Positions 1 to 60,167 of a DNA stretch of 60,167 nt are shown here, piece by piece (within the stretch, counting starts at the first letter, position 1; every line of letters starts with the position of its first letter). The position numbers and the translations under genes are program-made. A model generated the notes under the pieces. The model was not told where the DNA came from. It worked only from the letters and a program-made list of their open reading frames with translations, and ran no database searches. Location of the stretch: assembly GCA_028707005.1 (NCBI GenBank), contig JAQTVB010000004.1:1-60167 (forward strand). The letters are read 5' to 3'. Origin of the DNA: Patescibacteria group bacterium. GTDB lineage: Bacteria; Patescibacteriota; Patescibacteriia; Patescibacteriales; GWC2-42-12.

Positions 1-1
1 A

Positions 2-742
2 ACGTTTAAATACGCGGCCGATTTATTGGGCGCCAAAGTTTTAAAGACCGAGGTAAGGGAAATTGCCGGCATTCCTGTCGTAGAGGTGAAAGAAACGCCC
101 TTAGACGGCTGGGGCAGAATTATCAAAAGATTTTTTGACATTATTTTATCATTGTTTTTGATCATAATTTTTTCGCCGATTATTATTTTGACCGCCATTT
201 TGATTAAAATCGATTCGCGCGGTCCGGTAATTTACAAAAATGAACGCGTTTCCAGGAATGGCGTTTTCAAGCTGTTTAAATTCAGGTCCATGATTTATCA
301 GTATTGCGTCGGCGACGAATACGGCAAGGACGAGGCCCTGGAGCTGGAAAAAAAATTAATCGCGGAGCGCAATAGCAAGCTTGGCCCGGTCTATAAAATC
401 GCCGCCGATCCCAGGCTTACCGGCGTGGGAAAATTTATCAGGCGCTGGAGCATTGACGAACTGCCGCAATTTTTCAATATTTTCATCGGCAACATGAGCC
501 TGGTCGGTCCGCGGCCCCATCAACCCAGAGAAGTGGCCAAGTATGAACGGCATCATAAAAAAGTGCTTACCGTCAAGCCCGGCCTTACCGGTTTGGCCCA
601 GATTTCCGGCCGCAGCGACTTAAGCTTTGAGGATGAAGTAAAGCTGGACAGCTTCTACATTGAGAATTGGTCTTTGGGCTTGGATTTATCTATCATCTTG
701 CGCACGCCGCTGGCGGTGTTCAAAAAGAGGAAAGTGGAATGA
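2..742 (+). CDS. Polyprenyl-phosphate sugar phosphotransferase, C-terminal part (5' truncated)
   Basis: The reading frame is open to the first bases of the window, so the gene starts outside it; a TTG at position 26 is not a credible start. What remains is the catalytic half of a bacterial sugar transferase (WcaJ/PssY type), which moves a sugar-1-phosphate onto undecaprenyl phosphate at the membrane to begin polysaccharide synthesis. Visible marks are one hydrophobic segment (FFDIILSLFLIIIFSP), the FKLFKFRSM stretch, the SIDELPQ...NMSLVGPRP catalytic block, and the KPGLTGLAQISGR motif near the end. The full protein would normally carry an N-terminal membrane domain. Glycosyltransferases follow on the same strand, which fits an exopolysaccharide cluster. 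Confidence 0.93.
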   Translation, partial: TFKYAADLLGAKVLKTEVREIAGIPVVEVKETPLDGWGRIIKRFFDIILSLFLIIIFSPIIILTAILIKIDSRGPVIYKNERVSRNGVFKLFKFRSMIYQYCVGDEYGKDEALELEKKLIAERNSKLGPVYKIAADPRLTGVGKFIRRWSIDELPQFFNIFIGNMSLVGPRPHQPREVAKYERHHKKVLTVKPGLTGLAQISGRSDLSFEDEVKLDSFYIENWSLGLDLSIILRTPLAVFKKRKVE

Positions 743-788
743 TGGAAAGTGGAAAATGCAATGCAAAATTTTAAGATAAAAACTTTTA

Positions 789-968
789 ATTTCTAATTAA
801 CCTAATTGATCTAATAAAATCCCAAATTCCAAACCACAATGACCAACAAAACCCCAAATTTTAAATCCTAAGAAAAAATTAGGACTTGGGGTTGGGAATT
901 TTATTGGTCATTGGACATTGGGATTTGGTCGTTGGTGCTTGATTAGGTAAATTAGATATTAGAAATTT
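789..968. repeat. Long imperfect palindrome, family A (operon-junction hairpin)
   Basis: About 180 bases form two arms that are rough reverse complements. The left arm runs TTTCTAATTAACC..., AATGACCAA..., ending at TCCTAAG; the right arm returns through TTGGTCATTGG to TTAGAAATT. Similar copies lie near 15.4, 17.2, 27.0, 39.8 and 47.4 kb, always between genes. No reading frame is apparent. Confidence 0.75.
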
Positions 969-992
969 ATATTTTACACTTTAAATTATTCC

Positions 993-2102
993 ATGAAAGT
1001 AGCCTTAATCCATGACCATCTGGCTCAAGACGGCGGGGCCGAGCGCGTCTTAAAAGTGCTGGCGGATTTATTTCCCCAAGCGCCGATTTTTACTTTGCTT
1101 TACGAAAAAAAATACGCTGACAAATATTACCGCCATCGCCAGATTGAAACTTCCATTATTCAGAAATTGCCCGGCGGCGTTTCGCATTACCAATGGTATA
1201 TGCCATTCATGCCCATGGCCGTGGAATTTTTTGATTTAAGCGGCTATGATTTGGTGATTTCCGATTCCAGCTCTTTCGCCAAAGGCGTGATCACCTCCAG
1301 CCATACCCTGCATCTTTGTTATTGCCATACGCCCACCAGGTATCTCTGGAGCGATACTCATCAATATATTAACGAGCTGAAATACAGCAAGTATTTTAAA
1401 AAAGCGATTTCTTTGGCGTTAAATTATATCAGGATGTGGGATAAGTTGGCGGCTGACCGGGCGGACGCCTATATCGCCAATTCGCGCTTCGTGGCCGGGC
1501 GGATTAGAAAATATTACAAGAGAGAATCAACCGTGATCTATCCTCCGGTAGAAGTGGAACAATTTAAAATCGCTCCAGCCACGGAAGATTATTTTTTGAT
1601 TGGCGGCCGGCTGGCGCCTTACAAAAGAGTTGATCTGGTGATTGAGGCGTTTAAGCGGGCCGGCAAAAAGTTAAAAATTTTTGGCGATGGCGTGGACTTG
1701 CCGCGCTTAAAAAACTTGGCGCGAGGGTGTGATAATATTGAGTTCCTGGGCAGAGTGAACGATGAAACCAAAGCCAAGCTTTATGGCCAAGCATTGGCTT
1801 TTATCTATCCCCAGGAAGAGGATTTTGGCATTACCGCCGTTGAGGCCATGGCCAGCGGCCGGCCGGTAATTGCTTACGCTTCGGGCGGAGCGCTGGAAAC
1901 CGTGCAGGACGGCGTAAGCGGCATATTTTTTAACGAGCAGACGGCGGCCAGCCTGGCGCAAGCGATAAATAATTTTAACAGTTCAAAGTTTGACCCTAAA
2001 ATTATCAAGCAGCATGCCGAACAATTCGGCGTGGAAAGATTTAAAAAAGAAATCAGCGAACTGATCGGCCGAGAATGGGGGAAGTTTAAAACCGGTAATT
2101 AA
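993..2102 (+). CDS. Glycosyltransferase family 4
   Basis: A cytosolic or membrane-associated GT-B glycosyltransferase of 369 residues, likely using an NDP-sugar to extend a lipid-linked polysaccharide. The N-terminus (MKVALIHDHLAQDGGAERVL) is typical of WbaZ-like GT4 enzymes. The C-terminal donor-binding half has the E-x7-E signature in EEDFGITAVEAMASGRPVIA near residues 273-292, followed by GGALETV. The length is normal. The gene stands downstream of a sugar transferase and 7 bases before a methyltransferase, so it is probably part of a surface polysaccharide operon. Acceptor and sugar cannot be told from sequence. Confidence 0.9.
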   Translation: MKVALIHDHLAQDGGAERVLKVLADLFPQAPIFTLLYEKKYADKYYRHRQIETSIIQKLPGGVSHYQWYMPFMPMAVEFFDLSGYDLVISDSSSFAKGVITSSHTLHLCYCHTPTRYLWSDTHQYINELKYSKYFKKAISLALNYIRMWDKLAADRADAYIANSRFVAGRIRKYYKRESTVIYPPVEVEQFKIAPATEDYFLIGGRLAPYKRVDLVIEAFKRAGKKLKIFGDGVDLPRLKNLARGCDNIEFLGRVNDETKAKLYGQALAFIYPQEEDFGITAVEAMASGRPVIAYASGGALETVQDGVSGIFFNEQTAASLAQAINNFNSSKFDPKIIKQHAEQFGVERFKKEISELIGREWGKFKTGN

Positions 2103-2109
2103 GATTATT

Positions 2110-2958
2110 ATGAAATGCGCAATCTGCCAAAGCGATAAACATAAAGTCGTGTTTAATGAATTGGGCGTTGATGTCTATCAATGCGCTGTCTGCGGCCAGC
2201 TCTTTTCCGCTTACGGTGGAGATCAATATTATGACGGTTATTTTGGCAACGGAGTTATCGGCTACGATAATTTTTGGTGGAATGAGGCGCACCAGAAAAT
2301 GTATGATGATTTTTGCAGCAAATATATCGCCGGCAAAAGCGGAAAGTTGCTTGATGTCGGCTGCGGCCTGGGTTTTTTTGTAAAAAAGGTAAGCCATTAC
2401 CAAGGCTGGGAGGCGTTCGGTTATGAAATATCCAAGGCGGCGGTTAATTTCGCTCAAACTGAATTAAAATTAAACAATATATTTTCCGGAAAAGTTGAAG
2501 AAGCTGATTTTCCAAAAAATTATTTTGATATTGTCACTTTATGGGATGTTGTTGAGCATTTGCCCAGCCCGGACGTGATGTTGAATTACATAAATTTGGT
2601 TTTGCATGACGATGGAATTTTATTCATCCATACGCCCAACGCTAAAGTTCAGTTATTCAAAGCAAGAATAAAAAAGTTAATTTATGGAATGAAGCCAAAA
2701 ATTCATTATTTGGAAGCTAGGGATCACCTGAATATTTACACAACAAAAACTCTGCCAATGATTCTGCGAAGGAATAATTTTCAGTCGGTGAGCTTTACGC
2801 ATCTGCATCCGATTCAAAGCATCTCTGGTTCAGGGAGCGGGCGGAATATTTTTTTAAAGAATTTATGGTATCATTTTTCAAGAATTATGTTTTGGTTAAG
2901 TTTTAAAAAAGTAAATTTTGATAATTTATTCATAGCGGCGCGAAAGCAAAACAAATGA
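2110..2958 (+). CDS. Class I SAM-dependent methyltransferase with N-terminal zinc ribbon
   Basis: 282 residues. The N-terminus has two CxxC pairs (Cys3/Cys6 and Cys25/Cys28) that look like a small zinc ribbon. The SAM-binding motif I is LLDVGCGLGFFV near residue 77, followed by FDIVTLWDVVEHLPSPD, the usual methyltransferase motif. Such zinc-ribbon methyltransferases are common in polysaccharide clusters, where they may modify nucleotide sugars or glycans; the substrate here is unknown. The stop codon TGA overlaps the start of the next glycosyltransferase gene (ATGA), a sign of translational coupling. It also shows that TGA is a real stop in this genome. Confidence 0.88.
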   Translation: MKCAICQSDKHKVVFNELGVDVYQCAVCGQLFSAYGGDQYYDGYFGNGVIGYDNFWWNEAHQKMYDDFCSKYIAGKSGKLLDVGCGLGFFVKKVSHYQGWEAFGYEISKAAVNFAQTELKLNNIFSGKVEEADFPKNYFDIVTLWDVVEHLPSPDVMLNYINLVLHDDGILFIHTPNAKVQLFKARIKKLIYGMKPKIHYLEARDHLNIYTTKTLPMILRRNNFQSVSFTHLHPIQSISGSGSGRNIFLKNLWYHFSRIMFWLSFKKVNFDNLFIAARKQNK

Positions 2959-4160
2959 AAATTGGCATTGACATAAGAACTTTGATGGACGCGCGCTATA
3001 GCGGCGTGTCCGAGTATGTTTTTAACTTGGTCGGGGAGATTTTAAGACTGGACGCGAAGAATGAGTACCAGCTTTTTTATAATTGTTTTGGCGACTGCCC
3101 AAATATGCCGAATTTTGCGCGCGATAAAGTGGCAATGGTCAAATATAATTATCCCAATAAAATTTTGAATTATTTTCTGTTTAAAATTTTTCATTGGCCG
3201 CGGCTGGATTGGGAACTGGGCGTTGATCTTTTTTTCATGCCGCATATTAATTTCCTAGGCATGTCGGCGGGAGCGAAAAGCATCATTACGGTTCATGATC
3301 TGTCCTTTTTGAGATATCCGGAATTTTTTTCCGCGCGAAAAAATTTTTGGCATCGGATGATCAATGTCAAAAAGTTATTTAAAAGATTCGGCTGTATTGT
3401 CGCCATTTCGGAAAATACCAAGCGCGACATCGTTAAATTATGCGGCGTGGCGCCGGACAAGGTGAAAGTGATTTATTCGGGAGTGGGAGCTGAATACAGG
3501 AAAATGACCAAATCCCAAATCCCAATAACCAATGATCAAACAAATCACGATGTTCAATCTTCCAAACTAAATGCTGATGAAATCAGGCTGATAGCAGTGA
3601 AAAATAAATACCATCTGCCGGATAAGTTTATACTTTATCTGGGAACGGTTGAGCCGCGGAAAAATGTTGATGGCATTATTAGAGCGTATAATCAATTGCG
3701 AATCAGCAATTGCGAATTACGAAATATAAAATTGATCATAGCCGGAAGCAGTGGTTGGAAAAATAAAAAAATATATCAGGCGCGGGAAGAGTCTAAGTTC
3801 AAGGATGATATTCAATTTCTAGATTACGTGGACGGCGAAGATAAGGTTTTTTTATACAATTTAGCTTCAGTTTTTGTTTATCCTTCGTTTTATGAGGGCT
3901 TCGGCTTGCCGCTCCTTGAGGCTCAAGCCTCTGGCTTGCCGGTAGTCGCCAGCTATGCTTCCAGCTTGCCCGAGGTGGTTGGTGAGGCCGCTTTGCTGGT
4001 CAACCCGCATAATATTAATGACATCGCCCGCGGTTTGGCGGAAATTTTAACCGATGAAATTTTAAAAAATAAATTAATCGCGCGCGGCCTGGAACAAGCG
4101 AAAAAATTCAGCTGGGAAAAAACGGCGCGAGAGTATTTGGTACTGTTTAGCAGCCTGTAA
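2955..4160 (+). CDS. Glycosyltransferase family 4 with repeat-derived insertions
   Basis: 401 residues, overlapping the upstream methyltransferase gene by 4 bases. It resembles GT4 enzymes of the mannosyltransferase type: MKIGIDIRTL at the start, FILYLGTVEPRKNVDGIIRA at the hinge of the second domain, and the E-x7-E motif in YEGFGLPLLEAQASGLPVVA near the end. Two stretches do not look like the family. Near residues 184-197 there is MTKSQIPITNDQTNH, and near residues 246-258 NQLRISNCELRN. Both are translations of the same dispersed repeats found between genes in this window, inserted without breaking the frame. It likely adds a sugar to the same polysaccharide as its neighbours. Confidence 0.9.
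   Translation: MKIGIDIRTLMDARYSGVSEYVFNLVGEILRLDAKNEYQLFYNCFGDCPNMPNFARDKVAMVKYNYPNKILNYFLFKIFHWPRLDWELGVDLFFMPHINFLGMSAGAKSIITVHDLSFLRYPEFFSARKNFWHRMINVKKLFKRFGCIVAISENTKRDIVKLCGVAPDKVKVIYSGVGAEYRKMTKSQIPITNDQTNHDVQSSKLNADEIRLIAVKNKYHLPDKFILYLGTVEPRKNVDGIIRAYNQLRISNCELRNIKLIIAGSSGWKNKKIYQAREESKFKDDIQFLDYVDGEDKVFLYNLASVFVYPSFYEGFGLPLLEAQASGLPVVASYASSLPEVVGEAALLVNPHNINDIARGLAEILTDEILKNKLIARGLEQAKKFSWEKTAREYLVLFSSL
3504..3544. repeat. Intragenic fragment of palindrome family A
   Basis: Within the glycosyltransferase gene, ATGACCAAATCCCAAATCCC and the bases after it match the arm of the intergenic family A palindromes. It is read as TKSQIPITNDQ, almost the same peptide as the one in miaB at 59.4 kb, so the same frame is used in both genes. 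Confidence 0.75.
3690..3730. repeat. Intragenic repeat of the AATTACGAATT type
   Basis: An imperfect palindromic stretch with AATTGCGAATC and AATTGCGAATTACG, read in frame as NQLRISNCELRN. It belongs to the same AATTACGAATT family that is found between genes (for example 41.07-41.11 kb) and inside murG, murC and miaB. Confidence 0.7.
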
Positions 4161-4244
4161 AGCAATTTATAATTTTTAATTTTCAATAATTAAAATATTT
4201 GGTTAGAAATTAGGAATTAGAAAATAAAAATTTTTCAGCTAGCT

Positions 4245-5660
4245 ATGCCTAAGAGAGTTTTAATAATCATCAGGATATTTTTATGGCTAGCCGCGGTTAT
4301 GGCCGCAGGCTGGTTTATGTACATGAAAATCGTGCCTTCAGGTAAAATCAGCTATACCTATAATTTTGATCAGCCCGGTTATTTTATCGGCAAATTAACG
4401 CCGGCCGACCGAGTGGTTGCGGCCCGGGGTGAAACGCAGATTAAGGGCGACCCGGCCTACTTTTCCTTAGCTGTGCCGCGGCGCTTTGAAAAAGCTCGGG
4501 TAACGGTCAAATTTAAAAACACCACCGATTTTCCGGTGCTGGAGTTAGGCATCTTGAACGACAAGGTGGCCTGGAGTTATGACTTAAAGCCCTTGCAGAA
4601 TAAAGTGGTTGATCAGCTGGCTTTGGTTTGGCCGGTAGTTAATGGCGCGGACGGCTCCCGGCTGATTCAACGCGACAAAAAATACGACACCATAGAAAAG
4701 TTTTTAAGCAATCTGCCGCCTTATCAGGAAATCGGCTTGTATGATTATAAATTGGATCATGAATTTTTACTTGATAAATATGCTCCTACTCCGGAAATTA
4801 AAATTTATAATTGCAATTTCCGCGGCGCTTATCAATTTTATACTTATATAAAAAATGAAGATTTGAATTATTCGTTTGATTTTAACGATTTGAATCTTAA
4901 CGCGGATAATGATCCGGTGGATATTAAAGTTTATTCTGCCGCCGGCTTGATTTATACCAGGCACGTAGCTGATGACGCGGCGGCCGATTCGGAGCGCCAA
5001 ACCAGCTTTAAGATACCTAATCTGCCAGAGGGCGTTTATCGAGTGAGTTTTGTGGCTAACGATGACATCGTTAGCAAAACGATTTCTAGCCAGCAAAGCC
5101 AGTTTTCTTTAATTAATAAAGTTTGGCTGGGCGAAGGCGGCGAAACCGCCAGGGTGTTATACAGCAACAGCCGGCTCTTGAGCGCCCAAACGATCAATCC
5201 GGCCAGCTTGGGCAAAATAGAAGTTGGCCAGGAAATTATTGATCTTAAAGAAACTTATAGGCAGTTTTCCTTGAAAACCGCCAGCCAGCCGGTAGCAATC
5301 AAGCTGGCGAAGCCTGATATCATTCTTTCCGGCGACGGCGTTTTCGCTTTTAGCGAACAGAGCCTTTTGGATCCGCGGCTGAAAAATATTGATGGCAATC
5401 TTGATATCAATCAAGAACAAATCAACTACATTTTGACGGCCTACCAAAGTCCGGCGGTTGACGGGGAATGGTATGAAGCAACGGCGGATTTTGATTTGAC
5501 TAAAGCTTATCAGGAAAAGAGCAAATACCAATTTTTAATTTCTCTGCCCGGCTTGAAGGCCGAAGAAGCCAATGCCGGCATGTTGGCTATTAAAGAAATC
5601 AAGGTTGATTTATCGGGCACCAGCCTGATCAAGAAGTTAAAAAAATATTTCGGCCGATAA
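4245..5660 (+). CDS. Membrane-anchored extracytoplasmic protein, unknown function
   Basis: 471 residues that I do not recognise. One hydrophobic helix at about residues 5-25 (IIIRIFLWLAAVMAAGWFMY) anchors a long, mostly beta-rich C-terminal region predicted to be outside the cell. No catalytic motif is visible. The composition (many short hydrophobic-polar alternations, GVYRVSFVAND, FSLKTASQPVAIKL) suggests beta-sandwich domains rather than an enzyme. It follows the polysaccharide genes after an 84-base AT-rich gap with repeat fragments and is followed after one base by a tiny membrane protein gene, so the two are probably translated together. A role in cell-surface or polysaccharide assembly is only inferred from position. 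Confidence 0.7.
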   Translation: MPKRVLIIIRIFLWLAAVMAAGWFMYMKIVPSGKISYTYNFDQPGYFIGKLTPADRVVAARGETQIKGDPAYFSLAVPRRFEKARVTVKFKNTTDFPVLELGILNDKVAWSYDLKPLQNKVVDQLALVWPVVNGADGSRLIQRDKKYDTIEKFLSNLPPYQEIGLYDYKLDHEFLLDKYAPTPEIKIYNCNFRGAYQFYTYIKNEDLNYSFDFNDLNLNADNDPVDIKVYSAAGLIYTRHVADDAAADSERQTSFKIPNLPEGVYRVSFVANDDIVSKTISSQQSQFSLINKVWLGEGGETARVLYSNSRLLSAQTINPASLGKIEVGQEIIDLKETYRQFSLKTASQPVAIKLAKPDIILSGDGVFAFSEQSLLDPRLKNIDGNLDINQEQINYILTAYQSPAVDGEWYEATADFDLTKAYQEKSKYQFLISLPGLKAEEANAGMLAIKEIKVDLSGTSLIKKLKKYFGR

Positions 5661-5661
5661 T

Positions 5662-5832
5662 ATGAAATTATTTATCCATAATTTTTTGCAGGAACTGTTT
5701 TACGCCCTAACCGGCGCGATTTTAATTTTTACTTTTTTGGAAATTATCTCTCCGGGCATGGTTTTGGCCTATTTTAACTTAAATTACCTTTTGCTCTTCT
5801 GGCCGATTATTGGTATAATAGTAGTATTATAA
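5662..5832 (+). CDS. Small membrane protein, unknown (56 residues)
   Basis: A short ORF beginning one base after the previous stop codon. It encodes 56 residues with two hydrophobic stretches (ALTGAILIFTFLEIISPG and NYLLLFWPIIGIIVVL), so it is likely a two-helix membrane protein. The close spacing, correct frame and strongly hydrophobic composition argue for a real gene. The promoter of the following FtsB-like gene lies inside its last codons. I do not recognise the family. Confidence 0.6.
   Translation: MKLFIHNFLQELFYALTGAILIFTFLEIISPGMVLAYFNLNYLLLFWPIIGIIVVL
5791..5819 (+). promoter_or_regulatory. Sigma-70-type promoter before the FtsB-like gene
   Basis: TTGCTC at 5791-5796 and TATAAT at 5814-5819 are separated by 17 bases. 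The start codon follows 20 bases later, so the leader would be only about a dozen bases long. Confidence 0.6.
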
Positions 5833-5838
5833 AATTAT

Positions 5839-6276
5839 ATGGTGAACAGGAATCATAAAAGCATTTTTAAAAAGATATTTTTTAGTCAAAAATTTTTTAG
5901 CCTGATTGGATTGGTGGCAATTGTTTTAATAAGCTGGCCTTTCGCGAAAAACGCCATGAAGCAGTACGGGATTAATAAAGAAATAAGCGAATTTAAAAAA
6001 GAAATTACCGCTTTAGAGGACAAGAACGAGGCTTTGAAAAAAATGATTTCTGACTTTGGCTCCGACCAATTCGCCGAAGAACAGGCCAGGTTAAATTTTA
6101 ATTTAAAGAAGCCGGGCGAAGAATTAATGGTAATAAAAGACGCTGCCGGCGATTTGAGCTTAGCCGGCTCCTCTTCCAATGATCAAATTTTTAATATTCC
6201 GGGGTATAATAATAAAACAGAACCGCCGCGGCAGCTATCTAATCGTGAAAAATGGTTGAATTATTTTTTTAGATAA
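5839..6276 (+). CDS. Septum formation initiator family protein (FtsB/DivIC-like)
   Basis: 145 residues with a short basic cytoplasmic tail, one transmembrane helix near residues 18-35 (FSLIGLVAIVLISWPFA), then a coiled coil (NKEISEFKKEITALEDKNEA) and the family block ending in AEEQARLNFNLKKPGEELMVI. FtsB/DivIC proteins pair with FtsL and FtsQ/DivIB to activate septal wall synthesis. No ftsL or ftsQ is seen nearby, but DacA-like, FtsE and FtsX genes follow within 5 kb. It is 16 bases upstream of the next gene and probably co-transcribed with it. Confidence 0.85.
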   Translation: MVNRNHKSIFKKIFFSQKFFSLIGLVAIVLISWPFAKNAMKQYGINKEISEFKKEITALEDKNEALKKMISDFGSDQFAEEQARLNFNLKKPGEELMVIKDAAGDLSLAGSSSNDQIFNIPGYNNKTEPPRQLSNREKWLNYFFR

Positions 6277-6292
6277 ATAATTTGTCGCTTAT

Positions 6293-7870
6293 ATGGCAAA
6301 AAATTTAGACGGCATAAAAAAATTAAATCCCGACGACATAAAAAAATACCGTAAAATAGTTTTAAACTACATTGGCGAAGGAGATGCCGCGGCGGTTAAG
6401 GCGCGGGTAAATCCAAACACGGCGAAGCCGTCTCCGCAAGTTGATGGTTTAAATTTAAGAAGTTTAGGCAATATTAAGAAAAAAGAGGCGGTGGCGTTTA
6501 AGAAGCCGGCCGTTCCCAAAGCGGCTTTACTTGACGCGGGCAGTGAGGCGCCGCGTTCCGCCGTCGCGAGCGGCGCGGAAGAAGAGTTTAAAAGATCAGC
6601 GGTTAAGACCGCCGCGGATAATGCCCGGCTTGCCGAGGCGATAAAACGGCAGGAAGAGGAAAGAAGAAAGGTTATCGCCGAAGAGAAGCAGTATCAGCTG
6701 CAAAAGGAGCGGCAGGCCAAAGAGGAAAAAACCAAGGAGCAAGAGGCCAAAGAGGAAGCGGTGCGGCTGGAAAAAGAGCGTGTACGACAGGAAAAAATAA
6801 AACAAGCGGAAGCTAAAAGGCAAGAGCGCGAGCTTGAGGAAAAGAAAAACCGTGAATTGGCCGAAGCGGTTAAACGCGAAGCAGAAAAGAAAAAAGAAAT
6901 CGCCCGGCAGGCCAAGCTTGAGGCTAAAGAAAAATTGAAAGCGGAAGAAGAAAAGAGGTGGGAGGAAAGGATAGCGCTGGAAGAAGCGGAAAGACTGGCG
7001 GCAGAGCGAGCTAGAGCGGAGCGCGATTTGGAAAAAAAGAAACGCGCGGCGGAAAGAAAAAGGATTAAGCAGGAACTTAAAGCGGCTTGGCTCGCGGCCC
7101 GGGTAAAGAAAAAAGTTAAGCGTCAGAAAGCCTGGAGAAAGTTTAAAAAAATTTTTAAGATTAGGGCCGGGAGTTATTATATCGTGGTTAAATGCCATAT
7201 CGCCGCCGCTTTTGTGATGACAGTTTTGATCTTGGCCATCGCTTATGCGGGTTTTTGTTTGGTGGTGTTAAGAACAACGGCAAGCGATGGCGTGATTGTC
7301 GGCCGGGCGCTTAAATTCATACCCGTGCCGGCGGTTATTACCAACCGAGGGATAATCGGCTATAATGATTTCAAAAAAATAAAAGGCCAAAATTATTCAG
7401 GCTTGAATTTTAGCGAGAAGAAGAGATATTTGGCCGGATTGGTAATTTTGCGCGATTTGGAGAAAAAATACGGTTTGCCTTTCGATATTGCCGCGAGCGA
7501 TTTGGCCATAAAATATGTCTTGGACAAAGATTTCAATCAAGTCGGCATTTCCAGAATTGACAAGATTGGCGGGTTGCTTAAAGGCCAAAGCGAAATTGAG
7601 CAATTAAGCAGGTACGCGGATGAATATAACGATAGCGCGTATTATGGCGCCGTTGGCGCGGCGGAAAAGTTCGGGCCATCGGTTTTAGAACTGGCGATCG
7701 GGCAAATCAGCAAGATCATTCCTCGAGCCGACGGTTATTATATTGTGGAAAGAGTTGATGATAAAAACGGCCAGCTGGGCCTAAAATATCTTTTTGTAAG
7801 CGCGCAGACCTTAAAACAGTATGTAAATAAAAAGCTGGAAAATGTCGGTGTGTTTATTTTGGCGAACTAA
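6293..7870 (+). CDS. Membrane protein with long charged coiled coil and C-terminal extracytoplasmic domain
   Basis: 525 residues. After a low-complexity N-terminus, residues about 100-285 are an almost unbroken Lys/Glu/Ala/Arg-rich coiled coil. A single membrane helix follows near 302-327 (HIAAAFVMTVLILAIAYAGF), and the last 200 residues should lie outside the cell. That outer part (IPVPAVITNRGIIGYNDFKK..., later AIGQISKIIPRADGYYIVER) weakly resembles SurA/PpiC-type foldases, where a similar phrase precedes the end of a parvulin domain. This is inference only; a scaffold role at the division site is another option given the FtsB-like neighbour. Confidence 0.65.
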   Translation: MAKNLDGIKKLNPDDIKKYRKIVLNYIGEGDAAAVKARVNPNTAKPSPQVDGLNLRSLGNIKKKEAVAFKKPAVPKAALLDAGSEAPRSAVASGAEEEFKRSAVKTAADNARLAEAIKRQEEERRKVIAEEKQYQLQKERQAKEEKTKEQEAKEEAVRLEKERVRQEKIKQAEAKRQERELEEKKNRELAEAVKREAEKKKEIARQAKLEAKEKLKAEEEKRWEERIALEEAERLAAERARAERDLEKKKRAAERKRIKQELKAAWLAARVKKKVKRQKAWRKFKKIFKIRAGSYYIVVKCHIAAAFVMTVLILAIAYAGFCLVVLRTTASDGVIVGRALKFIPVPAVITNRGIIGYNDFKKIKGQNYSGLNFSEKKRYLAGLVILRDLEKKYGLPFDIAASDLAIKYVLDKDFNQVGISRIDKIGGLLKGQSEIEQLSRYADEYNDSAYYGAVGAAEKFGPSVLELAIGQISKIIPRADGYYIVERVDDKNGQLGLKYLFVSAQTLKQYVNKKLENVGVFILAN

Positions 7871-7879
7871 GTATAAATT

Positions 7880-7913
7880 AAAACAGCCCCGGTGTTGCGC
7901 CAGAGCTGTTTTT
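7880..7913. terminator. Hairpin terminator after the coiled-coil gene
   Basis: AAACAGC and GCTGTTT pair around a GC-rich loop and are followed by a T-run. The A-run on the other side lets it also end minus-strand transcription from the tRNA genes. Confidence 0.65.
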
Positions 7914-7918
7914 ATTTG

Positions 7919-7991
7919 AGCCGATGATCGGGCTTGAACCGATAACCTGCGGTTTACGATACCGCTGCTCTACCAATTGAGCTACATCGGC
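7919..7991 (-). tRNA. tRNA-Thr(CGT)
   Basis: The reverse strand folds into a normal cloverleaf: acceptor GCCGATG/CATCGGC, D arm GCTC/GAGC, anticodon arm GCGGT-ATCGTAA-ACCGC with anticodon CGT, and a T arm with loop TTCAAGC. It reads ACG codons. The CCA end is not encoded. Confidence 0.93.
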
Positions 7992-8053
7992 TGATTGTTA
8001 AACTGGTTTTAAACTATATCATATATCCGGGCATAATATCAATAGGATATAGG

Positions 8054-8090
8054 AGCGAGTGAGCGGAATCGAACCGCCGTCTCAAGCTTG
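8054..8090 (-). pseudogene. Duplicated 3' half of tRNA-Gly(CCC)
   Basis: These 37 bases are identical to 8175-8211, the 3' half of the intact tRNA-Gly(CCC) next door, and stop exactly in the anticodon loop. A GC-rich palindromic spacer (8091-8113) follows in place of the 5' half. No matching 5' half is present, so it cannot form a tRNA on its own. Confidence 0.85.
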
Positions 8091-8113
8091 CCTGCCCGCC
8101 AGCGCTTCGCATG

Positions 8114-8298
8114 AGCGGGATACGAGAATCGGACTCGCGTTTTCTGCTTGCCGCGCCCGCCTGCGCTTCGTTTGAGCGAGTGAGCGGAATCGAACCGCCG
8201 TCTCAAGCTTGGGAAGCTTGCATAATAACCATTATACTACACTCGCGCAGGCGAAGCGGGCGGGGGAAGCAGATGTACTACCATTGTACTAATCCCGC
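8114..8298 (-). pseudogene. tRNA-Gly(CCC) interrupted in the anticodon by 114 bases
   Basis: On the minus strand a 34-base 5' half (8265-8298) and a 37-base 3' half (8114-8150) together make a complete 71-base cloverleaf: acceptor GCGGGAT/ATCCCGC, D arm GTAC/GTAC, anticodon arm TCTGC-TTCCCAA-GCAGA, and T arm GCGAG/CTCGT. The discriminator base is U, as expected for Gly. Between anticodon bases 35 and 36 lies a 114-base insert that contains a second, intact tRNA-Gly(CCC) flanked by GC-rich palindromic sequence. Either the gene is dead or the insert is removed from the RNA; the sequence alone does not decide. Confidence 0.8.
8175..8246 (-). tRNA. tRNA-Gly(CCC), nested inside an interrupted tRNA-Gly
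   Basis: The minus strand gives acceptor GCGAGTG/CACTCGC, anticodon arm CAAGC-TTCCCAA-GCTTG with anticodon CCC, T loop TTCGATT and discriminator U. It is intact over 72 bases, with no encoded CCA. It sits within the anticodon loop of another tRNA-Gly, between GC-rich sequences at 8151-8174 and 8247-8264. Confidence 0.92.
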
Positions 8299-8395
8299 CA
8301 AGGGATTTATGATTTTCGATTTACAATTTTCGAATTGGGATTTGGAATTTGGTCATTGGGATTTGTTTTAGCTTTTATGTTATAATTATATTTGT

Positions 8396-10003
8396 ATGGC
8401 AAGGCAAAGTCAAATTCTGGCGCAACCAATAATATTCTTTCTGATATTACTGCTGGCTCAAATAGCCGGTGGTTTTGTTTACGCGGCAGAGAGCCAAGCG
8501 CCAGCGGAAAATCGATATTATATGAACATCAATAAAGCGACGGCGGATAAAGGTTATGCCATCAAGGCTTTTGACGGCCAGGTTAATCTTAGTTTGCCCA
8601 AAGGCGCGGTTAAAGACGCCAGCGGCGTGGAAATCAGCAAGGTGGACGAGGCCATGGGTCTGCCGTGGCAGCTTAACAAATTAAGCGGTATTTTTCAATT
8701 TGAATTTTTAAACAAAGCGGCTTATGACGGAAAAAAATCGCTAATTATAGAAATAAAATATCATCAAAACTCAAATTATTATAAGCAAATTTATTTCTAT
8801 GATAAAAATTACGCCTCCTGGCGGCCGCTGGTTTGTCAAGATCTTTTTAATAAGAGCGCCGTAAGATGCGCGATTAATTTTGATTTTGCCAGATTGGCGG
8901 TTTTTGACAATCCCAACGCCCTGGTGGTCGGCAAGGCCAGCTGGTATAGCTATAAAAAGGGCAATTTTACGGCCTCGCCGGATTTTCCCAAAGGCTCAAA
9001 ATTGCGAGTTTATAATTTGGACAATGGCAAATCAGTGGACGTGGTGGTTAATGATTTTGGGCCGGAAAGAAAATTGTTTCCCGATCGGGTGGTTGATTTG
9101 GAGAAAACCGCTTTTCAAAAAATTTCCAGCGTAAAAAAGGGCACGATAAAAATCAGAGTTGAGCCGCTCGTTATCGCCAAGAAGACCGGCCGGTCTTTGG
9201 GCCTAAGCGATTTTGGAGCAAAGAGCGAGCCGGCAGTGACGGCTAAATCAGCCGTTTTAATAAATGAATTTACCGGAGAGATTCTCTGGCAGAAAAACGC
9301 CACTAGCACCTTGCCCTTGGCCAGCCTTACTAAGCTCGTGGCCATCAAAGTTTTTATAGATACCAGGCCGAGTTTGAATAAAGTCGTGGCGTATAGCGCG
9401 CGGGACGAAGAATATAATTATGAGTATGTTGACAATAAATGGGAGTCGGCCAGGCTGAAATTGGCGGACGGCGAGACTTTAACCGCGGAAGATTTGCTTT
9501 ATGCGGCCCTGGTTGGCTCGGCCAATAACGCGATAGAGACTTTAGTGCGCACCAGCGGTTTGGCTCGCGCCGATTTTATCAAAGCCATGAATGAAGCGGC
9601 GGCCGGCTGGGGCGCTTCGTCAACTCATTTTATTGAACCGACCGGGCTGTCGCCGGAAAACGTGAGTTCGGCGCTGGATTATGCTATAATAAGTAAAGAG
9701 GTTTATGCCAATCCGATCGTCCAGAAAGCCAGCACCATGCACAAGTATAAATTTTCCACTATCAGCAGCAAAAAAGTTCATACCATAACCAATACCGACG
9801 CGCTCTTGGCGGTGAGCGATTTGAATATCACCGGCTCCAAGACCGGTTATCTTAATGAAGCCGGGTATTGTTTAATGGCCAGGTCGGGGAATGATAAGAT
9901 CGGGCAGGTGATCGCCGTTATCATGGGAGCCGACAGCCGCGACAAAAGCTTTGATGAGACCGAAGAGCTTTTGAAGTATGGATTGAAAACAATAAAACAA
10001 TAA
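8396..10003 (+). CDS. Fusion of RlpA-like double-psi barrel and D-Ala-D-Ala carboxypeptidase
   Basis: 535 residues. A signal peptide (IIFFLILLLAQIAGGFVYAA) sends the protein out of the cell. Residues about 175-255 are an RlpA-like double-psi beta-barrel (VVGKASWYSYKKGNF..., VVVNDFGPERKLFPDRVVDL). The C-terminal half is a serine peptidase of family S11 (DacA-like), which trims the terminal D-Ala of peptidoglycan stem peptides. Its three motifs are present: SxxK in LASLTKL, SxN in GSANNAIE, and KTG in TGSKTGYLNE. TATAAT at 8381-8386 ends only 9 bases before the ATG, so the mRNA may be nearly leaderless. The barrel may bind or act on glycan strands, but its catalytic residues cannot be confirmed by eye. 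Confidence 0.85.
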   Translation: MARQSQILAQPIIFFLILLLAQIAGGFVYAAESQAPAENRYYMNINKATADKGYAIKAFDGQVNLSLPKGAVKDASGVEISKVDEAMGLPWQLNKLSGIFQFEFLNKAAYDGKKSLIIEIKYHQNSNYYKQIYFYDKNYASWRPLVCQDLFNKSAVRCAINFDFARLAVFDNPNALVVGKASWYSYKKGNFTASPDFPKGSKLRVYNLDNGKSVDVVVNDFGPERKLFPDRVVDLEKTAFQKISSVKKGTIKIRVEPLVIAKKTGRSLGLSDFGAKSEPAVTAKSAVLINEFTGEILWQKNATSTLPLASLTKLVAIKVFIDTRPSLNKVVAYSARDEEYNYEYVDNKWESARLKLADGETLTAEDLLYAALVGSANNAIETLVRTSGLARADFIKAMNEAAAGWGASSTHFIEPTGLSPENVSSALDYAIISKEVYANPIVQKASTMHKYKFSTISSKKVHTITNTDALLAVSDLNITGSKTGYLNEAGYCLMARSGNDKIGQVIAVIMGADSRDKSFDETEELLKYGLKTIKQ

Positions 10004-10048
10004 AGCAAGCAAACAATATTATTGCCGATAATGACAATCAAGAATATT

Positions 10049-10729
10049 ATGATTAAGCTGGAAAACATTTCTAAAATTTATTCACCGGACATCAAAGCGT
10101 TATATAAAGTGAATTTACATATCAAGCCGGGCGAATTTGTTTCCATCGTCGGCCAGTCCGGTACGGGCAAAACCACGCTGGTGAAATTGTTGATCGGCGA
10201 AGAAAAACCAAGCCAGGGGAAAATCGTAGTCGGCGGCTGGGATATAACCGATATCGGACAAGCGGAAATTCCGGTTTTACGGCGGCAAATCGGCGTGGTG
10301 TTTCAGGATTTTAAATTATTGCATCGCAAAACTTTGTTTGAAAACGTTTGTTTCGCCCTGCAAGTTTGCGGCGAGCCGCCCAGCAAGATAAACAGCATCG
10401 TGCCGCAAGTTTTAAAAATTGTCGGTTTGGAAAACAAGATGAATCGCTACCCGCTGGAAGTATCGGGCGGCGAGCAGCAGCGCGCCGTCATCGCCCGCGC
10501 TTTAGTGCATCGGCCGAAAATTCTTTTAGCCGATGAGCCAACCGGAAATTTGGATTCCATCAACGCCGAGGAAATTATTGAAATATTGCAGAAAATAAAT
10601 AAGTTCGGCACTACCATTGTCTTAGTGACTCATAATCGGGACGTAGTGAATAAATTAAGAAAAAGAGTGATCACGATTGACAACGGGCAAATTGTCGGCG
10701 ATCAGGCGGTGGGCAAATATATTTTATAA
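10049..10729 (+). CDS. ftsE: Cell-division ABC ATPase FtsE
   Basis: I take the ATG at 10049 (MIKLENISKIYSP) because FtsE proteins start this way; an upstream in-frame TTG at 10022 and ATG at 10031 are possible. The ATPase has Walker A GQSGTGKTT, the signature VSGGEQQR, Walker B ILLADEPTGNLD and the H-loop VTHNRD. FtsE drives FtsX, which in turn switches on peptidoglycan hydrolases at the septum. ftsX follows after about 100 bases. The neighbouring DacA-like and FtsB-like genes support a cell-division setting. Confidence 0.95.
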   Translation: MIKLENISKIYSPDIKALYKVNLHIKPGEFVSIVGQSGTGKTTLVKLLIGEEKPSQGKIVVGGWDITDIGQAEIPVLRRQIGVVFQDFKLLHRKTLFENVCFALQVCGEPPSKINSIVPQVLKIVGLENKMNRYPLEVSGGEQQRAVIARALVHRPKILLADEPTGNLDSINAEEIIEILQKINKFGTTIVLVTHNRDVVNKLRKRVITIDNGQIVGDQAVGKYIL

Positions 10730-10734
10730 TACGA

Positions 10735-10826
10735 ACCTGCGAATTAGCATGCAAATGCTGCGAATGTGCGAACAACGTTGATTTATTATTAGCGGCATTC
10801 GCATATATTCGCTGATTCGCATTATG
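10735..10826. repeat. GAATGCGAAT-type palindromic repeat between ftsE and ftsX
   Basis: GC-rich 8-10 base words such as CTGCGAAT, TGCGAATGTGCG and their complements (CATTCGC, GATTCGCATTAT) form an imperfect hairpin. The same hairpin type is the core of the two 219-bp MITE copies at 22.5 and 43.1 kb. Confidence 0.6.
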
Positions 10827-10831
10827 TGCAT

Positions 10832-11746
10832 ATGTTTCTACTCTCATTTTTACGGGTCATAAAATTCAGTCTGCAGGATTTGGCGCGCAATGTTTGGCTA
10901 TCCATCATTACCGTTGTTATTATCGTGCTGGCTTTGTTGTCCGTGAATATTTTATTAATGGTGAAAGTTTTGGGTTCGGCCGCTTTTAACGCGGTCAAGG
11001 AGAAGGTGGATGTCAGCTTGTATTTGAAATCGGACGCCGCGGAAGGCCAGATTATGGCTTTAAAAGATAAAGTAAGCCAGCTAGATTCGGTAAGAGAAGT
11101 AGCTTATATTTCCCAACAAATGGCCATGGATAGCTTTACGGCCAAGCATAAAGATAATCCGGAAATTTTACAGGCGCTGGCCGAACTGGGAAACAACCCC
11201 TTGTCGCCCAGCTTGGTGATTAAACCTAAAGATATCGGCAATTATGACGATTTGCTGGTAAGCTTAAACAAGCTTGATGATCAGATTATTGAATCAAGAA
11301 ATTTTGACGACCATAAAGCCATGCTGGACAAAATCAATAATATCACGTCCAAGGCGAGCGAGGTTGGCCTGATTATAAGCGCGTTTTTTGTTCTGATAAC
11401 CATCCTGGTGGTTTATAATACGGTGCGAGTCGCGATTTATACGCATAAACGGGAAATCGGCATCATGAAATTGGTCGGCGCTTCAACTTGGTTTATCCGC
11501 GCTCCATATTTAATTTCCGGCATTGTCTATTCGCTCTTAGGCGTGGCTTTAATGATAATCATCCTGTATCCGTTTTTAAGTTTTCTCCAGCCGTATTTGG
11601 CCAAGTTTTTTTACGGCTTTGATATAAATATTTTAGCTTATTATAAGCATAATTTTTTCATGATTTTCGGTCTGGAATTTTTAGCCGTAACCCTGGTGAA
11701 TTTTTTAGCCAGCCTGGTGGCGGTGGGGAAGTATTCAAAGGTGTAG
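10832..11746 (+). CDS. ftsX: Cell-division membrane protein FtsX
   Basis: About 304 residues; I use the ATG at 10832 (MFLLSFLRVIKFSLQDLARN), though a GTG two codons earlier is in frame. The topology is that of FtsX: a first helix near residue 25-48, a large outside domain (VDVSLYLKSDAAEGQI..., YISQQMAMDSF), and three further helices, with the family phrase YTHKREIGIMKLVGAS between helices two and three. It forms the membrane part of the FtsEX complex and passes ATPase cycles to cell-wall hydrolases. A strong hairpin terminator follows. Confidence 0.93.
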   Translation: MFLLSFLRVIKFSLQDLARNVWLSIITVVIIVLALLSVNILLMVKVLGSAAFNAVKEKVDVSLYLKSDAAEGQIMALKDKVSQLDSVREVAYISQQMAMDSFTAKHKDNPEILQALAELGNNPLSPSLVIKPKDIGNYDDLLVSLNKLDDQIIESRNFDDHKAMLDKINNITSKASEVGLIISAFFVLITILVVYNTVRVAIYTHKREIGIMKLVGASTWFIRAPYLISGIVYSLLGVALMIIILYPFLSFLQPYLAKFFYGFDINILAYYKHNFFMIFGLEFLAVTLVNFLASLVAVGKYSKV

Positions 11747-11774
11747 TTTTGTTCTTACAATTAAAACAGCAAAT

Positions 11775-11798
11775 AAAAAACACCTCGCGGTGTTTTTT
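11775..11798. terminator. Bidirectional intrinsic terminator between ftsX and tRNA-Gln
   Basis: AAAAAACACC and GGTGTTTTTT form a perfect stem around TCGC. It serves ftsX on the plus strand and the tRNA-Gln gene on the minus strand. Confidence 0.85.
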
Positions 11799-11812
11799 AA
11801 AAAATGTTTTTG

Positions 11813-11883
11813 CTGCCGGGCATGGATTCGAACCATGATAAACGGCTCCAAAGGCCGCTGTCTTACCGTTGGACGACCCGGCA
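11813..11883 (-). tRNA. tRNA-Gln(TTG)
   Basis: The minus strand gives acceptor TGCCGGG/CCCGGCA with the weak U1-A72 pair typical of tRNA-Gln, anticodon arm GCGGC-CTTTGGA-GCCGT with anticodon TTG, and T loop TTCGAAT. The discriminator is G. It reads CAA and by wobble CAG. Confidence 0.93.
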
Positions 11884-11990
11884 AAATTAATTCTTAATTA
11901 AAAATTACGAATTACATTAAGATATTATAAGCAAAATCCCGAATGTTCGGGACTATTGTTATAATAAAATATTATTTAATTTTTGTAAAG

Positions 11991-12024
11991 TTGTCATGGA
12001 TTTTTCTTTGCGTTATGATATAAT
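11991..12024 (+). promoter_or_regulatory. Promoter with extended -10 before the 87-residue gene and htrA
   Basis: TGATATAAT at 12016-12024 is an extended -10 element. TTGTCA at 11991-11996 lies 17 bases before the overlapping alternative -10 TATGAT. Either reading gives a start site about 25-30 bases before the ATG at 12054. Confidence 0.5.
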
Positions 12025-12053
12025 ATAGAAAATAACAAATCTGTGTTAATTTT

Positions 12054-12317
12054 ATGAAAAAAAGATTTGAACAACCGGCGCCGACGCCAGCGCCGACGGA
12101 AGAGCAGTTGGATTTATTCAAAAAGCCGGATGCGCCAGAAGCCAAGAAGCAAAAAAGAATATACAGCGAAGAATTTATGGAAAAAACATTTGGCCAAGGC
12201 GGAGCAAAGCCCGCAGAAGAGTCAAGGAAATCCGGTCATGAAAAATCCGGCGGCCATAATTTAGTCCATCCCAGGCACAACAGGCCGATATATCCCTTGG
12301 GCCATCATGACAATTAA
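12054..12317 (+). CDS. Small hydrophilic protein, unknown (87 residues)
   Basis: A short, charged, Pro-rich protein (EQPAPTPAPTEEQLDLFKK) with a His-rich tail (GGHNLVHPRHNRPIYPLGHHD). It has no membrane segment and is probably disordered. It is preceded by a good promoter and followed after 17 bases by the HtrA protease gene, so the two are likely co-transcribed. I do not recognise the family. Confidence 0.55.
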   Translation: MKKRFEQPAPTPAPTEEQLDLFKKPDAPEAKKQKRIYSEEFMEKTFGQGGAKPAEESRKSGHEKSGGHNLVHPRHNRPIYPLGHHDN

Positions 12318-12334
12318 AATTTTTAAAACATATT

Positions 12335-13459
12335 ATGAAAAGTAAAAAATATTTGTTAATCAGTTTAATTTTTTTTATCGGTCTAAGCGGCTGGCTAGCG
12401 CTTAATTTTTATTCCCCGAATATTGCCAGCGTGGTGGCCGATACTTTGCGTTTAGACGACCAAGAAGCAACCATCAGGGCGATTAATAAAGTCATGCCGG
12501 CCGTGGTGAGCATCATTATTGTGGACCAGAAAATCACGGTGCTGATAAATTTAAGCACCGGAGAAAAGACCGAGCAAAAGGTTAAGGTGCAAAAAGGTTC
12601 GGGCACCGGCTTCCTTATTTCTGCCGACGGCTTGATTTTAACCAATAAGCATGTGGTGAGCGCCGGCGAGGAAAAGACCGCTGAATACAGAATAATTTTG
12701 GGTTCGGGCAAGCAATATTACGCCCAGTTAATCGGCAAGGATCCGATTAATGACTTGGCGGTTTTGAAGATTTTTGATAAAAATTTGCCTTATGTCCAGC
12801 TGGGCGACAGCGATAAGCTGTCTATTGGCTCATCGGTTATCGCCATCGGCAATACGCTGGGGCGCTATCAAAACAGCGCGACTAAAGGCATTATCAGCGG
12901 ATTGGGCAGGAGTATCGAGGCCTCTGACCAAAGCGGCAATCAGGCCGAGACTTTGGATAATGTTCTGCAAACCGATGCAGATATAAACTTGGGTAATTCC
13001 GGCGGCCCACTGGTTGATTTAAACGGCAATATTGTAGGCATTAACGTGGCTACGGATCAAACCGGTTCTTCCGTCGGTTTCGCCATCCCCGTCAATGACG
13101 CCAAGCCGGTAATTAAGTCGGTTCGGGAAATCGGGCGCATCGTCAGGCCGCGGCTGGGGATCAGATACCACATGCTCACTCCGGAGATTGCCCAGGAATA
13201 CAAGCTAGCCAAAGACAGCGGCGCCTGGATATCAACTAACGAAACAGGCGGGCCAGCTGTGCTGGCCGGCTCGCCGGCAGATCAGGCCGGGCTTAAGCCA
13301 GGCGACATTATCATGGAAGTTAATGGCATAAAAATACAGGGCAAAACCACCCTGCTGTCAGTGATACAAAATTATAAACCCGGCGACAAGATCGGCCTAA
13401 GGGTTTTCCGCGATGGCAAAATTATAATTTTAACGGTTGTGCTGGATGAATTCAGATAA
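12335..13459 (+). CDS. HtrA/DegP-type serine protease with one PDZ domain
   Basis: 374 residues: a membrane anchor near residues 5-25 (LISLIFFIGLSGWLALNFY), a trypsin-like protease domain, and a C-terminal PDZ domain (about 270-370). The catalytic triad is visible: His in LTNKHVV, Asp in PINDLAVLKI, and Ser in NLGNSGGPLV. The PDZ part contains GSPADQAGLKPGDIIMEVNG. Family members degrade or refold damaged exported proteins outside the cytoplasmic membrane. The length is normal. A roughly 185-base GTCATTGCG-type repeat separates it from the next transporter cluster. Confidence 0.94.
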   Translation: MKSKKYLLISLIFFIGLSGWLALNFYSPNIASVVADTLRLDDQEATIRAINKVMPAVVSIIIVDQKITVLINLSTGEKTEQKVKVQKGSGTGFLISADGLILTNKHVVSAGEEKTAEYRIILGSGKQYYAQLIGKDPINDLAVLKIFDKNLPYVQLGDSDKLSIGSSVIAIGNTLGRYQNSATKGIISGLGRSIEASDQSGNQAETLDNVLQTDADINLGNSGGPLVDLNGNIVGINVATDQTGSSVGFAIPVNDAKPVIKSVREIGRIVRPRLGIRYHMLTPEIAQEYKLAKDSGAWISTNETGGPAVLAGSPADQAGLKPGDIIMEVNGIKIQGKTTLLSVIQNYKPGDKIGLRVFRDGKIIILTVVLDEFR

Positions 13460-13469
13460 AATGTGGAAT

Positions 13470-13654
13470 GTCATTGCGAGGAGGAGCGTTAGCGACGACG
13501 CGGCAATCTCTGGTAAGAAAGAAAGACCAATAAAGCATGAAATGCTTTGATTAACAAAATGAATTTTGCTTGGTGAGATTTACTTAAAATTTTTAGAGTG
13601 CTTCTAACCAGAGATTGCTTCGCCGCCCTGATTACAGGGGCGGCTCGCAATGAC
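13470..13654. repeat. GTCATTGCGAGG-type element with long inverted ends (family B)
   Basis: Starts GTCATTGCGAGGAGG and CGGCAATCTCTGGTAAG, ends TTCTAACCAGAGATTGC and CTCGCAATGAC, giving inverted ends of about 50 bases around an AT-rich centre. Related elements lie at 14.44, 43.94, 53.45 and 58.51 kb with different centres. Confidence 0.75.
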
Positions 13655-13665
13655 AATGGATTCAT

Positions 13666-14370
13666 ATGATTGAGGTGAAAAATTTAACTAAAAAGTTCGG
13701 TGATAATTTGGTTTTGGACAACCTTGGTTTTAACGTGGCCAAAGGCGAAATTTTGGGATTCTTGGGGCCGAACGGCGCGGGCAAAACTACCACCATGAAA
13801 ATCATTACTTCTTTCTGGGCGGCTACTTCCGGCCAAGTGTTAATCGATGGCCTGGATGTCGCCAGCCAGTCTTTAGCCGCCCGGAAGAAAATCGGCTATT
13901 TGCCGGAAACCGTGCCGCTTTATGAAGACATGAAAGTATCGGAAGATTTAAAGTTTATCGCGTAGATCAGGTCGTTGGGTAAAGATAAGATTAAAGAAAG
14001 GATTGATAAAGTTATTTTCCTTTGCGGGTTGGCCCAGGTCGTTTATCAGTCGATTGATGAATTGTCTAAAGGCTATCGCCAGCGCGTCGGCCTGGCCCAA
14101 GCGATTATGCATGAGCCGGACATTTTGATACTGGATGAACCGACCACCGGCCTGGACCCGAATCAAATCGTGGAAATTCGCGACTTGATTAAAAAGATCG
14201 GCCAGGAAAAAACCGTTATTTTTTCCACTCATATCTTGAGCGAGGTAAGCGCTACTTGCAGCCGGGTGATCATCATTAATCGCGGCAAGATCGTCGAGCA
14301 GGGCAGTCCGGCCGAGCTGGAAAAGCAATACGGCAGTTTAGAGCAGGCATTCAGGGAAGTAACAAAGTAA
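13666..14370 (+). pseudogene. GldA-like ABC transporter ATPase with in-frame TAG
   Basis: Both parts of a single ABC ATPase are in the same frame, split by one TAG at 13963-13965 (...DLKFIA-stop-IRSLGKDK...). Everything else is intact: Walker A GPNGAGKTTT, signature LSKGYRQRVG, Walker B ILILDEPTTGLDP, and the H-loop STHIL. The total is about 234 codons, normal for short family members. It heads the set with the ABC-2 permease, GldG-like and DUF4340 genes. TAG ends other genes here (for example ftsX), so it is probably a true stop: a recent mutation, strain variation, or an assembly error are all possible. Reinitiation at TTG 13975 would give a fragment without Walker A. Confidence 0.85.
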
Positions 14371-14650
14371 AAAACCCAAATCCCAAATTCCAATGGCCAA
14401 TTATTAATTTCTAATAACAAAACATAAAGTAAATTTTTAGATTGTCATTGCGAGCGGTCAACCCTTCGTTGTCATTCCCGCGCAGGCGGGAATCCAGGTT
14501 AAGTCCGCAGGAAGTCTGGTTTATTGATGTGATTATTTAAGAAGACATTTGTGCCATTCACCCCTGGATCCTCGGGTCAAGCCCGAGGATGACAAATAAA
14601 GAGATTGCCGCGTCGCCCCGAGTACGGGGCTCCTCGCAATGACAGAAATT
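14371..14650. repeat. Composite repeat region, no gene
   Basis: This gap holds a short family A fragment (14371-14420), then a GTCATTGCG-type element from 14444 to 14643. Nested inside that element are a GTCATTCCCGCGCAGGCGGG palindrome and a CATCCTCGGGC-type palindrome. It appears to be repeats inserted into repeats. I see no promoter or ORF. Confidence 0.65.
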
Positions 14651-14673
14651 TTTTTACATTTTAAATTTCTAAC

Positions 14674-15408
14674 ATGGATAAATCACAATACTTCAAAGTT
14701 GTCTTCATACTTTTCAAAAAGGAATTGATGTCCTACTTCAATTCTCCGATCGCTTATGTTTTTATCGGCGTCTTTTTAATTGTGGGCAATTGGCTGTTTT
14801 TTAGCTCTTTTTTCCTGATCGGCCAGGCTTCAATGAGAAGCTATTTTTCGCTTTTACCTTGGATATTTTTATTCTTGTCGCCGGCCATTACCATGCGCCT
14901 TTGGGCCGAAGAAAAGAAAAGCGGCACGATTGAATTTTTGCTTACTTTGCCGATTACCGACTGGCAGGCGGTTTTAGCCAAATTTTTTAGCGCTTTAGCC
15001 TTTTTGTTTATCAGCTTATTGCTGTCCGCCACCATACCGCTTTCCGTGGCTTGGTTCGGCAACATGGACAATGGCCCGGTGATCGGCGGCTATTTGGGCG
15101 CTTTGTTCTTAGGCGGCTCGTATTTGGCTTTAGGCTTGTTTATTTCCAGCCTTACCAAAAATCAGATCATCGCTTTCATTTTAGGTTTGGCCGCTTGTTT
15201 CGCTATTTTTATTGTCGGCGCGGATTTCGTTTTAGCCGGCGCGCCGGCACTGCTGGCGCCGGTCATGAAATTTATCGGCCTGGGCAGCCATTTTAATAAT
15301 ATTGCCAAGGGCGTGATTGACACCAAAGACGTAATCTATTATCTGACGTTTATCTTTTTGTTCCTGTGGCTCAATGTCCGGGTGATTGAGCGGAGAGCGT
15401 GGAAATAG
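14674..15408 (+). CDS. ABC-2 type permease, GldF-like
   Basis: 244 residues with six predicted membrane helices and the typical early phrase FKKELMSYFNSPIAYVFIGVF. The loop RLWAEEKKSGTIEFLLTLPITDWQ is the ATPase-coupling region of ABC-2 permeases. It would pair with the upstream ATPase and work with the following GldG-like protein. GldF/GldG are known from gliding motility of Bacteroidetes, but similar sets are widespread and their substrate is mostly unknown. The genes are split by repeat-rich gaps yet keep the usual order. Confidence 0.9.
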   Translation: MDKSQYFKVVFILFKKELMSYFNSPIAYVFIGVFLIVGNWLFFSSFFLIGQASMRSYFSLLPWIFLFLSPAITMRLWAEEKKSGTIEFLLTLPITDWQAVLAKFFSALAFLFISLLLSATIPLSVAWFGNMDNGPVIGGYLGALFLGGSYLALGLFISSLTKNQIIAFILGLAACFAIFIVGADFVLAGAPALLAPVMKFIGLGSHFNNIAKGVIDTKDVIYYLTFIFLFLWLNVRVIERRAWK

Positions 15409-15420
15409 TATGAAATAAAT

Positions 15421-15606
15421 TACTAATTACTCTAATTTCTAATTGACCTAATCAAGCCCCAATCACCAAATCCCAATACCCAACTAAATTCTAAGTTCTA
15501 AATCTTAATTCATTTTTGGTTATTGTGATTTGGGAATTGTTTGGTCATTGGTCATTGGGGTTTGGGATTTTATTAGATCAATTAGGAATTAGAAATTTTG
15601 ATTTTT
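15421..15606. repeat. Long imperfect palindrome, family A
   Basis: Left arm TCTAATTGACCTAATC... with CAAATCCCAATACCC; right arm TTGGTCATTGGGG, TTTGGGATTT, and AGATCAATTAGGAATT. It separates the permease gene from the GldG-like gene and would fold into a long hairpin in RNA. Confidence 0.75.
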
Positions 15607-15636
15607 TAAGATTTGCATTTTTAATTCAGCTGGTTT

Positions 15637-17175
15637 ATGAATTTCAAAAAAATATTAGATAAATCTAATTTGGGGTTAACTATAGTCATAGTTTTCGGCA
15701 TTTTAGTTATGGTTAATTTTTTCTCTTATAATATTTTTTACCGCTTTGATTTGACGCAGAATAAAGATTATTCAATTTCCGGCGTGAGCAAAAAAACCGT
15801 GGCTAGCCTGCAAGACGTGGTTAATATCAAAGCCTATTTTTCCTCTAATCTGCCGGCACAGTACCTGAATTTAAAACAGGAGGTTGGCGATATTCTGGAA
15901 GAATACGCCAGCTACGCCGGCGGCAAGGTGAAAATTGAATTTATTGATCCCAAAAACGATCAAGCGACTGAACAAGAGCTGTATCTGGCCGGCATACCGC
16001 AACTGCAGTTTAATGTTTTAGAGAAAGACAAGTATCAGGTGGTTAACGGCTATATGGGTTTGGCCATCAAGTATGGCGATAAGCATGAGGCCATACCGGT
16101 CGTAGGAGACACGCGCGACCTTGAATATCAGCTTACTTCGGCTATCAAGAAAGTAACCAATAATCAAGTGGCGAGCATCGGTTTTTGGCAAGGCAACGGC
16201 GCGGCCAGCATGACCAACGGCGCCGCCACGATTGCTCAAAAATTAAGCGAGATTTATAATGTCTCGGCGGTTGACTTTTCCGCGGAGAAAAAAATACCGG
16301 CAGATTTGGATGGCTTGATTATCATGGGAGCGAAAGAAAAGTTTACGGACGAAGAGCTTAAAGCCATTGACGCGTTTTTAATCAATGGCGGTGCTTTGGC
16401 GATTTTCGCCAACGGCGTTAACGTGGAACAGGGTCTTAAAGCCAGCAAAAATGACGTGGGTTTAAATAAAATTTTGGAAGCTTACGGGGTTAAATTAAAT
16501 AATAATTTGGTTCTAGACGTTAATAACGGTATGGCGTCTTTCAGCCAGGGCTTTGTTACTTTTACTACCGATTATCCGTATTGGCCGAAAGTCGTGAAAT
16601 CAGGTTTTGATCAGAACAACGCGGCCGTGGCCAAGCTGGAAAGTTTGGTTTTGCCTTGGGCCTCGTCCGTTGACGTCTTGGTTGATAGAAGCAAAGATTT
16701 AACCGTTTCTTATCTGGCCGCGACCACCAATCGGGCCGCGGTTGTAGCGGATAATTTTAATCTGTCGCCGCAAGCCCAGATTAAAAATGGAACTGCGGGA
16801 AAATATAATTTAGCCGTTTCTTTAGTCGGAAAATTTACTAGCGCCTTTGCTAATCAAGCTTCTTCTGCCCCGGGCGGAAAGCCGGGCCATTTAATTTTAG
16901 TCGGCGACAGCGATTTCGCGAGCGATGGTTTTTTAAGAAATTATCCGGACAACCTGCTGTTTTTTGAAAATGTGATTGACAGCGTAAGCTTGGGCGATGA
17001 GTTGATTACCATCCGCTCCAAAGGCGTAACCGAGCGGCCGATTAAAGAGGTGAGCGAAGCGGTTAAAGCGGGCATAAGATACGCCAATATTTTCGGCCTT
17101 ACCGTAATTGTTATATTATTCGGCTTGGCCAGATACTTTTTAAGGCGAAGAACGAAATTAGCGGATAGAGTATAA
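15637..17175 (+). CDS. GldG-like component of an ABC transport system
   Basis: 512 residues: one N-terminal helix (LTIVIVFGILVMVNFFSYNIF), a large outside region, and a second helix near the C-terminus (IRYANIFGLTVIVILFGLARYF). The start matches the GldG/ABC_transp_aux pattern, with YRFDLTQNKDYSISGVSKKT and the phrase VNIKAYFSSNLPAQY. The region LDGLIIMGAKEKFTDEELKAIDAFLINGG matches the family's Rossmann-like fold. It acts with the ATPase and permease genes upstream; the transported molecule is unknown. Confidence 0.9.
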   Translation: MNFKKILDKSNLGLTIVIVFGILVMVNFFSYNIFYRFDLTQNKDYSISGVSKKTVASLQDVVNIKAYFSSNLPAQYLNLKQEVGDILEEYASYAGGKVKIEFIDPKNDQATEQELYLAGIPQLQFNVLEKDKYQVVNGYMGLAIKYGDKHEAIPVVGDTRDLEYQLTSAIKKVTNNQVASIGFWQGNGAASMTNGAATIAQKLSEIYNVSAVDFSAEKKIPADLDGLIIMGAKEKFTDEELKAIDAFLINGGALAIFANGVNVEQGLKASKNDVGLNKILEAYGVKLNNNLVLDVNNGMASFSQGFVTFTTDYPYWPKVVKSGFDQNNAAVAKLESLVLPWASSVDVLVDRSKDLTVSYLAATTNRAAVVADNFNLSPQAQIKNGTAGKYNLAVSLVGKFTSAFANQASSAPGGKPGHLILVGDSDFASDGFLRNYPDNLLFFENVIDSVSLGDELITIRSKGVTERPIKEVSEAVKAGIRYANIFGLTVIVILFGLARYFLRRRTKLADRV

Positions 17176-17185
17176 TATAAAGTTC

Positions 17186-17352
17186 TAATTACTAATTTCT
17201 AATGAAAATCCTAATGACCAAACCCCAAAACCCAACTAAATCCTAAGCTCTAAGTCCTAATTTATCCTTGGGTATTGGGATTTAGGATTTATTTGGTCAT
17301 TTGTCATTTGGGCTTGGGATTTGATTAGAAATTAGAAATTAGTTATTAGAAA
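17186..17352. repeat. Long imperfect palindrome, family A
   Basis: Arms include CCTAATGACCAAACCCC on the left and TTTGGTCATTTGTCATTTGG on the right, with TTCTAATTACTAATTTC and GATTAGAAATTAGAAATTAG at the ends. It lies between the GldG-like and DUF4340 genes. Confidence 0.75.
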
Positions 17353-17369
17353 TTGAAAATTATTTCTTT

Positions 17370-18278
17370 ATGAATCGCAAAACCTTAATATTGGGTGGCG
17401 TGTTGCTAGTATTGATAATTTTAGCTTACGCCTATCAGGGGCCGCTGAAAAAATGGCAGAACAGTCTGGGCAAGCCAAAAAACATTTTAGCCAGAATTGA
17501 CGCGGCCAAAATTGATAAAATTGAAATTACCTTGGCCGGCAACGCGGTTGATTTGTCAAAGCAAGGAGAAAAATGGAAATATAACGACAGTAAAGATTTT
17601 TACGCCGATCAAAGCTTAATGTCGCGAGCCTTGGCGAGCCTGAAAGAAGCGGCCGCGTCAGAGGCTGAGTTAGTTAGCAATAAGCGGGACAGAAAAAGCG
17701 AGTTTAAAACCGACGCGGCCGGTTTGTCGGTAAAAATTTATCAAGCCGGCGGCCAGACGGTTGATTTTATAGTTGGCCGTCAAATTAGCGACTACAGCGG
17801 AGTTTATGTTTCCATGCCAGATTCGGCCGCGACTTATTCCCTGAAAGCCGACTTGCTCACCGCGCTTACACCGGGCGAATGGCGGGATTTAACCATTTTT
17901 TCAACCGCCAAGGAAAAAATAAATAAAATCAGATTTCAATATCCTAATCGCGAATTTACCGTGGCCTTGCAAGATGGAAGATGGAGCGGAATTTTACCGG
18001 AGAAATTCATCGTGAACCAGGCAAAACTGGAAAAAATTTTAGAAATCATGTCTGGCTTAAAGGCAGAAGCAATACCCGAACAGACTTTTAAAGATACCGG
18101 CCTGGAAAAACATTTGATCATCATCGAGGCTACGGGCAACGGCGCGGGTAATGTTTTAATGATAGGCGCGAGCAAAGGCGAATTGTATTACGCCAAAAGA
18201 GGCGATAGCGACAATATTTATTTAATAGATAAGGCGACCAGAGATGAGCTGGATAAATGGATTTGGCAATTAAGGTAA
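17370..18278 (+). CDS. DUF4340 domain protein
   Basis: 302 residues with one N-terminal helix (LILGGVLLVLIILAYAY) and an exported domain with the DUF4340 pattern: KIDKIEITLAGNAVDLSKQGEKWKYND, a central VDFIVGRQISDYSGVYVSMP, and WRDLTIFS. DUF4340 proteins usually follow GldG in this kind of ABC cluster, as here, so it is probably the fourth part of the same envelope system. The molecular role is not known. The gene ends at a strong hairpin shared with the convergent PEGA gene. Confidence 0.88.
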   Translation: MNRKTLILGGVLLVLIILAYAYQGPLKKWQNSLGKPKNILARIDAAKIDKIEITLAGNAVDLSKQGEKWKYNDSKDFYADQSLMSRALASLKEAAASEAELVSNKRDRKSEFKTDAAGLSVKIYQAGGQTVDFIVGRQISDYSGVYVSMPDSAATYSLKADLLTALTPGEWRDLTIFSTAKEKINKIRFQYPNREFTVALQDGRWSGILPEKFIVNQAKLEKILEIMSGLKAEAIPEQTFKDTGLEKHLIIIEATGNGAGNVLMIGASKGELYYAKRGDSDNIYLIDKATRDELDKWIWQLR

Positions 18279-18281
18279 AAT

Positions 18282-18330
18282 AAAAACATCCGTAGAGACA
18301 CGCCATGGCGTGTCTCTACGGATGTTTTTT
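18282..18330. terminator. Bidirectional terminator between convergent genes
   Basis: AAAAACATCCGTAGAGACAC and its reverse complement form a long perfect stem around the centre GCCATGGC, flanked by an A-run and a T-run. It ends the DUF4340 gene and the convergent PEGA gene. Confidence 0.88.
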
Positions 18331-18331
18331 A

Positions 18332-19669
18332 TTATTGGATCGATAATTTATACAGACCTTGCTGGTTGCCGACGCGTCCGGAGAAGAAGATGATTTCGCC
18401 AGCGGAATCAAAGGCCAACGGACCGATGGAATCAAATTTTATTAATTCAAAAACGTTTTTTCTTTCGCTATCGTTTAATTCAATCGCGCTGATGGCTTGA
18501 TTATTGGAATATATAATATAATTTTTGTAAGGATGCATGATGGCATTATTGATTTTTTCGCTTATTCTGGTTATCAAAGTTTTATTTTTTGACGCCAGAT
18601 CGTACAACCAGATTTCAAAGTCATTGGTGTAAAGCAGGCTATCGTCTTTATACCAAAAAGCGGTGTTCACATCGTTAATAATTTCCACGATCGGCGAATA
18701 GCGGGCGGCCGCGGGGTCAACCAGGTAGAGAATTTTATGGCCGCTGTCATAAATATTTATTAGAGATTGGGCCGGATTGATAAAGGAATAATCGGTTGAA
18801 CCGGGCAAATCAATGCTTTTTATCAGCTGGTTTGACGACAGATCAATCACTTTTAAGAGGGCGGCTTGCTTTGACCGGCTGATCAAGTATAAAAAGCCGC
18901 CTTTGACTAGGTAATCGCTGGATTCAAGATTGCCGGCGATTTTTTCCGGCCGGTTGTTTGAATCGAGCCGGTAAACAGATGTTTTGTCCTGGTAAAATAA
19001 AACGTTATTATCCCATTTGCCGTTAAAAGCGCCGGCCGTAAGTTTATTCAGGTCAATCTTTGAATCCAGATTATCGGCGCTATAAAGATAATTATCAACC
19101 AAAAATTTTCGGCTGTCGGGCGACCAGGAAATATTTTTTCCCGCCAGGCCTTTTTGTTCGCCTGATTTTTTCGTTTCGCTTGAGAGATGGAAAACCGTGA
19201 TTTTACCTTCGGTTATAATCAAAGCCTGATTTCTATCGGGCGAAAAACCGATCGCCTGGATGACGGCGGGCGCGACCTGAATTGGCAAGCTGTTTTTTAA
19301 TAGATAAATTCCCTTGGCGAGAGTGGAAGCGCCGGGGTTGATGGATAATTTTTCGTGCCAGCTGAAGTAGCCGTCAAGTTCAAGCGAGAGATCGTATTCG
19401 CCCGGCAGAAGATTTTTAATTTCCGCCGGAGTGGTGACATAATGATCGCCGGCCAAGATGGAATCAAGCCAAGTTCTTTGCGCTTTGCCGTCAAGGAATA
19501 TTTTCGCTCCCCTGGGTTTGCTTTCAACAATAAACATGCCGGTGCGTTCCATGGAAAAGCCCTTTTTCCCAAATTTATAGCCCGCGGCATAGAGTATGAT
19601 TGCCGGGGCGATTATTATGAAAAAAAGGATGAAGATTGAACTCAAGATGCGCCTTGTTCTTAGCGTCAT
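18332..19669 (-). CDS. PEGA domain membrane protein with C-terminal propeller-like region
   Basis: 445 residues. A membrane helix near 10-30 (SIFILFFIIIAPAIILYAA) is followed by a PEGA domain (MFIVESKPRGAKIFLDGKAQ ... LLPGEYDLSLELDGYFSWHE, about 45-115). The remaining 300 residues have repeated beta-strand patterns like a WD40/TolB-type propeller (SPDRNQALIITEGK, WSPDSRKFLVDNYLY, WYKDDSLLYTNDFEIWLYD). PEGA proteins are common cell-surface proteins in this group, possibly binding wall material. It sits alone between a shared terminator and murA. Function is unknown beyond the domains. Confidence 0.85.
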   Translation of the reverse strand: MTLRTRRILSSIFILFFIIIAPAIILYAAGYKFGKKGFSMERTGMFIVESKPRGAKIFLDGKAQRTWLDSILAGDHYVTTPAEIKNLLPGEYDLSLELDGYFSWHEKLSINPGASTLAKGIYLLKNSLPIQVAPAVIQAIGFSPDRNQALIITEGKITVFHLSSETKKSGEQKGLAGKNISWSPDSRKFLVDNYLYSADNLDSKIDLNKLTAGAFNGKWDNNVLFYQDKTSVYRLDSNNRPEKIAGNLESSDYLVKGGFLYLISRSKQAALLKVIDLSSNQLIKSIDLPGSTDYSFINPAQSLINIYDSGHKILYLVDPAAARYSPIVEIINDVNTAFWYKDDSLLYTNDFEIWLYDLASKNKTLITRISEKINNAIMHPYKNYIIYSNNQAISAIELNDSERKNVFELIKFDSIGPLAFDSAGEIIFFSGRVGNQQGLYKLSIQ

Positions 19670-19724
19670 AGAATTTTTATGTAAGCTTAGCCCGAAAAAA
19701 AAATTGTTGGTTGGTTCGGTTATT

Positions 19725-20987
19725 TTAGTCTACCCGTTTTATATCCGCGCCTAATTTTTTCAGCCGTTCACAAATATTCTCATAGCCGCGGTCAATTTGA
19801 TAAATATTGTCAATTTCCGTTTCACCTTGAGCTACGAGCGCTGCGATAATCATGGCGATGCCGGCGCGCAAATCAGGGCTGGTTAACCTTTTGCCGTAAA
19901 GGCGGGTCGGGCCATTGACCACCAAGCGATGCGGGTCGCACATAATAATGTTAGCGCCCATTTGAGTGAGCATGTCGGCGTAAAGCAAGCGCCGGTCATA
20001 GATGGTTTCATGGATCATAGAGACGCCGTAAGCTTGGGTCGCCAGAATGGTAAAAGACGCTTGCAAATCTGTCGGGAAGCCGGGGTATTCGTGGGTTTTA
20101 ATATTATGGCTTTTGAATTTTTTCGCGGGTATGATTTTTAACCAGTCGGTGCCGGTTTTATAGCTAATGCCCATTTTTTGCAATGTGGCCAAAAGCGATT
20201 CAATATGCTCCGGCCGGCATTTAGTAATGGTAAGAGGAGCGTGGGTGGCCGCGGCCATGATGGCAAAGGTGCCGGTTTCAATTCTGTCGGGCATGATGGT
20301 AAACTTGCCTCCGCTTAATCTGTCAACGCCTTCAATCGTTATGGTCGGAGAGCCAGTTCCTTTTATTTTGGCGCCGCAACCGTTAAGGTATTCTATTAAA
20401 GCGGAAATTTCCGGCTCCATGGCGCAATTTTTTAAAATTGTCCTGCCCTTGGCAAGGCATGCCGCCATAATCATCGCTTCGGTTCCGGTAACGCTTATCA
20501 TCGTGAAAAAATATTCCGCTCCTTTCAGCCGCTTGGCTTTTAGATGATAAAAACGGCCGTCAATTTTAATTTCCGCGCCCAAAGCGGCGAAGCCGTCAAT
20601 AAATAAATCTATCGGCCGCTCGCCGGCGCCGATTACGCAGCCGCCGGGATGAGGAAATTTTACTTCTCCGAACCGAGCGAGCAGGGGAGCCACAAACATA
20701 ATTGAGGCGCGTAATTTTTTAGTCAATTTCTCCCCGAGTTCAAATTTTTTGATATTTTTGGTTTCTATGTCGCAGGAACTGTGTCCGGTTTTTTTTATTT
20801 CAGCGCCCAGCCCCTCAAGCAATTCAATGGAACGGCGCACATCTTCAATATCCGGTAAGTTGGAAATTGATACAGTCTCCTCGGTGAGCAGGGCGGCGGG
20901 CAGAATTTTAAGAGCTGAATTCTTTGCCCCCTTAACCTCTATTTCTCCGGCCAAGGGTCGGCCGCCGGTAATTATAAATTTTGACAT
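19725..20987 (-). CDS. murA: UDP-GlcNAc 1-carboxyvinyltransferase (MurA)
   Basis: 420 residues from the ATG at 20987 (MSKFIITGGRPLAGEI); an in-frame ATG four codons upstream is less likely. MurA transfers enolpyruvate from PEP to UDP-GlcNAc, the first committed step of peptidoglycan synthesis in the cytosol. Seen: the start GEIEVKGAKNSALK with the conserved Lys and Asn, the catalytic Cys loop HPGGCVIGAGERPIDL, and the late RAGIAMIIAALVAQGETEI block. The Cys means it should be sensitive to fosfomycin, unlike Asp-type MurA. It is transcribed divergently from the CtpA-type protease. Confidence 0.96.
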   Translation of the reverse strand: MSKFIITGGRPLAGEIEVKGAKNSALKILPAALLTEETVSISNLPDIEDVRRSIELLEGLGAEIKKTGHSSCDIETKNIKKFELGEKLTKKLRASIMFVAPLLARFGEVKFPHPGGCVIGAGERPIDLFIDGFAALGAEIKIDGRFYHLKAKRLKGAEYFFTMISVTGTEAMIMAACLAKGRTILKNCAMEPEISALIEYLNGCGAKIKGTGSPTITIEGVDRLSGGKFTIMPDRIETGTFAIMAAATHAPLTITKCRPEHIESLLATLQKMGISYKTGTDWLKIIPAKKFKSHNIKTHEYPGFPTDLQASFTILATQAYGVSMIHETIYDRRLLYADMLTQMGANIIMCDPHRLVVNGPTRLYGKRLTSPDLRAGIAMIIAALVAQGETEIDNIYQIDRGYENICERLKKLGADIKRVD

Positions 20988-21054
20988 AAAAATAGACATT
21001 TAAATTATTGATTATGGTTATATCATAGCTTAAACCGGTTAAAATTTCAATGAT

Positions 21055-21084
21055 TTGTCAAAAGTGGCCGGCTTATGATAATAT
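21055..21084 (+). promoter_or_regulatory. Probable promoter of the S41 protease gene
   Basis: TTGTCA at 21055-21060 and TAATAT at 21079-21084 are separated by 18 bases, 29 bases before the ATG at 21114. The gap also holds the murA promoter region on the other strand, which I could not assign. Confidence 0.4.
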
Positions 21085-21113
21085 TAAATGGTAATCAATA
21101 AACGCATTTTTTT

Positions 21114-22400
21114 ATGGATAATTTTCAGACATCAGCGCCAGAGCCGATTATCAAGAAACGTTCGGCAAGAAAAATAATCGGCTTAGCGGCGCTGATTATT
21201 GTTTTGCTGTTGGCTGCTTTCGGCGGCGGCATGCTACTGGCGCAGAAAAGCGAGCTGATTAAATCTTTGAGCCTTAAAGAAGCCGACTATGCCGGTTCAA
21301 TTTATAACAAATATGTTACGGCTCCGGCCAATAAGCTTACGCAGGACGTGGATTTTAACTTATTCTGGCAGACCTGGGATTTATTAAAAGAAAAATACGT
21401 TGACCAAAATAAGCTTACTGACAAAACCATGTTTTACGGCGCATTAAAAGGCTTGGTTGATTCGGTCGGCGATCCTTATACTGTCTTTATGGAGCCGAAA
21501 GTGGCTAAAGAATTTTCCAATGATTTGGCCGGAACCTTCGAAGGCATTGGCGCTGAAATCGGCAAAAAGAATGATATGATAACTATCGTCGCGCCGCTCG
21601 CCGATATGCCGGCGGAAAAGGCTGGCCTTAAATCGGGCGATAGAATTTATGCGATTAACGGTAAATCAACGGCCGATTTGGCGGTTGACGAAGCGGTAAG
21701 CCTGATCCGCGGCCCTAAGAATACGGAGGTTACTTTAACCATTTTTAGGGACGGTTTTGAAAAACCCAAGGATTATAAAATTACCAGGCAAGTGATTTTA
21801 GTCAAGAGTGTAAAAACCGAAATGCGGGATGATAAAATTTTTGTCATAACCATCAGTAATTTTAACGACGATACTTCAGGACTTTTCAAGCAAGCGGCGC
21901 AAAAGGCGGTAGAGTTGAACCCCAAAGGGATTATTTTGGACTTAAGAAATAATCCCGGAGGTTATCTGGATACCGCGGTTGACGTGGCCAGTGAATGGAT
22001 CGCGAGCGGAGTGATTGTCACCGAGCAGTTTAGTCCGGAAAATAAAAACGAGTATTTAAGCCGCGGCCGCGCCAGGCTTAAAGATTTTCCCACCGTAGTG
22101 CTGGTGAATCAGGGGAGCGCGTCAGCCTCGGAAATCGTTTCGGGCGCTTTAAAAGATGACGGCAAAGCTAATATCGTGGGCAAAAAGACGTTCGGTAAAG
22201 GCTCGGTGCAAACCTTGGAAGATCTGCAGGACGGCTCTTCGGTAAAAATCACGGTCGCTAAATGGTTGACGCCCAAAGGCTATAATATCAACGAGCAGGG
22301 GATCACGCCTGATGTTGAGGTTGATCTTACCGATGAAGATTATAATGCCAACAAAGATCCGCAGATGGATAAAGCGGTGGAGATATTGAATAAAAAGTAG
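21114..22400 (+). CDS. C-terminal processing protease, S41 family (CtpA-like)
   Basis: 428 residues: a membrane helix near 22-42, an N-terminal helical part, a PDZ domain (GTFEGIGAEIGKKNDMITIV... GLKSGDRIYAINGKS), and the S41 protease domain. The catalytic Ser is in NQGSASASEIVSGALKD and the Lys in GKKTFGKGSVQT, the usual Ser-Lys pair. Such proteases act outside the cell, trimming exported proteins or regulating wall hydrolases. The length is normal. A 219-bp MITE lies between it and pyrG. Confidence 0.95.
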   Translation: MDNFQTSAPEPIIKKRSARKIIGLAALIIVLLLAAFGGGMLLAQKSELIKSLSLKEADYAGSIYNKYVTAPANKLTQDVDFNLFWQTWDLLKEKYVDQNKLTDKTMFYGALKGLVDSVGDPYTVFMEPKVAKEFSNDLAGTFEGIGAEIGKKNDMITIVAPLADMPAEKAGLKSGDRIYAINGKSTADLAVDEAVSLIRGPKNTEVTLTIFRDGFEKPKDYKITRQVILVKSVKTEMRDDKIFVITISNFNDDTSGLFKQAAQKAVELNPKGIILDLRNNPGGYLDTAVDVASEWIASGVIVTEQFSPENKNEYLSRGRARLKDFPTVVLVNQGSASASEIVSGALKDDGKANIVGKKTFGKGSVQTLEDLQDGSSVKITVAKWLTPKGYNINEQGITPDVEVDLTDEDYNANKDPQMDKAVEILNKK

Positions 22401-22459
22401 AAGGTAAAAAGTTATAAAGTTCATAAAGTTATAAAGTAAAATACCTAACAACTAAATAT

Positions 22460-22678
22460 CATTACTTACGCACATAAAAATTTTAGCTCATTTTAAAGAT
22501 AAACTATTTATTTTTGGCAAAAACTGGGATATAATGCGAATTTGCGAATAAAGGCGAATGCCGCAAATATTATTCGCAGAATTCGCATTCTAATTCGTAG
22601 TATTCGCATTATAGTTTGTTGCTTTTAATTGATAGTCTATTTTAAGATCAGCTTGAAATTTAAAGTGCGTAAGTACTG
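22460..22678. mobile_element. 219-bp MITE, copy 1
   Basis: The ends are inverted repeats, CATTACTTACGCAC on the left and the reverse complement CAGTACTTACGCAC on the right, and the similarity extends inward for about 45 bases. The element is flanked by perfect 7-bp direct repeats TAAATAT (22453-22459 and 22679-22685). Copy 2 at 43048-43266 has the same length and differs at about seven positions. There is no transposase gene; the centre is a hairpin of GCGAAT words. The element stops 10 bases before pyrG. Confidence 0.88.
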
Positions 22679-22688
22679 TAAATATCAT

Positions 22689-24338
22689 ATGGCAAATAAA
22701 AAGCAAGGCAAGCAGGTTAAGTACATTTTCGTGGTCGGCGGCGTAATGTCCGGCGTGGGCAAGGGCGTGGCCGCGGCTTCTATCGGCCGCATCATGCAGT
22801 CGTGCGGTTTCAGCACCACGGCCATCAAGATTGACCCTTACGTTAACGTTGATGCCGGCACCATGAATCCGACCGAGCATGGCGAAGTTTTTGTCTTGGA
22901 TGACGGCATGGAATGCGACCAGGATATGGGAAATTATGAGCGGTTTTTAAATACCAGCTTGTCCTCGGCCAATTACATGACCACCGGCAGCGTCTATTTG
23001 TCGGTGATTAAAAAGGAAAGAAGTGGCGGCTATCATGGCAAACAAGTGGAGGTGGTGCCGAGAATCCCTCTAGAGGTGATCGACCGGATCAACCGGGCGG
23101 CGGAGAAAGAAAAGGCCCAAATCGTGGTTATTGAAATCGGCGGCACGGTTGGCGAATATGAGAACCTGCTGTTTTTAGAAGCGATCAGGCTGTTAAAACT
23201 CAAACATCCTACGGACGTTGCCGTAGTTTTGGTAAGCTTTATCCCGGCGCTGGGCGCCGGCGGCACTGAACTTAAAACCAAACCGACCCAGCACGCGGTG
23301 AGGAATTTGAATTCGGTCGGCATTCATCCGGACATTATTTTGGGGCGGGCCGGCGTGCCTTTGGACCAAAAGAGAAAAGAGAAAATTCAGTTCATGTGCG
23401 GCATGCAGGCGGGCGATGTGATTTCCGCTCCGAACGTGGAAAGCATTTATGACGTGCCGGTTAATTTTGAAAAAGATAAAATTAGCGAGAGACTTCTAGA
23501 GAAGCTCGCTTTGCGGGCCAGGAAGCGCGATTTGCATGAGTGGAGCAGGTTAGCCAAAGCGGTCAAGACCATGAAAAAGACCGTGAAAATCGGTATGGTG
23601 GGCAAGTATTTCGGATCAGGAGATTTTGTTTTAACTGATTCTTACATTTCCGTCATTGAAGCCGTCAAGCACGCCGCCTACAGCTGCGGCCGCAAGCCGG
23701 TAATTGAGTGGCTGGAATCGGAACAATACGAAAAGTCCAAAAGCGGGCTGAAAAAATTAAAACGTTTTGACGGCGTTATTATTCCGGGCGGTTTTGGCTC
23801 GCGCGGCGTCGAAGGAAAGATTAGGGCGATAGAATTTTGCCGCGTCAACCGCCTGCCGTATTTCGGCTTATGCTACGGCATGCAGCTGGCTACGATTGAG
23901 TTTGCTCGCCATGTTGCCGGCCTGGCCGGCGCTCATACCACGGAGATAGACAGTAAAACAAAATATCCGGTCATTGACTTGATGCCGGAGCAGAAAGTGT
24001 TATTAAAAGAAAATCGTTTTGGCGGCTCCATGCGCTTGGGCGCTTATGATTGCCGCCTGGTCAAAGGAACTAGAGCGCGCGCGGCTTACGGCAGGGAAGC
24101 GATTTCCGAGCGCCACCGCCATCGCTATGAATTTAATAATCAGTACCGCGAATTGCTTACTAAAAAAGGTTTGGTAATTTCCGGAGTGAATCCGGAACGG
24201 GATTTGGTGGAAATCATTGAACTTAAGGATCACCCCTTTTTCTTAGGAACACAATTCCATCCGGAGTTTAAGTCTCGGCCGCTTAATCCGCACCCGCTGT
24301 TCGTGGAGTTTATCAAGGCGTGCATTAAAGGAAAATAA
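22689..24338 (+). CDS. pyrG: CTP synthase
   Basis: 549 residues from the ATG at 22689 (MANKKQGKQVKYIFVVGGV). A longer frame opens at 22629, but those 20 codons lie mostly within the MITE and are not part of the family. The N-terminal synthetase domain has GGVMSGVGKGVAAASIG and KIDPYVNVDAGTMNPTEHGE. The C-terminal glutaminase domain has the catalytic Cys in GLCYGMQ and the His-Glu pair in QFHPEFKSRP. It makes CTP from UTP, ATP and glutamine. It is followed after 7 bases by a REP-type transposase gene. Confidence 0.96.
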   Translation: MANKKQGKQVKYIFVVGGVMSGVGKGVAAASIGRIMQSCGFSTTAIKIDPYVNVDAGTMNPTEHGEVFVLDDGMECDQDMGNYERFLNTSLSSANYMTTGSVYLSVIKKERSGGYHGKQVEVVPRIPLEVIDRINRAAEKEKAQIVVIEIGGTVGEYENLLFLEAIRLLKLKHPTDVAVVLVSFIPALGAGGTELKTKPTQHAVRNLNSVGIHPDIILGRAGVPLDQKRKEKIQFMCGMQAGDVISAPNVESIYDVPVNFEKDKISERLLEKLALRARKRDLHEWSRLAKAVKTMKKTVKIGMVGKYFGSGDFVLTDSYISVIEAVKHAAYSCGRKPVIEWLESEQYEKSKSGLKKLKRFDGVIIPGGFGSRGVEGKIRAIEFCRVNRLPYFGLCYGMQLATIEFARHVAGLAGAHTTEIDSKTKYPVIDLMPEQKVLLKENRFGGSMRLGAYDCRLVKGTRARAAYGREAISERHRHRYEFNNQYRELLTKKGLVISGVNPERDLVEIIELKDHPFFLGTQFHPEFKSRPLNPHPLFVEFIKACIKGK

Positions 24339-24345
24339 AAAGCTT

Positions 24346-25092
24346 ATGAGGCAGGGAGGGCTTCATCGTAATTCGCAAAAACGATTTTATAATCGGGATT
24401 ATATTTATTTCCTTACCGCGGTAACGGAGCGCAGGCGGCCGTATTTTCAAGAAGAATTGTTTTGCGAATTATTCATGGAGAATTTGCGATTATGTAAAAA
24501 ATTAAAAAAATTTTTGTTGTATGGGTTTGTTATCATTCCGGACCATGTTCATTTGATGTTAAAACCGGACGGCCGGTATAATATTTCGGAAATAATGCAT
24601 AATTTAAAGAGGACAACATCGTTGCAAATAAATTATTTGATAAATGATGATGTCCCTGTTATAAATGAAGGCGAGGATATATATCCTCGCCTTCATGATG
24701 AATATGAAAATTTTTCAAATATTATTAACAATCATAATGGGAAAATAAAACAATACAAAAATTTATTCATCAAAAAACACGGCGAGGATATATATCCTCG
24801 CCTTCATGATGAATATGAAAATTTTTCAAATATTATTAACAATCATAATGGGAAAATAAAACAATACAAAAATTTATTCATCAAAAAACACGGTCCGAAT
24901 CAATCGGCAATACCCGGATTCCGTTGGCAACAATCTTTTCATGACCATGTTATCCGCAACGATAAAGATTTTTATAAACATTTGAATTATATCGCCTTAA
25001 ATTGCGTTAAACATCGTCTCTGCGAAAACGAGAAAAATTACCGATGGTCATTCCTGAATAAAGAGTTTAATTTTTTAATAGACGATTTTTAA
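24346..25092 (+). CDS. REP-associated tyrosine transposase (Y1/HUH) with internal duplication
   Basis: 248 residues of the IS200-like, REP-associated family. The HUH metal-binding motif is PDHVHLML near residue 68, and the likely catalytic Tyr is in NDKDFYKHLNYI near residue 213. Such enzymes cut single-stranded DNA next to short palindromes. In the middle, a 37-residue unit beginning GEDIYPRLHDEYENF is repeated twice in a row, exactly, and each unit begins with the palindrome GGCGAGGATATATATCCTCG(CC). The same palindrome arms form the terminator after the gene. The duplication enlarges a linker between HUH and Tyr regions; whether the enzyme is active is unclear. Confidence 0.88.
   Translation: MRQGGLHRNSQKRFYNRDYIYFLTAVTERRRPYFQEELFCELFMENLRLCKKLKKFLLYGFVIIPDHVHLMLKPDGRYNISEIMHNLKRTTSLQINYLINDDVPVINEGEDIYPRLHDEYENFSNIINNHNGKIKQYKNLFIKKHGEDIYPRLHDEYENFSNIINNHNGKIKQYKNLFIKKHGPNQSAIPGFRWQQSFHDHVIRNDKDFYKHLNYIALNCVKHRLCENEKNYRWSFLNKEFNFLIDDF
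24670..24891. repeat. Exact 111-bp tandem duplication starting with a palindrome
   Basis: Bases 24670-24780 and 24781-24891 are identical as read by eye. Each starts with a 22-base perfect palindrome with arms GGCGAGGA and TCCTCGCC around TATATA. In the first unit the arms extend to GAAGGCGAGGA on the left, matching the terminator at 25113-25140. The unit is a multiple of three, so the frame is kept. Confidence 0.93.
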
Positions 25093-25106
25093 AAATTTAA
25101 AAAAAT

Positions 25107-25146
25107 AAAAAAGAAGGCGAGGAAACGTTTCCTCGCCTTCTTTTTT
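25107..25146. terminator. Palindromic terminator between transposase and rpmA
   Basis: GAAGGCGAGGA and TCCTCGCCTTC pair around AACGTT (25113-25140), flanked by an A-run and a T-run, so it works in both directions. The arms equal those of the palindromes inside the transposase gene. Confidence 0.88.
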
Positions 25147-25426
25147 ATTTTTGCGCTATCACGCTTACGAATTTCGCCGCTACCAGCCGGTTATCGTATT
25201 TTCTGATCTTTTTGGTGGAGAACTTAACCATACCGGCCGTCATGGCGAATAAAGTATCGTCTTTGCCTTGCTTGACGTTTTTTCCCGGCCGGTATTTATT
25301 GCCGCGCTGGCGGATAATAATAGAACCAACCTTGGCGTAGTCGCCGTCCTGTATCTTCACACCTAATCTTTTGCTTTGCGAATCGCGGCCGTAGACTGTT
25401 GAGCCGCCAGCTTTTTTATGAGCCAT
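25145..25426 (-). CDS. rpmA: 50S ribosomal protein L27
   Basis: 93 residues beginning [20 protein letters not shown], the standard L27 N-terminus that reaches toward the peptidyl transferase centre, with [23 protein letters not shown] in the middle. There is no cleavable N-terminal extension of the Firmicutes type. It stands alone here: the usual partner rplU (L21) is not next to it. Its stop codon overlaps the T-run of the shared terminator. The upstream gap is AT-rich with AATTACGAATT repeat fragments, and I could not pick a clear promoter. Confidence 0.97.
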
Positions 25427-25541
25427 ATAGAATCAATTAAAAATTAAAAATTACGAATTACAGATTTAAAAAAATATAAAAAATAAAAGTCAAAAATTTG
25501 ACTGATATAAATATAGCAAAAAATTATTATAATAGCAAGTC

Positions 25542-25570
25542 TTGACAAAAATGTAAAAATGTGCTAGGGT
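25542..25570 (+). promoter_or_regulatory. Promoter of the orphan two-gene cassette
   Basis: TTGACA at 25542-25547, a 17-base spacer, and TAGGGT at 25565-25570. The -35 is perfect. Four other small orphan genes in the window have the same type of promoter. Confidence 0.6.
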
Positions 25571-25719
25571 TAATTTTAGTTCTTTACCAATATTAGTTTT
25601 TAGCTTTCTTCGTGCATATTTCAAAGTGGAAGTATTTATAAAGAAAGCTAAAACCAAATCAGGCTTTCCTCTTTGCCGACGATGGTAAGGAGTGAGCTCT
25701 TTATAAAAAAGAGCAGAAA
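25571..25719 (+). promoter_or_regulatory. Long structured leader of the orphan cassette
   Basis: About 150 untranslated bases contain AGCTTTCTT pairing with AAGAAAGCT, then GCTCTTT pairing with AAAGAGC just before the start region. No known riboswitch pattern is recognised. The second hairpin could hide the ribosome binding site. Confidence 0.4.
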
Positions 25720-25728
25720 GTGAGACAA

Positions 25729-26223
25729 ATGGACTTATGGAACCCGTGGAGGAGTGTGGCGCACTTACAAGAACAACTTGGTCAAGAGCGATTTTTAGCT
25801 CTGATTGACCCGGTTAATACTGGGAAAGTCAGGGAGTTCTGTGACGAGTTGATAAGAACCACCTTACCCACTGAAATGACGGTGGGTGACCGCACCTACG
25901 AAATTATCAACTTTACCAAGGAGGAACCGTCAATGTTCGGCGCTGTCCTAATCAATCAAGAGAGCCAACGGTCCGGCCGACTTCAAGGGGAGGATATGGA
26001 GCACATCCTAAAACGTCAACAGGACATCCCCGCTAGTCTACGGTGCGTAATATTAATCTTTCCCATTTCCAATGGATATGGGCTTGAAATGCGCGGCCTT
26101 TATTGGTCGAAAAGCGGAACAAAATGGTTTCAGGTGTCATTCAATGCCCTTGGTGAGTTTGACGGTCGTTACCGCCTGCTGCGCCGCAAGGAAATTCAAC
26201 GGCAAGGAGCACAAGGAGCATAA
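25729..26223 (+). CDS. Orphan protein, unknown (164 residues)
   Basis: I do not recognise this protein. The ATG at 25729 (MDLWNPWRSVAHLQEQLG) is preferred over an in-frame GTG at 25720. It is soluble, without membrane helices or signal peptide, and mixes helical (AHLQEQLGQERFLAL) and strand-rich parts (RCVILIFPISNGYGLEMRGLYWS). Its codon use and leader differ from the housekeeping genes around it. It forms a two-gene unit with the small membrane protein immediately downstream, with its own promoter and terminator. Confidence 0.65.
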   Translation: MDLWNPWRSVAHLQEQLGQERFLALIDPVNTGKVREFCDELIRTTLPTEMTVGDRTYEIINFTKEEPSMFGAVLINQESQRSGRLQGEDMEHILKRQQDIPASLRCVILIFPISNGYGLEMRGLYWSKSGTKWFQVSFNALGEFDGRYRLLRRKEIQRQGAQGA

Positions 26224-26224
26224 C

Positions 26225-26362
26225 ATGAAAAACTTCCAAAGCTTCTGCTTTTATGTTTCCGGCGCGCTGTACCTGGTGGGCTACATTCTTTACATCAAGT
26301 ACATTAAGAAAGACAGGTGGGCTAAGCCGCTTTGGTCGCCCTGGCTAACCGCGAAAAGTTAG
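26225..26362 (+). CDS. Small membrane protein of the orphan cassette (45 residues)
   Basis: It starts one base after the previous stop, with AAGGAG 6 bases before the ATG. One transmembrane helix is predicted (FCFYVSGALYLVGYILYIKYI), followed by a short basic tail. The tight spacing and good ribosome binding site argue that it is translated with the 164-residue protein. No family recognised. Confidence 0.6.
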   Translation: MKNFQSFCFYVSGALYLVGYILYIKYIKKDRWAKPLWSPWLTAKS

Positions 26363-26407
26363 CTCCAAGCCGTCGGCTCCTCGCTTACGACTTATTTTTC
26401 TCCTCAC

Positions 26408-26442
26408 GACCCAGCAAGCAATTTGCCTGCCGGGTCCTTTTT
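26408..26442 (+). terminator. Intrinsic terminator of the orphan cassette
   Basis: GACCC and GGGTC close a stem that continues with GCA/TGC pairs, followed by seven Ts. Confidence 0.75.
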
Positions 26443-26448
26443 TTATGC

Positions 26449-26476
26449 TTGACAGCAATTTTTAACATGCTATTAT
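26449..26476 (+). promoter_or_regulatory. Promoter of the Fe-S operon
   Basis: TTGACA at 26449-26454 and TATTAT at 26471-26476, spacer 16. It directly precedes the probable Rrf2 operator. Confidence 0.65.
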
Positions 26477-26480
26477 GGTA

Positions 26481-26504
26481 ATACCAACCAATTTAGTAGG
26501 AAAT
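26481..26504 (+). promoter_or_regulatory. Probable IscR/Rrf2-type operator
   Basis: ATACCAACCAATTTAGTAGG (and AAAT after it) has the spacing and many bases of the IscR type 1 box: ATA-C at the left, an AT-rich middle, TAGT-GG at the right. It overlaps the expected transcription start and lies 50 bases before the Rrf2 gene, so autoregulation is likely. Confidence 0.5.
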
Positions 26505-26553
26505 CTAGTATTTATTATTCGTAAATTAGTAATTGATTCGTAATTCGTATTTT

Positions 26554-26955
26554 ATGATTTTTTCCACTCGTTCAACTTATGGTTTAAGGGCCATGATCAA
26601 TCTGGCTAAACAGCAAAAGTCAGGCAGTGTTTCCTTGGCCATGATTGCTAGGCAAGAGCAGATGTCTTTAAAATACCTGGAAAGGCTGTTTTCCGGCCTG
26701 AAAAAGGCCGGGTTGGTTAAAGCGGCTAAAGGTGCGAGCGGCGGCTACAGCTTGGCGCGGAGCGCGCGGCAAATCAATGTGCATGATATAGTGAAGGCGC
26801 TGGAAGGCGAATTAAATGTTTTTCATTGCACCGGCGAAAAGGAAAAGATTTATTGCAGCCAGCAATGCCGGTGCGAAGTAAACCATGTGTTATTTCGCGT
26901 AGAGCAGGCTATCACCAAGACTTTAAAAGGCATTAGGCTAAGTCAATTAGTGTAG
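26554..26955 (+). CDS. Rrf2 family transcription regulator (IscR-like)
   Basis: 133 residues from the ATG at 26554 (MIFSTRSTYGLRAMINLAK), the normal Rrf2 start. It has a winged helix-turn-helix (SLAMIARQEQMSLKYLERLFSGLKKAGLV) and the GGYSLAR wing. Three cysteines follow in FHCTGEKEKIYCSQQCRCE, in the place where IscR binds its Fe-S cluster, plus a fourth. Downstream are the genes for cysteine desulfurase, scaffold and Nfu, so it probably senses Fe-S status and controls this operon through the operator before its own gene. Confidence 0.9.
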   Translation: MIFSTRSTYGLRAMINLAKQQKSGSVSLAMIARQEQMSLKYLERLFSGLKKAGLVKAAKGASGGYSLARSARQINVHDIVKALEGELNVFHCTGEKEKIYCSQQCRCEVNHVLFRVEQAITKTLKGIRLSQLV

Positions 26956-26975
26956 AATATTAAGTTCAAAGTTAA

Positions 26976-27175
26976 ATTTCTAATTTCTAATTTCTAATTG
27001 ACCTAATTATTAAATCAAATTTCAAACCACAATTCTCAATGACCAAATAAATCATAAATCTCAATTACCAAGAATAATTTAGGGTTTGGTGCTTAATTGG
27101 TTATTGGTCATTGGGATTTGGAATTTTTATTAGAAATTAGAAATTAGGAATTAGTAATTAGTAATTAGAAATTTA
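26976..27175. repeat. Long imperfect palindrome, family A
   Basis: Left arm TAATTTCTAATTGACCTAAT and CAATGACCAAATAAATC; right arm TTGGTTATTGGTCATTGGG and a run of TTAGAAATTAG words. It lies between the Rrf2 gene and the desulfurase gene, so it would be transcribed inside the operon. Confidence 0.75.
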
Positions 27176-27185
27176 TCATACTATT

Positions 27186-28409
27186 ATGTCGCATAAAAAA
27201 AATAAAATAATTAAGCGCATCTACCTTGACCACGCCGCTACCACGGCGGTTAGGCCGGAAGTTCTTAAGGCGATGTTGCCTTATTTTTCCCGCATCAGCG
27301 GCAATCCTTCGGCGTTGCATACTGACGGTCGTGGCGCTAAAGCCGCGCTTGATGCCGCTCGCCAGACAGTGGGGAAAATAATCAACGCCGATCCGGAGGA
27401 AATTATTTTTACCGGTAGCGGCACGGAATCGGACAATCTGGCAATTCTGGGCGTGGCCGGATTTTATAAAGCCACAGGGCGTCATCTGATCACGAGCAAT
27501 ATTGAACACCACGCCGTGCTTTATCCCATGGAACATCTGGCTAAGCGGTCGGGTTTTAAAATTACGACCGTGGCGGTGGAAAAAAACGGCCTGGTTGATG
27601 CGAAAAAGATTTTAGCCGGTATGACGCCGGAAACCATTTTAATCTCCGTAATGTATGCCAATAACGAAATCGGCACGATTCAGCCGATCAAACAGATTGT
27701 CCGATTAATTAAGCAGTGGAAAGTTGAGCATGGCCGCGGACCGGCCGAACCGCCGTTTTTTCATACTGACGCCTGCCAGGCCGCCGGCTATCTTGATTTG
27801 GATGTAAAGCGGTTGGGCGTTGATTTAATGACTTTAAATGGCGGAAAAATTTATGGTCCCAAAGGCGTGGGCGCGCTGTTCGTGCGGCGCGGCATTGGCC
27901 TGGAGCCGCTTGTTTTCGGCGGCGGCCAGGAGAACGGCCTTAGGTCGGGCACGGAAAATTTAGCCGGCATCGTTGGTTTTGCCAAAGCGCTGGAGTTGGC
28001 GCAACAGGCAAGACAAAAAGAAAGCGCCAGGCTCTCTTCTTTGAGGGACTATTTCTTCAGCCAAATTTTAGAAAAGATCACCAAAGTTTTTATTAACGGT
28101 GATCCGCAGGGCAGGCTGCCTAATAATGTTAATGTATCAATTTTAGATATTGAAGGCGAAGCCGCGTTGTTATATCTGGACGAGATGGGCGTAAGCGCTT
28201 CCACCGGCTCGGCTTGCGATTCATCGCGCCTGGAGCCGTCGCACGTTATTTTGGCTTTAGGCCGGCCATATGAATATGCTCATGGCAGCCTGCGCTTTAC
28301 TTTAGGTAAAGACACCACAAAACGGCAGATTGATTATGCCGTTAAGGCGCTGCAAAAAACAGTGGAAAAGTTAAGGAAGATTTCACCGCTTAACATAAAA
28401 ATTAAATAA
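27186..28409 (+). CDS. Cysteine desulfurase (IscS/NifS family)
   Basis: 407 residues. This PLP enzyme takes sulfur from cysteine and passes it as a persulfide to the scaffold. Visible: IYLDHAATTAVRPEVLKAMLPYF at the start, GSGTESDNLAILG, the NIEHHAVLYP block, and the active-site Cys in ASTGSACDSSRLEPSHV. The PLP lysine is in TLNGGKIYGPKGVGALFVR. The usual SxHK context before that Lys is changed to NGGK, which is unusual. Downstream the scaffold gene follows after a 163-base repeat-rich gap. Assignment is to the NifS/IscS group by context. Confidence 0.93.
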   Translation: MSHKKNKIIKRIYLDHAATTAVRPEVLKAMLPYFSRISGNPSALHTDGRGAKAALDAARQTVGKIINADPEEIIFTGSGTESDNLAILGVAGFYKATGRHLITSNIEHHAVLYPMEHLAKRSGFKITTVAVEKNGLVDAKKILAGMTPETILISVMYANNEIGTIQPIKQIVRLIKQWKVEHGRGPAEPPFFHTDACQAAGYLDLDVKRLGVDLMTLNGGKIYGPKGVGALFVRRGIGLEPLVFGGGQENGLRSGTENLAGIVGFAKALELAQQARQKESARLSSLRDYFFSQILEKITKVFINGDPQGRLPNNVNVSILDIEGEAALLYLDEMGVSASTGSACDSSRLEPSHVILALGRPYEYAHGSLRFTLGKDTTKRQIDYAVKALQKTVEKLRKISPLNIKIK

Positions 28410-28417
28410 GACGCATT

Positions 28418-28566
28418 ACGAATATAATACGAATTACGAATTTTGTACCTGCCTACCGGCAGGCAGGCGAATTTACGAATACTGATATTCACGCCATTCG
28501 CCTTAATTATATTTTGCATTGCATTTATTCGTATATTTGTATAAAATTCGTAATTCGTATTATTAT
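28418..28566. repeat. AATACGAATTACGAATT hairpin with nested GC palindrome
   Basis: TAATACGAATTACGAATTTT near 28430 pairs with AAAATTCGTAATTCGTATTA near 28545. Between the arms lies ACCTGCCTACCGGCAGGCAG, a separate palindrome also seen inside miaB and murG. It separates the desulfurase and scaffold genes. Confidence 0.7.
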
Positions 28567-28572
28567 AAATAT

Positions 28573-29253
28573 ATGAGCAAACCTCAAAGCAGAAAGAAAA
28601 TTAATTCACAGAGCGATGTGACCAATCAGGCCACCGGCCAATCCTGGGTTTATTCAGATATAGTCAAAGATCATTTTTTTCATCCGCGCAATTTGCTGCT
28701 AGGTGACCCGCGGCCCGGTGATTATGACGCCGTGGGCGAAGTGGGCAGTCCGGCTTGCGGCGACGTGATGAAAATGTGGGTCAAAGTTGATAAAAAAACC
28801 GATCGCATCAAAGATCTGAAGTGGCGGACCTTTGGCTGCGGTTCGGCCATTGCCGCGACTTCCATGTTTTCCTTAATGGTAACGGAAAATGGCGGCCTGA
28901 ACATCGACCAGGCCTTGAAGATTAAGCCGCAGCAGATTATGGCCAGGCTGGGCGGCCTGCCGGCCAGAAAGATTCATTGTTCAGTTTTGGCCGATAAAGC
29001 TTTCAGGCAGGCGATCAATAATTATTTTCGTTTAAGCGGCCAGCCGCAAAGAATCATGCCGGACGGGGGTAAAATTATTGACCGGCGGCTGAATATCACC
29101 GACCATGACATTGAAGAAGCGGTGCTGGAGGGAGCGAGAAATCTGGCGGATGTGCAGAAAAAATTGAAAGTCGGCGTGGGCGACCAAGAAGCTTTGCCAG
29201 AGATTGAGCAGCTGGTCAGATTTTATGTGGAAAAATATTATGGCGAAAAATAA
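28573..29253 (+). CDS. IscU/NifU-N-like Fe-S scaffold with degenerate C-terminal BFD-like domain
   Basis: 226 residues from the ATG at 28573; earlier in-frame codons are repeat sequence. The scaffold part (residues about 25-140) begins YSDIVKDHFFHPRNL and keeps the three cluster-binding cysteines: GSPACGDVM, TFGCGSAIA and KIHCSVLA. The tail (ITDHDIEEAVLEGARNLADV...) has the helix pattern of a BFD-like [2Fe-2S] domain, but the four cysteines of that domain are absent. So it is probably a scaffold with a dead, perhaps structural, extra domain. It receives sulfur from the upstream desulfurase. Confidence 0.88.
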   Translation: MSKPQSRKKINSQSDVTNQATGQSWVYSDIVKDHFFHPRNLLLGDPRPGDYDAVGEVGSPACGDVMKMWVKVDKKTDRIKDLKWRTFGCGSAIAATSMFSLMVTENGGLNIDQALKIKPQQIMARLGGLPARKIHCSVLADKAFRQAINNYFRLSGQPQRIMPDGGKIIDRRLNITDHDIEEAVLEGARNLADVQKKLKVGVGDQEALPEIEQLVRFYVEKYYGEK

Positions 29254-29273
29254 GTAAGTTCGCCGATTAATTT

Positions 29274-29564
29274 ATGAACTTAAAAAATATGTCTAAAGCA
29301 AAAAATATAAAAAAAGCTGATTCTCAAGAATCAACCTTGGAAAAAATCAAGAGTCTTCTTGAGCAAATCCGCCCTGCTTTGCAAATGGACGGCGGCGATG
29401 TTCGGTTTGTGGATTTTGACGCCTCGGCCGGTTTATTGAAAGTTGAACTGCTAGGGCATTGCGCTCACTGCCCGATGTCTGCTATGACGCTTAAGCAGGG
29501 GATTGAAACCGAAATTAAGCAAGCAGTCAAAGAAGTTAAAGAAGTCAAGGCGATAGAAATGTAA
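29274..29564 (+). CDS. Nfu-type Fe-S carrier (NifU C-terminal domain)
   Basis: 96 residues from 29274; an ATG at 29289 (MSKAKN) is an alternative start. The core LEKIKSLLEQIRPALQMDGGDVRFVDFD and the CxxC motif HCAHCPMSAMTLKQGIE are diagnostic. It carries a [4Fe-4S] cluster from the scaffold to target proteins such as the MiaB encoded near the window end. It is the last gene of the operon, 20 bases after the scaffold gene and just before a strong terminator. Confidence 0.95.
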   Translation: MNLKNMSKAKNIKKADSQESTLEKIKSLLEQIRPALQMDGGDVRFVDFDASAGLLKVELLGHCAHCPMSAMTLKQGIETEIKQAVKEVKEVKAIEM

Positions 29565-29573
29565 TCTAAAAAT

Positions 29574-29611
29574 AAAAAACCCGCGGGAACGCGCGTTCCC
29601 GCGGGTTTTTT
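29574..29611. terminator. Strong bidirectional terminator, Fe-S operon / pilus operon
   Basis: AAAAAACCCGCGGGAACGCG and its reverse complement form a near-perfect stem with A- and T-runs. It separates two convergent operons. Confidence 0.9.
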
Positions 29612-29621
29612 GCGCGCGTTT

Positions 29622-29897
29622 TTAAAAGGGATTATAAATATTACTCAATTCCTTAGAAATTATTTTTTTCTTCAACTTATTGATTATCACGTTGAATTTT
29701 TCCATATCGATCGTGCTAAGAGCGACTTTTTCCCTTAAGACCAGCACTTCTTTGGATTGAGTTATGGTTTGGTAGAAGTTATTATACAAGAAGCTCGACA
29801 CGGATATTAAAATTATCACCGACAAGGCGATGGTTGCCATGGTTAACCAGCGAGAAATTTTTTTCGGGGTTATTTTTATTTGTTTTCCTATCACCAT
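29622..29897 (-). CDS. Small membrane protein at the end of the pilus operon
   Basis: 91 residues from the ATG at 29897; an in-frame TTG at 29927 overlaps the end of the PilO-like gene and may be the real, coupled start. It has one membrane helix (WLTMATIALSVIILISVSSFLY) and then a coiled-coil-like stretch (SKEVLVLREKVALSTIDMEK). The topology equals that of PilN and PilO, so it may be a further alignment-complex partner. The PilP lipoprotein of diderms is not recognisable here. Function is inferred from position only. Confidence 0.6.
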   Translation of the reverse strand: MVIGKQIKITPKKISRWLTMATIALSVIILISVSSFLYNNFYQTITQSKEVLVLREKVALSTIDMEKFNVIINKLKKKIISKELSNIYNPF

Positions 29898-29911
29898 ATA
29901 ATTGGATTTGA

Positions 29912-30520
29912 TTATTCTTTTTTCCAATAAGCGTCGGCGTCAATGAACATATTGATGCTGCCGGCTTGATTGCCCGGCGCCGTTAATTCCTGGCTGTATG
30001 ATCCTGCCGCTCCCGGGCTATCGGCGGGCGTAAGTTCCAATGATTTTATATTGACGTAATAGCTTAAGGATTCCAAATTCAATAAATATTTTAATTGCTG
30101 GTTGAACAATCCTTTAGTGTATAGTTGCAAATCGCTTTTTAGAAATTCCTGATTTTCCATAGCTTGCGGCGGGTTTAAATTTACCTTTTGGCTTACCAGG
30201 GCCTGGTTGGCTTCATTTTCCAGTGTGGTTATGAATTCCAGCTCGCGATTTTTATTTATAAAAATTTGGTCAAGCAAATTTAATTGGGGCTGGATAACTT
30301 TTAAATTGTCCGACAGCTGTTTAAGGCTTTGGCCTTTAATATATTTTATTTCCAGGTCAACTCTTTGTTCCTCTATCGCTTGCCCCATGGTTTTTATATC
30401 AACTATTGTCGGTATGATTATAAAGTAAATCAAGCAAAATAATGCGATCAAAAAGCCGGCCAAGCTAATGATTATTTTATTTTTCAGGTCAAGATTTTTT
30501 ATGCTGCTAAGAGTCATCAT
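29912..30520 (-). CDS. pilO: PilO-like type IV pilus alignment protein
   Basis: 202 residues with one N-terminal helix (IIISLAGFLIALFCLIYFIII), a coiled coil (MGQAIEEQRVDLEIKYIKGQ), and a C-terminal domain with a ferredoxin-like pattern ending in SINMFIDADAYW. PilO joins PilN and PilM in the inner-membrane frame that links the motor to the pilus. It lies 19 bases after the PilN-like gene, in the normal M-N-O order. The sequence is divergent, so the call rests on topology plus order. Confidence 0.8.
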   Translation of the reverse strand: MMTLSSIKNLDLKNKIIISLAGFLIALFCLIYFIIIPTIVDIKTMGQAIEEQRVDLEIKYIKGQSLKQLSDNLKVIQPQLNLLDQIFINKNRELEFITTLENEANQALVSQKVNLNPPQAMENQEFLKSDLQLYTKGLFNQQLKYLLNLESLSYYVNIKSLELTPADSPGAAGSYSQELTAPGNQAGSINMFIDADAYWKKE

Positions 30521-30539
30521 AATTTTTTTTCGGGAATTT

Positions 30540-31073
30540 TTATCGTTTGGGCAAATTTAACTGGGCGCTGATTTCAAAATCAACATTTTCTTTCTCTAAG
30601 ATATTTTTAATCGGGAATTCTATATTTTTAAAGTAGGGCGCCGCTTCCATTTTATCTTTAAAGCTTAAAAGGCCGCTCCTCAAGCCGGCCCTGCCTTTTA
30701 TTTTTACGGTTTGATCCTGGGAATTCATTTTGACATAATAGAATTTTACATCCCCGGGGACTGTTTCGGTTAGGTTTTTTAACAGATCGGACCAGGCTAT
30801 AAAATCATTTTGGATTTTTTCAACAAAATTAAGCTGGCTATTTATTTCCCTTACTTTATTATTATAGCCTTGGTTGGTTTTTGTGACTAAGGTGGTTTGT
30901 TCTACTACATCGTTAAATTTTGCTTGCAGAACTATCTTGGCCGCCAGCAGGATGACGGCGGCAACGATTACCATGATCATTAAAGTAAGGTTGGCCGTTT
31001 TGATAAGGCCGTAGATATGCCGAAGCTTGGTTTCCTTTTTTTGTTCAGTTGAAACTAGATTTAATGTAAGCAT
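30540..31073 (-). CDS. pilN: PilN-like type IV pilus assembly protein
   Basis: 177 residues. The cytoplasmic N-terminus MLTLNLVSTEQKKETKLR corresponds to the PilN region that binds PilM (family INLLP motif). One helix follows (LTLMIMVIVAAVILLAAKIVL), then a coiled coil and a C-terminal domain with VKFYYVKMNSQDQTVKIKGRA, the PilN fold. It starts 8 bases after pilM. Confidence 0.87.
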   Translation of the reverse strand: MLTLNLVSTEQKKETKLRHIYGLIKTANLTLMIMVIVAAVILLAAKIVLQAKFNDVVEQTTLVTKTNQGYNNKVREINSQLNFVEKIQNDFIAWSDLLKNLTETVPGDVKFYYVKMNSQDQTVKIKGRAGLRSGLLSFKDKMEAAPYFKNIEFPIKNILEKENVDFEISAQLNLPKR

Positions 31074-31081
31074 AATGAAAT

Positions 31082-32260
31082 TTATATTTCATCAATAAAG
31101 ATTCCCCTTAAAGCTAGTCCGATGGCGGTAGCGTAGTTTGAGCTGGAATTTTGTTCGATTGTTAGTTTTTTTCCTTTGCTTTCCGAGTTGAATTTGGCCG
31201 TATCAAGGTCAAGGTTGTGCCGCTCCATGAAAAATTCTTCAAATTTTTCTTTTTTTTCGTTGAGATTAATCAAGGCGTTTGATATTTTGATTTCTATCGC
31301 CAGCTCGGCGTTTAATATCTCCGCCAGATTGATAATATTCGCGCCGCCGCCGCTAAGCAAAATTCGATTTAACGGACCAAGTTGGCCGAAATAATTTTCA
31401 TAATATTGGACGGACTCTTTGATTTTCGCCGTCAAATTTTTTATAGTTTCGGCTAGAATTTCCTTGATTACCCCATCAGCCATGGTTTCATCCATACCGC
31501 AGATAATTTTAGCTTTTTCCGCTTGCTCTTGAGTGATACTTAAGGCTTTGGCAATTTTTGAGGTAATCTCTTCGCCGGAGATCGGCATGCTTACGGTAAA
31601 AAGAATGGTGTTGCCCGAATAGAATATCATGCAGGTATGGTTGGCGCCGATGTCTATGAGGCCGTAATTCAAGCTTGGTTCCGGCGAGTTTTTTTTGCCG
31701 AACTTTATTTTTGAGCCCGGAGCTTCTTCTTTCAAAAGGCAGCGGGCGATAGCCACCGGCTCAACCTCTAAAGCGGCCATGGACAATCTGGCATGATCAA
31801 GCACGTTAGAGTAGGCTTTAACGATTTCTTTGGGCGCGGCGCCGATGAGAACAAAATATTTATCATTCAGCTCGGTAATGGTTTGCCAGTCATAATAAAT
31901 ATCAGCGATGGCCAACGGCACATGTTTTTCTATTTCACTGCCGATCACATCTTGCAAAGCGTTGGGTGATTTCTGGACCTCGATTAATTTAACAAAGGTT
32001 TTTGATTCCGGCAGGCAGGCGACCACTTCCTCGGAGCTTACTTTGCCGTAAAGCGGATTAGCCACAATTTTTCTGATCGCCTTAATGAGCTCCGGCTCAT
32101 TTTTAATGATGCCATTAACAATTATGCCCGGGGGCAGGCTTAATTTATTTAAGGCTTGGATGGTGATTTTATCTCTGGTTTTATTCAGTTGTATCAGCTT
32201 GAGCGATAAATCAGAGATGTCTAAGCCGATTGGATAAGTGGAACTATGTATGGAAAACAT
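31082..32260 (-). CDS. pilM: PilM-like actin-fold pilus assembly ATPase
   Basis: 392 residues from the ATG at 32260 (MFSIHSSTYPIGLDISDLSL). The actin-like fold is marked by GLDISDLSLKLIQL, the phosphate loop YGLIDIGANHTCMIFYSGN, and the late RILLSGGGANIINLAEIL. PilM forms a cytoplasmic ring that docks to PilN. Upstream, the 15-base word ATAAAATGGCAAATT occurs twice (32261-32275 and 32319-32333), and TATAAT sits between the two on the minus strand, so pilM may have its own promoter. Confidence 0.9.
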   Translation of the reverse strand: MFSIHSSTYPIGLDISDLSLKLIQLNKTRDKITIQALNKLSLPPGIIVNGIIKNEPELIKAIRKIVANPLYGKVSSEEVVACLPESKTFVKLIEVQKSPNALQDVIGSEIEKHVPLAIADIYYDWQTITELNDKYFVLIGAAPKEIVKAYSNVLDHARLSMAALEVEPVAIARCLLKEEAPGSKIKFGKKNSPEPSLNYGLIDIGANHTCMIFYSGNTILFTVSMPISGEEITSKIAKALSITQEQAEKAKIICGMDETMADGVIKEILAETIKNLTAKIKESVQYYENYFGQLGPLNRILLSGGGANIINLAEILNAELAIEIKISNALINLNEKKEKFEEFFMERHNLDLDTAKFNSESKGKKLTIEQNSSSNYATAIGLALRGIFIDEI

Positions 32261-32331
32261 ATAAAATGGCAAATTGCCAAAGAGTAAATCTAGATGATTT
32301 AGCTTTTATAATTATACCATAAAATGGCAAA

Positions 32332-33567
32332 TTAGTATTCTTCCTCCCAATGTTCAACCGTAATAAGCGGCGAGAACTCGCTCGCGCCCAAAGCTTCGAC
32401 TAAGATGGCATTGTTGTAATAGATGTTAATCGGTTGCCAGGCGCTGGTGATGGTTAGTTTTCTGGCGATGAGTCCGCCAGTCACGGTAAAACTGAAACCG
32501 AACGGAAAATTTGTTATGCTGATTTGGTCATTGGCGTAAACAGTGCCGGTTATGTTCGTCTGGCCGGTCCAGGATTCAAAGTTAATTTTTCTTTTAGCCA
32601 GTATGCCGGCGGCTTGGCCGTCAGTATGATTGACAATGATATTATTGCTGCCGCTACGCGAGCCTCGGTACAGGCTATGGCCGACAATAATGTCTCTGCC
32701 TGATACCAAGATGCCGTTGACAGTTAAAGTTTGCCCTCCTTTAACATCAATATCGCCATCTACATAGGTGATCGGCCCGGGCAAGGTTAAATTCTGGTTG
32801 TTGGCCATTAAGGTATCAAAGGCGCTGGCCGTATAAACAACAGTGGCCATATTTTTCCAGGAGGAAGAGCTTTCCGAATCAAAATCAACCGCCGGCATGG
32901 GTATATACTCTGCGGCCGGCGGGTAATTCTGGGCATGAATTTCTCCGCCAACGTTAACAGTGGAAAATAATGATTTGATGAAATTGCCGGTGGCGTTCAA
33001 ATTCGTGTCAATGTTGACCGTGCTTACTCCGTTGATGGTAAAAACATTATTGGAATAAGCGCTGCCGCCATAAAAGTTTGCCAAACTGTAGGAAATATTA
33101 ATATCGCCATCAGTAAAACCGCAATTATCTTTGACCGGCGGTTCGCCCAAAGCTCGATAAACATAAGTTTTAACGATTCTTTGGCTGGTTTTTCCGCTAC
33201 CCACATCGATTGATCCGGTAGCAGTGATTACGCCATGCGCCAAGGCGCTGTTAGCGATCGAGACGGTGTAAGAGTCGTTGCCGGCGCCAAAGGGGTTGAC
33301 GCGAGTGAAACTCGCCGTCCAGCCGGGATTGGTCTCAAAATTTTGCTTATAGGTTGAGTCATTTTTCAATTTCCAGACCATTTCCTGGATGCCGGCCTCG
33401 GCCAAATAATAAGTTTTCGCTCCCCAGGCCTGGCTTTTAGCAATGCGGTCTTCGGTTAAGGTGAAAGTTAAAAGATATAATGATAAAAACAAAATCAAAG
33501 CCATGAGCAAAATGGTTAATATCAAAGCAACGCCGCGCGATTTTTTTAATAAGCCGAGCTTTAACAT
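32332..33567 (-). CDS. PilX-like minor pilin / pilus assembly protein
   Basis: 411 residues. The start MLKLGLLKKSRGVALILTIL resembles a class III-like signal: basic leader ending in Gly, then a hydrophobic helix, without the Glu at +5. It carries the PilX N-terminal pattern (AWGAKTYYLAEAGIQEMVWKL). The rest looks like a beta-helix (repeated strands such as LTVNGILVSGRDIIVGHSLY and FSFTVTGGLIARKLTITSAW), much longer than ordinary PilX. It may be a tip or adhesin-like minor pilin. Confidence 0.78.
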   Translation of the reverse strand: MLKLGLLKKSRGVALILTILLMALILFLSLYLLTFTLTEDRIAKSQAWGAKTYYLAEAGIQEMVWKLKNDSTYKQNFETNPGWTASFTRVNPFGAGNDSYTVSIANSALAHGVITATGSIDVGSGKTSQRIVKTYVYRALGEPPVKDNCGFTDGDINISYSLANFYGGSAYSNNVFTINGVSTVNIDTNLNATGNFIKSLFSTVNVGGEIHAQNYPPAAEYIPMPAVDFDSESSSSWKNMATVVYTASAFDTLMANNQNLTLPGPITYVDGDIDVKGGQTLTVNGILVSGRDIIVGHSLYRGSRSGSNNIIVNHTDGQAAGILAKRKINFESWTGQTNITGTVYANDQISITNFPFGFSFTVTGGLIARKLTITSAWQPINIYYNNAILVEALGASEFSPLITVEHWEEEY

Positions 33568-33582
33568 AGGCCGTTGGGCTGA

Positions 33583-34161
33583 TTAATAATTCCTGGAGAA
33601 TACCGATGTTGATACGTCCAGAACCTTTTGATTTTTTATTAAATTTAAGCTGATGTTGACCAAATGATTGGCGCCCCAAAAATTTAATGCCTGGTAATAT
33701 TCTCCGACTATGCGATTTTCTAAAACAATTTCCAGCGGCGGCGATCCGGCCTGGTCATCGCTGTTATAAGTCACATAAACGCTGGGTTCCGGGCTAAAAT
33801 AATAAGCCTTATGCTGGCGCATCAGGTTGGCGCCATTCAGATAGTAGCGAATATAGGTAATTTGGCTGATATCATGGCCATCCTGAAAAAGTATTTCCGT
33901 GGCCGGGGGGTTGTTGGGGTCGGTATCGCTGGCGGGCAGGGTTGTAACAATGGCGGCCGATTGTCTCAACTCACGCGAAATTCTATCTAAGGACACTCTG
34001 GCGTTTTGGCTAAGTTCCGCAGTAACGGCATTTTCATTATAAGCGCGTTGAGTCGTGATATAAATATCGCTTACTAAAATAATAACGATGACAAACAAGG
34101 AAAGGCTTACGACCACTTCCAACAGAGTAAAGCCTTGAATATTTTTTGTTGTTTTTGCCAT
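33583..34161 (-). CDS. Prepilin-type protein, PilW/PilJ-like
   Basis: 192 residues from the ATG at 34161, chosen because it gives a classic prepilin leader MAKTTKNIQG before FTLLEVVVSLSLFVIVII, with Glu at +5. A peptidase would cut after the Gly and the helix would enter the pilus. The C-terminal globular part begins with TTQRAYNENAVTAELSQNAR, a pattern of PilW-like minor pilins. No prepilin peptidase gene is in the window. Confidence 0.85.
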   Translation of the reverse strand: MAKTTKNIQGFTLLEVVVSLSLFVIVIILVSDIYITTQRAYNENAVTAELSQNARVSLDRISRELRQSAAIVTTLPASDTDPNNPPATEILFQDGHDISQITYIRYYLNGANLMRQHKAYYFSPEPSVYVTYNSDDQAGSPPLEIVLENRIVGEYYQALNFWGANHLVNISLNLIKNQKVLDVSTSVFSRNY

Positions 34162-34184
34162 ATTGATTAGCGGCTTTAAAAAAA

Positions 34185-34613
34185 TTACCATTGGCTAATT
34201 AAAGTTGAAGTGGTATAAATTTTTTCCGTTTTTGACAAAGCATTAGTGTAATAAACGGTAACGGTAACTTTTTTCAAGCCGGTTTCTGACACGCTGGTCG
34301 CTAAGGCGCTATCAACATATTCAACCGCCGTCTGTCTTTGAAAATAATATAGATAATTATTCGGATTAGCCGCTAGACGATGCTTGGCCTCAATCGTGCC
34401 CAGGGGGATATTGGCGTAACCCAGGGAATTTAATTCCTCTAATTTAGCCTGGACTAAATAAGCGGCTTTAGTGGAGTTCTCCGCGGTTTTATTGATAGTG
34501 AGCGCGAAAGGAAAGGTTTGAGCCAGGGAGACGAAAACTAAAACCAAGATGGAAAAAGAAACCATGATTTCGATTAAGGACATGCCCCAATGATTTTTTA
34601 AAATTTTTTTCAT
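34185..34613 (-). CDS. Prepilin-type protein, PilV-like
   Basis: 142 residues with the leader MKKILKNHWG, cleavage before MSLIEIMVSFSILVLVFVSL (Glu at +5), and AAYLVQAKLEELNSLGY, the typical PilV continuation. It is a minor pilin of the operon, ending 24 bases before the next prepilin gene starts. Confidence 0.87.
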   Translation of the reverse strand: MKKILKNHWGMSLIEIMVSFSILVLVFVSLAQTFPFALTINKTAENSTKAAYLVQAKLEELNSLGYANIPLGTIEAKHRLAANPNNYLYYFQRQTAVEYVDSALATSVSETGLKKVTVTVYYTNALSKTEKIYTTSTLISQW

Positions 34614-34626
34614 GATACTTGGTTAG

Positions 34627-35085
34627 TTATTGCTCTAATTGGACATAGCCGGATGGTTTGATATTGATAGTTTTGGCGGCATTGTTAATATTATTCAAGA
34701 TAATTTGCCCCGAGTTGCTCACCCCGCCGTAATAATTAAAAACAATCTGATTGCTGGGCAAACCGCTAATGCTCTGGAAATGAATTTCGGAGTCTAAATT
34801 AACGGATTTAATCGTTGAGGTTGCTGCGTCAATTTTTAATATTTCGTATTTGTTTAGCTCTAAATAAAAAGCCACCAGATGGACTTTTTGTTCAGTGATG
34901 GTTAGTTGTTGGGCATAGCGAATATCGGACGTCAAATCTCGAGCCGTGGCGCTTAATTTTAAGTTAGGCTGGTATTTTCTTAGGTAAGGCAAGGTTATCG
35001 CCGACAGCAAAGCGATGATGCTTAAAGCGACCAGTAAATCCGTTAGAACTAAGCCGGATTTATTTTTTAAAAAAATGATTTTGAT
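34627..35085 (-). CDS. GspH/FimT-like pseudopilin with a non-NTG start
   Basis: From TTG at 35010 the protein would lack its pilin signal, but the frame stays open upstream and encodes KIIFLKNKSG before LVLTDLLVALSIIALLSAI, a clear prepilin N-terminus. No ATG, GTG or TTG exists in that stretch; the frame is closed by a stop before it. The likely start is ATC at 35085 (giving MKIIFLKNKSG) or ATT at 35076. The residue at +5 is Asp instead of Glu. A single base change from ATG in the genome or assembly would also explain it. The rest (ATARDLTSDIRYAQQLTITE) fits GspH/FimT. Confidence 0.75.
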   Translation of the reverse strand: MKIIFLKNKSGLVLTDLLVALSIIALLSAITLPYLRKYQPNLKLSATARDLTSDIRYAQQLTITEQKVHLVAFYLELNKYEILKIDAATSTIKSVNLDSEIHFQSISGLPSNQIVFNYYGGVSNSGQIILNNINNAAKTINIKPSGYVQLEQ

Positions 35086-35098
35086 ATTTTTAGAGAAA

Positions 35099-36253
35099 TT
35101 ATATTGCCGAGGTTAAAGAGTACATGGGCATGATGATCGCTATGGCCATGCCGCCAACGACTATGCCAAGAGTCAAAATCAGGATTGGTTCAATGATGGC
35201 CGGCAGATTATTCATGGTCTGATCGATTTCTTCTTCGTAAAATTCGGCTAATTCTTCCAGCACATAATCAAGCTCCCCGGTTTCTTCGCCCACGGCGATC
35301 ATTTGCACGACTACGGGCGGGAATAATTTTGGATAAGTGGCGATTACTTCGTTAATGGTGCCGCCCTTTTTTATTTTATTGCTCATATCCAGAAGAGCGT
35401 TGCGGTAATGAACGTTGCTTAAAACATTGGCCGTGATTTGGAAGCTTTTGATAATCATGATGTCGGTTTTTAAGAGAGAACTGATAGTGCGGGCGAAACG
35501 GGCCAGGTTTACTTTTTTTATGATTTTGCCAAAAATGGGCATGGCTAAGAGGCAGCTATGGAAAATATTTTTGCCTTTGGCTGTTTTTATCAATTGGACA
35601 AGAATAAACACGACAATAGCCGTGGCGACCAGGTAAATCACGCCGTGGGCGATCAGGCTATCGGAGAATTTTATTAAAATTTTGGTAGGCAGCGGCAATT
35701 CGGCGTTAAAATCTTTAAACATTACCGTGATTTTTGGCACTACCATGATCATCATAAAGATGCCGATACCGACCATGGCGGCTAAGATCACTATGGGGTA
35801 GGTGAGGGCGCCTTTGACTTTTGAAACCAGCTCATGGTTTTTTTTGAATTGGATATACAATTTTTTCAGGACTTCTTCAAGCTTGCCGGAAATTTCGCCC
35901 GATTCAACCATGCTTACGAACAATTGGCCGAAGATTTTTTCATACGGCCTCAAGCTTTCGGTAAAGCTGATGCCTTTTTCCACGCTTTTGGAAACTTCGG
36001 TGATGATTTTCGCGAATTTTTTATTGCTGGTTTGTTTGGCCAGAGTTTTTAGGGCAACGGACAAAGAGATGCCGGCTTTAAGCATAATGCCCAGGTACTG
36101 AACAAAGAATAATTTTTCCGCAATCGGAACGCGGGAAAATTTTTCCAGAAATGAGCGGATTTTGTCGGTTTTATTCCGCGGCTTGTTTTTAAATTCGGTT
36201 TTGCGCTCGGCGGTTTCCAATCCGGCGTTTTGTCCGGGGAGGTTTATGGGCAT
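35099..36253 (-). CDS. pilC: Type IV pilus inner-membrane platform protein PilC
   Basis: 384 residues with two GspF domains, each followed by membrane helices. Seen: FFVQYLGIMLKAGISLSVALKTL, MVESGEISGKLEEVL, and in the second half FARTISSLLKTDIMIIKSF and VGEETGELDYVLEELAEFYEE. PilC sits at the centre of the machine and is turned by the PilB ATPase to extract pilins from the membrane. It follows pilB and its stop codon is close to the start of the pseudopilin gene. Confidence 0.95.
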   Translation of the reverse strand: MPINLPGQNAGLETAERKTEFKNKPRNKTDKIRSFLEKFSRVPIAEKLFFVQYLGIMLKAGISLSVALKTLAKQTSNKKFAKIITEVSKSVEKGISFTESLRPYEKIFGQLFVSMVESGEISGKLEEVLKKLYIQFKKNHELVSKVKGALTYPIVILAAMVGIGIFMMIMVVPKITVMFKDFNAELPLPTKILIKFSDSLIAHGVIYLVATAIVVFILVQLIKTAKGKNIFHSCLLAMPIFGKIIKKVNLARFARTISSLLKTDIMIIKSFQITANVLSNVHYRNALLDMSNKIKKGGTINEVIATYPKLFPPVVVQMIAVGEETGELDYVLEELAEFYEEEIDQTMNNLPAIIEPILILTLGIVVGGMAIAIIMPMYSLTSAI

Positions 36254-36371
36254 AGAATAAAATTTTTAATTTTATAATTTTTAAGCAATAACAAAATATC
36301 TAATTTTTGGTAAAATATATGTAAACACAAATTTTAAATATCTGCTCATTGATTGTTCTAAAATTAAAAAT

Positions 36372-38093
36372 TTACTCTTTTGTCACCCGCATGATTTCTT
36401 CAATCGTGGTGATGCCATTTTTGGCTTTAATGAAGCCGTCTTCTATTATCGTGAGCATGTTTTGCTTTTCAGCTTGCGCTTTCAATTCGGCCGGAGTCGC
36501 CTTTTTTAGAATTAGTTCCTGCATCTCGTCGGTGATTTCCAAAACTTCGTAGATGCCGATTCTGCCTTTATAGCCGGAGGCGGAACATTGTTTGCAGCCC
36601 TTGCCCCGATAAAACAACAAGGATTCAATGCCGCGCTTGGCGTTGATGATGATTTTCTTTTCTTCCATGGTTTTAAGGATGTTTTCTATGTCAATTTGTT
36701 TTTTCAGCTCTTCGATCATCTCTTTGTCCAGTTTGTAGCTTTGAATGCAGTTGGGGCAGATTTTTCTGACCAATCTTTGGGCGATAATCACGTTGGTGGT
36801 TGAAGCCACTAAAAAGGCCGGCACGCCCATATCGCTAAGTCTGGGCAAAGTGGTAACGGCGTCGTTGGTATGCAAGGTTGAAAGAACCAGGTGCCCGGTC
36901 ATGGCCGCGTGGATGGCGATTTCCGCGGTTTCTTGATCGCGAATTTCTCCAACCATAATAATATCCGGGTCCTGCCTTAAAAAAGCTCTTAAGCCGTTGG
37001 CGAAGGTATAACCGATTTTCGGATTGACTTGCGACTGATTGACGCGGGGCATGCGGTATTCAATCGGATCTTCAATCGTCATGATATTGACTTCCGGCGC
37101 GTTTAAAATGTTCATTACCGTGTAAAGCGTGGTGGTTTTGCCCGAACCGGTCGGTCCGGTAACTAAAATCATGCCATGCGGTTTGGCGATGTTTCTTTTT
37201 ATTGATTCCAAAGCCGAAGGCTGCAGCCCGAGCTGTTCCAAAGTAAGGATCTGCGCTTTTTCATTCAATAAGCGCATGACAATTTTTTCTCCGTCAAAAG
37301 TCGGGATGATAGAGACGCGGAAAGACACTTTATAATCTTTGGCATTGATTTTGAATCTGCCATCTTGCGGCAAGCGATGCTCGTCAACTTTTAAATTGGC
37401 GAGTATTTTAATTCTGGCGATAATCCCGGGCTGGACGTTCTTCGGCAGAGTCATGACGGTTTTTAAGATACCGTCAATACGGTAGCGCGCCAGAACGTCT
37501 TTTTCTTCCGGCTCAATATGGATATCGCTGGCGCTTTCAAAAATCGCGTACTCCAAAAGCGTGTCCACAATCCTGACGATCGGCAGATTTTCCGCCAGTT
37601 TTTTAAGGTCAACGTCCGAGCCGTCAAGGTTTTCGCTGGACAAATCCTTGAATTCCGCCTTAAGGCTTTTATGATATTGTTTCAAGGCTTCATTAAAGCT
37701 TTCGGGAGTGGTTAAATATATTTTCGGCTCAAGATTGGTTTTTTTCCTGATGAATTCAAAGATTTCAATATTTTCCGGGTTTAAGCAGGCGATTTTGATT
37801 TCTTTGCTATCAGCGGAAAAAGCGATTATTTCCTGGGTTGAAGCGATCGGTTCGGGTATGTTTAACAAGATGTCTTTCCTTACCACTTGATTTTTCAGGT
37901 CAATAAAGGGAACTTTGAAGAATTTGGCCGCGTTTTCGTACAAGGAGCCGGAGGTGATGACCTTTTTTTCAATCAGATAATTTTCCAATTTTTTTCCATT
38001 TTTTTCCGCCTCCTTAAGACATTTTTCAAACTCCGCATCGGGCATGATATCGGTTTGTTTCAAGATTTTTTTTAGTTGTTCATTGGATAGCAT
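36372..38093 (-). CDS. pilB: Type IV pilus extension ATPase PilB
   Basis: 573 residues from the ATG at 38093 (MLSNEQLKKILKQTD). An N-terminal MshEN domain, which in relatives can bind cyclic-di-GMP, precedes the motor. Motor motifs: Walker A GPTGSGKTTT, the Asp box MTIEDPIEYR, Walker B VGEIRDQETAEIAI and the His box LSTLHTNDA. Two CxxC pairs (CPNC, CKQC) bind zinc as in GspE/PilB. It powers pilus extension. No PilT retraction ATPase is present in the window. Confidence 0.95.
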   Translation of the reverse strand: MLSNEQLKKILKQTDIMPDAEFEKCLKEAEKNGKKLENYLIEKKVITSGSLYENAAKFFKVPFIDLKNQVVRKDILLNIPEPIASTQEIIAFSADSKEIKIACLNPENIEIFEFIRKKTNLEPKIYLTTPESFNEALKQYHKSLKAEFKDLSSENLDGSDVDLKKLAENLPIVRIVDTLLEYAIFESASDIHIEPEEKDVLARYRIDGILKTVMTLPKNVQPGIIARIKILANLKVDEHRLPQDGRFKINAKDYKVSFRVSIIPTFDGEKIVMRLLNEKAQILTLEQLGLQPSALESIKRNIAKPHGMILVTGPTGSGKTTTLYTVMNILNAPEVNIMTIEDPIEYRMPRVNQSQVNPKIGYTFANGLRAFLRQDPDIIMVGEIRDQETAEIAIHAAMTGHLVLSTLHTNDAVTTLPRLSDMGVPAFLVASTTNVIIAQRLVRKICPNCIQSYKLDKEMIEELKKQIDIENILKTMEEKKIIINAKRGIESLLFYRGKGCKQCSASGYKGRIGIYEVLEITDEMQELILKKATPAELKAQAEKQNMLTIIEDGFIKAKNGITTIEEIMRVTKE

Positions 38094-38106
38094 AATTTGT
38101 ATATCT

Positions 38107-38136
38107 ATTATAACATAAAACCCCAAAGCAGGTAAA
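38107..38136 (-). promoter_or_regulatory. Probable promoter of the pilus operon
   Basis: On the minus strand TTTACC (38131-38136) and TATAAT (38107-38112) are 18 bases apart, with the pilB ATG 14 bases beyond the -10. Confidence 0.45.
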
Positions 38137-38184
38137 GTTCTGGCCGGATTTTATTTTTAAGGCAAAGTATGTTAAATTGTAGGT

Positions 38185-38598
38185 ATGCTTATTTATTGGT
38201 ACAAACTAGTAAACGTTTTGCATTTCTGGCGCGCTCGGCTGGTTGAAAATGTTTTATTTTTGGTTAATATTACCGCTGTGCGCCTTTATTTAGCCGCCTT
38301 GCTCGCTTCAAACATCGCTAACTGGTTTTTAGCGTATTATGTCAACAAAAATGTAAGCCAGACGCTGGTGGTTTTGCACTATAATGTTAATTTGGGGGTG
38401 AACTTAATTGGTAACGTTTTTAGCATCTATGCCATGCCGGCGCTGGGCCTGGCTTTTATTTTGATTAATTTTTTTCTGCTGGCGAATGTCTATGCCAAAA
38501 AGGTATTTTTAATTCATCTGCTATTGGGCGCTGCTTTGCTGGCCAATATTTTTTTGATTGCCAGCACAGTTTCCATCTATTTAATTAATTTTAGATAA
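38185..38598 (+). CDS. Four-helix membrane protein, unknown (137 residues)
   Basis: Mostly hydrophobic, with about four helices (for example VRLYLAALLASNIANWFLAYY and PALGLAFILINFFLLANVYA). I do not recognise the family. It is divergent from pilB and precedes mraY with a palindromic repeat between. Its role is unknown. Confidence 0.65.
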   Translation: MLIYWYKLVNVLHFWRARLVENVLFLVNITAVRLYLAALLASNIANWFLAYYVNKNVSQTLVVLHYNVNLGVNLIGNVFSIYAMPALGLAFILINFFLLANVYAKKVFLIHLLLGAALLANIFLIASTVSIYLINFR

Positions 38599-38601
38599 AA
38601 C

Positions 38602-38721
38602 ACGCGAATTAAACGAACAGAGCACGAAAGAAACGAACGCAGTGAAATGCGCTGATATAACAAAGAGATAAGTCAGCTTAAAATTTTCGTGTAGTTCGTT
38701 CATGATTCGTTTAATTCGCGT
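38602..38721. repeat. 120-bp repeat with perfect 16-bp inverted ends
   Basis: The ends are ACGCGAATTAAACGAA and its exact reverse complement TTCGTTTAATTCGCGT, with inner GCACGAA/TTCGTGT words. It fills the gap before mraY. No coding frame. Confidence 0.75.
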
Positions 38722-38732
38722 TTATTCAGAGT

Positions 38733-39782
38733 ATGTTTGATTTTTATATTATCAAAATTCTGCTTTTATCCGCCGCGGCGTTTATTTTTGCCATTCTTTG
38801 GACGCCGCTGCTTACCCATTATTTATATAAGTATAAAATGGGCAAGCAGATCCGCTCCGACGGCAGCACGCCCGTTTTTACCAAATTGCATGCCCATAAA
38901 AGCGGCACCCCGACCATGGGCGGGGTTTTGGTTTGGCTTACGGTTTTGATTTTTGCCGTACTTTTTTATTATTTGGGAAAATTTTTGCCTTGGGAGATTT
39001 TTAAGCAGCTGAATTTTTTCTCGCGCAGCCAGACGCTCTTGCCGCTGGGCGCTTTAGTAGCTACCGCTTTGGTCGGTTTGCTGGATGATTGGCTGGACGC
39101 CAAGGGTAAGGGCATGCTGGGCGGCGGCGGCTTGAAGGTAAGGCACCGCTTGATCATTTATACGATTATCGCCGCCATCGGCGCCTGGTGGTTTTATTTC
39201 AAATTAGGCTGGGACGTTTTCCATGTGCCGTTCTTGGGCGATTACCAGCTGGGCTGGCCGTATATTCTGATTTTTATTTTTGTATTGGTGGCGACCGCTT
39301 TTTCCGTCAATGAAACCGACGGCTTGGACGGTTTGGCCGGCGGCGTGCTGTTATTTTGCTTCGTCGCGTTCGCCGTGATCGCTTTTTCTACCGGCAAGTA
39401 CGATTTGGCGGCTTTTTGCGGCGTGATTGTCGGGGCGCTTTTGGCCTTTTTATGGTTCAACATCGCGCCGGCGCGCTTCTATTTGGGCGATACCGGCGCT
39501 ATGAGCCTGGGCGTTACCTTGGGCATCATCGCCATGCTGACTAATTCGGCCTTGATTTTGCCGGTGTTCGGCCTGGTTTTCGTCATAGAATCCATGTCGG
39601 TAATTTTGCAGATGCTGTCAAAGAAAATCAGGGGCAAGAAAATTTTTATCTCTTCGCCGTTGCATCATCATTATGAAGCGATCGGCTGGCCGGAAACGAA
39701 AATCGTCATGCGTTTCTGGGTGATTGCCGGCATCAGCGCGGCCATGGGCTTGATCATGTTTTTATTGGATAAGCACGTGTAA
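38733..39782 (+). CDS. mraY: Phospho-MurNAc-pentapeptide transferase MraY
   Basis: 349 residues with about ten helices. Catalytic and substrate motifs are clear: HKSGTPTMGG, LLDDWLDAKGKG, NETDGLDGLAGG, FLGDTGAMSLG and SPLHHHYE. MraY makes lipid I from UDP-MurNAc-pentapeptide and undecaprenyl phosphate at the membrane. It opens the cell-wall stretch that continues with FtsW, MurG, MurC and PBP2. The usual murF/murD neighbours are absent. Confidence 0.97.
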   Translation: MFDFYIIKILLLSAAAFIFAILWTPLLTHYLYKYKMGKQIRSDGSTPVFTKLHAHKSGTPTMGGVLVWLTVLIFAVLFYYLGKFLPWEIFKQLNFFSRSQTLLPLGALVATALVGLLDDWLDAKGKGMLGGGGLKVRHRLIIYTIIAAIGAWWFYFKLGWDVFHVPFLGDYQLGWPYILIFIFVLVATAFSVNETDGLDGLAGGVLLFCFVAFAVIAFSTGKYDLAAFCGVIVGALLAFLWFNIAPARFYLGDTGAMSLGVTLGIIAMLTNSALILPVFGLVFVIESMSVILQMLSKKIRGKKIFISSPLHHHYEAIGWPETKIVMRFWVIAGISAAMGLIMFLLDKHV

Positions 39783-39805
39783 ATTTAAAATGAAAAATTA
39801 CTGAT

Positions 39806-39895
39806 TGCTCTTGGGATTTAGTTTATTGAGGCTTGCTTGGTCATTGGGAATTGGGTGTTGGGATTTTTTTAGATCAATTAGGTTAATTAGAAATT
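39806..39895. repeat. Half of palindrome family A
   Basis: Only the right arm is present: TTGGTCATTGGGAATTGGG, GTTGGGATTTTTTTAGATC, AATTAGGTTAATTAG. It lies between mraY and ftsW. Confidence 0.65.
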
Positions 39896-39925
39896 CGTTA
39901 TTTTATATTTTTAATATTAATTAAA

Positions 39926-41071
39926 ATGGCTTCAGCAATCGGCCGGTTTAAAAAACTAATCTCGTCCAGCGATAAATTCGGCGAGCCTGACAAAGCCTTA
40001 TTGGTTATTGTCGGTATTATTATTGTTTTCGGCCTGATTATGTTGTCCAGCGCTTCTTCGATTATTTCCTATAACACTTATCACCATGATAGTTATTATA
40101 TTTTAAAACACCAGCTGTTCGGTTTGGGTCTGGGCCTCATGGCATTTTGGTTTTTTTTAAAAGTTGACTATCATGTCTGGCGCAAGTACGCTTTATGGCT
40201 TTTGATATTTTCTATCGCGTCCTTGCTCCTAGTTTTTATTCCCGGCTTGTCGGCCAGATGGGGATCGGCGCGCAGCTGGATCGATATCTTCGGCTTTTCC
40301 CTTCAGCCTTCGGAGCTAGTAAAAATCACCTTTTTGCTTTATCTGGCCGCTTGGCTGGAAGGCAGAAAAAATAAATTAGCGGACATTTCCCAGGGCATCG
40401 GTCCGTTTGTTGTCATCTTGGGCGTGATTGCTTTATTGATGCTTCTGCAGCCGGATGTTGGCACTTTAACGATCATCGCTTTGACGTCTCTGGTGGTGTA
40501 CTTTATCGGCGGCGGCCGCTTGAAACATTTATTGGTCATCTTGGCGCTGGGTTTTGCCGCCTTGGTGGTGATGATTAATATTTATCCCTACCAAGCCAAT
40601 CGAATTAAGTGCTTGTTGGATCCGGCTTTTTCTCCCCAAGAGCATTGCTATCAGATCAATCAATCTTTAATCGCCGTGGGCTCGGGCGGATTTTTCGGCC
40701 GCGGCTTGGGCGCGTCCCGGCAAAAATACGCTTATTTGCCGCAAGCGCAGAATGACGCGATTTTTTCCATCATCAGCGAGGAGACCGGTTTTATTTTTTC
40801 CAGCTTATTGGTCTTATTGTATCTGGCGTTATTTTTCCGCGGCTACGTCATTGCCAGGCGGACGCCCGATGATTTTGGAAAAATTTTGTCTATCGGCATA
40901 GTAAGCTGGATTACTTTGCAAGCCTTGATAAATATCGGCGGTATGGTTAATATTATGCCCATGACCGGCGTGCCGCTGCCTTTGGTTAGCTATGGCGGGT
41001 CGGCCGAGATGGCGGCCTTGGCTGCTATTGGTATTTTGGCTAATATAAGCAGGCAAGGGAGAAACAATTAA
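39926..41071 (+). CDS. ftsW: FtsW/RodA family lipid II polymerase (FtsW-like)
   Basis: 381 residues, about ten helices. SEDS-family motifs are present: the cytoplasmic DKALLVIVGIIIVFGLIMLSSAS start, the KADYHVWRK-like loop (KVDYHVWRKYALW), QPDVGTLTIIAL, and the end MPMTGVPLPLVSYGGSAEMA. SEDS proteins polymerise lipid II together with a class B PBP. The placement between mraY and murG favours FtsW over RodA, although a PBP2 gene lies 7 kb downstream. Confidence 0.92.
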   Translation: MASAIGRFKKLISSSDKFGEPDKALLVIVGIIIVFGLIMLSSASSIISYNTYHHDSYYILKHQLFGLGLGLMAFWFFLKVDYHVWRKYALWLLIFSIASLLLVFIPGLSARWGSARSWIDIFGFSLQPSELVKITFLLYLAAWLEGRKNKLADISQGIGPFVVILGVIALLMLLQPDVGTLTIIALTSLVVYFIGGGRLKHLLVILALGFAALVVMINIYPYQANRIKCLLDPAFSPQEHCYQINQSLIAVGSGGFFGRGLGASRQKYAYLPQAQNDAIFSIISEETGFIFSSLLVLLYLALFFRGYVIARRTPDDFGKILSIGIVSWITLQALINIGGMVNIMPMTGVPLPLVSYGGSAEMAALAAIGILANISRQGRNN

Positions 41072-41107
41072 CAATTATCAATTACGAATTACGAATTACG
41101 AATTAAT

Positions 41108-41584
41108 ATGGCGCAAATTTATCAAACGAAAAATTTTATAGTTGAAGCGGCCGAAAAACCTTTAGTTACCCGCACCGACGGCGGCCATATTCGTATTCTC
41201 ATAAAGGATATTGCTATTACTGACCGGACAAAATTATCTCCTGCCGCGGCCATAGAGTTGATGAGGTTGACTATGATTGTCGGTGAAGCCATGGAAAAAA
41301 GTTTGAATAATCGCGGCATTAAAGTTGTAAAAATAAATTATCAGGACATGGGCAACTGGGCTTATAAAATTGGCGATAAGCCGGTTTTACATGTTCATAT
41401 ATTCGGCCGTGCGCAAGACGCGAAACACCAACCCTTTCCGGAGTCGGTTTATTTACCTGATCGTTCAACCGGTTTCTATGATAAATTTGAACCGTTAAAT
41501 AACGAAGATATTCTGGAAATACAAAAACAGATTGAGATTATAGGGAAGCAAAGTAAATATAAAATAGAGAAGTGGGGAATTTAA
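41108..41584 (+). CDS. HIT-like nucleotide-binding protein
   Basis: 158 residues. The C-terminal part contains KPVLHVHIFGRAQ, a shortened form of the HIT triad HxHxH. The fold pattern before it (VVKINYQDMGNWAYKIGDK) fits histidine-triad hydrolases that cleave nucleoside phosphoramidates or dinucleotides. The triad is incomplete (HVHIF), so activity is uncertain. It lies between ftsW and murG, separated by AATTACGAATT repeats. Confidence 0.6.
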   Translation: MAQIYQTKNFIVEAAEKPLVTRTDGGHIRILIKDIAITDRTKLSPAAAIELMRLTMIVGEAMEKSLNNRGIKVVKINYQDMGNWAYKIGDKPVLHVHIFGRAQDAKHQPFPESVYLPDRSTGFYDKFEPLNNEDILEIQKQIEIIGKQSKYKIEKWGI

Positions 41585-41587
41585 AAA

Positions 41588-41616
41588 TAAAAAAAGCCGG
41601 CGGGGGTGTACCGTCG
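41588..41616 (-). terminator. Terminator of the 68-residue orphan gene
   Basis: On the minus strand GCCGACGG and CCGCCGGC pair imperfectly and are followed by TTTTTTT. Confidence 0.65.
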
Positions 41617-41623
41617 GCGTAGG

Positions 41624-41830
41624 TTAGGAGAACGCTATGATATATCGGACAGCGTCCCCAACCGTTGAAATGTTCAATCCGCACTGGAACAGACCTCCGT
41701 TTGTCGCGTCGGATACAAGTTTGTTTATATCGGGCACCACTGTCTCATCGGTGATTTTGTCAAGCGTGATTTGTAGTTGAGCGGCGGCGAGCCTATAAAT
41801 GGCTTCGCGTATTTCCTGTTCGGTTTTCAT
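41624..41830 (-). CDS. Small orphan protein, unknown (68 residues)
   Basis: A soluble, mostly helical protein (MKTEQEIREAIYRLAAAQLQITLDKI) ending in DAVRYIIAFS. It has AGGAGA 15 bases before the ATG, its own promoter and a terminator, and runs against the surrounding cell-wall genes. No family recognised. The acyl-carrier-like helix content is not backed by a Ser attachment motif. Confidence 0.65.
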   Translation of the reverse strand: MKTEQEIREAIYRLAAAQLQITLDKITDETVVPDINKLVSDATNGGLFQCGLNISTVGDAVRYIIAFS

Positions 41831-41868
41831 TCGTTTTGTTTTTTCTCCTATTTATTTAACTTGATTTT

Positions 41869-41897
41869 ACCTTAGAGCAATAAGATAAAATTGTCAA
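41869..41897 (-). promoter_or_regulatory. Promoter of the 68-residue orphan gene
   Basis: Minus strand TTGACA (41892-41897), 17-base spacer, TAAGGT (41869-41874). Confidence 0.55.
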
Positions 41898-41903
41898 TAT
41901 TAT

Positions 41904-43043
41904 ATGGATCAACCAGAAAAAAAGCATAAAATCCTTTTGACCGGCGGCGGCACGGGCGGATCGGTTGCGCCGCTACTCGCTGTGGCGGAAGACCTCACCA
42001 CCCAGCCTCCTCTCCTAGTCAGTAGAGGAGGAGCAGAGGCGGGGGTTGAATTCCTCTGGCTGGGCACGAAGCAGGGCGTGGAACGGGCCATGGTGGAAAA
42101 GGCGGGCCTAAAATTTAAGGCGATCGCGGCCGGCAAATGGCGGCGCTATTTTTCGTTAAAAAATTTTTGGGATTTAATTAAAATTAAAATCGGCTTCTGG
42201 CAGGCGCTGTGGACAATCATGAGCTGGCGGCCGGACTTGGTGATGAGCGCGGGCAGTTTTGTAAGCGTGCCGGTGGTCTGGGCGGCTTGGCTTTTGCGCG
42301 TGCCGGTGCTGATTCACCAGCAAGATGCCAAGCCCGGACTGGCCAACAAGCTGATGGCGCCGTTCGCCAAAGCGATCACCGTAACCTTTGAAAAATCTTT
42401 GCGTGATTACGGGAAAAAAGCGGTCTGGACGGGAAACCCGACCAGGCGGAGCCTGGCAATTAAAAATTACGAATTAAAAATTACGAATTTTAAAATACGA
42501 AAAGATTTGCCGGTGGTGCTGGTAGTGGGCGGGGGGACGGGAGCGGCGGCGATTAATGAGTTAGTGGAGCAAGGGCTGGGCGAGTTAACAAAGTTTTGCC
42601 AGATTATCCATGTGACGGGGAAAAATAAATCAATTAAAAATTACGAACCTGCCTCGCTGGCAGGCGGGTTAAAAATTACGAATTACAAACATTACGAATT
42701 TTTGGATGCGGAACAAATGGCGGCGGCGCTAAAGCTGGCGGAGGTGGTGGTGACGCGCGCCGGCATGAGCGTGCTAAGCGAGCTGGCCTATTTAAAAAAA
42801 CCGGCCATAATTATTCCCATGCCCGAGTCGCACCAGGTGGAAAATGCCCGGATGTTTACAGGCGCCGGCCTGGTGCTTGAGCAGAAGAGTTTAACTGTTG
42901 AAAAACTGGTCAATGAGATAAAAGGTTTGCTGGGCGATGAAGCGCGGCGCCGCGAGCTGGGGGAGAAGATGGGGCGGGCGATGAAGCAGGGAGCGAATGA
43001 AGCGATGGTGGAGATAATAAATAAAATTTTAAATTTAAAATAA
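41904..43043 (+). CDS. murG: MurG, lipid II-forming GlcNAc transferase, with repeat insertions
   Basis: 379 residues. MurG adds GlcNAc to lipid I on the inner membrane face. The glycine loop GGGTGGSVAPLLAVAE, the second-domain loop VVGGGTGAAAINELV, and the donor-binding region VVTRAGMSVLSELAYLKKPAIIIP ... ESHQVENAR are all present. Three stretches are not family-like: QPPLLVSRGGAEAG (residues about 34-47), KNYELKITNFKIRK (about 187-200), and KNYEPASLAGGLKITNYKHY (about 244-263). Each corresponds to a dispersed repeat in the DNA, inserted in frame in surface loops. The catalytic parts are unbroken, so the enzyme is likely active. Confidence 0.94.
   Translation: MDQPEKKHKILLTGGGTGGSVAPLLAVAEDLTTQPPLLVSRGGAEAGVEFLWLGTKQGVERAMVEKAGLKFKAIAAGKWRRYFSLKNFWDLIKIKIGFWQALWTIMSWRPDLVMSAGSFVSVPVVWAAWLLRVPVLIHQQDAKPGLANKLMAPFAKAITVTFEKSLRDYGKKAVWTGNPTRRSLAIKNYELKITNFKIRKDLPVVLVVGGGTGAAAINELVEQGLGELTKFCQIIHVTGKNKSIKNYEPASLAGGLKITNYKHYEFLDAEQMAAALKLAEVVVTRAGMSVLSELAYLKKPAIIIPMPESHQVENARMFTGAGLVLEQKSLTVEKLVNEIKGLLGDEARRRELGEKMGRAMKQGANEAMVEIINKILNLK
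42002..42045. repeat. Intragenic palindrome in murG (site 1)
   Basis: CCTCCTCTCCTAGTC and AGTAGAGGAGGAG pair as inverted arms. The translated loop QPPLLVSRGGAEAG interrupts the usual short stretch before the EFLWLG strand of MurG. Confidence 0.65.
42459..42499. repeat. Intragenic AATTACGAATT repeat in murG (site 2)
   Basis: AATTAAAAATTACG occurs twice in a row and is read as KNYELKITN. The identical peptide is encoded in miaB at 60.1 kb. Confidence 0.8.
42632..42700. repeat. Intragenic composite repeat in murG (site 3)
   Basis: AATTAAAAATTACGAACC is followed by the GC palindrome CCTGCCTCGCTGGCAGGCGG and another AAAAATTACGAATTAC. The GC palindrome nested in AATTACGAATT arms repeats the arrangement between genes at 28.4 kb. 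Confidence 0.8.
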
Positions 43044-43047
43044 TTAA

Positions 43048-43266
43048 CATTACTTACGCACATAAAGATTTTAGCTAATTTTAAAGATAAACTATTTATT
43101 TTTGGCAAAAACTTGGATATAATGCGAATTTGCGAATAAAGGCGAATGCCGCAAATATTATTCGCAGAATTCGCATTCTAATTCGCAGCATTCGCATTAT
43201 AGTTTGTTGCTTTTAATTGAAAGTCTATTTTAAGATCAGCTTGAAATTTAAAGTGCATAAGTACTG
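43048..43266. mobile_element. 219-bp MITE, copy 2
   Basis: Same length and ends as copy 1 at 22460-22678, about 97 percent identical by eye. It is flanked by perfect 7-bp direct repeats TAATTAA (43041-43047 and 43267-43273), different from those of copy 1. It starts 4 bases after the murG stop codon, so the insertion just missed the gene. Confidence 0.88.
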
Positions 43267-43276
43267 TAATTAATCT

Positions 43277-43398
43277 AGATTCCCGCCGGAATTTATCCCG
43301 TTGCATAACGGGGCGGGAATGACAAAATATAATCCCCCTTACCCTGCCCGCTCGTGCCTCGCAGTGGCAGGCAGGCCCCTTTGTCAAGGGGGCAAAAT
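43277..43398. repeat. Two palindromic elements before apt
   Basis: First an ATTCCCGCC...GGCGGGAAT palindrome (43277-43319), then CCCCCTT ... AAGGGGG enclosing CCTGCCCGCTCGTGCCTCGC (43331-43398). The second is nearly the same as a piece found in frame inside murC at 46711-46775. Confidence 0.75.
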
Positions 43399-43401
43399 TC
43401 T

Positions 43402-43929
43402 ATGAACTTAAAATCAAAAATCAGGGAAATACCGGATTGGCCGAAAAAGGGCGTGAATTTTAAAGACATCACCACCTTGCTGGAAGACGCGGCGGCTTTT
43501 AAGCAGGCCGTGGATGAATTGGCCGCGCCGTTTCTAGGGCAAAAAATTGATAAAGTGGTAGGCATTGACGCGCGCGGTTTTTTATTGGCCGCGCCCGTAG
43601 CCTATAAGCTGGGCGTAGGCGTGGCGCTGGTCAGAAAGAAAGGCAAATTGCCGTCGCGCACCGTGGAACAGGAATACACTCTGGAGTATGCCGCCAACAC
43701 CATTGCCATGCATGATGACGCCATTAAACCCGGCGAGAAAGTGCTGTTAGTGGACGACTTGTGCGCTACCGGCGGCACGGCCTTGGCCGCTTGCGACTTG
43801 ATAGCCAAGCTGGGTGGAAAAATTGCGGGCGTGAGTTTTTTAATTGACTTGCCGTTTTTGGGCGGCAGCGGCAAACTGAAAGCGCGGGGATTAGCGGTAA
43901 GGCGGCTGGTGGAGTATGAGGGAGAATAG
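43402..43929 (+). CDS. apt: Adenine phosphoribosyltransferase
   Basis: 175 residues from the ATG at 43402 (MNLKSKIREIPDWPKKGVNF); the frame extends upstream only into repeat sequence. Apt converts adenine and PRPP to AMP. Seen: DITTLLEDAAAF, VVGIDARGFLLAAPVAYKL, the KLPSRTVEQEYTLEYA loop, and the PRPP site VLLVDDLCATGGTALAA. With the MTA phosphorylase gene that follows, it forms a short adenine salvage route. Confidence 0.96.
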   Translation: MNLKSKIREIPDWPKKGVNFKDITTLLEDAAAFKQAVDELAAPFLGQKIDKVVGIDARGFLLAAPVAYKLGVGVALVRKKGKLPSRTVEQEYTLEYAANTIAMHDDAIKPGEKVLLVDDLCATGGTALAACDLIAKLGGKIAGVSFLIDLPFLGGSGKLKARGLAVRRLVEYEGE

Positions 43930-43939
43930 TATATCGCTT

Positions 43940-44150
43940 GTCATTGCGAGGAGCCCACTCAGCGCGCCAGCGCTTGAGTGGGCGACGAAGCAATCTCTGG
44001 TAAGAAAGAAATATAAACACAATTAAAATACATTAATTAACAAAATTAATTTTGCTTGGAGAAGCTTATCTCTAGATAGGGCAAGATTTTTCTAACCAGA
44101 GATTGCCGCGTCGCTCATTACGCTTCGCTTCATTCGCTCCTCGCAATGAC
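43940..44150. repeat. GTCATTGCGAGG-type element (family B)
   Basis: Inverted ends of about 50 bases (GTCATTGCGAGGAGCC ... GCAATCTCTGGTAAG and CTAACCAGAGATTGCC ... CTCCTCGCAATGAC) around an AT-rich centre of about 95 bases with AACAAAATTAATTTTGCTTGG. Confidence 0.75.
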
Positions 44151-44161
44151 AATTATGTTTT

Positions 44162-44947
44162 ATGCCTAGAATCAAAATCGCCATTATCGGCGGCTCGGGC
44201 ATTGATAATCCGGAGATTATCAAAAACGCCAAAGAAAAAAACATTGACACGCCGTACGGCCATACGGCCTCGCCTTTAATCTGCGGCCGGATAGGCGGCG
44301 TTGAAGTGGTAGTGCTGGCGCGCCACGGCCAAGGGCACACCATTATGCCCACCAAAGTGCCGTATCGGGCCAATATTTGGGCTTTAAAGCAGGTTGGCTG
44401 CACGCACATTATCGCGACCACGGCTTGCGGCTCGTTGCGGGAAGCGGTCAAGCCGCGGGATTTGATTTTTCCAGACCAGTTTATTGATTTTACCAAGCAC
44501 CGCAATTTAACGTTTTTTGAGGACAAAGTGGTGCATACGGCCATGGCCGAGCCGTTTTGCCCGATTTTAAGAGCAATTTTGATCAGGACCGCCAAAGCCC
44601 TAAGCCTTTCGCACCATGAAACCGGCACGATTATCACCATAGAAGGCCCGAGATTTTCCACCCGCGCCGAAAGCCGTTTTTTTAAGCAAATTAACGCTGA
44701 CGTGGTTAATATGTCCACCGTTCCGGAAGTAATCTTGGCGCGCGAGATGGGCATTTGCTATGCCTCCGTGGCCACGGCTACGGATTACGACGCCTGGCGT
44801 GAAGATGAAGCGGCGGTCACCTGGCAGATGATTCTGCAAGTGATGAAAGATAACGCGGACAATGTGATAAAACTTTTATTGAAAGCAATTCCGGAAATAG
44901 CCATTGAATTTGAGCAAGAGGAATGCGGGCATTGCGGAGCGAAATAA
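44162..44947 (+). CDS. S-methyl-5'-thioadenosine phosphorylase / purine nucleoside phosphorylase (MTAP family)
   Basis: 261 residues. The family marks are IAIIGGSGIDNPEI, the TPYGHTASPLICGRIGG stretch, LARHGQGHTIMPTKVPYRAN, ATTACGSLREAVKPRDLIFPDQFIDFT, and EGPRFSTRAESRF. These fit MTAP-type trimeric phosphorylases, which split methylthioadenosine (or a purine nucleoside) into adenine and a sugar phosphate. The next enzyme, Apt, is encoded just upstream. The exact substrate preference cannot be settled by eye. Confidence 0.92.
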   Translation: MPRIKIAIIGGSGIDNPEIIKNAKEKNIDTPYGHTASPLICGRIGGVEVVVLARHGQGHTIMPTKVPYRANIWALKQVGCTHIIATTACGSLREAVKPRDLIFPDQFIDFTKHRNLTFFEDKVVHTAMAEPFCPILRAILIRTAKALSLSHHETGTIITIEGPRFSTRAESRFFKQINADVVNMSTVPEVILAREMGICYASVATATDYDAWREDEAAVTWQMILQVMKDNADNVIKLLLKAIPEIAIEFEQEECGHCGAK

Positions 44948-45065
44948 AGCTTAACCCTTTAAATAAAGGAGCCGCTTCGTAAGCTGGCGGAGCGGGGGAT
45001 TTAATAGCCGAAGCTGGATTTTATCAGTATGTTTGTAAAACATAATTTTTAGCAGATTGTTTACC

Positions 45066-45779
45066 ATGATTAATCAAATTATCAAAAAATATCGGGTAAG
45101 AAGAGAGAGATTGGATGAGACGACGGCAAGGCTTGTTAAAGACCTATGGCCCCATGTAATTGACGGCACCATTATAAACGGCGGCAACTTTCAGATCAGA
45201 GACGGGATTTACAGAACTCATTATCTGGCCACAGCCTCTTTCAAGGCTGCGGTTTTGTTATTTAAAAGGGCGAAAAGCAAAAATAAAAAAGCGACCCTTT
45301 CTTTTTTAATTGACAATTTTAGCATTCGCGACAAGGTTTTTAAAATACCAAAAGAGTATCTTAAAATTTTAAAAGAAAATCATATTAGCTTAAAGGCAGT
45401 TTTTTATTTCAAAGAAAGCCAACTAAGAAACAGAGCGGGCAGGCATTTAGTAAAAAGGATTTCCGGGGGCAAGCTTAAAGCAAAGAATTTGTTTTATGAA
45501 GTAGCGCATTTTTTTAGGAAAATTGAAATTGCTAGGAAGCATAAAACATTAAAAGTATTTACGCCGCTTGGGACTGCGCTTTTAACTCAACAGCTTTTTG
45601 ATAGCGAAAAACTGGGCAACAAAGTAGCGATGAATTTAATGCACGAAGGTTCATATGTATCTAAAAATAACGCTAACGCCTTGGTTTATCATTCGTTGGG
45701 CGGCAAAATGACGGTAATAAATGTGTATTTTAAAGAAAGAGCGGATCATATAATAATTGAAGCTAGTTTGCATAAATGA
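45066..45779 (+). CDS. Unknown soluble protein (237 residues)
   Basis: I do not recognise it. From the ATG at 45066 it is basic and soluble, without membrane helices. Segments such as VLLFKRAKSKNKKATLSFLIDN, GRHLVKRISGGKLKAKNLFYE and KVFTPLGTALLTQQLFDSEKL suggest an alpha/beta enzyme fold, but no catalytic signature is obvious. It stands between the salvage genes and murC, with AAAGGAGCCGC palindromic sequence upstream. Codon use resembles the neighbours, so a long-time resident gene is likely. Confidence 0.7.
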   Translation: MINQIIKKYRVRRERLDETTARLVKDLWPHVIDGTIINGGNFQIRDGIYRTHYLATASFKAAVLLFKRAKSKNKKATLSFLIDNFSIRDKVFKIPKEYLKILKENHISLKAVFYFKESQLRNRAGRHLVKRISGGKLKAKNLFYEVAHFFRKIEIARKHKTLKVFTPLGTALLTQQLFDSEKLGNKVAMNLMHEGSYVSKNNANALVYHSLGGKMTVINVYFKERADHIIIEASLHK

Positions 45780-45894
45780 TCATTTATTTTTTGTCATAAC
45801 AGCCATTGAGCCGCTATCCTGGAGGGAACGGTAGACATGTTCGTGCTTCCAACTCCTAGATTGCGGGTCGGAGCCCGCAATGACAATTCTAATT

Positions 45895-47382
45895 ATGGAT
45901 TTATCAAAAATAAAAAAAATTTATCTGATCGGCGTAAAAGGCGTGGGTATGACCATGCTGGGGCAGTATTTGGCTGCGCGCGGCCTGGAAGTGAGCGGTT
46001 CGGATGGGCCGGAAAAGTACATGACTGACGCGGTGCTGGCCAAATGCGGCATCAGGGTGATAGAAAAGTTTGACGCTGAAAACATGCCGGCCGACGCCGA
46101 TTTGATAATTTATTCCACGGCCTATAATGCCGAGAGCAACGTGGAAGTGGCCGCCGCTTTGGCCGGAAAAATAAAAGTTTTGACTTACGCCCAGGCTTTG
46201 GGCGAGGTGTTTAATCAAAAATACGGCATTGCCGTAGTGGGTTCTCATGGAAAAACCACGACCACGGCCTGGCTCGGCTATGTCATGGAACGGTCCGGAT
46301 TGAAGCCGGGCGTGATGGCGGGCGCAAGCGTGCCGCAGCTGGGTGGCTGCGCTGTCGCCGGCGGCTCTGAATACTTAGTTATTGAAGCCGATGAGTATCA
46401 GAATAAGCTGGCTTATTATTTGCCCAAGGCCGTGCTGTTGAATAATATTGATTATGACCATCCGGATTTTTTTCCGACTACGGCCGATTATGAAAATGCT
46501 TTCATAGAATTCATAAAAAAAATACCAGCTAAAGGTTTTTTAGTGGCGAATTTCGATGATCCGGCTGTAAGAAAGATCGCCCAGGTTAACTGCCGCGGCA
46601 AGGTGATTACTTATGCCATCAATGAAGCGGCCGATTACGTTGCCTATGATTTACAGGCGCATGATGGCAAACAATATTTTAAAGTAAAATTTGGGGTGGA
46701 AGAGGAAGAAAATCCCCCTAGCCCTGCCCGCTCGTGCCTCGCAGTGGCAGGCGGGCCCCTTTATCAAGGGGGTAAAAATACAGGGGGCAGGGCAGATGAA
46801 CTGGGTGATTTCGTGATTCAGCTGGCCGGCCGGCATAACGTATCTAACGCGCTGGCCGTGATCGCCACGAGCGTTGAATTGAACATTGAATTATTCAAGA
46901 TCAGAAAATATTTGGCAGAATTCAGCGGCACGACGCGCCGATTGCAAGCGCTTGGCGAGTTTCACGGCGCTACCATTATTGACGATTACGCCCATCATCC
47001 CACGGAAATCAAGGCGACGATCAGCGCTTTGCGGCAAAAATACGGCAACCGCAAGCTGATAGTTGTTTTCCATCCGCACACTTTCAGCCGCACCAAGGCT
47101 TTATTCAATGATTTTCTGAAGAGCTTTTCCGGCGCGGACGAATTGGTTATTCTGGATATTTACGGATCGGCGCGGGAACAGCAAGGCGGAGTGAGCAGCC
47201 GGGAATTGGTTGATCAATTAAAAATTAAAAATTGCGAATTACGAATTAATCAAGAGGTAAGATATATTCCAACTTTGAAACAATGCGAAGAGTATCTGCG
47301 GGAACATATTGTAAGAGATGATGTTGTGGCGCTTCTGGGCGCGGGGGATATTTTTAGGGTGGGGGAGAAGCTGGTGAAATAA
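45895..47382 (+). CDS. murC: UDP-MurNAc-L-alanine ligase MurC, with repeat insertions
   Basis: 495 residues from the ATG at 45895 (MDLSKIKKIYLIGVKGVGMT); an ATG five codons upstream overlaps a palindrome. MurC adds L-Ala to UDP-MurNAc using ATP. Motifs: GVKGVGMTMLGQYL, the ATP loop GSHGKTTTTAWLG, EADEYQNKLAYY, DYDHPDFFP, the HNVSNALA site and DDYAHHPTEIKAT. Two parts are extra: a 30-residue stretch near residues 272-301 (NPPSPARSCLAVAGGPLYQG...), and LKIKNCELRINQ near 441-452. Both come from dispersed repeats inserted in frame. Confidence 0.94.
   Translation: MDLSKIKKIYLIGVKGVGMTMLGQYLAARGLEVSGSDGPEKYMTDAVLAKCGIRVIEKFDAENMPADADLIIYSTAYNAESNVEVAAALAGKIKVLTYAQALGEVFNQKYGIAVVGSHGKTTTTAWLGYVMERSGLKPGVMAGASVPQLGGCAVAGGSEYLVIEADEYQNKLAYYLPKAVLLNNIDYDHPDFFPTTADYENAFIEFIKKIPAKGFLVANFDDPAVRKIAQVNCRGKVITYAINEAADYVAYDLQAHDGKQYFKVKFGVEEEENPPSPARSCLAVAGGPLYQGGKNTGGRADELGDFVIQLAGRHNVSNALAVIATSVELNIELFKIRKYLAEFSGTTRRLQALGEFHGATIIDDYAHHPTEIKATISALRQKYGNRKLIVVFHPHTFSRTKALFNDFLKSFSGADELVILDIYGSAREQQGGVSSRELVDQLKIKNCELRINQEVRYIPTLKQCEEYLREHIVRDDVVALLGAGDIFRVGEKLVK
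46711..46775. repeat. Intragenic GC palindromic element in murC
   Basis: CCCCCTA...AAGGGGG around CCTGCCCGCTCGTGCCTCGC. Over about 65 bases it matches the intergenic element at 43331-43398 with only a few differences, which shows that the same element sits both between and inside genes. Confidence 0.88.
47215..47252. repeat. Intragenic AATTACGAATT repeat in murC
   Basis: CAATTAAAAATTAAAAATTG and the following CGAATTACGAATTAATC are read as LKIKNCELRINQ, close to the KNYELKITN peptide in MurG and MiaB. Confidence 0.75.
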
Positions 47383-47383
47383 A

Positions 47384-47530
47384 TCCCAAACCCCAAATTC
47401 CAATGACCAATTAAGCCCTAAACTCTAAATCCTAATTATTGAGCGTTGGGATTTGGGATTTAATTGATCATTGGGATTTGAAAATTGGGATTTCATTGAT
47501 AATTGGTTGTTGGGGCTTAGAATTTTTAGA
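47384..47530. repeat. Long imperfect palindrome, family A
   Basis: Left arm ATCCCAAACCCCAAATTCC and ATGACCAATTAAGCCC; right arm TTGGGATTTGGGATTTAATT, GATCATTGGGATTTG and TTGTTGGGGCTTAGAATTT. It lies between murC and the MreD-like gene. Confidence 0.72.
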
Positions 47531-47535
47531 TTAAT

Positions 47536-48069
47536 ATGATCATAAAAATTATCACTAGCATATTATCGGTCATGGCCCTGTCAGCTTTGCAGATCGCCTT
47601 TATCAGCGGCTTGCCCGGCTGGTTCAGCAGTTTGAATTTAATTTTGGTAGTTTTAATTTTCATCTTGGGCTTTGTCGGTTTTGAGGCCGCGATGTGGTGG
47701 TCGCTGGGAACCGGGCTGCTTTTAGAAATTTTTTCTTTTTTGCCGTTTGGCATTTATCTGATAAGCTTCTGCTTGACTATGGCGATTGCCAATTTTTTGC
47801 TGAATTATTTTTTCACCAATCGTTCACTTTACTCTTTTTTAGCCCTGACAGCTTTATCAACTCTAGCTTATGAACTATTGGTAAATTTAGCAGCCTTTTT
47901 TTTCCTAGAGGCTGGCGGGCGCTTTTTTCTGATGCGGTCCAGCTTTTGGTCCTTAGTCTTAGAGCAGATTATTTTAAATCTGCTGTTCACTATTTTTCTT
48001 TATTACGTGGTGCATTTTTTCAGCCGCAATTTTCGCCCGGAATTTTTAATCAAGAATAAGAAATACTAA
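47536..48069 (+). CDS. MreD-like rod-shape membrane protein
   Basis: 177 residues with about five helices. MreD proteins have little conserved sequence, but the pattern FEAAMWWSLGTGLLLEIFSFLPFGIYLISF, with an acidic residue and PFG after the second pair of helices, matches them. The gene lies before a PBP2 gene, as mreD does in mreBCD-mrdA clusters. mreB and mreC are not in this window. The small orphan gene on the other strand now separates it from PBP2. Confidence 0.72.
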   Translation: MIIKIITSILSVMALSALQIAFISGLPGWFSSLNLILVVLIFILGFVGFEAAMWWSLGTGLLLEIFSFLPFGIYLISFCLTMAIANFLLNYFFTNRSLYSFLALTALSTLAYELLVNLAAFFFLEAGGRFFLMRSSFWSLVLEQIILNLLFTIFLYYVVHFFSRNFRPEFLIKNKKY

Positions 48070-48108
48070 AAAAACAGGGCGTCTCATACATTTACATGAT
48101 GGACGCCC
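48070..48108 (-). terminator. Terminator of the 78-residue orphan gene
   Basis: On the minus strand GGGCGTC and GACGCCC form a stem followed by TGTTTTTTT. Its position right after the MreD-like stop means it may also end that gene. Confidence 0.7.
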
Positions 48109-48128
48109 GTCTGTCTCTAGCCTGATGG

Positions 48129-48365
48129 CTAGTGGTTGTTTAGAAAGTGCAGAGTCGCCGTGTGGTCCTTTTCGGAGAATTCTGGCACGGTGACTTGTTC
48201 TGGGTCATACTGTTCGGCATGGAGAAATCCAGTTAGCCCGAATGTAAGCTGTAAAAAACAATCAAAGAGCGTGGCGTCATGAGCATCAATCTCTCCCAAC
48301 TTGCGTTGATCCAGCTTAATGGTCCAATGGCCGTCAATCTTTGTGTCTACGGTTGCAGTCGCCAT
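48129..48365 (-). CDS. Small orphan protein, unknown (78 residues)
   Basis: A soluble acidic protein (MATATVDTKIDGHWTIKLDQ) without any motif I recognise. AAAGGAGG lies 5 bases before the ATG, an unusually strong ribosome binding site for this window. It is transcribed against mreD and mrdA and has its own promoter and terminator. Confidence 0.7.
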   Translation of the reverse strand: MATATVDTKIDGHWTIKLDQRKLGEIDAHDATLFDCFLQLTFGLTGFLHAEQYDPEQVTVPEFSEKDHTATLHFLNNH

Positions 48366-48394
48366 AAAGCCTCCTTTTGTTGGCTGTTAATTAG

Positions 48395-48424
48395 ATGTTA
48401 GCATTTTTATTTTTAGATTGTCAA
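48395..48424 (-). promoter_or_regulatory. Promoter of the 78-residue orphan gene
   Basis: Minus strand TTGACA (48419-48424), 18-base spacer, TAACAT (48395-48400). Confidence 0.5.
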
Positions 48425-48455
48425 TTCGTATTATATTCGTAATTCGCATTGTCCT

Positions 48456-50414
48456 ATGATTTTTATAAAAAAACAATTCAAGAGGAGCGATGATCCTTTC
48501 GCGATTCAGGAAGGGAGCATTAAGTCCGGCCAGTTAAAAAGGGATAGCGGCGCATGGGAATTGGAGCAGCCGGCTTCTGCGTTTTTGGGAAAACAAGAAA
48601 CTATCGGAAAAAATTTTAACATCAACAAGGTTTTTAAAATAAGTTTGGCGTTGCTGGCGTTTTTTTTAATAATTTTGGGCCGCGCCGGCTGGTTGCAGAT
48701 CGCTAAGGGCGGTTATTATTACGAATTAGCCGAAGGCAACCGCATCAGAGTAGAAAGGCTGGAAGCGAAGCGGGGCGTGATTTATGATCGCTCCGGCCAT
48801 CCGCTCGTCAGAAATTCAGCCAATTTTCTTTTGTATTTTGTGCCGGCCGATTTACCCAAGGATAAACTTGAACAAGAAAAAATCATCAACAGAGTGGTGG
48901 AGAATTTGGCCGGCATCGCGAACAATGATATTGCCGCCGCTTTGGCCAAGATTAAGCAGGGGTCGCTAGAGTCCTATCAGCCGCTATTTATCGCCGACAA
49001 CATTGATTATGACAAGGCCATAGCGCTTTATCTGGAAGCGGATAATATGCCGGGCGTATTTTTAACCGCAAAAAATCGGCGCGAGTATAATCTATATAGT
49101 TTGTCTTTGTCCCATCTCTTGGGCTATATCGGCAAGATTAGCGAAGCGGAATTGGCTAAATTCAAGAGCGAGTATCTGCCGATTGATTACATCGGCAAGA
49201 CCGGGCTGGAAAATTTTTGGGAAAATGAAATGAAAGGCGTCAACGGAAAAAAACAGATTGAGGTTGACGCTTTGGGCAAAGAAAAAAAGATCATTAATCA
49301 GGAAAATGGCGAAGACGGCCATAATTTGGTTTTGTCTTTGGACATTGAATTGCAGAAAAAGCTTGAAGAAGTGGTGGCTAGCGAATTAAAAAATCTGCAT
49401 TTGAATAAAGCTTGCGCCATCGCTTTAAACCCGAATAATGGCGAAGTTTTGGCCATGGTAAGCCTGCCTTCATACAATAATAATGATTTTAGCCATGGTT
49501 TGACGCAAAGCGAATATCAAAAAATCGCCGAGCATCCGGACCGGCCGCTGTTCAATCGCTGCATTGCCGGCGAATATCCGTCCGGTTCGGTAATCAAGCC
49601 GGTGATCGCGGCCGCGGCGCTGGAGGAAAAAGTTATCAATGAGAATACCAGTTTTTTAAGCACTGGCGGCATAAGAATCGACCAATGGTTTTTTCCCGAT
49701 TGGAAGGCCGGCGGGCACGGCTTAACCAACGTCAGGAGCGCGATCGCCAATTCGGTCAACACCTTTTTCTATTATATCGGCGGCGGCTTTAATGATTTCT
49801 CGGGCTTGGGGCTGGAGCGCATGGTAAGATATGAAAAATTATTCGGCTTGGATGCTCAAACCGGCATTGATCTGCCAGGCGAGGCCTCGGGGTTTTTGCC
49901 GACCAAAGACTGGAAGATGAAGACCAAGGGTGAAAGATGGTATATCGGCGACACTTATCATGTTGCCATCGGCCAGGGCGACATTTTAGTGACGCCGCTG
50001 CAGGTGGCGGATTATACCGCGGTTTTTGCCAACGGCGGTTCGCTCTATCGGCCGCATCTTATTAAGCAGGTGCTTAACAGCAGTGATCAGTTGATTGGCG
50101 AAACGGACAATAAGCCGATCAGGATTGACATGGTAAGCGGCAAGAACCTGGAAATTGTCCGCCAGGGCATGCGCCAGACCGTTACCTCCGGCAGCGCCCA
50201 GCTCTTGCAAAGCGTGCCGGTGGCGGTAGCCGGCAAGACCGGCACGGCCCAGTGGTCAACAACGAAAAATAACCATGCCTGGTTCACCGGCTTCGCGCCT
50301 TACGACCGGCCGGAGATCGTCATAACGATTTTAATTGAGCAGGGCGGGGAAGGCAGCTCGGTCGCCGTGCCTATCGCTAAAGAAGTGCTAAGTTGGTATT
50401 TTCAGAGACACTAG
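48456..50414 (+). CDS. mrdA: Penicillin-binding protein 2 (class B transpeptidase)
   Basis: 652 residues: a membrane helix near 65-85 (FKISLALLAFFLIILGRAGW), the PBP dimer domain with VERLEAKRGVIYDRSGHPLV, and a transpeptidase domain. Active-site motifs are SxxK in YPSGSVIKPV, SxN in ANSVNTFF, and KTG in VAGKTGTAQW. With a SEDS partner it cross-links peptidoglycan during elongation. The preceding MreD-like gene supports PBP2 rather than FtsI. The extended N-terminal tail of about 60 residues is longer than usual. Confidence 0.94.
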   Translation: MIFIKKQFKRSDDPFAIQEGSIKSGQLKRDSGAWELEQPASAFLGKQETIGKNFNINKVFKISLALLAFFLIILGRAGWLQIAKGGYYYELAEGNRIRVERLEAKRGVIYDRSGHPLVRNSANFLLYFVPADLPKDKLEQEKIINRVVENLAGIANNDIAAALAKIKQGSLESYQPLFIADNIDYDKAIALYLEADNMPGVFLTAKNRREYNLYSLSLSHLLGYIGKISEAELAKFKSEYLPIDYIGKTGLENFWENEMKGVNGKKQIEVDALGKEKKIINQENGEDGHNLVLSLDIELQKKLEEVVASELKNLHLNKACAIALNPNNGEVLAMVSLPSYNNNDFSHGLTQSEYQKIAEHPDRPLFNRCIAGEYPSGSVIKPVIAAAALEEKVINENTSFLSTGGIRIDQWFFPDWKAGGHGLTNVRSAIANSVNTFFYYIGGGFNDFSGLGLERMVRYEKLFGLDAQTGIDLPGEASGFLPTKDWKMKTKGERWYIGDTYHVAIGQGDILVTPLQVADYTAVFANGGSLYRPHLIKQVLNSSDQLIGETDNKPIRIDMVSGKNLEIVRQGMRQTVTSGSAQLLQSVPVAVAGKTGTAQWSTTKNNHAWFTGFAPYDRPEIVITILIEQGGEGSSVAVPIAKEVLSWYFQRH

Positions 50415-50415
50415 G

Positions 50416-50523
50416 CCCCCTCCCTGACCCTCCCCCATTCGTACCTCATGGGAGAGGGAATTTTTTTTCCAAAGTTCCTTTCTCCCGCGATCGTAAGAGC
50501 GGGGGAAAGGTAAGGATAGGGGG
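50416..50523. repeat. CCCCCTCCC-type palindromic repeat after mrdA
   Basis: Starts CCCCCTCCCTGACCCTCCCC and ends GGTAAGGATAGGGGG, with inner hairpins CTCATGGGAGAGGG and CTCCCGCGATCGTAAGAGCG. No ORF. Confidence 0.6.
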
Positions 50524-50532
50524 TATTGCAAT

Positions 50533-50565
50533 AAAAAAAGACCCTATTTATATTCGCCGGGTCTT
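50533..50565 (-). terminator. Terminator of the 100-residue orphan gene
   Basis: On the minus strand AAGACCC and GGGTCTT form a stem followed by a T-run; mrdA may use it from the other side. Confidence 0.65.
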
Positions 50566-50600
50566 GGCGTGCGCGGTTCCTTGGCGGAACGTTGGGGGAG

Positions 50601-50903
50601 TCAGTGCGGAGGTTGTTGTTCAACCTTGAAGCCGGTAGCTCGCATCAAGTCAATCGCTTTCAGCTCTGTTTCGCAGCCGGGTACCAGGAATTCAAAGTAC
50701 CCGCCGTTGTTGGGTTTGTCCGCCGCCACGACGCCTTGATATGCTTGCCCAAAGGCAGTAACGAGCCGATTGAATATCTCGGGCATATGGTTGCTGCGGA
50801 TGCCCACAACCAAAATAAAGTTTGCTGTTGGCCTTACCGCGATTAAAGGAAATTGAAGGTGTACTTTGGCCCTCGCTTTAACTTCGTTGATTATAATGTT
50901 CAT
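50601..50903 (-). CDS. Small orphan protein, unknown (100 residues)
   Basis: A soluble alpha/beta protein (MNIIINEVKARAKVHLQFPL ... FILVVGIRSNHMPEIFNRLV). The strand-helix-strand pattern could be a small ferredoxin-like fold, but I cannot name a family. It has its own promoter and terminator and runs against mrdA and hrcA. A CCAGC/GCTGG hairpin and GGAGG lie about 25 bases before the ATG, so translation control is possible. Confidence 0.65.
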   Translation of the reverse strand: MNIIINEVKARAKVHLQFPLIAVRPTANFILVVGIRSNHMPEIFNRLVTAFGQAYQGVVAADKPNNGGYFEFLVPGCETELKAIDLMRATGFKVEQQPPH

Positions 50904-50952
50904 TGTTTTTTTGTTTTTTGGTTAGCCTCCAGCTAGTTTTGGCTGGATATTT

Positions 50953-50981
50953 TATTTAAGCATATTTTAGGCTTTTGTCAA
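50953..50981 (-). promoter_or_regulatory. Promoter of the 100-residue orphan gene
   Basis: Minus strand TTGACA (50976-50981), 17-base spacer, TAAATA (50953-50958). Confidence 0.55.
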
Positions 50982-51062
50982 CCTTTTTAGCACTCTCTTG
51001 ACCCGTCTTGGCTCGCTTATGCTCGCCAGCCGGGCAAGCATGAGCGCTTTTTGTATTGTAAA

Positions 51063-51089
51063 TTAGCACTCTTGACAGGTGAGTGCTAA
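51063..51089 (+). promoter_or_regulatory. CIRCE operator (HrcA binding site)
   Basis: TTAGCACTC, nine bases, GAGTGCTAA: a perfect CIRCE inverted repeat. It overlaps the -35 box of the promoter, so bound HrcA would block RNA polymerase. A half-site TTAGCACTC also occurs at 50988-50996. Confidence 0.97.
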
Positions 51090-51101
51090 CTGGTGTAAAA
51101 T
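51072..51101 (+). promoter_or_regulatory. Heat-shock promoter inside the CIRCE
   Basis: TTGACA at 51072-51077, in the CIRCE loop, and TAAAAT at 51096-51101, spacer 18. The hrcA ATG follows 67 bases later. Confidence 0.7.
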
Positions 51102-51168
51102 GAAAATACCAATAAAATTATTATTTTTTATTCGTATTATTCGTACTAATTTGTAGATTCGCGTTATT

Positions 51169-51855
51169 ATGGATAAACGCAAGGAATTAATTCTAAAAAC
51201 CATTATTAAAGAATACATAAAAACCGCGACGCCGATCGGTTCTGAAGGCTTGGTGGAAAAATATAATTTGGACATTTCTTCGGCCACGGTCAGGAATGAA
51301 ATGGCGGATTTGGAAGAAGCCGGTTTTATCATCCAGCCGCATACCTCGGCCGGCCGCATCCCGACCGAAAAAGCTTATAATTTTTATCTGGAGAATTTAA
51401 GCGAGAAAAAGTTGAGCGATGCCGAAGTTAAATTATTTAAAGAAGCGCTTCTGAAAAAAGAAGAAATGAATTTTAAGCAAGCGGCCAAGATGATGGCCAA
51501 GATTTCCGGCAACGCGATTTTCTGGGCTTTTCACCGCCACAACCTTTATTACACCGGCATTTCCAATCTACTGCATCAGCCGGAGTTTTCGGGAGCCGAT
51601 ATGGTCTATGATATTTCCGCTTTGATTGATCGGCTGGATGAAGTAATCGGCGGCATTTTTAATGATTTAAAATTCGGGCCGCAAATCATGCTGGGATCAA
51701 AAAATCCCTTCGGCGTTTATTGCAGCGCGGTGTTAAGCAAATACCGCCTGGGCGATGAAACCGGCCTGGTGGGAATCTTGGGGCCCATGAGAATGAATTA
51801 TGAAAAAAATCTGGCTTTGGTAAAGTTTATTCATGCACAAATTAACACAAATTAA
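51169..51855 (+). CDS. hrcA: Heat-inducible repressor HrcA, short form
   Basis: 228 residues, against about 340 in most bacteria. The winged-helix DNA-binding part is complete (LILKTIIKEYIKTATPIGSE, DISSATVRNEMADLEEAGF, QPHTSAGRIPTEKAYNFYL). The C-terminal GAF-like half keeps GLVGILGPMRMNYEKNLALVKF. What is shortened is the middle, where the dimerisation insert normally lies. It binds the CIRCE before its own gene and represses the chaperone genes that follow; GroEL normally helps it, but no groEL is in this window. Confidence 0.94.
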   Translation: MDKRKELILKTIIKEYIKTATPIGSEGLVEKYNLDISSATVRNEMADLEEAGFIIQPHTSAGRIPTEKAYNFYLENLSEKKLSDAEVKLFKEALLKKEEMNFKQAAKMMAKISGNAIFWAFHRHNLYYTGISNLLHQPEFSGADMVYDISALIDRLDEVIGGIFNDLKFGPQIMLGSKNPFGVYCSAVLSKYRLGDETGLVGILGPMRMNYEKNLALVKFIHAQINTN

Positions 51856-51904
51856 GAAGACACGAATTTAACACATATTTTAAACTGATTAACACAAATA
51901 TTTT

Positions 51905-52753
51905 ATGGTGGAAGACAAAAAATATCCGGAAACCGTAGTGGCGGCCGTAATTTACAATGACCAGGGAGAGATTTTTTTAACCAAAAGCTCCAAGTGGGGA
52001 GAGTATTGGCAGATTCCCGGCGGACACGTGGAACCGGGCGAAAGTTGCGTTGACGCTTTAAAGAGGGAAATCAGGGAAGAAACCGGGCTGGAAGTTGATA
52101 ATTTAAAATTAAATGATTTGCAGGACTGCGTTTACCCTAAAGAATTTGCCAGAAAAGCTCATTTTGTTTTTTTGGATTATAGCGCTCATTTGGCTGGCGG
52201 CGAGCTGGCCGAAAAAAATCGAGAAATGGAAGAATACCAATGGATCAAACCGGAGCAGGCCCTAAAAGAATTAAAATTAAACCCCTATACGAAAATCAGC
52301 ATGGAGAAGTTCATGGAAAATAGAAAAAATGATTATGCAGGCTTATATAAGCGCGCTTTGGCCGATTACCAGAATCTATTAAAGCAGACGGCCAAAGAAA
52401 AAATGGAATTCGCGATTTACGCTAACGAAATAATGCTGAAAGAAATTTTGCCGGTTTATGATCATTTGAAAATGGCCATAGAACATCATCATGGTGAAGC
52501 CGCTGATGAATGGCTTACCGGCGTGAAGCATGTGGTCAAGCAATTCAAGGATGTTCTGGAAAAAATCGGCGTGATGGAAATTAAAACCATTGGCGAAAAG
52601 TTTGATCATACTTCCATGGAAGCGATCAAAAATGAAGAGACCGACGATGAAAAACTGGACGGCCTGGTGGCGAGCCAAATGAAAGCCGGCTATAAGCTGA
52701 ATGGCAAAGTGATAGAGGCGGCGAAAGTCGTAGTGTATAAAATGAAAAGTTAA
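51905..52753 (+). CDS. grpE: Nudix hydrolase-GrpE fusion protein
   Basis: 282 residues in one frame with two domains. Residues 1-135 form a Nudix domain with a full Nudix box: GGHVEPGESC, then ALKREIREETGL, matching Gx5Ex7REUxEExGU. Residues about 140-282 are GrpE, the nucleotide exchange factor of DnaK: LYKRALADYQNLLKQTAKEK, LKEILPVYDHLKMAIEH, QFKDVLEKIGVMEIKTIGEK, FDHTSMEAI and the end GYKLNGKVIEAAKVVVYK. GrpE usually begins with a long helix; here it is shortened and replaced by the Nudix domain. Location in the heat-shock cluster supports the GrpE role. The Nudix substrate is unknown. Confidence 0.9.
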   Translation: MVEDKKYPETVVAAVIYNDQGEIFLTKSSKWGEYWQIPGGHVEPGESCVDALKREIREETGLEVDNLKLNDLQDCVYPKEFARKAHFVFLDYSAHLAGGELAEKNREMEEYQWIKPEQALKELKLNPYTKISMEKFMENRKNDYAGLYKRALADYQNLLKQTAKEKMEFAIYANEIMLKEILPVYDHLKMAIEHHHGEAADEWLTGVKHVVKQFKDVLEKIGVMEIKTIGEKFDHTSMEAIKNEETDDEKLDGLVASQMKAGYKLNGKVIEAAKVVVYKMKS

Positions 52754-52846
52754 AAAATCAAAATGGAAAATGACAATGTAAAATTTAAAATTATTAATTA
52801 AAACATTTTGCATTTTTAATTTTTAAGTAATAATAAATTTAACTTT

Positions 52847-52953
52847 GTCATCCTGAAGCCGCAGGCTGAAGGATCTATAATACACGGGCAGATAATAAAA
52901 GCGTTTTGTTTTGTTGCGACGTATTATAGATCTTTCGCTTCGCTCAAGATGAC
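52847..52953. repeat. GTCATCCTGA-type element with inverted ends
   Basis: GTCATCCTGAAGCC ... GGATCTATAATAC and GTATTATAGATC ... CTCAAGATGAC are inverted ends around a short centre. The last bases create a false ATG upstream of the hsp20 gene. Confidence 0.7.
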
Positions 52954-52969
52954 AAAAAAGGAAAAGTAT

Positions 52970-53398
52970 ATGCCAATTATAAAATGGACGCCATTCCTTG
53001 AACCGTTCGAGGATATGGATAAAATGTTTAATGATTACATTCCGGCCCGAGGCGGCTTTACCGGCTTGGTGCCGGCCGTGGACGTTTATCAAGATAAAGA
53101 TAAAGTCTACGTGGAAACGCAATTGGCCGGCATTGACCCGGAAAAGGTTGATATTTCCATTGAAAACGACGTTTTAATCATTAAGGGTGAAAACGAAAAG
53201 AAAAGCGAAGTGGACGATAAAAATTATTACCGCCAAGAAATCAGGCGCGGCAGTTTTTACCGGAGCGTGCCGCTACCCACGCATGTAATCGGCGAAAAGG
53301 CCAGCGCGGAAGCGGTCAACGGCATATTGAAAATTTCCGTGCCGAAAGCGGCGGAAGGCAAACCGAAGACGATTAAGATTAAAACTGCCAAGAAATAA
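52970..53398 (+). CDS. Small heat-shock protein, Hsp20/alpha-crystallin family
   Basis: 142 residues from the ATG at 52970 (MPIIKWTPFLEPFEDMDKMF); an in-frame ATG at 52949 belongs to the repeat. The alpha-crystallin domain shows VDVYQDKDKVYVETQLAGID, VDISIENDVLIIKGENE, and the end GILKISVPKAAEGKPKTIKI, which keeps the GILxIxVPK pattern. It is an ATP-independent holdase that passes unfolded proteins to DnaK. It lies between the GrpE fusion and dnaK, so is probably under the same heat-shock control. Confidence 0.94.
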   Translation: MPIIKWTPFLEPFEDMDKMFNDYIPARGGFTGLVPAVDVYQDKDKVYVETQLAGIDPEKVDISIENDVLIIKGENEKKSEVDDKNYYRQEIRRGSFYRSVPLPTHVIGEKASAEAVNGILKISVPKAAEGKPKTIKIKTAKK

Positions 53399-53447
53399 TT
53401 AAAAATTAAAAATTAGGAATTACGAATTAGGAATTAATTTTCGTATT

Positions 53448-53623
53448 GTCATTGCGAGGAGCCGCGTACTCGCGGCGACGCGGCAATCTCCGGTAAGAAA
53501 GAAAGACAAGAAAAAGAAAATGCCGAAATTAATATGTTAAATTTTGCTTAAAGAGTTTTGGCATTAAATTTGTAAAGCGTTTCTAACCAGAGATTGCTTC
53601 GTCGCTACGCTCCTCGCAATGAC
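53448..53623. repeat. GTCATTGCGAGG-type element (family B)
   Basis: Inverted ends GTCATTGCGAGGAGCC ... GCAATCTCCGGTAAG and CTAACCAGAGATTGC ... CTCCTCGCAATGAC around an AT-rich centre with TTAAATTTTGCTTAAAG. Confidence 0.75.
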
Positions 53624-53633
53624 AATTCTAGTT

Positions 53634-53775
53634 TGTCATTCCCGCGCAGGCGGGAATCCAGCTTCCTTATTGTCATTGCGGGCTCCCGCCCGCATCGCCA
53701 GCCAGCCCGCCAGCCAAGCAAGGCGAGGCGGCCAGGGCGAAGCGTAGCGGGCGCGGTGACCCGCAATCCAGGGGG
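53634..53775. repeat. GC-rich palindromic repeats before the DUF4145 island
   Basis: GTCATTCCCGCGCAGGCGGG palindrome, then GTCATTGCGGGC ... GACCCGCAATCC arms enclosing GCC-rich copies (CCAGCCCGCCAGCC, GGCGAAGCGTAGCGGGCG). No gene seen. Confidence 0.6.
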
Positions 53776-53835
53776 GAGCAGTAGAAACGTTTTTACTGCT
53801 CGGACGCGGATTAGATAATAATTTATATTAAATAT

Positions 53836-54459
53836 ATGATTCCTTTCACAGAACCTGAGTTTGAATTAACTTCGTTTAATTGTCCTCATTGTTTGGCGTA
53901 TTCTAACCAAGGTTGGTATGACTTAGTATACTACTTGGACGGTTATAAAGAGTTAGATGAATTAAGGATTAGTATATGCAGACATTGTGGAAAATATTCT
54001 TTATGGCGAAATGGAAAAATGATTTATCCAGAGATTATAAGTGTTGAGTCTCCGAACATTGATTTAAGTGATGATATTAAAGATGATTATAACGAAGCCG
54101 CGAGTATTTTACAGAAATCTGCAAGAGGGGCTGCCGCAATATTAAGATTAGCATTGCAAAAATTATGCGTACAATTAGGGGAGAAAGGTAAAAATATAAA
54201 TGAAGATATCGCAAATTTAGTTAAAAAGGGACTACCGGTGAAAATACAACAAGCCCTGGATGTGGTGAGGGTTACTGGAAATGAATCCGTGCACCCTGGA
54301 GTAATAGATTTAAGAGATAATCAAGAAATCGCAAATAAATTATTTAAATTGATTAATTTTATTGCAGAAAAAATGGTAAGTGAACCCAAAGAAGTAGAAA
54401 AACTTTACAATTTTTTGCCAGAAGAGAAAAGAGAACAAATTAAAAAAAGAGATAATTAA
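53836..54459 (+). CDS. DUF4145 domain protein with zinc ribbon
   Basis: 207 residues. Two CxxC pairs near the start (FNCPHCLAY and SICRHCGKY) form a zinc ribbon; the helical C-terminal part (ASILQKSARGAAAILRLALQKLC ... VTGNESVHPGVIDLRDN) matches DUF4145. Such domains are found in accessory and defence-linked loci and restriction proteins, but also alone. The DNA is clearly more AT-rich than its chaperone neighbours and codons such as AGA/ATA are frequent. With the next gene it makes an insertion between hsp20 and dnaK, flanked by repeats. Confidence 0.85.
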   Translation: MIPFTEPEFELTSFNCPHCLAYSNQGWYDLVYYLDGYKELDELRISICRHCGKYSLWRNGKMIYPEIISVESPNIDLSDDIKDDYNEAASILQKSARGAAAILRLALQKLCVQLGEKGKNINEDIANLVKKGLPVKIQQALDVVRVTGNESVHPGVIDLRDNQEIANKLFKLINFIAEKMVSEPKEVEKLYNFLPEEKREQIKKRDN

Positions 54460-54473
54460 AATATAAAATCAAT

Positions 54474-54836
54474 ATGGACAATACTAAAGCGAGTGAATGT
54501 TTACAGGAAATTATCGAGGTATTAAAAAAATATGATTTAGATATTAACAAGATTCCAAGGAAAGAATTAACAGATGATGAGTACTATTATATAAAGATTA
54601 AGAAAATTTTTGGAATTTTAAAAAATTTTAATAAAACCGATGAGAGAAAAGCAAATATAAAAGTTGATGCAATATTAGGTTTTTTAAAAATTGATATTAC
54701 GGAAGAAAAAAAAGAAAGTGTAAAACAATCGATAGAAGAGGCCTTGAAGGTTATTGGTGAATTTAACGATATAGACAAGTCAAAGGTTAAAAGAAAATAT
54801 TATCAAGTTCTTGCGATTTTTAATAAATTTAAATAA
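54474..54836 (+). CDS. Small charged protein, unknown (120 residues)
   Basis: A soluble, Lys/Glu-rich, helical protein (ECLQEIIEVLKKYDLDINKI ... SIEEALKVIGEFNDI) starting 14 bases after the DUF4145 gene, with the same AT-rich composition. The two look like one transferred unit. No family recognised; a partner or regulator of the DUF4145 protein is possible but unproven. Confidence 0.68.
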   Translation: MDNTKASECLQEIIEVLKKYDLDINKIPRKELTDDEYYYIKIKKIFGILKNFNKTDERKANIKVDAILGFLKIDITEEKKESVKQSIEEALKVIGEFNDIDKSKVKRKYYQVLAIFNKFK

Positions 54837-54861
54837 TTAAACCCGTCCTTGCCAAGCGCTC

Positions 54862-54888
54862 CTGGATTCCCGCTTTCGCGGGAATGAC
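54862..54888. repeat. GGATTCCCGC palindrome
   Basis: CTGGATTCCCGC and GCGGGAATGAC form a hairpin on the right side of the AT-rich island. The reverse complement of the same family lies at 53634 on the left side. Confidence 0.75.
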
Positions 54889-54940
54889 AACAAATAAAAT
54901 AATTTTTAACTAATTAATAAATAATATTAAAGTAAAAACT

Positions 54941-56878
54941 ATGAGTAAAATACTAGGTATCGATCTTGGCACTACCAACAGCGCCATGGCCATTATTGAA
55001 GGCGGACAGCCGAAAATTATTGAAAATATTGAAGGCATGAGAACCACGCCGTCTATCGTGGCGATCACGAAAAACGGCGAACGGCTAGTGGGCCAGTCGG
55101 CCAAACGTCAGGCCGTCACCAACCCGGAGAACACGATTTATTCCATTAAGCGTTTAATCGGTCGAGCTTATGAAGATGAAGAAGTTCAGCGCGATTTAAA
55201 AGTCATGCCCTATAAAATTTTAAAAGATAATGGCGGCGTGAAAGTGAAAATCGCGGGTAAAGATTATACGCCGCAGGAAGTTTCGGCCATGATTTTGGCC
55301 AAGTTAAAAGCCGACGCCGAAGCCAAGCTGGGCGAAAAAATTACCGAAGCCATCATTACCGTGCCGGCTTACTTTAACGACTCGCAAAGACAGGCGACCA
55401 AGGACGCGGGCAGGATCGCCGGGCTGGACGTCAAGCGCATTATCAACGAGCCCACGGCCGCGGCGCTGGCTTATGGTTTTGAAAAGAAAAAGGGCCAGCA
55501 AATCGCGGTCTATGACTTGGGTGGCGGCACTTTTGATATTTCCATTCTGGATGTGAGCTCGGACACAGTGGAAGTTAAATCCACCAACGGCGACACCCAT
55601 CTGGGCGGCGACGATTTTGACCAAAGAATTATCGCTTGGATTATAGAACAATTCAAGAAAGATCAGGGCGCCGATTTATCGCGCGACCCGCTGGCTCTGC
55701 AAAGAATCAAGGAAGCGGCCGAGAAAGCCAAAATTGAATTATCCACCATGGCGGAAACGGAAATCAATCAGCCGTTCATTACGGTTGACCCTTCGGGCCG
55801 GCCGCTCCACTTAGTCATGAAAATGAGCCGCGCCAAGCTGGAAGAGCTTACCGGTGACTTAGTGGCTAAGACCATCGCGCCGGTAAAGGCCGCTCTCAAA
55901 GACGCCGGCCTGGATGTTAAAGACATTGAGGAAGTGCTCATGGTCGGCGGCATGACCCGCATGCCTTTGGTGCTTAAGACCGTCAAAGAATTTTTCGGCA
56001 AAGAGCCGAATTTAACCGTTAACCCGGACGAAGTGGTCGCCGTGGGCGCGGCCGTGCAGGCTGGCGTGCTCCAGGGCGATGTTAAGGATGTCTTGTTGTT
56101 AGATGTGACTCCTTTAACACTGGGCATTGAAACCTTGGGCGGCGTTATGACGCCGTTAATTGAACGCAATACCACTATCCCGACTTCCAAGTCCCAGGTC
56201 TTTTCCACCGCGGCTGACGGCCAAACCAGCGTGGAAATCCATGTTCTTCAGGGCGAGCGCCCCATGGCCGGCGACAATAAAACTTTAGGCCGCTTCATTT
56301 TGGACGGCATCCCGACCGCGCCGCGCGGCATTCCGCAGGTGGAAGTGTCATTCGACATTGATGCCAACGGCATTTTAAATGTTAAAGCTAAAGATAAAGC
56401 AACCAACAGAGAGCAGAAAATCACCATTACGGCGTCTTCCGGCTTATCTAAAGAGGAAGTGGAAAAAATGAGAAAAGAAGCCGAACTGCATGCCGAGGAG
56501 GATAAGAAGAAAAAAGAACAAGTAGACATAAAAAATCAGGCCGATGCCGCGGTTTTCCAGACGGAAAAGATGTTAAAAGAAGCCGGCGACAAAGTTAAGC
56601 CGGAGGACAAAAAAGAATTGGAAGCGAAAGTGGCGGAGCTGAAGCAGGTGAAAGACACGGATAAATTTGATGATATCAAGAAAAAGATGGAAGAGTTGAG
56701 CGCGGCCGCGCAAAAAATTGGCGCGGCCATGTATCAATCGGCACAGTCCGCCCAAGGCGGACAGGCAGGCGCGGGGACTGGACCTGCGCAAGGCACAGGC
56801 GAACAACCTGGCGCGGGAACTGGAGAAAAGAAAAAGGATGAAGGCCCGATTGAAGGGGAGTTCACGGAGAAGAAATAA
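54941..56878 (+). CDS. dnaK: Hsp70 chaperone DnaK
   Basis: 645 residues. The ATPase domain has [35 protein letters not shown] and [14 protein letters not shown]; the linker is [15 protein letters not shown] and the substrate domain has [19 protein letters not shown]. The tail is Gln/Gly-rich and ends EGEFTEKK, a variant of the usual EEVKDKK end. It refolds proteins with DnaJ and GrpE, both encoded here. The order hrcA-grpE-hsp20-dnaK-dnaJ is kept despite the inserted island and orphan gene. Confidence 0.98.
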
Positions 56879-56892
56879 AATTGTGTAATATA

Positions 56893-56929
56893 AAAAAAGC
56901 TCTGCACGGGCAACTTTGTTTGTGCAGAG
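56893..56929 (-). terminator. Terminator of the 125-residue orphan gene
   Basis: On the minus strand CTCTGCAC and GTGCAGAG form a stem followed by CTTTTTTT; dnaK may use the same hairpin. Confidence 0.75.
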
Positions 56930-56954
56930 TTTGATGATTTTTCCCTCCAGGAAG

Positions 56955-57332
56955 TTAGGCTGTGGCCAGCCAGATTCTCCAGCGCTTTACGCCGGCTGAT
57001 CGACAGGCTGCTAAAGTGCGGTTAAACGCCTCCATTCGCAAGATTGGGCAAGTTCGGTCGGTACAGCCCCGGTTATGACGGGAAAGATCCCAATCTGCAT
57101 GACAATCATGGTGTATGATGTGGATGATTGGTTCGCGGTAGCGATGGAGTTCGCGCAGCAGGCGAAAGTTCTGACTGTTTAAAGTCCCTGGAAGTAGCAG
57201 GAAGTGAAGAACTTCCTTTAAGATCATTAAAAGGCTCCAGATGAGTAACACTACGATGTTGCAGCTTAAAGCGAAACAGACGGGGATGAAGAAAAGGACA
57301 ATCAAAAGAGCAGTTAAAGTGATGTTTTTCAT
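56955..57332 (-). CDS. Small orphan membrane or secreted protein, unknown (125 residues)
   Basis: The N-terminus has one or two hydrophobic stretches (LTALLIVLFFIPVCFALSC and CNIVVLLIWSLLMIL), then a polar part rich in His, Arg and Cys (IIHIIHHDCHADWDLSRHNR, GCTDRTCPILRM). AAAGGAGG stands 7-14 bases before the ATG. It runs against dnaK and dnaJ with its own promoter and terminator. The His/Cys pairs might bind metal, but no family is recognised. Confidence 0.62.
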   Translation of the reverse strand: MKNITLTALLIVLFFIPVCFALSCNIVVLLIWSLLMILKEVLHFLLLPGTLNSQNFRLLRELHRYREPIIHIIHHDCHADWDLSRHNRGCTDRTCPILRMEAFNRTLAACRSAGVKRWRIWLATA

Positions 57333-57364
57333 ATTTTACCCTCCTTTATGGCGGTTATAATTAC

Positions 57365-57393
57365 AATTTAAAACTTAAAAATAGGTTTGTCAA
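57365..57393 (-). promoter_or_regulatory. Promoter of the 125-residue orphan gene
   Basis: Minus strand TTGACA (57388-57393), 17-base spacer, TAAATT (57365-57370). Confidence 0.6.
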
Positions 57394-57407
57394 TTGATTA
57401 ATTTTTT

Positions 57408-58496
57408 ATGTCCAAAGATTATTACAATATACTCGGCGTCAATAAGGGCGCCAGCCAGGAGGAAATCAAAAAGGCTTTTCGCGAGAAGGCGCATGTTTAT
57501 CATCCTGATAAAAAGGGCGGCGACGAAGCCAAATTCAAGGAGCTGAACGAGGCTTATCAGGTTTTAAGCGACCAAACGAAACGTTCGCAGTATGACCAAT
57601 ACGGCCAAACTTTTGAGCAGGCCAGAAGCCAAGGCGGTGGCGGTTTCTCCGGTTTCTCCGGCTTTGATGGCGGCCAGGGCTTTAATATCAACATGGACGA
57701 CCTGGGCGATATTTTCGGCGGCTTTGGCGACATCTTCGGCTTTGGCGATGGCGGCAGCAGGCGCGGACGCCGCGCTAGCCGCGGCCGGGATATTGAAGTG
57801 GTATTGAATTTAGACTTTAAAGAAGCGGTTTTCGGCGTAGAGCGGGAAATCAGCTTAAGAAAAAATATCAGTTGTTCAAGATGCCGGGGATCCGGCGCCG
57901 AACCGGGCGCGGGCGAAGAAACCTGTCCGACCTGCCGCGGCACCGGCCGAGTGATTAAAGTGCAGCGGACTATCTTAGGCAATGTGCAGGTTCAAGCCAC
58001 CTGCGCCGCCTGCCATGGCGCAGGCCGGATCATCAAAGAGAAATGCCGGCAATGCAAAGGCGCCGGCGTGGTTAATGAAATTGCCAATTTAAAAATTAAA
58101 ATTCCGGCCGGCATTGATAATGGCGAATCCGTAAGGTTCGCCGGCCAGGGCGAAGCCGCCGTCAAAGGCGGTCAAAATGGTGATTTATATATAAAAGCCA
58201 GGGTCGCTCCGGATAAAAGATTCACCAGAAATGATTTTGACATTTTATCCAAAGCCGAAATCAATATTACGCTGGCGGCCTTGGGCGGCAAAGCGGACGT
58301 GGAAACCGTGGACGGCCGCGTGGAATTAAAAATTCCCGAAGGAACGCAATCGGGGCGGGTGATCAGGCTAAAAGGCAAGGGCGTGCCGCATCTGCGTAGC
58401 AGTTCAAGAGGCGATCATTTAGTGGAAGTGATTGTTAAAACTCCGACCGGATTAAATAGAAAGCAGAAAGAGATGCTAAGAGAAATGGGAATATAG
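57408..58496 (+). CDS. dnaJ: Hsp40 co-chaperone DnaJ
   Basis: 362 residues. J domain with YHPDKKGGDE (the HPD triad), a Gly/Phe-rich region (GGGGFSGFSGFDGGQGF), four CxxCxGxG zinc motifs (CSRCRGSG, CPTCRGTG, CAACHGAG, CRQCKGAG), and two C-terminal beta domains (IPAGIDNGESVRFAGQGEA). All DnaJ type I parts are present. It stimulates DnaK ATP hydrolysis and delivers clients. The ATG is just downstream of the divergent promoter of the orphan gene. Confidence 0.97.
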   Translation: MSKDYYNILGVNKGASQEEIKKAFREKAHVYHPDKKGGDEAKFKELNEAYQVLSDQTKRSQYDQYGQTFEQARSQGGGGFSGFSGFDGGQGFNINMDDLGDIFGGFGDIFGFGDGGSRRGRRASRGRDIEVVLNLDFKEAVFGVEREISLRKNISCSRCRGSGAEPGAGEETCPTCRGTGRVIKVQRTILGNVQVQATCAACHGAGRIIKEKCRQCKGAGVVNEIANLKIKIPAGIDNGESVRFAGQGEAAVKGGQNGDLYIKARVAPDKRFTRNDFDILSKAEINITLAALGGKADVETVDGRVELKIPEGTQSGRVIRLKGKGVPHLRSSSRGDHLVEVIVKTPTGLNRKQKEMLREMGI

Positions 58497-58508
58497 TATT
58501 TATTTTTT

Positions 58509-58713
58509 GTCATTGCGAGGAGGAGCGTTAGCGACGACGCGGCAATCTCTGGTAAGTCAGAACGAATATGATTTATGAGAAATACTATTTTGTATACATA
58601 AACACCAATAAATCGCATTAAATCCCTCATGGAGAGATTTAGCTCTAGACATGTAAAGCGTTTCTAACCAGAGATTGCTTCGTCTCCGCCAGCTGGCGGA
58701 TCCTCGCAATGAC
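58509..58713. repeat. GTCATTGCGAGG-type element (family B)
   Basis: Same inverted ends as the copies at 13.47 and 43.94 kb (GTCATTGCGAGGAGGAGC ... GCAATCTCTGGTAAG; CTAACCAGAGATTGC ... TCCTCGCAATGAC) with a different centre of about 100 bases. The remaining gap to miaB holds a short CCGCC...GGCGG hairpin and nothing else I can name. Confidence 0.75.
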
Positions 58714-58803
58714 AGTTTTTTATATGTTTACGTATCATGTTATCACTTTTGGCTGCCATCCGCCTATGCCAAGGCTTCGGCGGACAAGGATGAACTAAGA
58801 ATT

Positions 58804-60167
58804 ATGCCAAGCAAGACGTATCACATTATAACCATCGGTTGCCAGATGAACTATGCGGATAGCGAACGGCTGGCTGGCGTGCTGGAAAAACAGGGTTATA
58901 AACGGACTGATAATAAATATCAGTCTGATTTAGTTATAGTCAATACTTGCGGCGTCAGGCAGTCGGCGGAAAATCGGATTTATGGCTTGATTCCAAAAAT
59001 AAAAAAAGAGCATCCTGGGGCAAAAGTTATTGTGACCGGCTGTCTGGCGGAGAGAAAAGATGTGAAGAGAAGACTAGAGAAGTATGTGGATGAGTGGCTG
59101 ACGATAAATGCAATTACGAATTATCAATTACGAATTACGAATGAAATGCCGAAGAAAAATATTGGCAGTGATAATAGTAACTATTTAAACATAAGACCAT
59201 TGTACGAGTCTAAATTTTCCGCTTTTGTGCCGATTGGCAATGGCTGTGATAATTTTTGCTCCTATTGCGTCGTGCCTTACGCGCGCGGCCGGGAAGTTTA
59301 TCGGCCGGCTAAAGAAATTTTGGCTGAGATAAAAAATTTGGTGAAAAGGGGATACAAGGAGATAATTTTAATTGCGCAAAATGTCAATAGTTACAAATCC
59401 CAAATCCCAAATCCCAATGACCAAATAAATTCAAAAAACAAGCAGATTGATTTCGCCGATCTACTGAGAATGGTGAACGGCATCAAGGGGGATTTTTGGA
59501 TCAGATTTTTAACCAGCCATCCTAAAGATATGTCCGACAAGCTTATTAAGACCATGGCGCAAGGCGAAAAAATTTGTCCGCAGGTATATTTGCCAGTTCA
59601 AGCCGGAGATAATGAAGTACTTAAGAGAATGAATAGAGGATATACCGCGGACAATTATATAAAGCTTGTTAAGAAGATAAGACATAGTTTGAATGACCAA
59701 ATCCCAGCCTGCCTTGCCGGCAGGCAGGTAACCAATGACCAAAAAAATTCAGAGTTTAAAATCTGGCAACCGCCTGTTTCCATTACTACCGATTTAATCG
59801 TGGGTTTTCCGGGCGAAACCAAACAGCAATTTGATAATTCGTTAAAATTATTCAGAACAATTAAATTTGACATGGCCTATATCTCCGAATATAGCCCCAG
59901 GCCGGGCACGGCGGCGTATAAGCTGGCTGACAACGTCGCGCGCGTGGAAAAGAGAAACAGGAAAGATAAGTTGGATAAAATTTTACGCCGGACAGCGCTG
60001 GCCAATAATAAAAAATATCTTGGTAAAACAGTTAGAGTCTTGGTAGAAAAGCGCATTAAGGCGGGGGAGTGGTTTGGGAAAACCGCAACCGGGAAAGACG
60101 TAAGAATTAAAAATTACGAATTAAAAATTACGAATTTAATTGGTAAATTTGTTAATGTTAAAATTGA
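58804..60167 (+). CDS. miaB: MiaB tRNA methylthiotransferase, with four repeat insertions (3' truncated)
   Basis: The gene begins at ATG 58804 (MPSKTYHIITIGCQMNYADS) and is open to the window end after about 454 codons. MiaB is a radical-SAM enzyme that adds a methylthio group to i6A37 of tRNAs. The N-terminal cluster cysteines are in GCQMN, NTCGVRQSAE and TGCLAERKD; the radical-SAM triad is CDNFCSYC; the TRAM domain starts at KTVRVLVEKR. Four stretches are foreign to the family: ITNYQLRITN, KSQIPNPNDQINSKN, NDQIPACLAGRQVTNDQ and KNYELKITN. Each is a translated dispersed repeat. The Nfu carrier encoded at 29.3 kb may supply clusters. Confidence 0.92.
   Translation, partial: MPSKTYHIITIGCQMNYADSERLAGVLEKQGYKRTDNKYQSDLVIVNTCGVRQSAENRIYGLIPKIKKEHPGAKVIVTGCLAERKDVKRRLEKYVDEWLTINAITNYQLRITNEMPKKNIGSDNSNYLNIRPLYESKFSAFVPIGNGCDNFCSYCVVPYARGREVYRPAKEILAEIKNLVKRGYKEIILIAQNVNSYKSQIPNPNDQINSKNKQIDFADLLRMVNGIKGDFWIRFLTSHPKDMSDKLIKTMAQGEKICPQVYLPVQAGDNEVLKRMNRGYTADNYIKLVKKIRHSLNDQIPACLAGRQVTNDQKNSEFKIWQPPVSITTDLIVGFPGETKQQFDNSLKLFRTIKFDMAYISEYSPRPGTAAYKLADNVARVEKRNRKDKLDKILRRTALANNKKYLGKTVRVLVEKRIKAGEWFGKTATGKDVRIKNYELKITNLIGKFVNVKI
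59112..59142. repeat. Intragenic AATTACGAATT repeat in miaB (site 1)
   Basis: AATTACGAATTATCAATTAC and the bases after it, read as ITNYQLRITN. Same family as 41.07-41.11 kb between ftsW and the HIT-like gene. Confidence 0.75.
59395..59432. repeat. Intragenic palindrome family A fragment in miaB (site 2)
   Basis: AAATCCCAAATCCCAAATCC followed by CAATGACCAAATAAATTC, read as KSQIPNPNDQINS; nearly the same peptide as SQIPITNDQTN in the glycosyltransferase at 3.5 kb. Confidence 0.8.
59692..59750. repeat. Intragenic composite repeat in miaB (site 3)
   Basis: AATGACCAAATCCC on one side, AACCAATGACCAAAAAAATT on the other, and the GC palindrome GCCTGCCTTGCCGGCAGGCA between, read as NDQIPACLAGRQVTNDQ. 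Confidence 0.8.
60105..60137. repeat. Intragenic AATTACGAATT repeat in miaB (site 4)
   Basis: AATTAAAAATTACG twice in tandem, read as KNYELKITN inside the TRAM domain; identical peptide to murG site 2. Confidence 0.8.

Follow-up and report, generated by a model that had tools for sequence, protein, structure and literature searches.

Genes for tRNAs are commonly seen as fixed housekeeping genes or as passive landing sites. Phages, genomic islands, and tycheposons target tRNA genes, often at the anticodon loop, and supply replacement tRNA sequence, and group I introns insert in the anticodon loops of bacterial tRNAs. Short palindromes of the REP/REPIN type occur in many copies per genome, and HUH/Y1 enzymes are believed to mobilize them in the form of single-stranded hairpins (PMC8266576, PMC3733652). 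Such single-strand transposases act on folded hairpin DNA (PMC8266576). In archaea, complementary leaders have been described for a tri-split tRNA, as has the movement of introns between tRNAs (PMC10714607 and references therein). Here we describe a locus in the genome of a very small, uncultured Patescibacteria (CPR) bacterium at which one complete tRNA-Gly(CCC) gene lies within the anticodon loop of another. Searches of the open-licence literature brought up no account of tRNA genes nested in this way. The locus is probably a nest built by a mobile hairpin element.

The stretch of DNA analyzed (the window) is 60,167 nucleotides long and belongs to a 1.08-Mb draft assembly of 43 contigs, 96% complete. 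Its genome is denoted G000, other G numbers denote relatives, and L numbers denote fetched loci.

Anatomy of the nest

The original prediction for this DNA, an intact tRNA-Gly inside another tRNA-Gly, was borne out. Both ARAGORN and Rfam detect the inner tRNA alone at the window locus and not the outer one, and the outer halves, once joined, give an uninterrupted tRNA-Gly(CCC) of 71-72 nt that forms a cloverleaf in which the acceptor, anticodon, and T stems are all complete (Table 1). The inner and outer tRNAs share 66% identity. The spacers had been described as GC-rich palindromes, and the arms are indeed complementary; the 251-nt RNA of the nest folds at -103.3 kcal/mol (z -2.4). The predicted split by 114 bases agrees with an insert of 114 nt when the C found on both sides is counted once, but the same C makes the position of the break ambiguous, so that it is either the predicted 35/36 or 36/37. 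Likewise, the copy of the inner 3′ half is exact and begins at the same loop point, but it is 38 nt long rather than 37. The second palindromic arm, read together with the outer acceptor end, gives CCCGCTCATGCGAAGCGCTGGCGGG-CAGG.

Table 1. Features of the nest and related features in the window
Feature	Position	Strand	Evidence or remark
Whole nest, tRNA-Gly(CCC) within tRNA-Gly(CCC)	8298-8053	minus	copy of the inner 3′ half included
Outer tRNA-Gly(CCC) 5′ half, GCGGGATTAGTACAATGGTAGTACATCTGCTTCC(C), ending CTGCTTCC	8264..8298	(-)	BLAST of joined outer 100% over 1-35; intact in G003/G004
Left G+C-rich arm CCGCCCGCTTCGCCTGC (also read CCCGCCCGCTTCGCCTGC)	8247..8263	(-)	17/18 nt as in G005 nest, ambiguous C included
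Inner tRNA-Gly(CCC), complete	8174..8246	(-)	ARAGORN and Rfam, 65.7 bits
Right arm AAACGAAGCGCAGGCGGGCGCGG, complement of left arm	8151..8173	(-)	sequence and fold
Outer tRNA-Gly 3′ half, CAAGCAGAAAACGCGAGTCCGATTCTCGTATCCCGC (start CAAGCAGAAAACG)	8115..8150	(-)	BLAST 35-70, 100%
Second palindromic arm TCATGCGAAGCGCTGGCGGGCAGG (also read ATGCGAAGCGCTGGCGGGCAGG)	8091..8114	(-)	pattern matches; G005 right arm nearly identical
Inner tRNA 3′-half copy, 38 nt, from same loop point	8053..8090	(-)	100% identical to 8174-8211
REP-associated tyrosine (Y1/HUH) transposase, RAYT-type	24346..25092	(+)	NF047646 109.9 bits, cut-off 80; PF01797
Second empty copy of the repeat hairpin below	43333..43392	(+)	sequence search
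Empty non-tRNA repeat hairpin, ..CTCGTGCC^TCGCAGTGG.. (GTGCC^TCGCAGTGG)	46714..46773	(+)	filled copies elsewhere in genome

The same locus in relatives and the origin of the inner tRNA

The locus precedes a D-Ala-D-Ala carboxypeptidase-like gene (8396-10003). In two genomes of the same genus (G003 and G004), one intact tRNA-Gly(CCC) is found at this locus, sharing 97% identity with the rejoined outer tRNA of the window, and the exact empty site, CTGCTTCC-CAAGCAG, is present where the window and G005 have an insert. The window nest is therefore derived from a G003/G004-like state by insertion, with zero target bases removed. The alternative that sister genomes hold both tRNAs intact side by side does not apply; G003 and G004 have the outer tRNA only, and it is intact.

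In G005, which belongs to a different genus, this tRNA likewise carries an insert of the same kind, and at the identical base. Compared with the window, the left arm of G005 is the same at 17 of 18 nt and the outer tRNAs are 96% identical, whereas the inner tRNAs are merely 75% identical. Either two insertions took place at one base, or the locus was exchanged and its inner part replaced. The inner tRNA of the window shares 97% identity with an ordinary, unnested tRNA-Gly(CCC) of another family (found in G069 and others) and at most 84% with its best match in its own genus, and it is thus probably foreign, as judged from sequence similarity.

A class of nests across the phylum

We scanned 84,980 genomes for two tRNA D-arms too close for neighbouring genes, a pattern that favours tRNA-Gly/Pro types, and obtained 19 loci, 18 of which are in Patescibacteria. 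Nearly all of these 18 are nested or partly nested tRNA-Gly(CCC) or tRNA-Pro, a few being cut off or without one outer half. The match in Lachnoclostridium (L174) was read as not a tRNA nest. A T-arm spacing pattern matched 101 of 381 genomes in the class and 90 of 380 in the phylum (upper bounds, chance matches included; about ten and about seven genomes, respectively, for the reversed pattern), counts that cover genomes within the class and the phylum and from which a restriction to the phylum is not to be read. Five T-arm matches (L189, L193, L195, L196, and L199) were rejected as chance. Reading of ~140 loci gave ~60-80 real nests, and tRNA halves parted by similar GC palindromes, which had been proposed as something to search for in other genomes, are thus found phylum-wide.

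Among 262 intact tRNAs in the fetched loci, 52 lie between acceptor halves that are complementary and belong to a second tRNA, compared with 2.6 (at most 6) when left and right flanks were swapped between loci; the 262 were chosen by a related spacing pattern, and the ratio is evidence of pairing, not of prevalence. Another 23 tRNAs are armed without a matched acceptor. A T-arm is present in the right flank of 19 of these 23, and most of the others have outer remnants by eye. The isotypes found nested are Gly, Pro, Arg, Thr, Ala, Val, Leu, Ile, Met, Glu, and Asn. Nesting can go deeper: G101 (L149/L170) carries a triple tRNA-Gly(CCC) nest with CCCCGCACCAAA/TTTGGTGCGGGG arms at both levels. G239, G204, and G160 (L205, L213, and L248) have in common one elaborate tRNA-Ile(GAT) nest whose outer 5′ half contains a further palindrome, so that some nests are old or have spread by transfer.

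Isotype, break point, and arms

The inner isotype equals that of the nearest intact relative of the outer tRNA in 32 of 37 scored nests (shuffled mean 5.7, maximum 14), where isotypes were assigned by nearest neighbour with the inner tRNA itself excluded from the references. The five exceptions are low-scoring and include at least three false nests. Many inner tRNAs are distant from their own outers, and therefore simple self-duplication is not the rule.

Joining the outer halves with free cut points was rejected as overfitting, as arm bases complete false anticodon stems and the anticodons are misleading; in its place, junctions were assessed by reading the loci. The clean junctions are mostly at 35/36, the middle of the 7-nt loop, regardless of isotype (TTCC^CAA in Gly; CTTC^GGA and CTTC^TAA in Arg; TTCG^GGA in Pro; TTTG^TAA in Thr; TTTG^CAA in Ala). 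A minority of breaks are at 37/38 (Ala(CGC) and Val) or in the D-arm region (Thr in L154/L182 and Pro in L146). The suggested repeat, one that interrupts anticodon loops at a single structural point, is therefore real and phylum-wide, according to both the surveys and the junction reading. The competing suggestion, recombination via the shared GCTTCCCAAGC, leaves unexplained the arms as well as the nests of Pro, Arg, Thr, Ala, and Val, which have different loop sequences.

The two arms of a nest pair mutually and often adjoin the tRNA, some pairing up to TGG/CCA, so that arms and acceptor stem make one long helix. Although certain feet are recurrent (CCCCGCACC/GGTGCGGGG and CCCGCC/GGCGGG), arm sequences vary by lineage, and in sequence the arms thus do not make up a single family of homologous repeats. 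No single motif emerged when a constant tetranucleotide was sought at the arm ends, and GTAG/CGTC is not among the most frequent 4-mers at the arm feet (left TTCA, CTTG, AGAG, and others; right TAAA, CAAG, CAGG, and others). A 4-bp CAAG flanks both sides of the insert in L149; no such duplication is present in the window, G005, L150, L201, or L267.

Palindromes and hairpin-loop targets beyond nests

Several dozen CCCGCY..GGCGGG palindromes are found in the 1.08 Mb of the host genome (7 per strand in the reversed control), some of them in coding sequence. Palindromes interrupt remnants of tRNA-Arg (C11:43039) and tRNA-Leu (C12:44047) and D-loops (C22:7195 and C26:7770/7883), and in L192, L216, L284, L291, L295, and L298 the outer halves carry, in a loop (D-arm, T-loop, or anticodon loop), simple palindromes whose feet are like those of the nest arms. 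A repeat hairpin unrelated to tRNA, of which the window has two empty copies (Table 1), is filled by a second palindrome in its loop at C12:16201, C24:11035, and C6:54461; as the filled hairpins are possibly copies of one composite, they represent at least one insertion event. The existence of this hairpin both empty and filled in the loop favours insertion steered by DNA hairpin structure.

Several further loci are worth recording. L042 (G000:C33:16033-16130) was called as a tRNA Asn(att) with a 28-nt "intron"; its anticodon arm is elongated (ATTCATTATTG/CAATAATGAA) and has at its tip a second anticodon-arm-like hairpin, GACGA-TTCCTAG-TCGTC, and it is possibly an anticodon arm within an anticodon arm. 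L045 (G000:C11:42935-43170) holds two adjacent tRNA-Arg(CCG) genes, one of them weak (46.8 bits), and between them a tRNA-Arg fragment cut by a palindrome between CTCC and CCGGAGC. Palindromes of the CCCGCCGAAGCTTTAGCGCAGGCGGG form are apparently in frame inside coding sequence in G000 (C41:11914-12041, C18:14874, C38:38752, and C13:34414). Extra palindromes are present in outer tRNA-Pro halves in L147 (G108:C45) and L183/L187 (Wolfebacteria), for example CCTGCCTGCCGGCAGGCAG in the T-loop. In L040 (G000:C34), L153 (G030:C1), and L165 (G060:C31), palindromes are fused exactly to the 5′ ends of intact tRNA-Gly genes, GGCGGG being common to palindrome and acceptor stem.

Which tRNA works

At least 35 of 58 scored outers are defective in the acceptor, T, or anticodon stem, a lower bound given that the 23 "intact" outers include several false passes from arm bases; this is so even though detection of the scored set needed a nearly intact acceptor stem. 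Loss can go further: a tRNA-Pro(GGG) is nested in G107, and the congener G108 keeps the inner tRNA intact while the outer 5′ half is gone. Neither RtcB (PF01139) nor the tRNA-splicing endonuclease (PF01974) was found in the 96%-complete host genome, in which controls were positive. No ribozyme family was found in the 114-nt insert, for which an Rfam scan gives only tRNA above the gathering score. Because outers decay and both splicing enzymes and a ribozyme match are absent, it is likely that the inner tRNA does the work and that the outer is a pseudogene. That the outer tRNA of the window is still intact is compatible with a young insertion. The host also encodes tRNA-Gly(GCC) and tRNA-Gly(TCC), and for that reason its tRNA with anticodon CCC is probably not strictly essential.

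A mobile hairpin model and its alternatives

We propose that the element consists of a G+C-rich inverted repeat (the foot) with a tip that is a simple loop in some copies and an entire tRNA gene in others. It would insert, as DNA, at the apex of other hairpins, chiefly in tRNA genes at the anticodon loop of 7 nt, where the usual point would be 35/36 and all target bases would be kept. The target tRNA would thereby be killed, and a cargo tRNA of the same isotype would let the cell survive, being freed by ordinary RNase P and 3′-end processing to serve as a working gene, while the outer halves would decay or gather further palindromes. In the window, an inner tRNA-Gly(CCC) of foreign type has probably replaced a native tRNA-Gly(CCC) in this manner. 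The wider generalization, that tRNA-tipped hairpins of ~110-130 bp home phylum-wide to the anticodon apex of the same isotype, break and replace the gene, and so cause tRNA genes to turn over by nested replacement, is one that we advance tentatively and judge somewhat less probable than the reading of this single locus.

We infer transposition at the DNA level by a single-strand enzyme of HUH/Y1 type, with rescue behind the isotype match. The match could come from survival selection, the cargo acting as replacement tRNA, or from homing via the shared anticodon arm. None of the 46 tRNAs of the host is arm-flanked outside a broken tRNA, which counts against the model, since random insertion with rescue predicts some. 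HUH/Y1 single-strand transposases are candidate movers because such enzymes act on folded hairpins, and the RAYT-type gene of the window (Table 1) offers at most a suggestive tie to the nest. The same open reading frame has a tandem duplication of ~40 residues (GEDIYPRLHDEYENFSNIINNHNGKIKQYKNLFIKKH). Y1_Tnp genes are weakly associated with the nest pattern, being present in 67 of 101 genomes that have it vs. 136 of 280 others (odds ratio 2.1, P = 0.002, relatedness ignored), and a third of the nest-pattern genomes have no Y1_Tnp match. Extra 3′ halves without 5′ partners, found in the window, L266, and L192, count against the model in that they resemble local recombination or slippage more closely; they may have arisen later, by recombination of one 3′ half with a homologous one, and that of the window is possibly what is left of a third level of nesting after loss of its 5′ half.

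The same tandem repeats of arm and 3′ half could, however, be taken to indicate that no dedicated element exists. Palindromes would gather in or near tRNAs, and short-homology recombination, template switching, or DNA uptake would put a tRNA of the same isotype between the arms. In G000 and G030, palindromes directly precede tRNA-Gly genes that are unbroken, which is in keeping with this explanation, as is the ease with which homologous inner and outer 3′ halves would undergo unequal exchange. Nevertheless, we consider it rather unlikely, given that clean junctions at one structural point across many isotypes, together with the exact empty sites of G003 and G004, resemble integration, that the arms pair across the inner tRNA, and that their feet are common to simple palindromes.

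A functional outer tRNA is far less probable still. The inner tRNA and arms would then be an intron, or RNase P/Z would release arm-paired halves, and the outer tRNA would be joined afterwards. Good stems are kept in the outers of the window, L149, L201, L207, L266, and L267, and complementary arms would keep the halves together, as do the leaders of archaeal split tRNAs. On the other hand, 35 of 58 outers are defective and some lack a half or carry more palindromes, RtcB, the tRNA-splicing endonuclease, and a ribozyme match are absent, and the outer is not needed, as its isotype is that of the inner. For these reasons, the possibility raised originally, that the outer tRNA is spliced and the insert a new type of intron, is not supported. 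Finally, the repetitive locus in a 43-contig draft might suggest misassembly or a metagenome chimera, the probability of which is close to negligible: the same architecture recurs in many independent assemblies, named public MAGs among them, and G005, of another genus, has it at the corresponding base. This recurrence excludes, as a general explanation, the assembly error that had been raised as a concern. The mobile hairpin element is thus the reading that we prefer.

Should it be correct, tRNA genes here seem to be both the cargo and the target of a tiny element that needs its own rescue. It would provide a route for foreign tRNA genes to replace native ones in minimal genomes and would account for the tRNA fragments that have been a puzzle in the annotation of such genomes. 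It would also offer a natural path to split tRNAs, since removal of the inner tRNA would leave outer halves with complementary arms, as in archaeal split tRNAs. Moreover, structure-directed DNA insertion into hairpin loops becomes directly testable.

Comparison with known systems

The nests resemble REP/REPIN, TnpA-REP (RAYT), and IS200/IS605 systems in their dispersed, many-copy short palindromes and in the RAYT encoded in the window, but they differ in having a whole tRNA as the tip, anticodon-loop sites of the same isotype, and lineage-variable arms that have no GTAG or CGTC tag next to them. Like integrative elements of tRNA genes, they target a tRNA gene and bring in a replacement tRNA. 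Those elements, however, extend over kilobases, have a recombinase gene, and duplicate a core site, whereas the nest insert is ~114 nt, encodes no protein, leaves both target halves, and duplicates at most one ambiguous C. A break in or near the anticodon loop and complementary G+C-rich flanks are shared with archaeal tRNA introns and split tRNAs (Nanoarchaeum, Caldivirga, and Thermoproteales), but here splicing enzymes were not found, the insert is a complete tRNA, and most outers are unfoldable. Compared with group I introns, known from bacterial tRNA and CPR rRNA genes, the nest insert is too short and has no ribozyme family match. For each of REP/REPIN, tRNA-targeting elements, and archaeal introns or split tRNAs, the nests lack at least one tested defining feature. 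An inner gene that looks functional within a wrecked outer one points to mobile DNA of a kind not described before, which takes the place of the gene that it interrupts.
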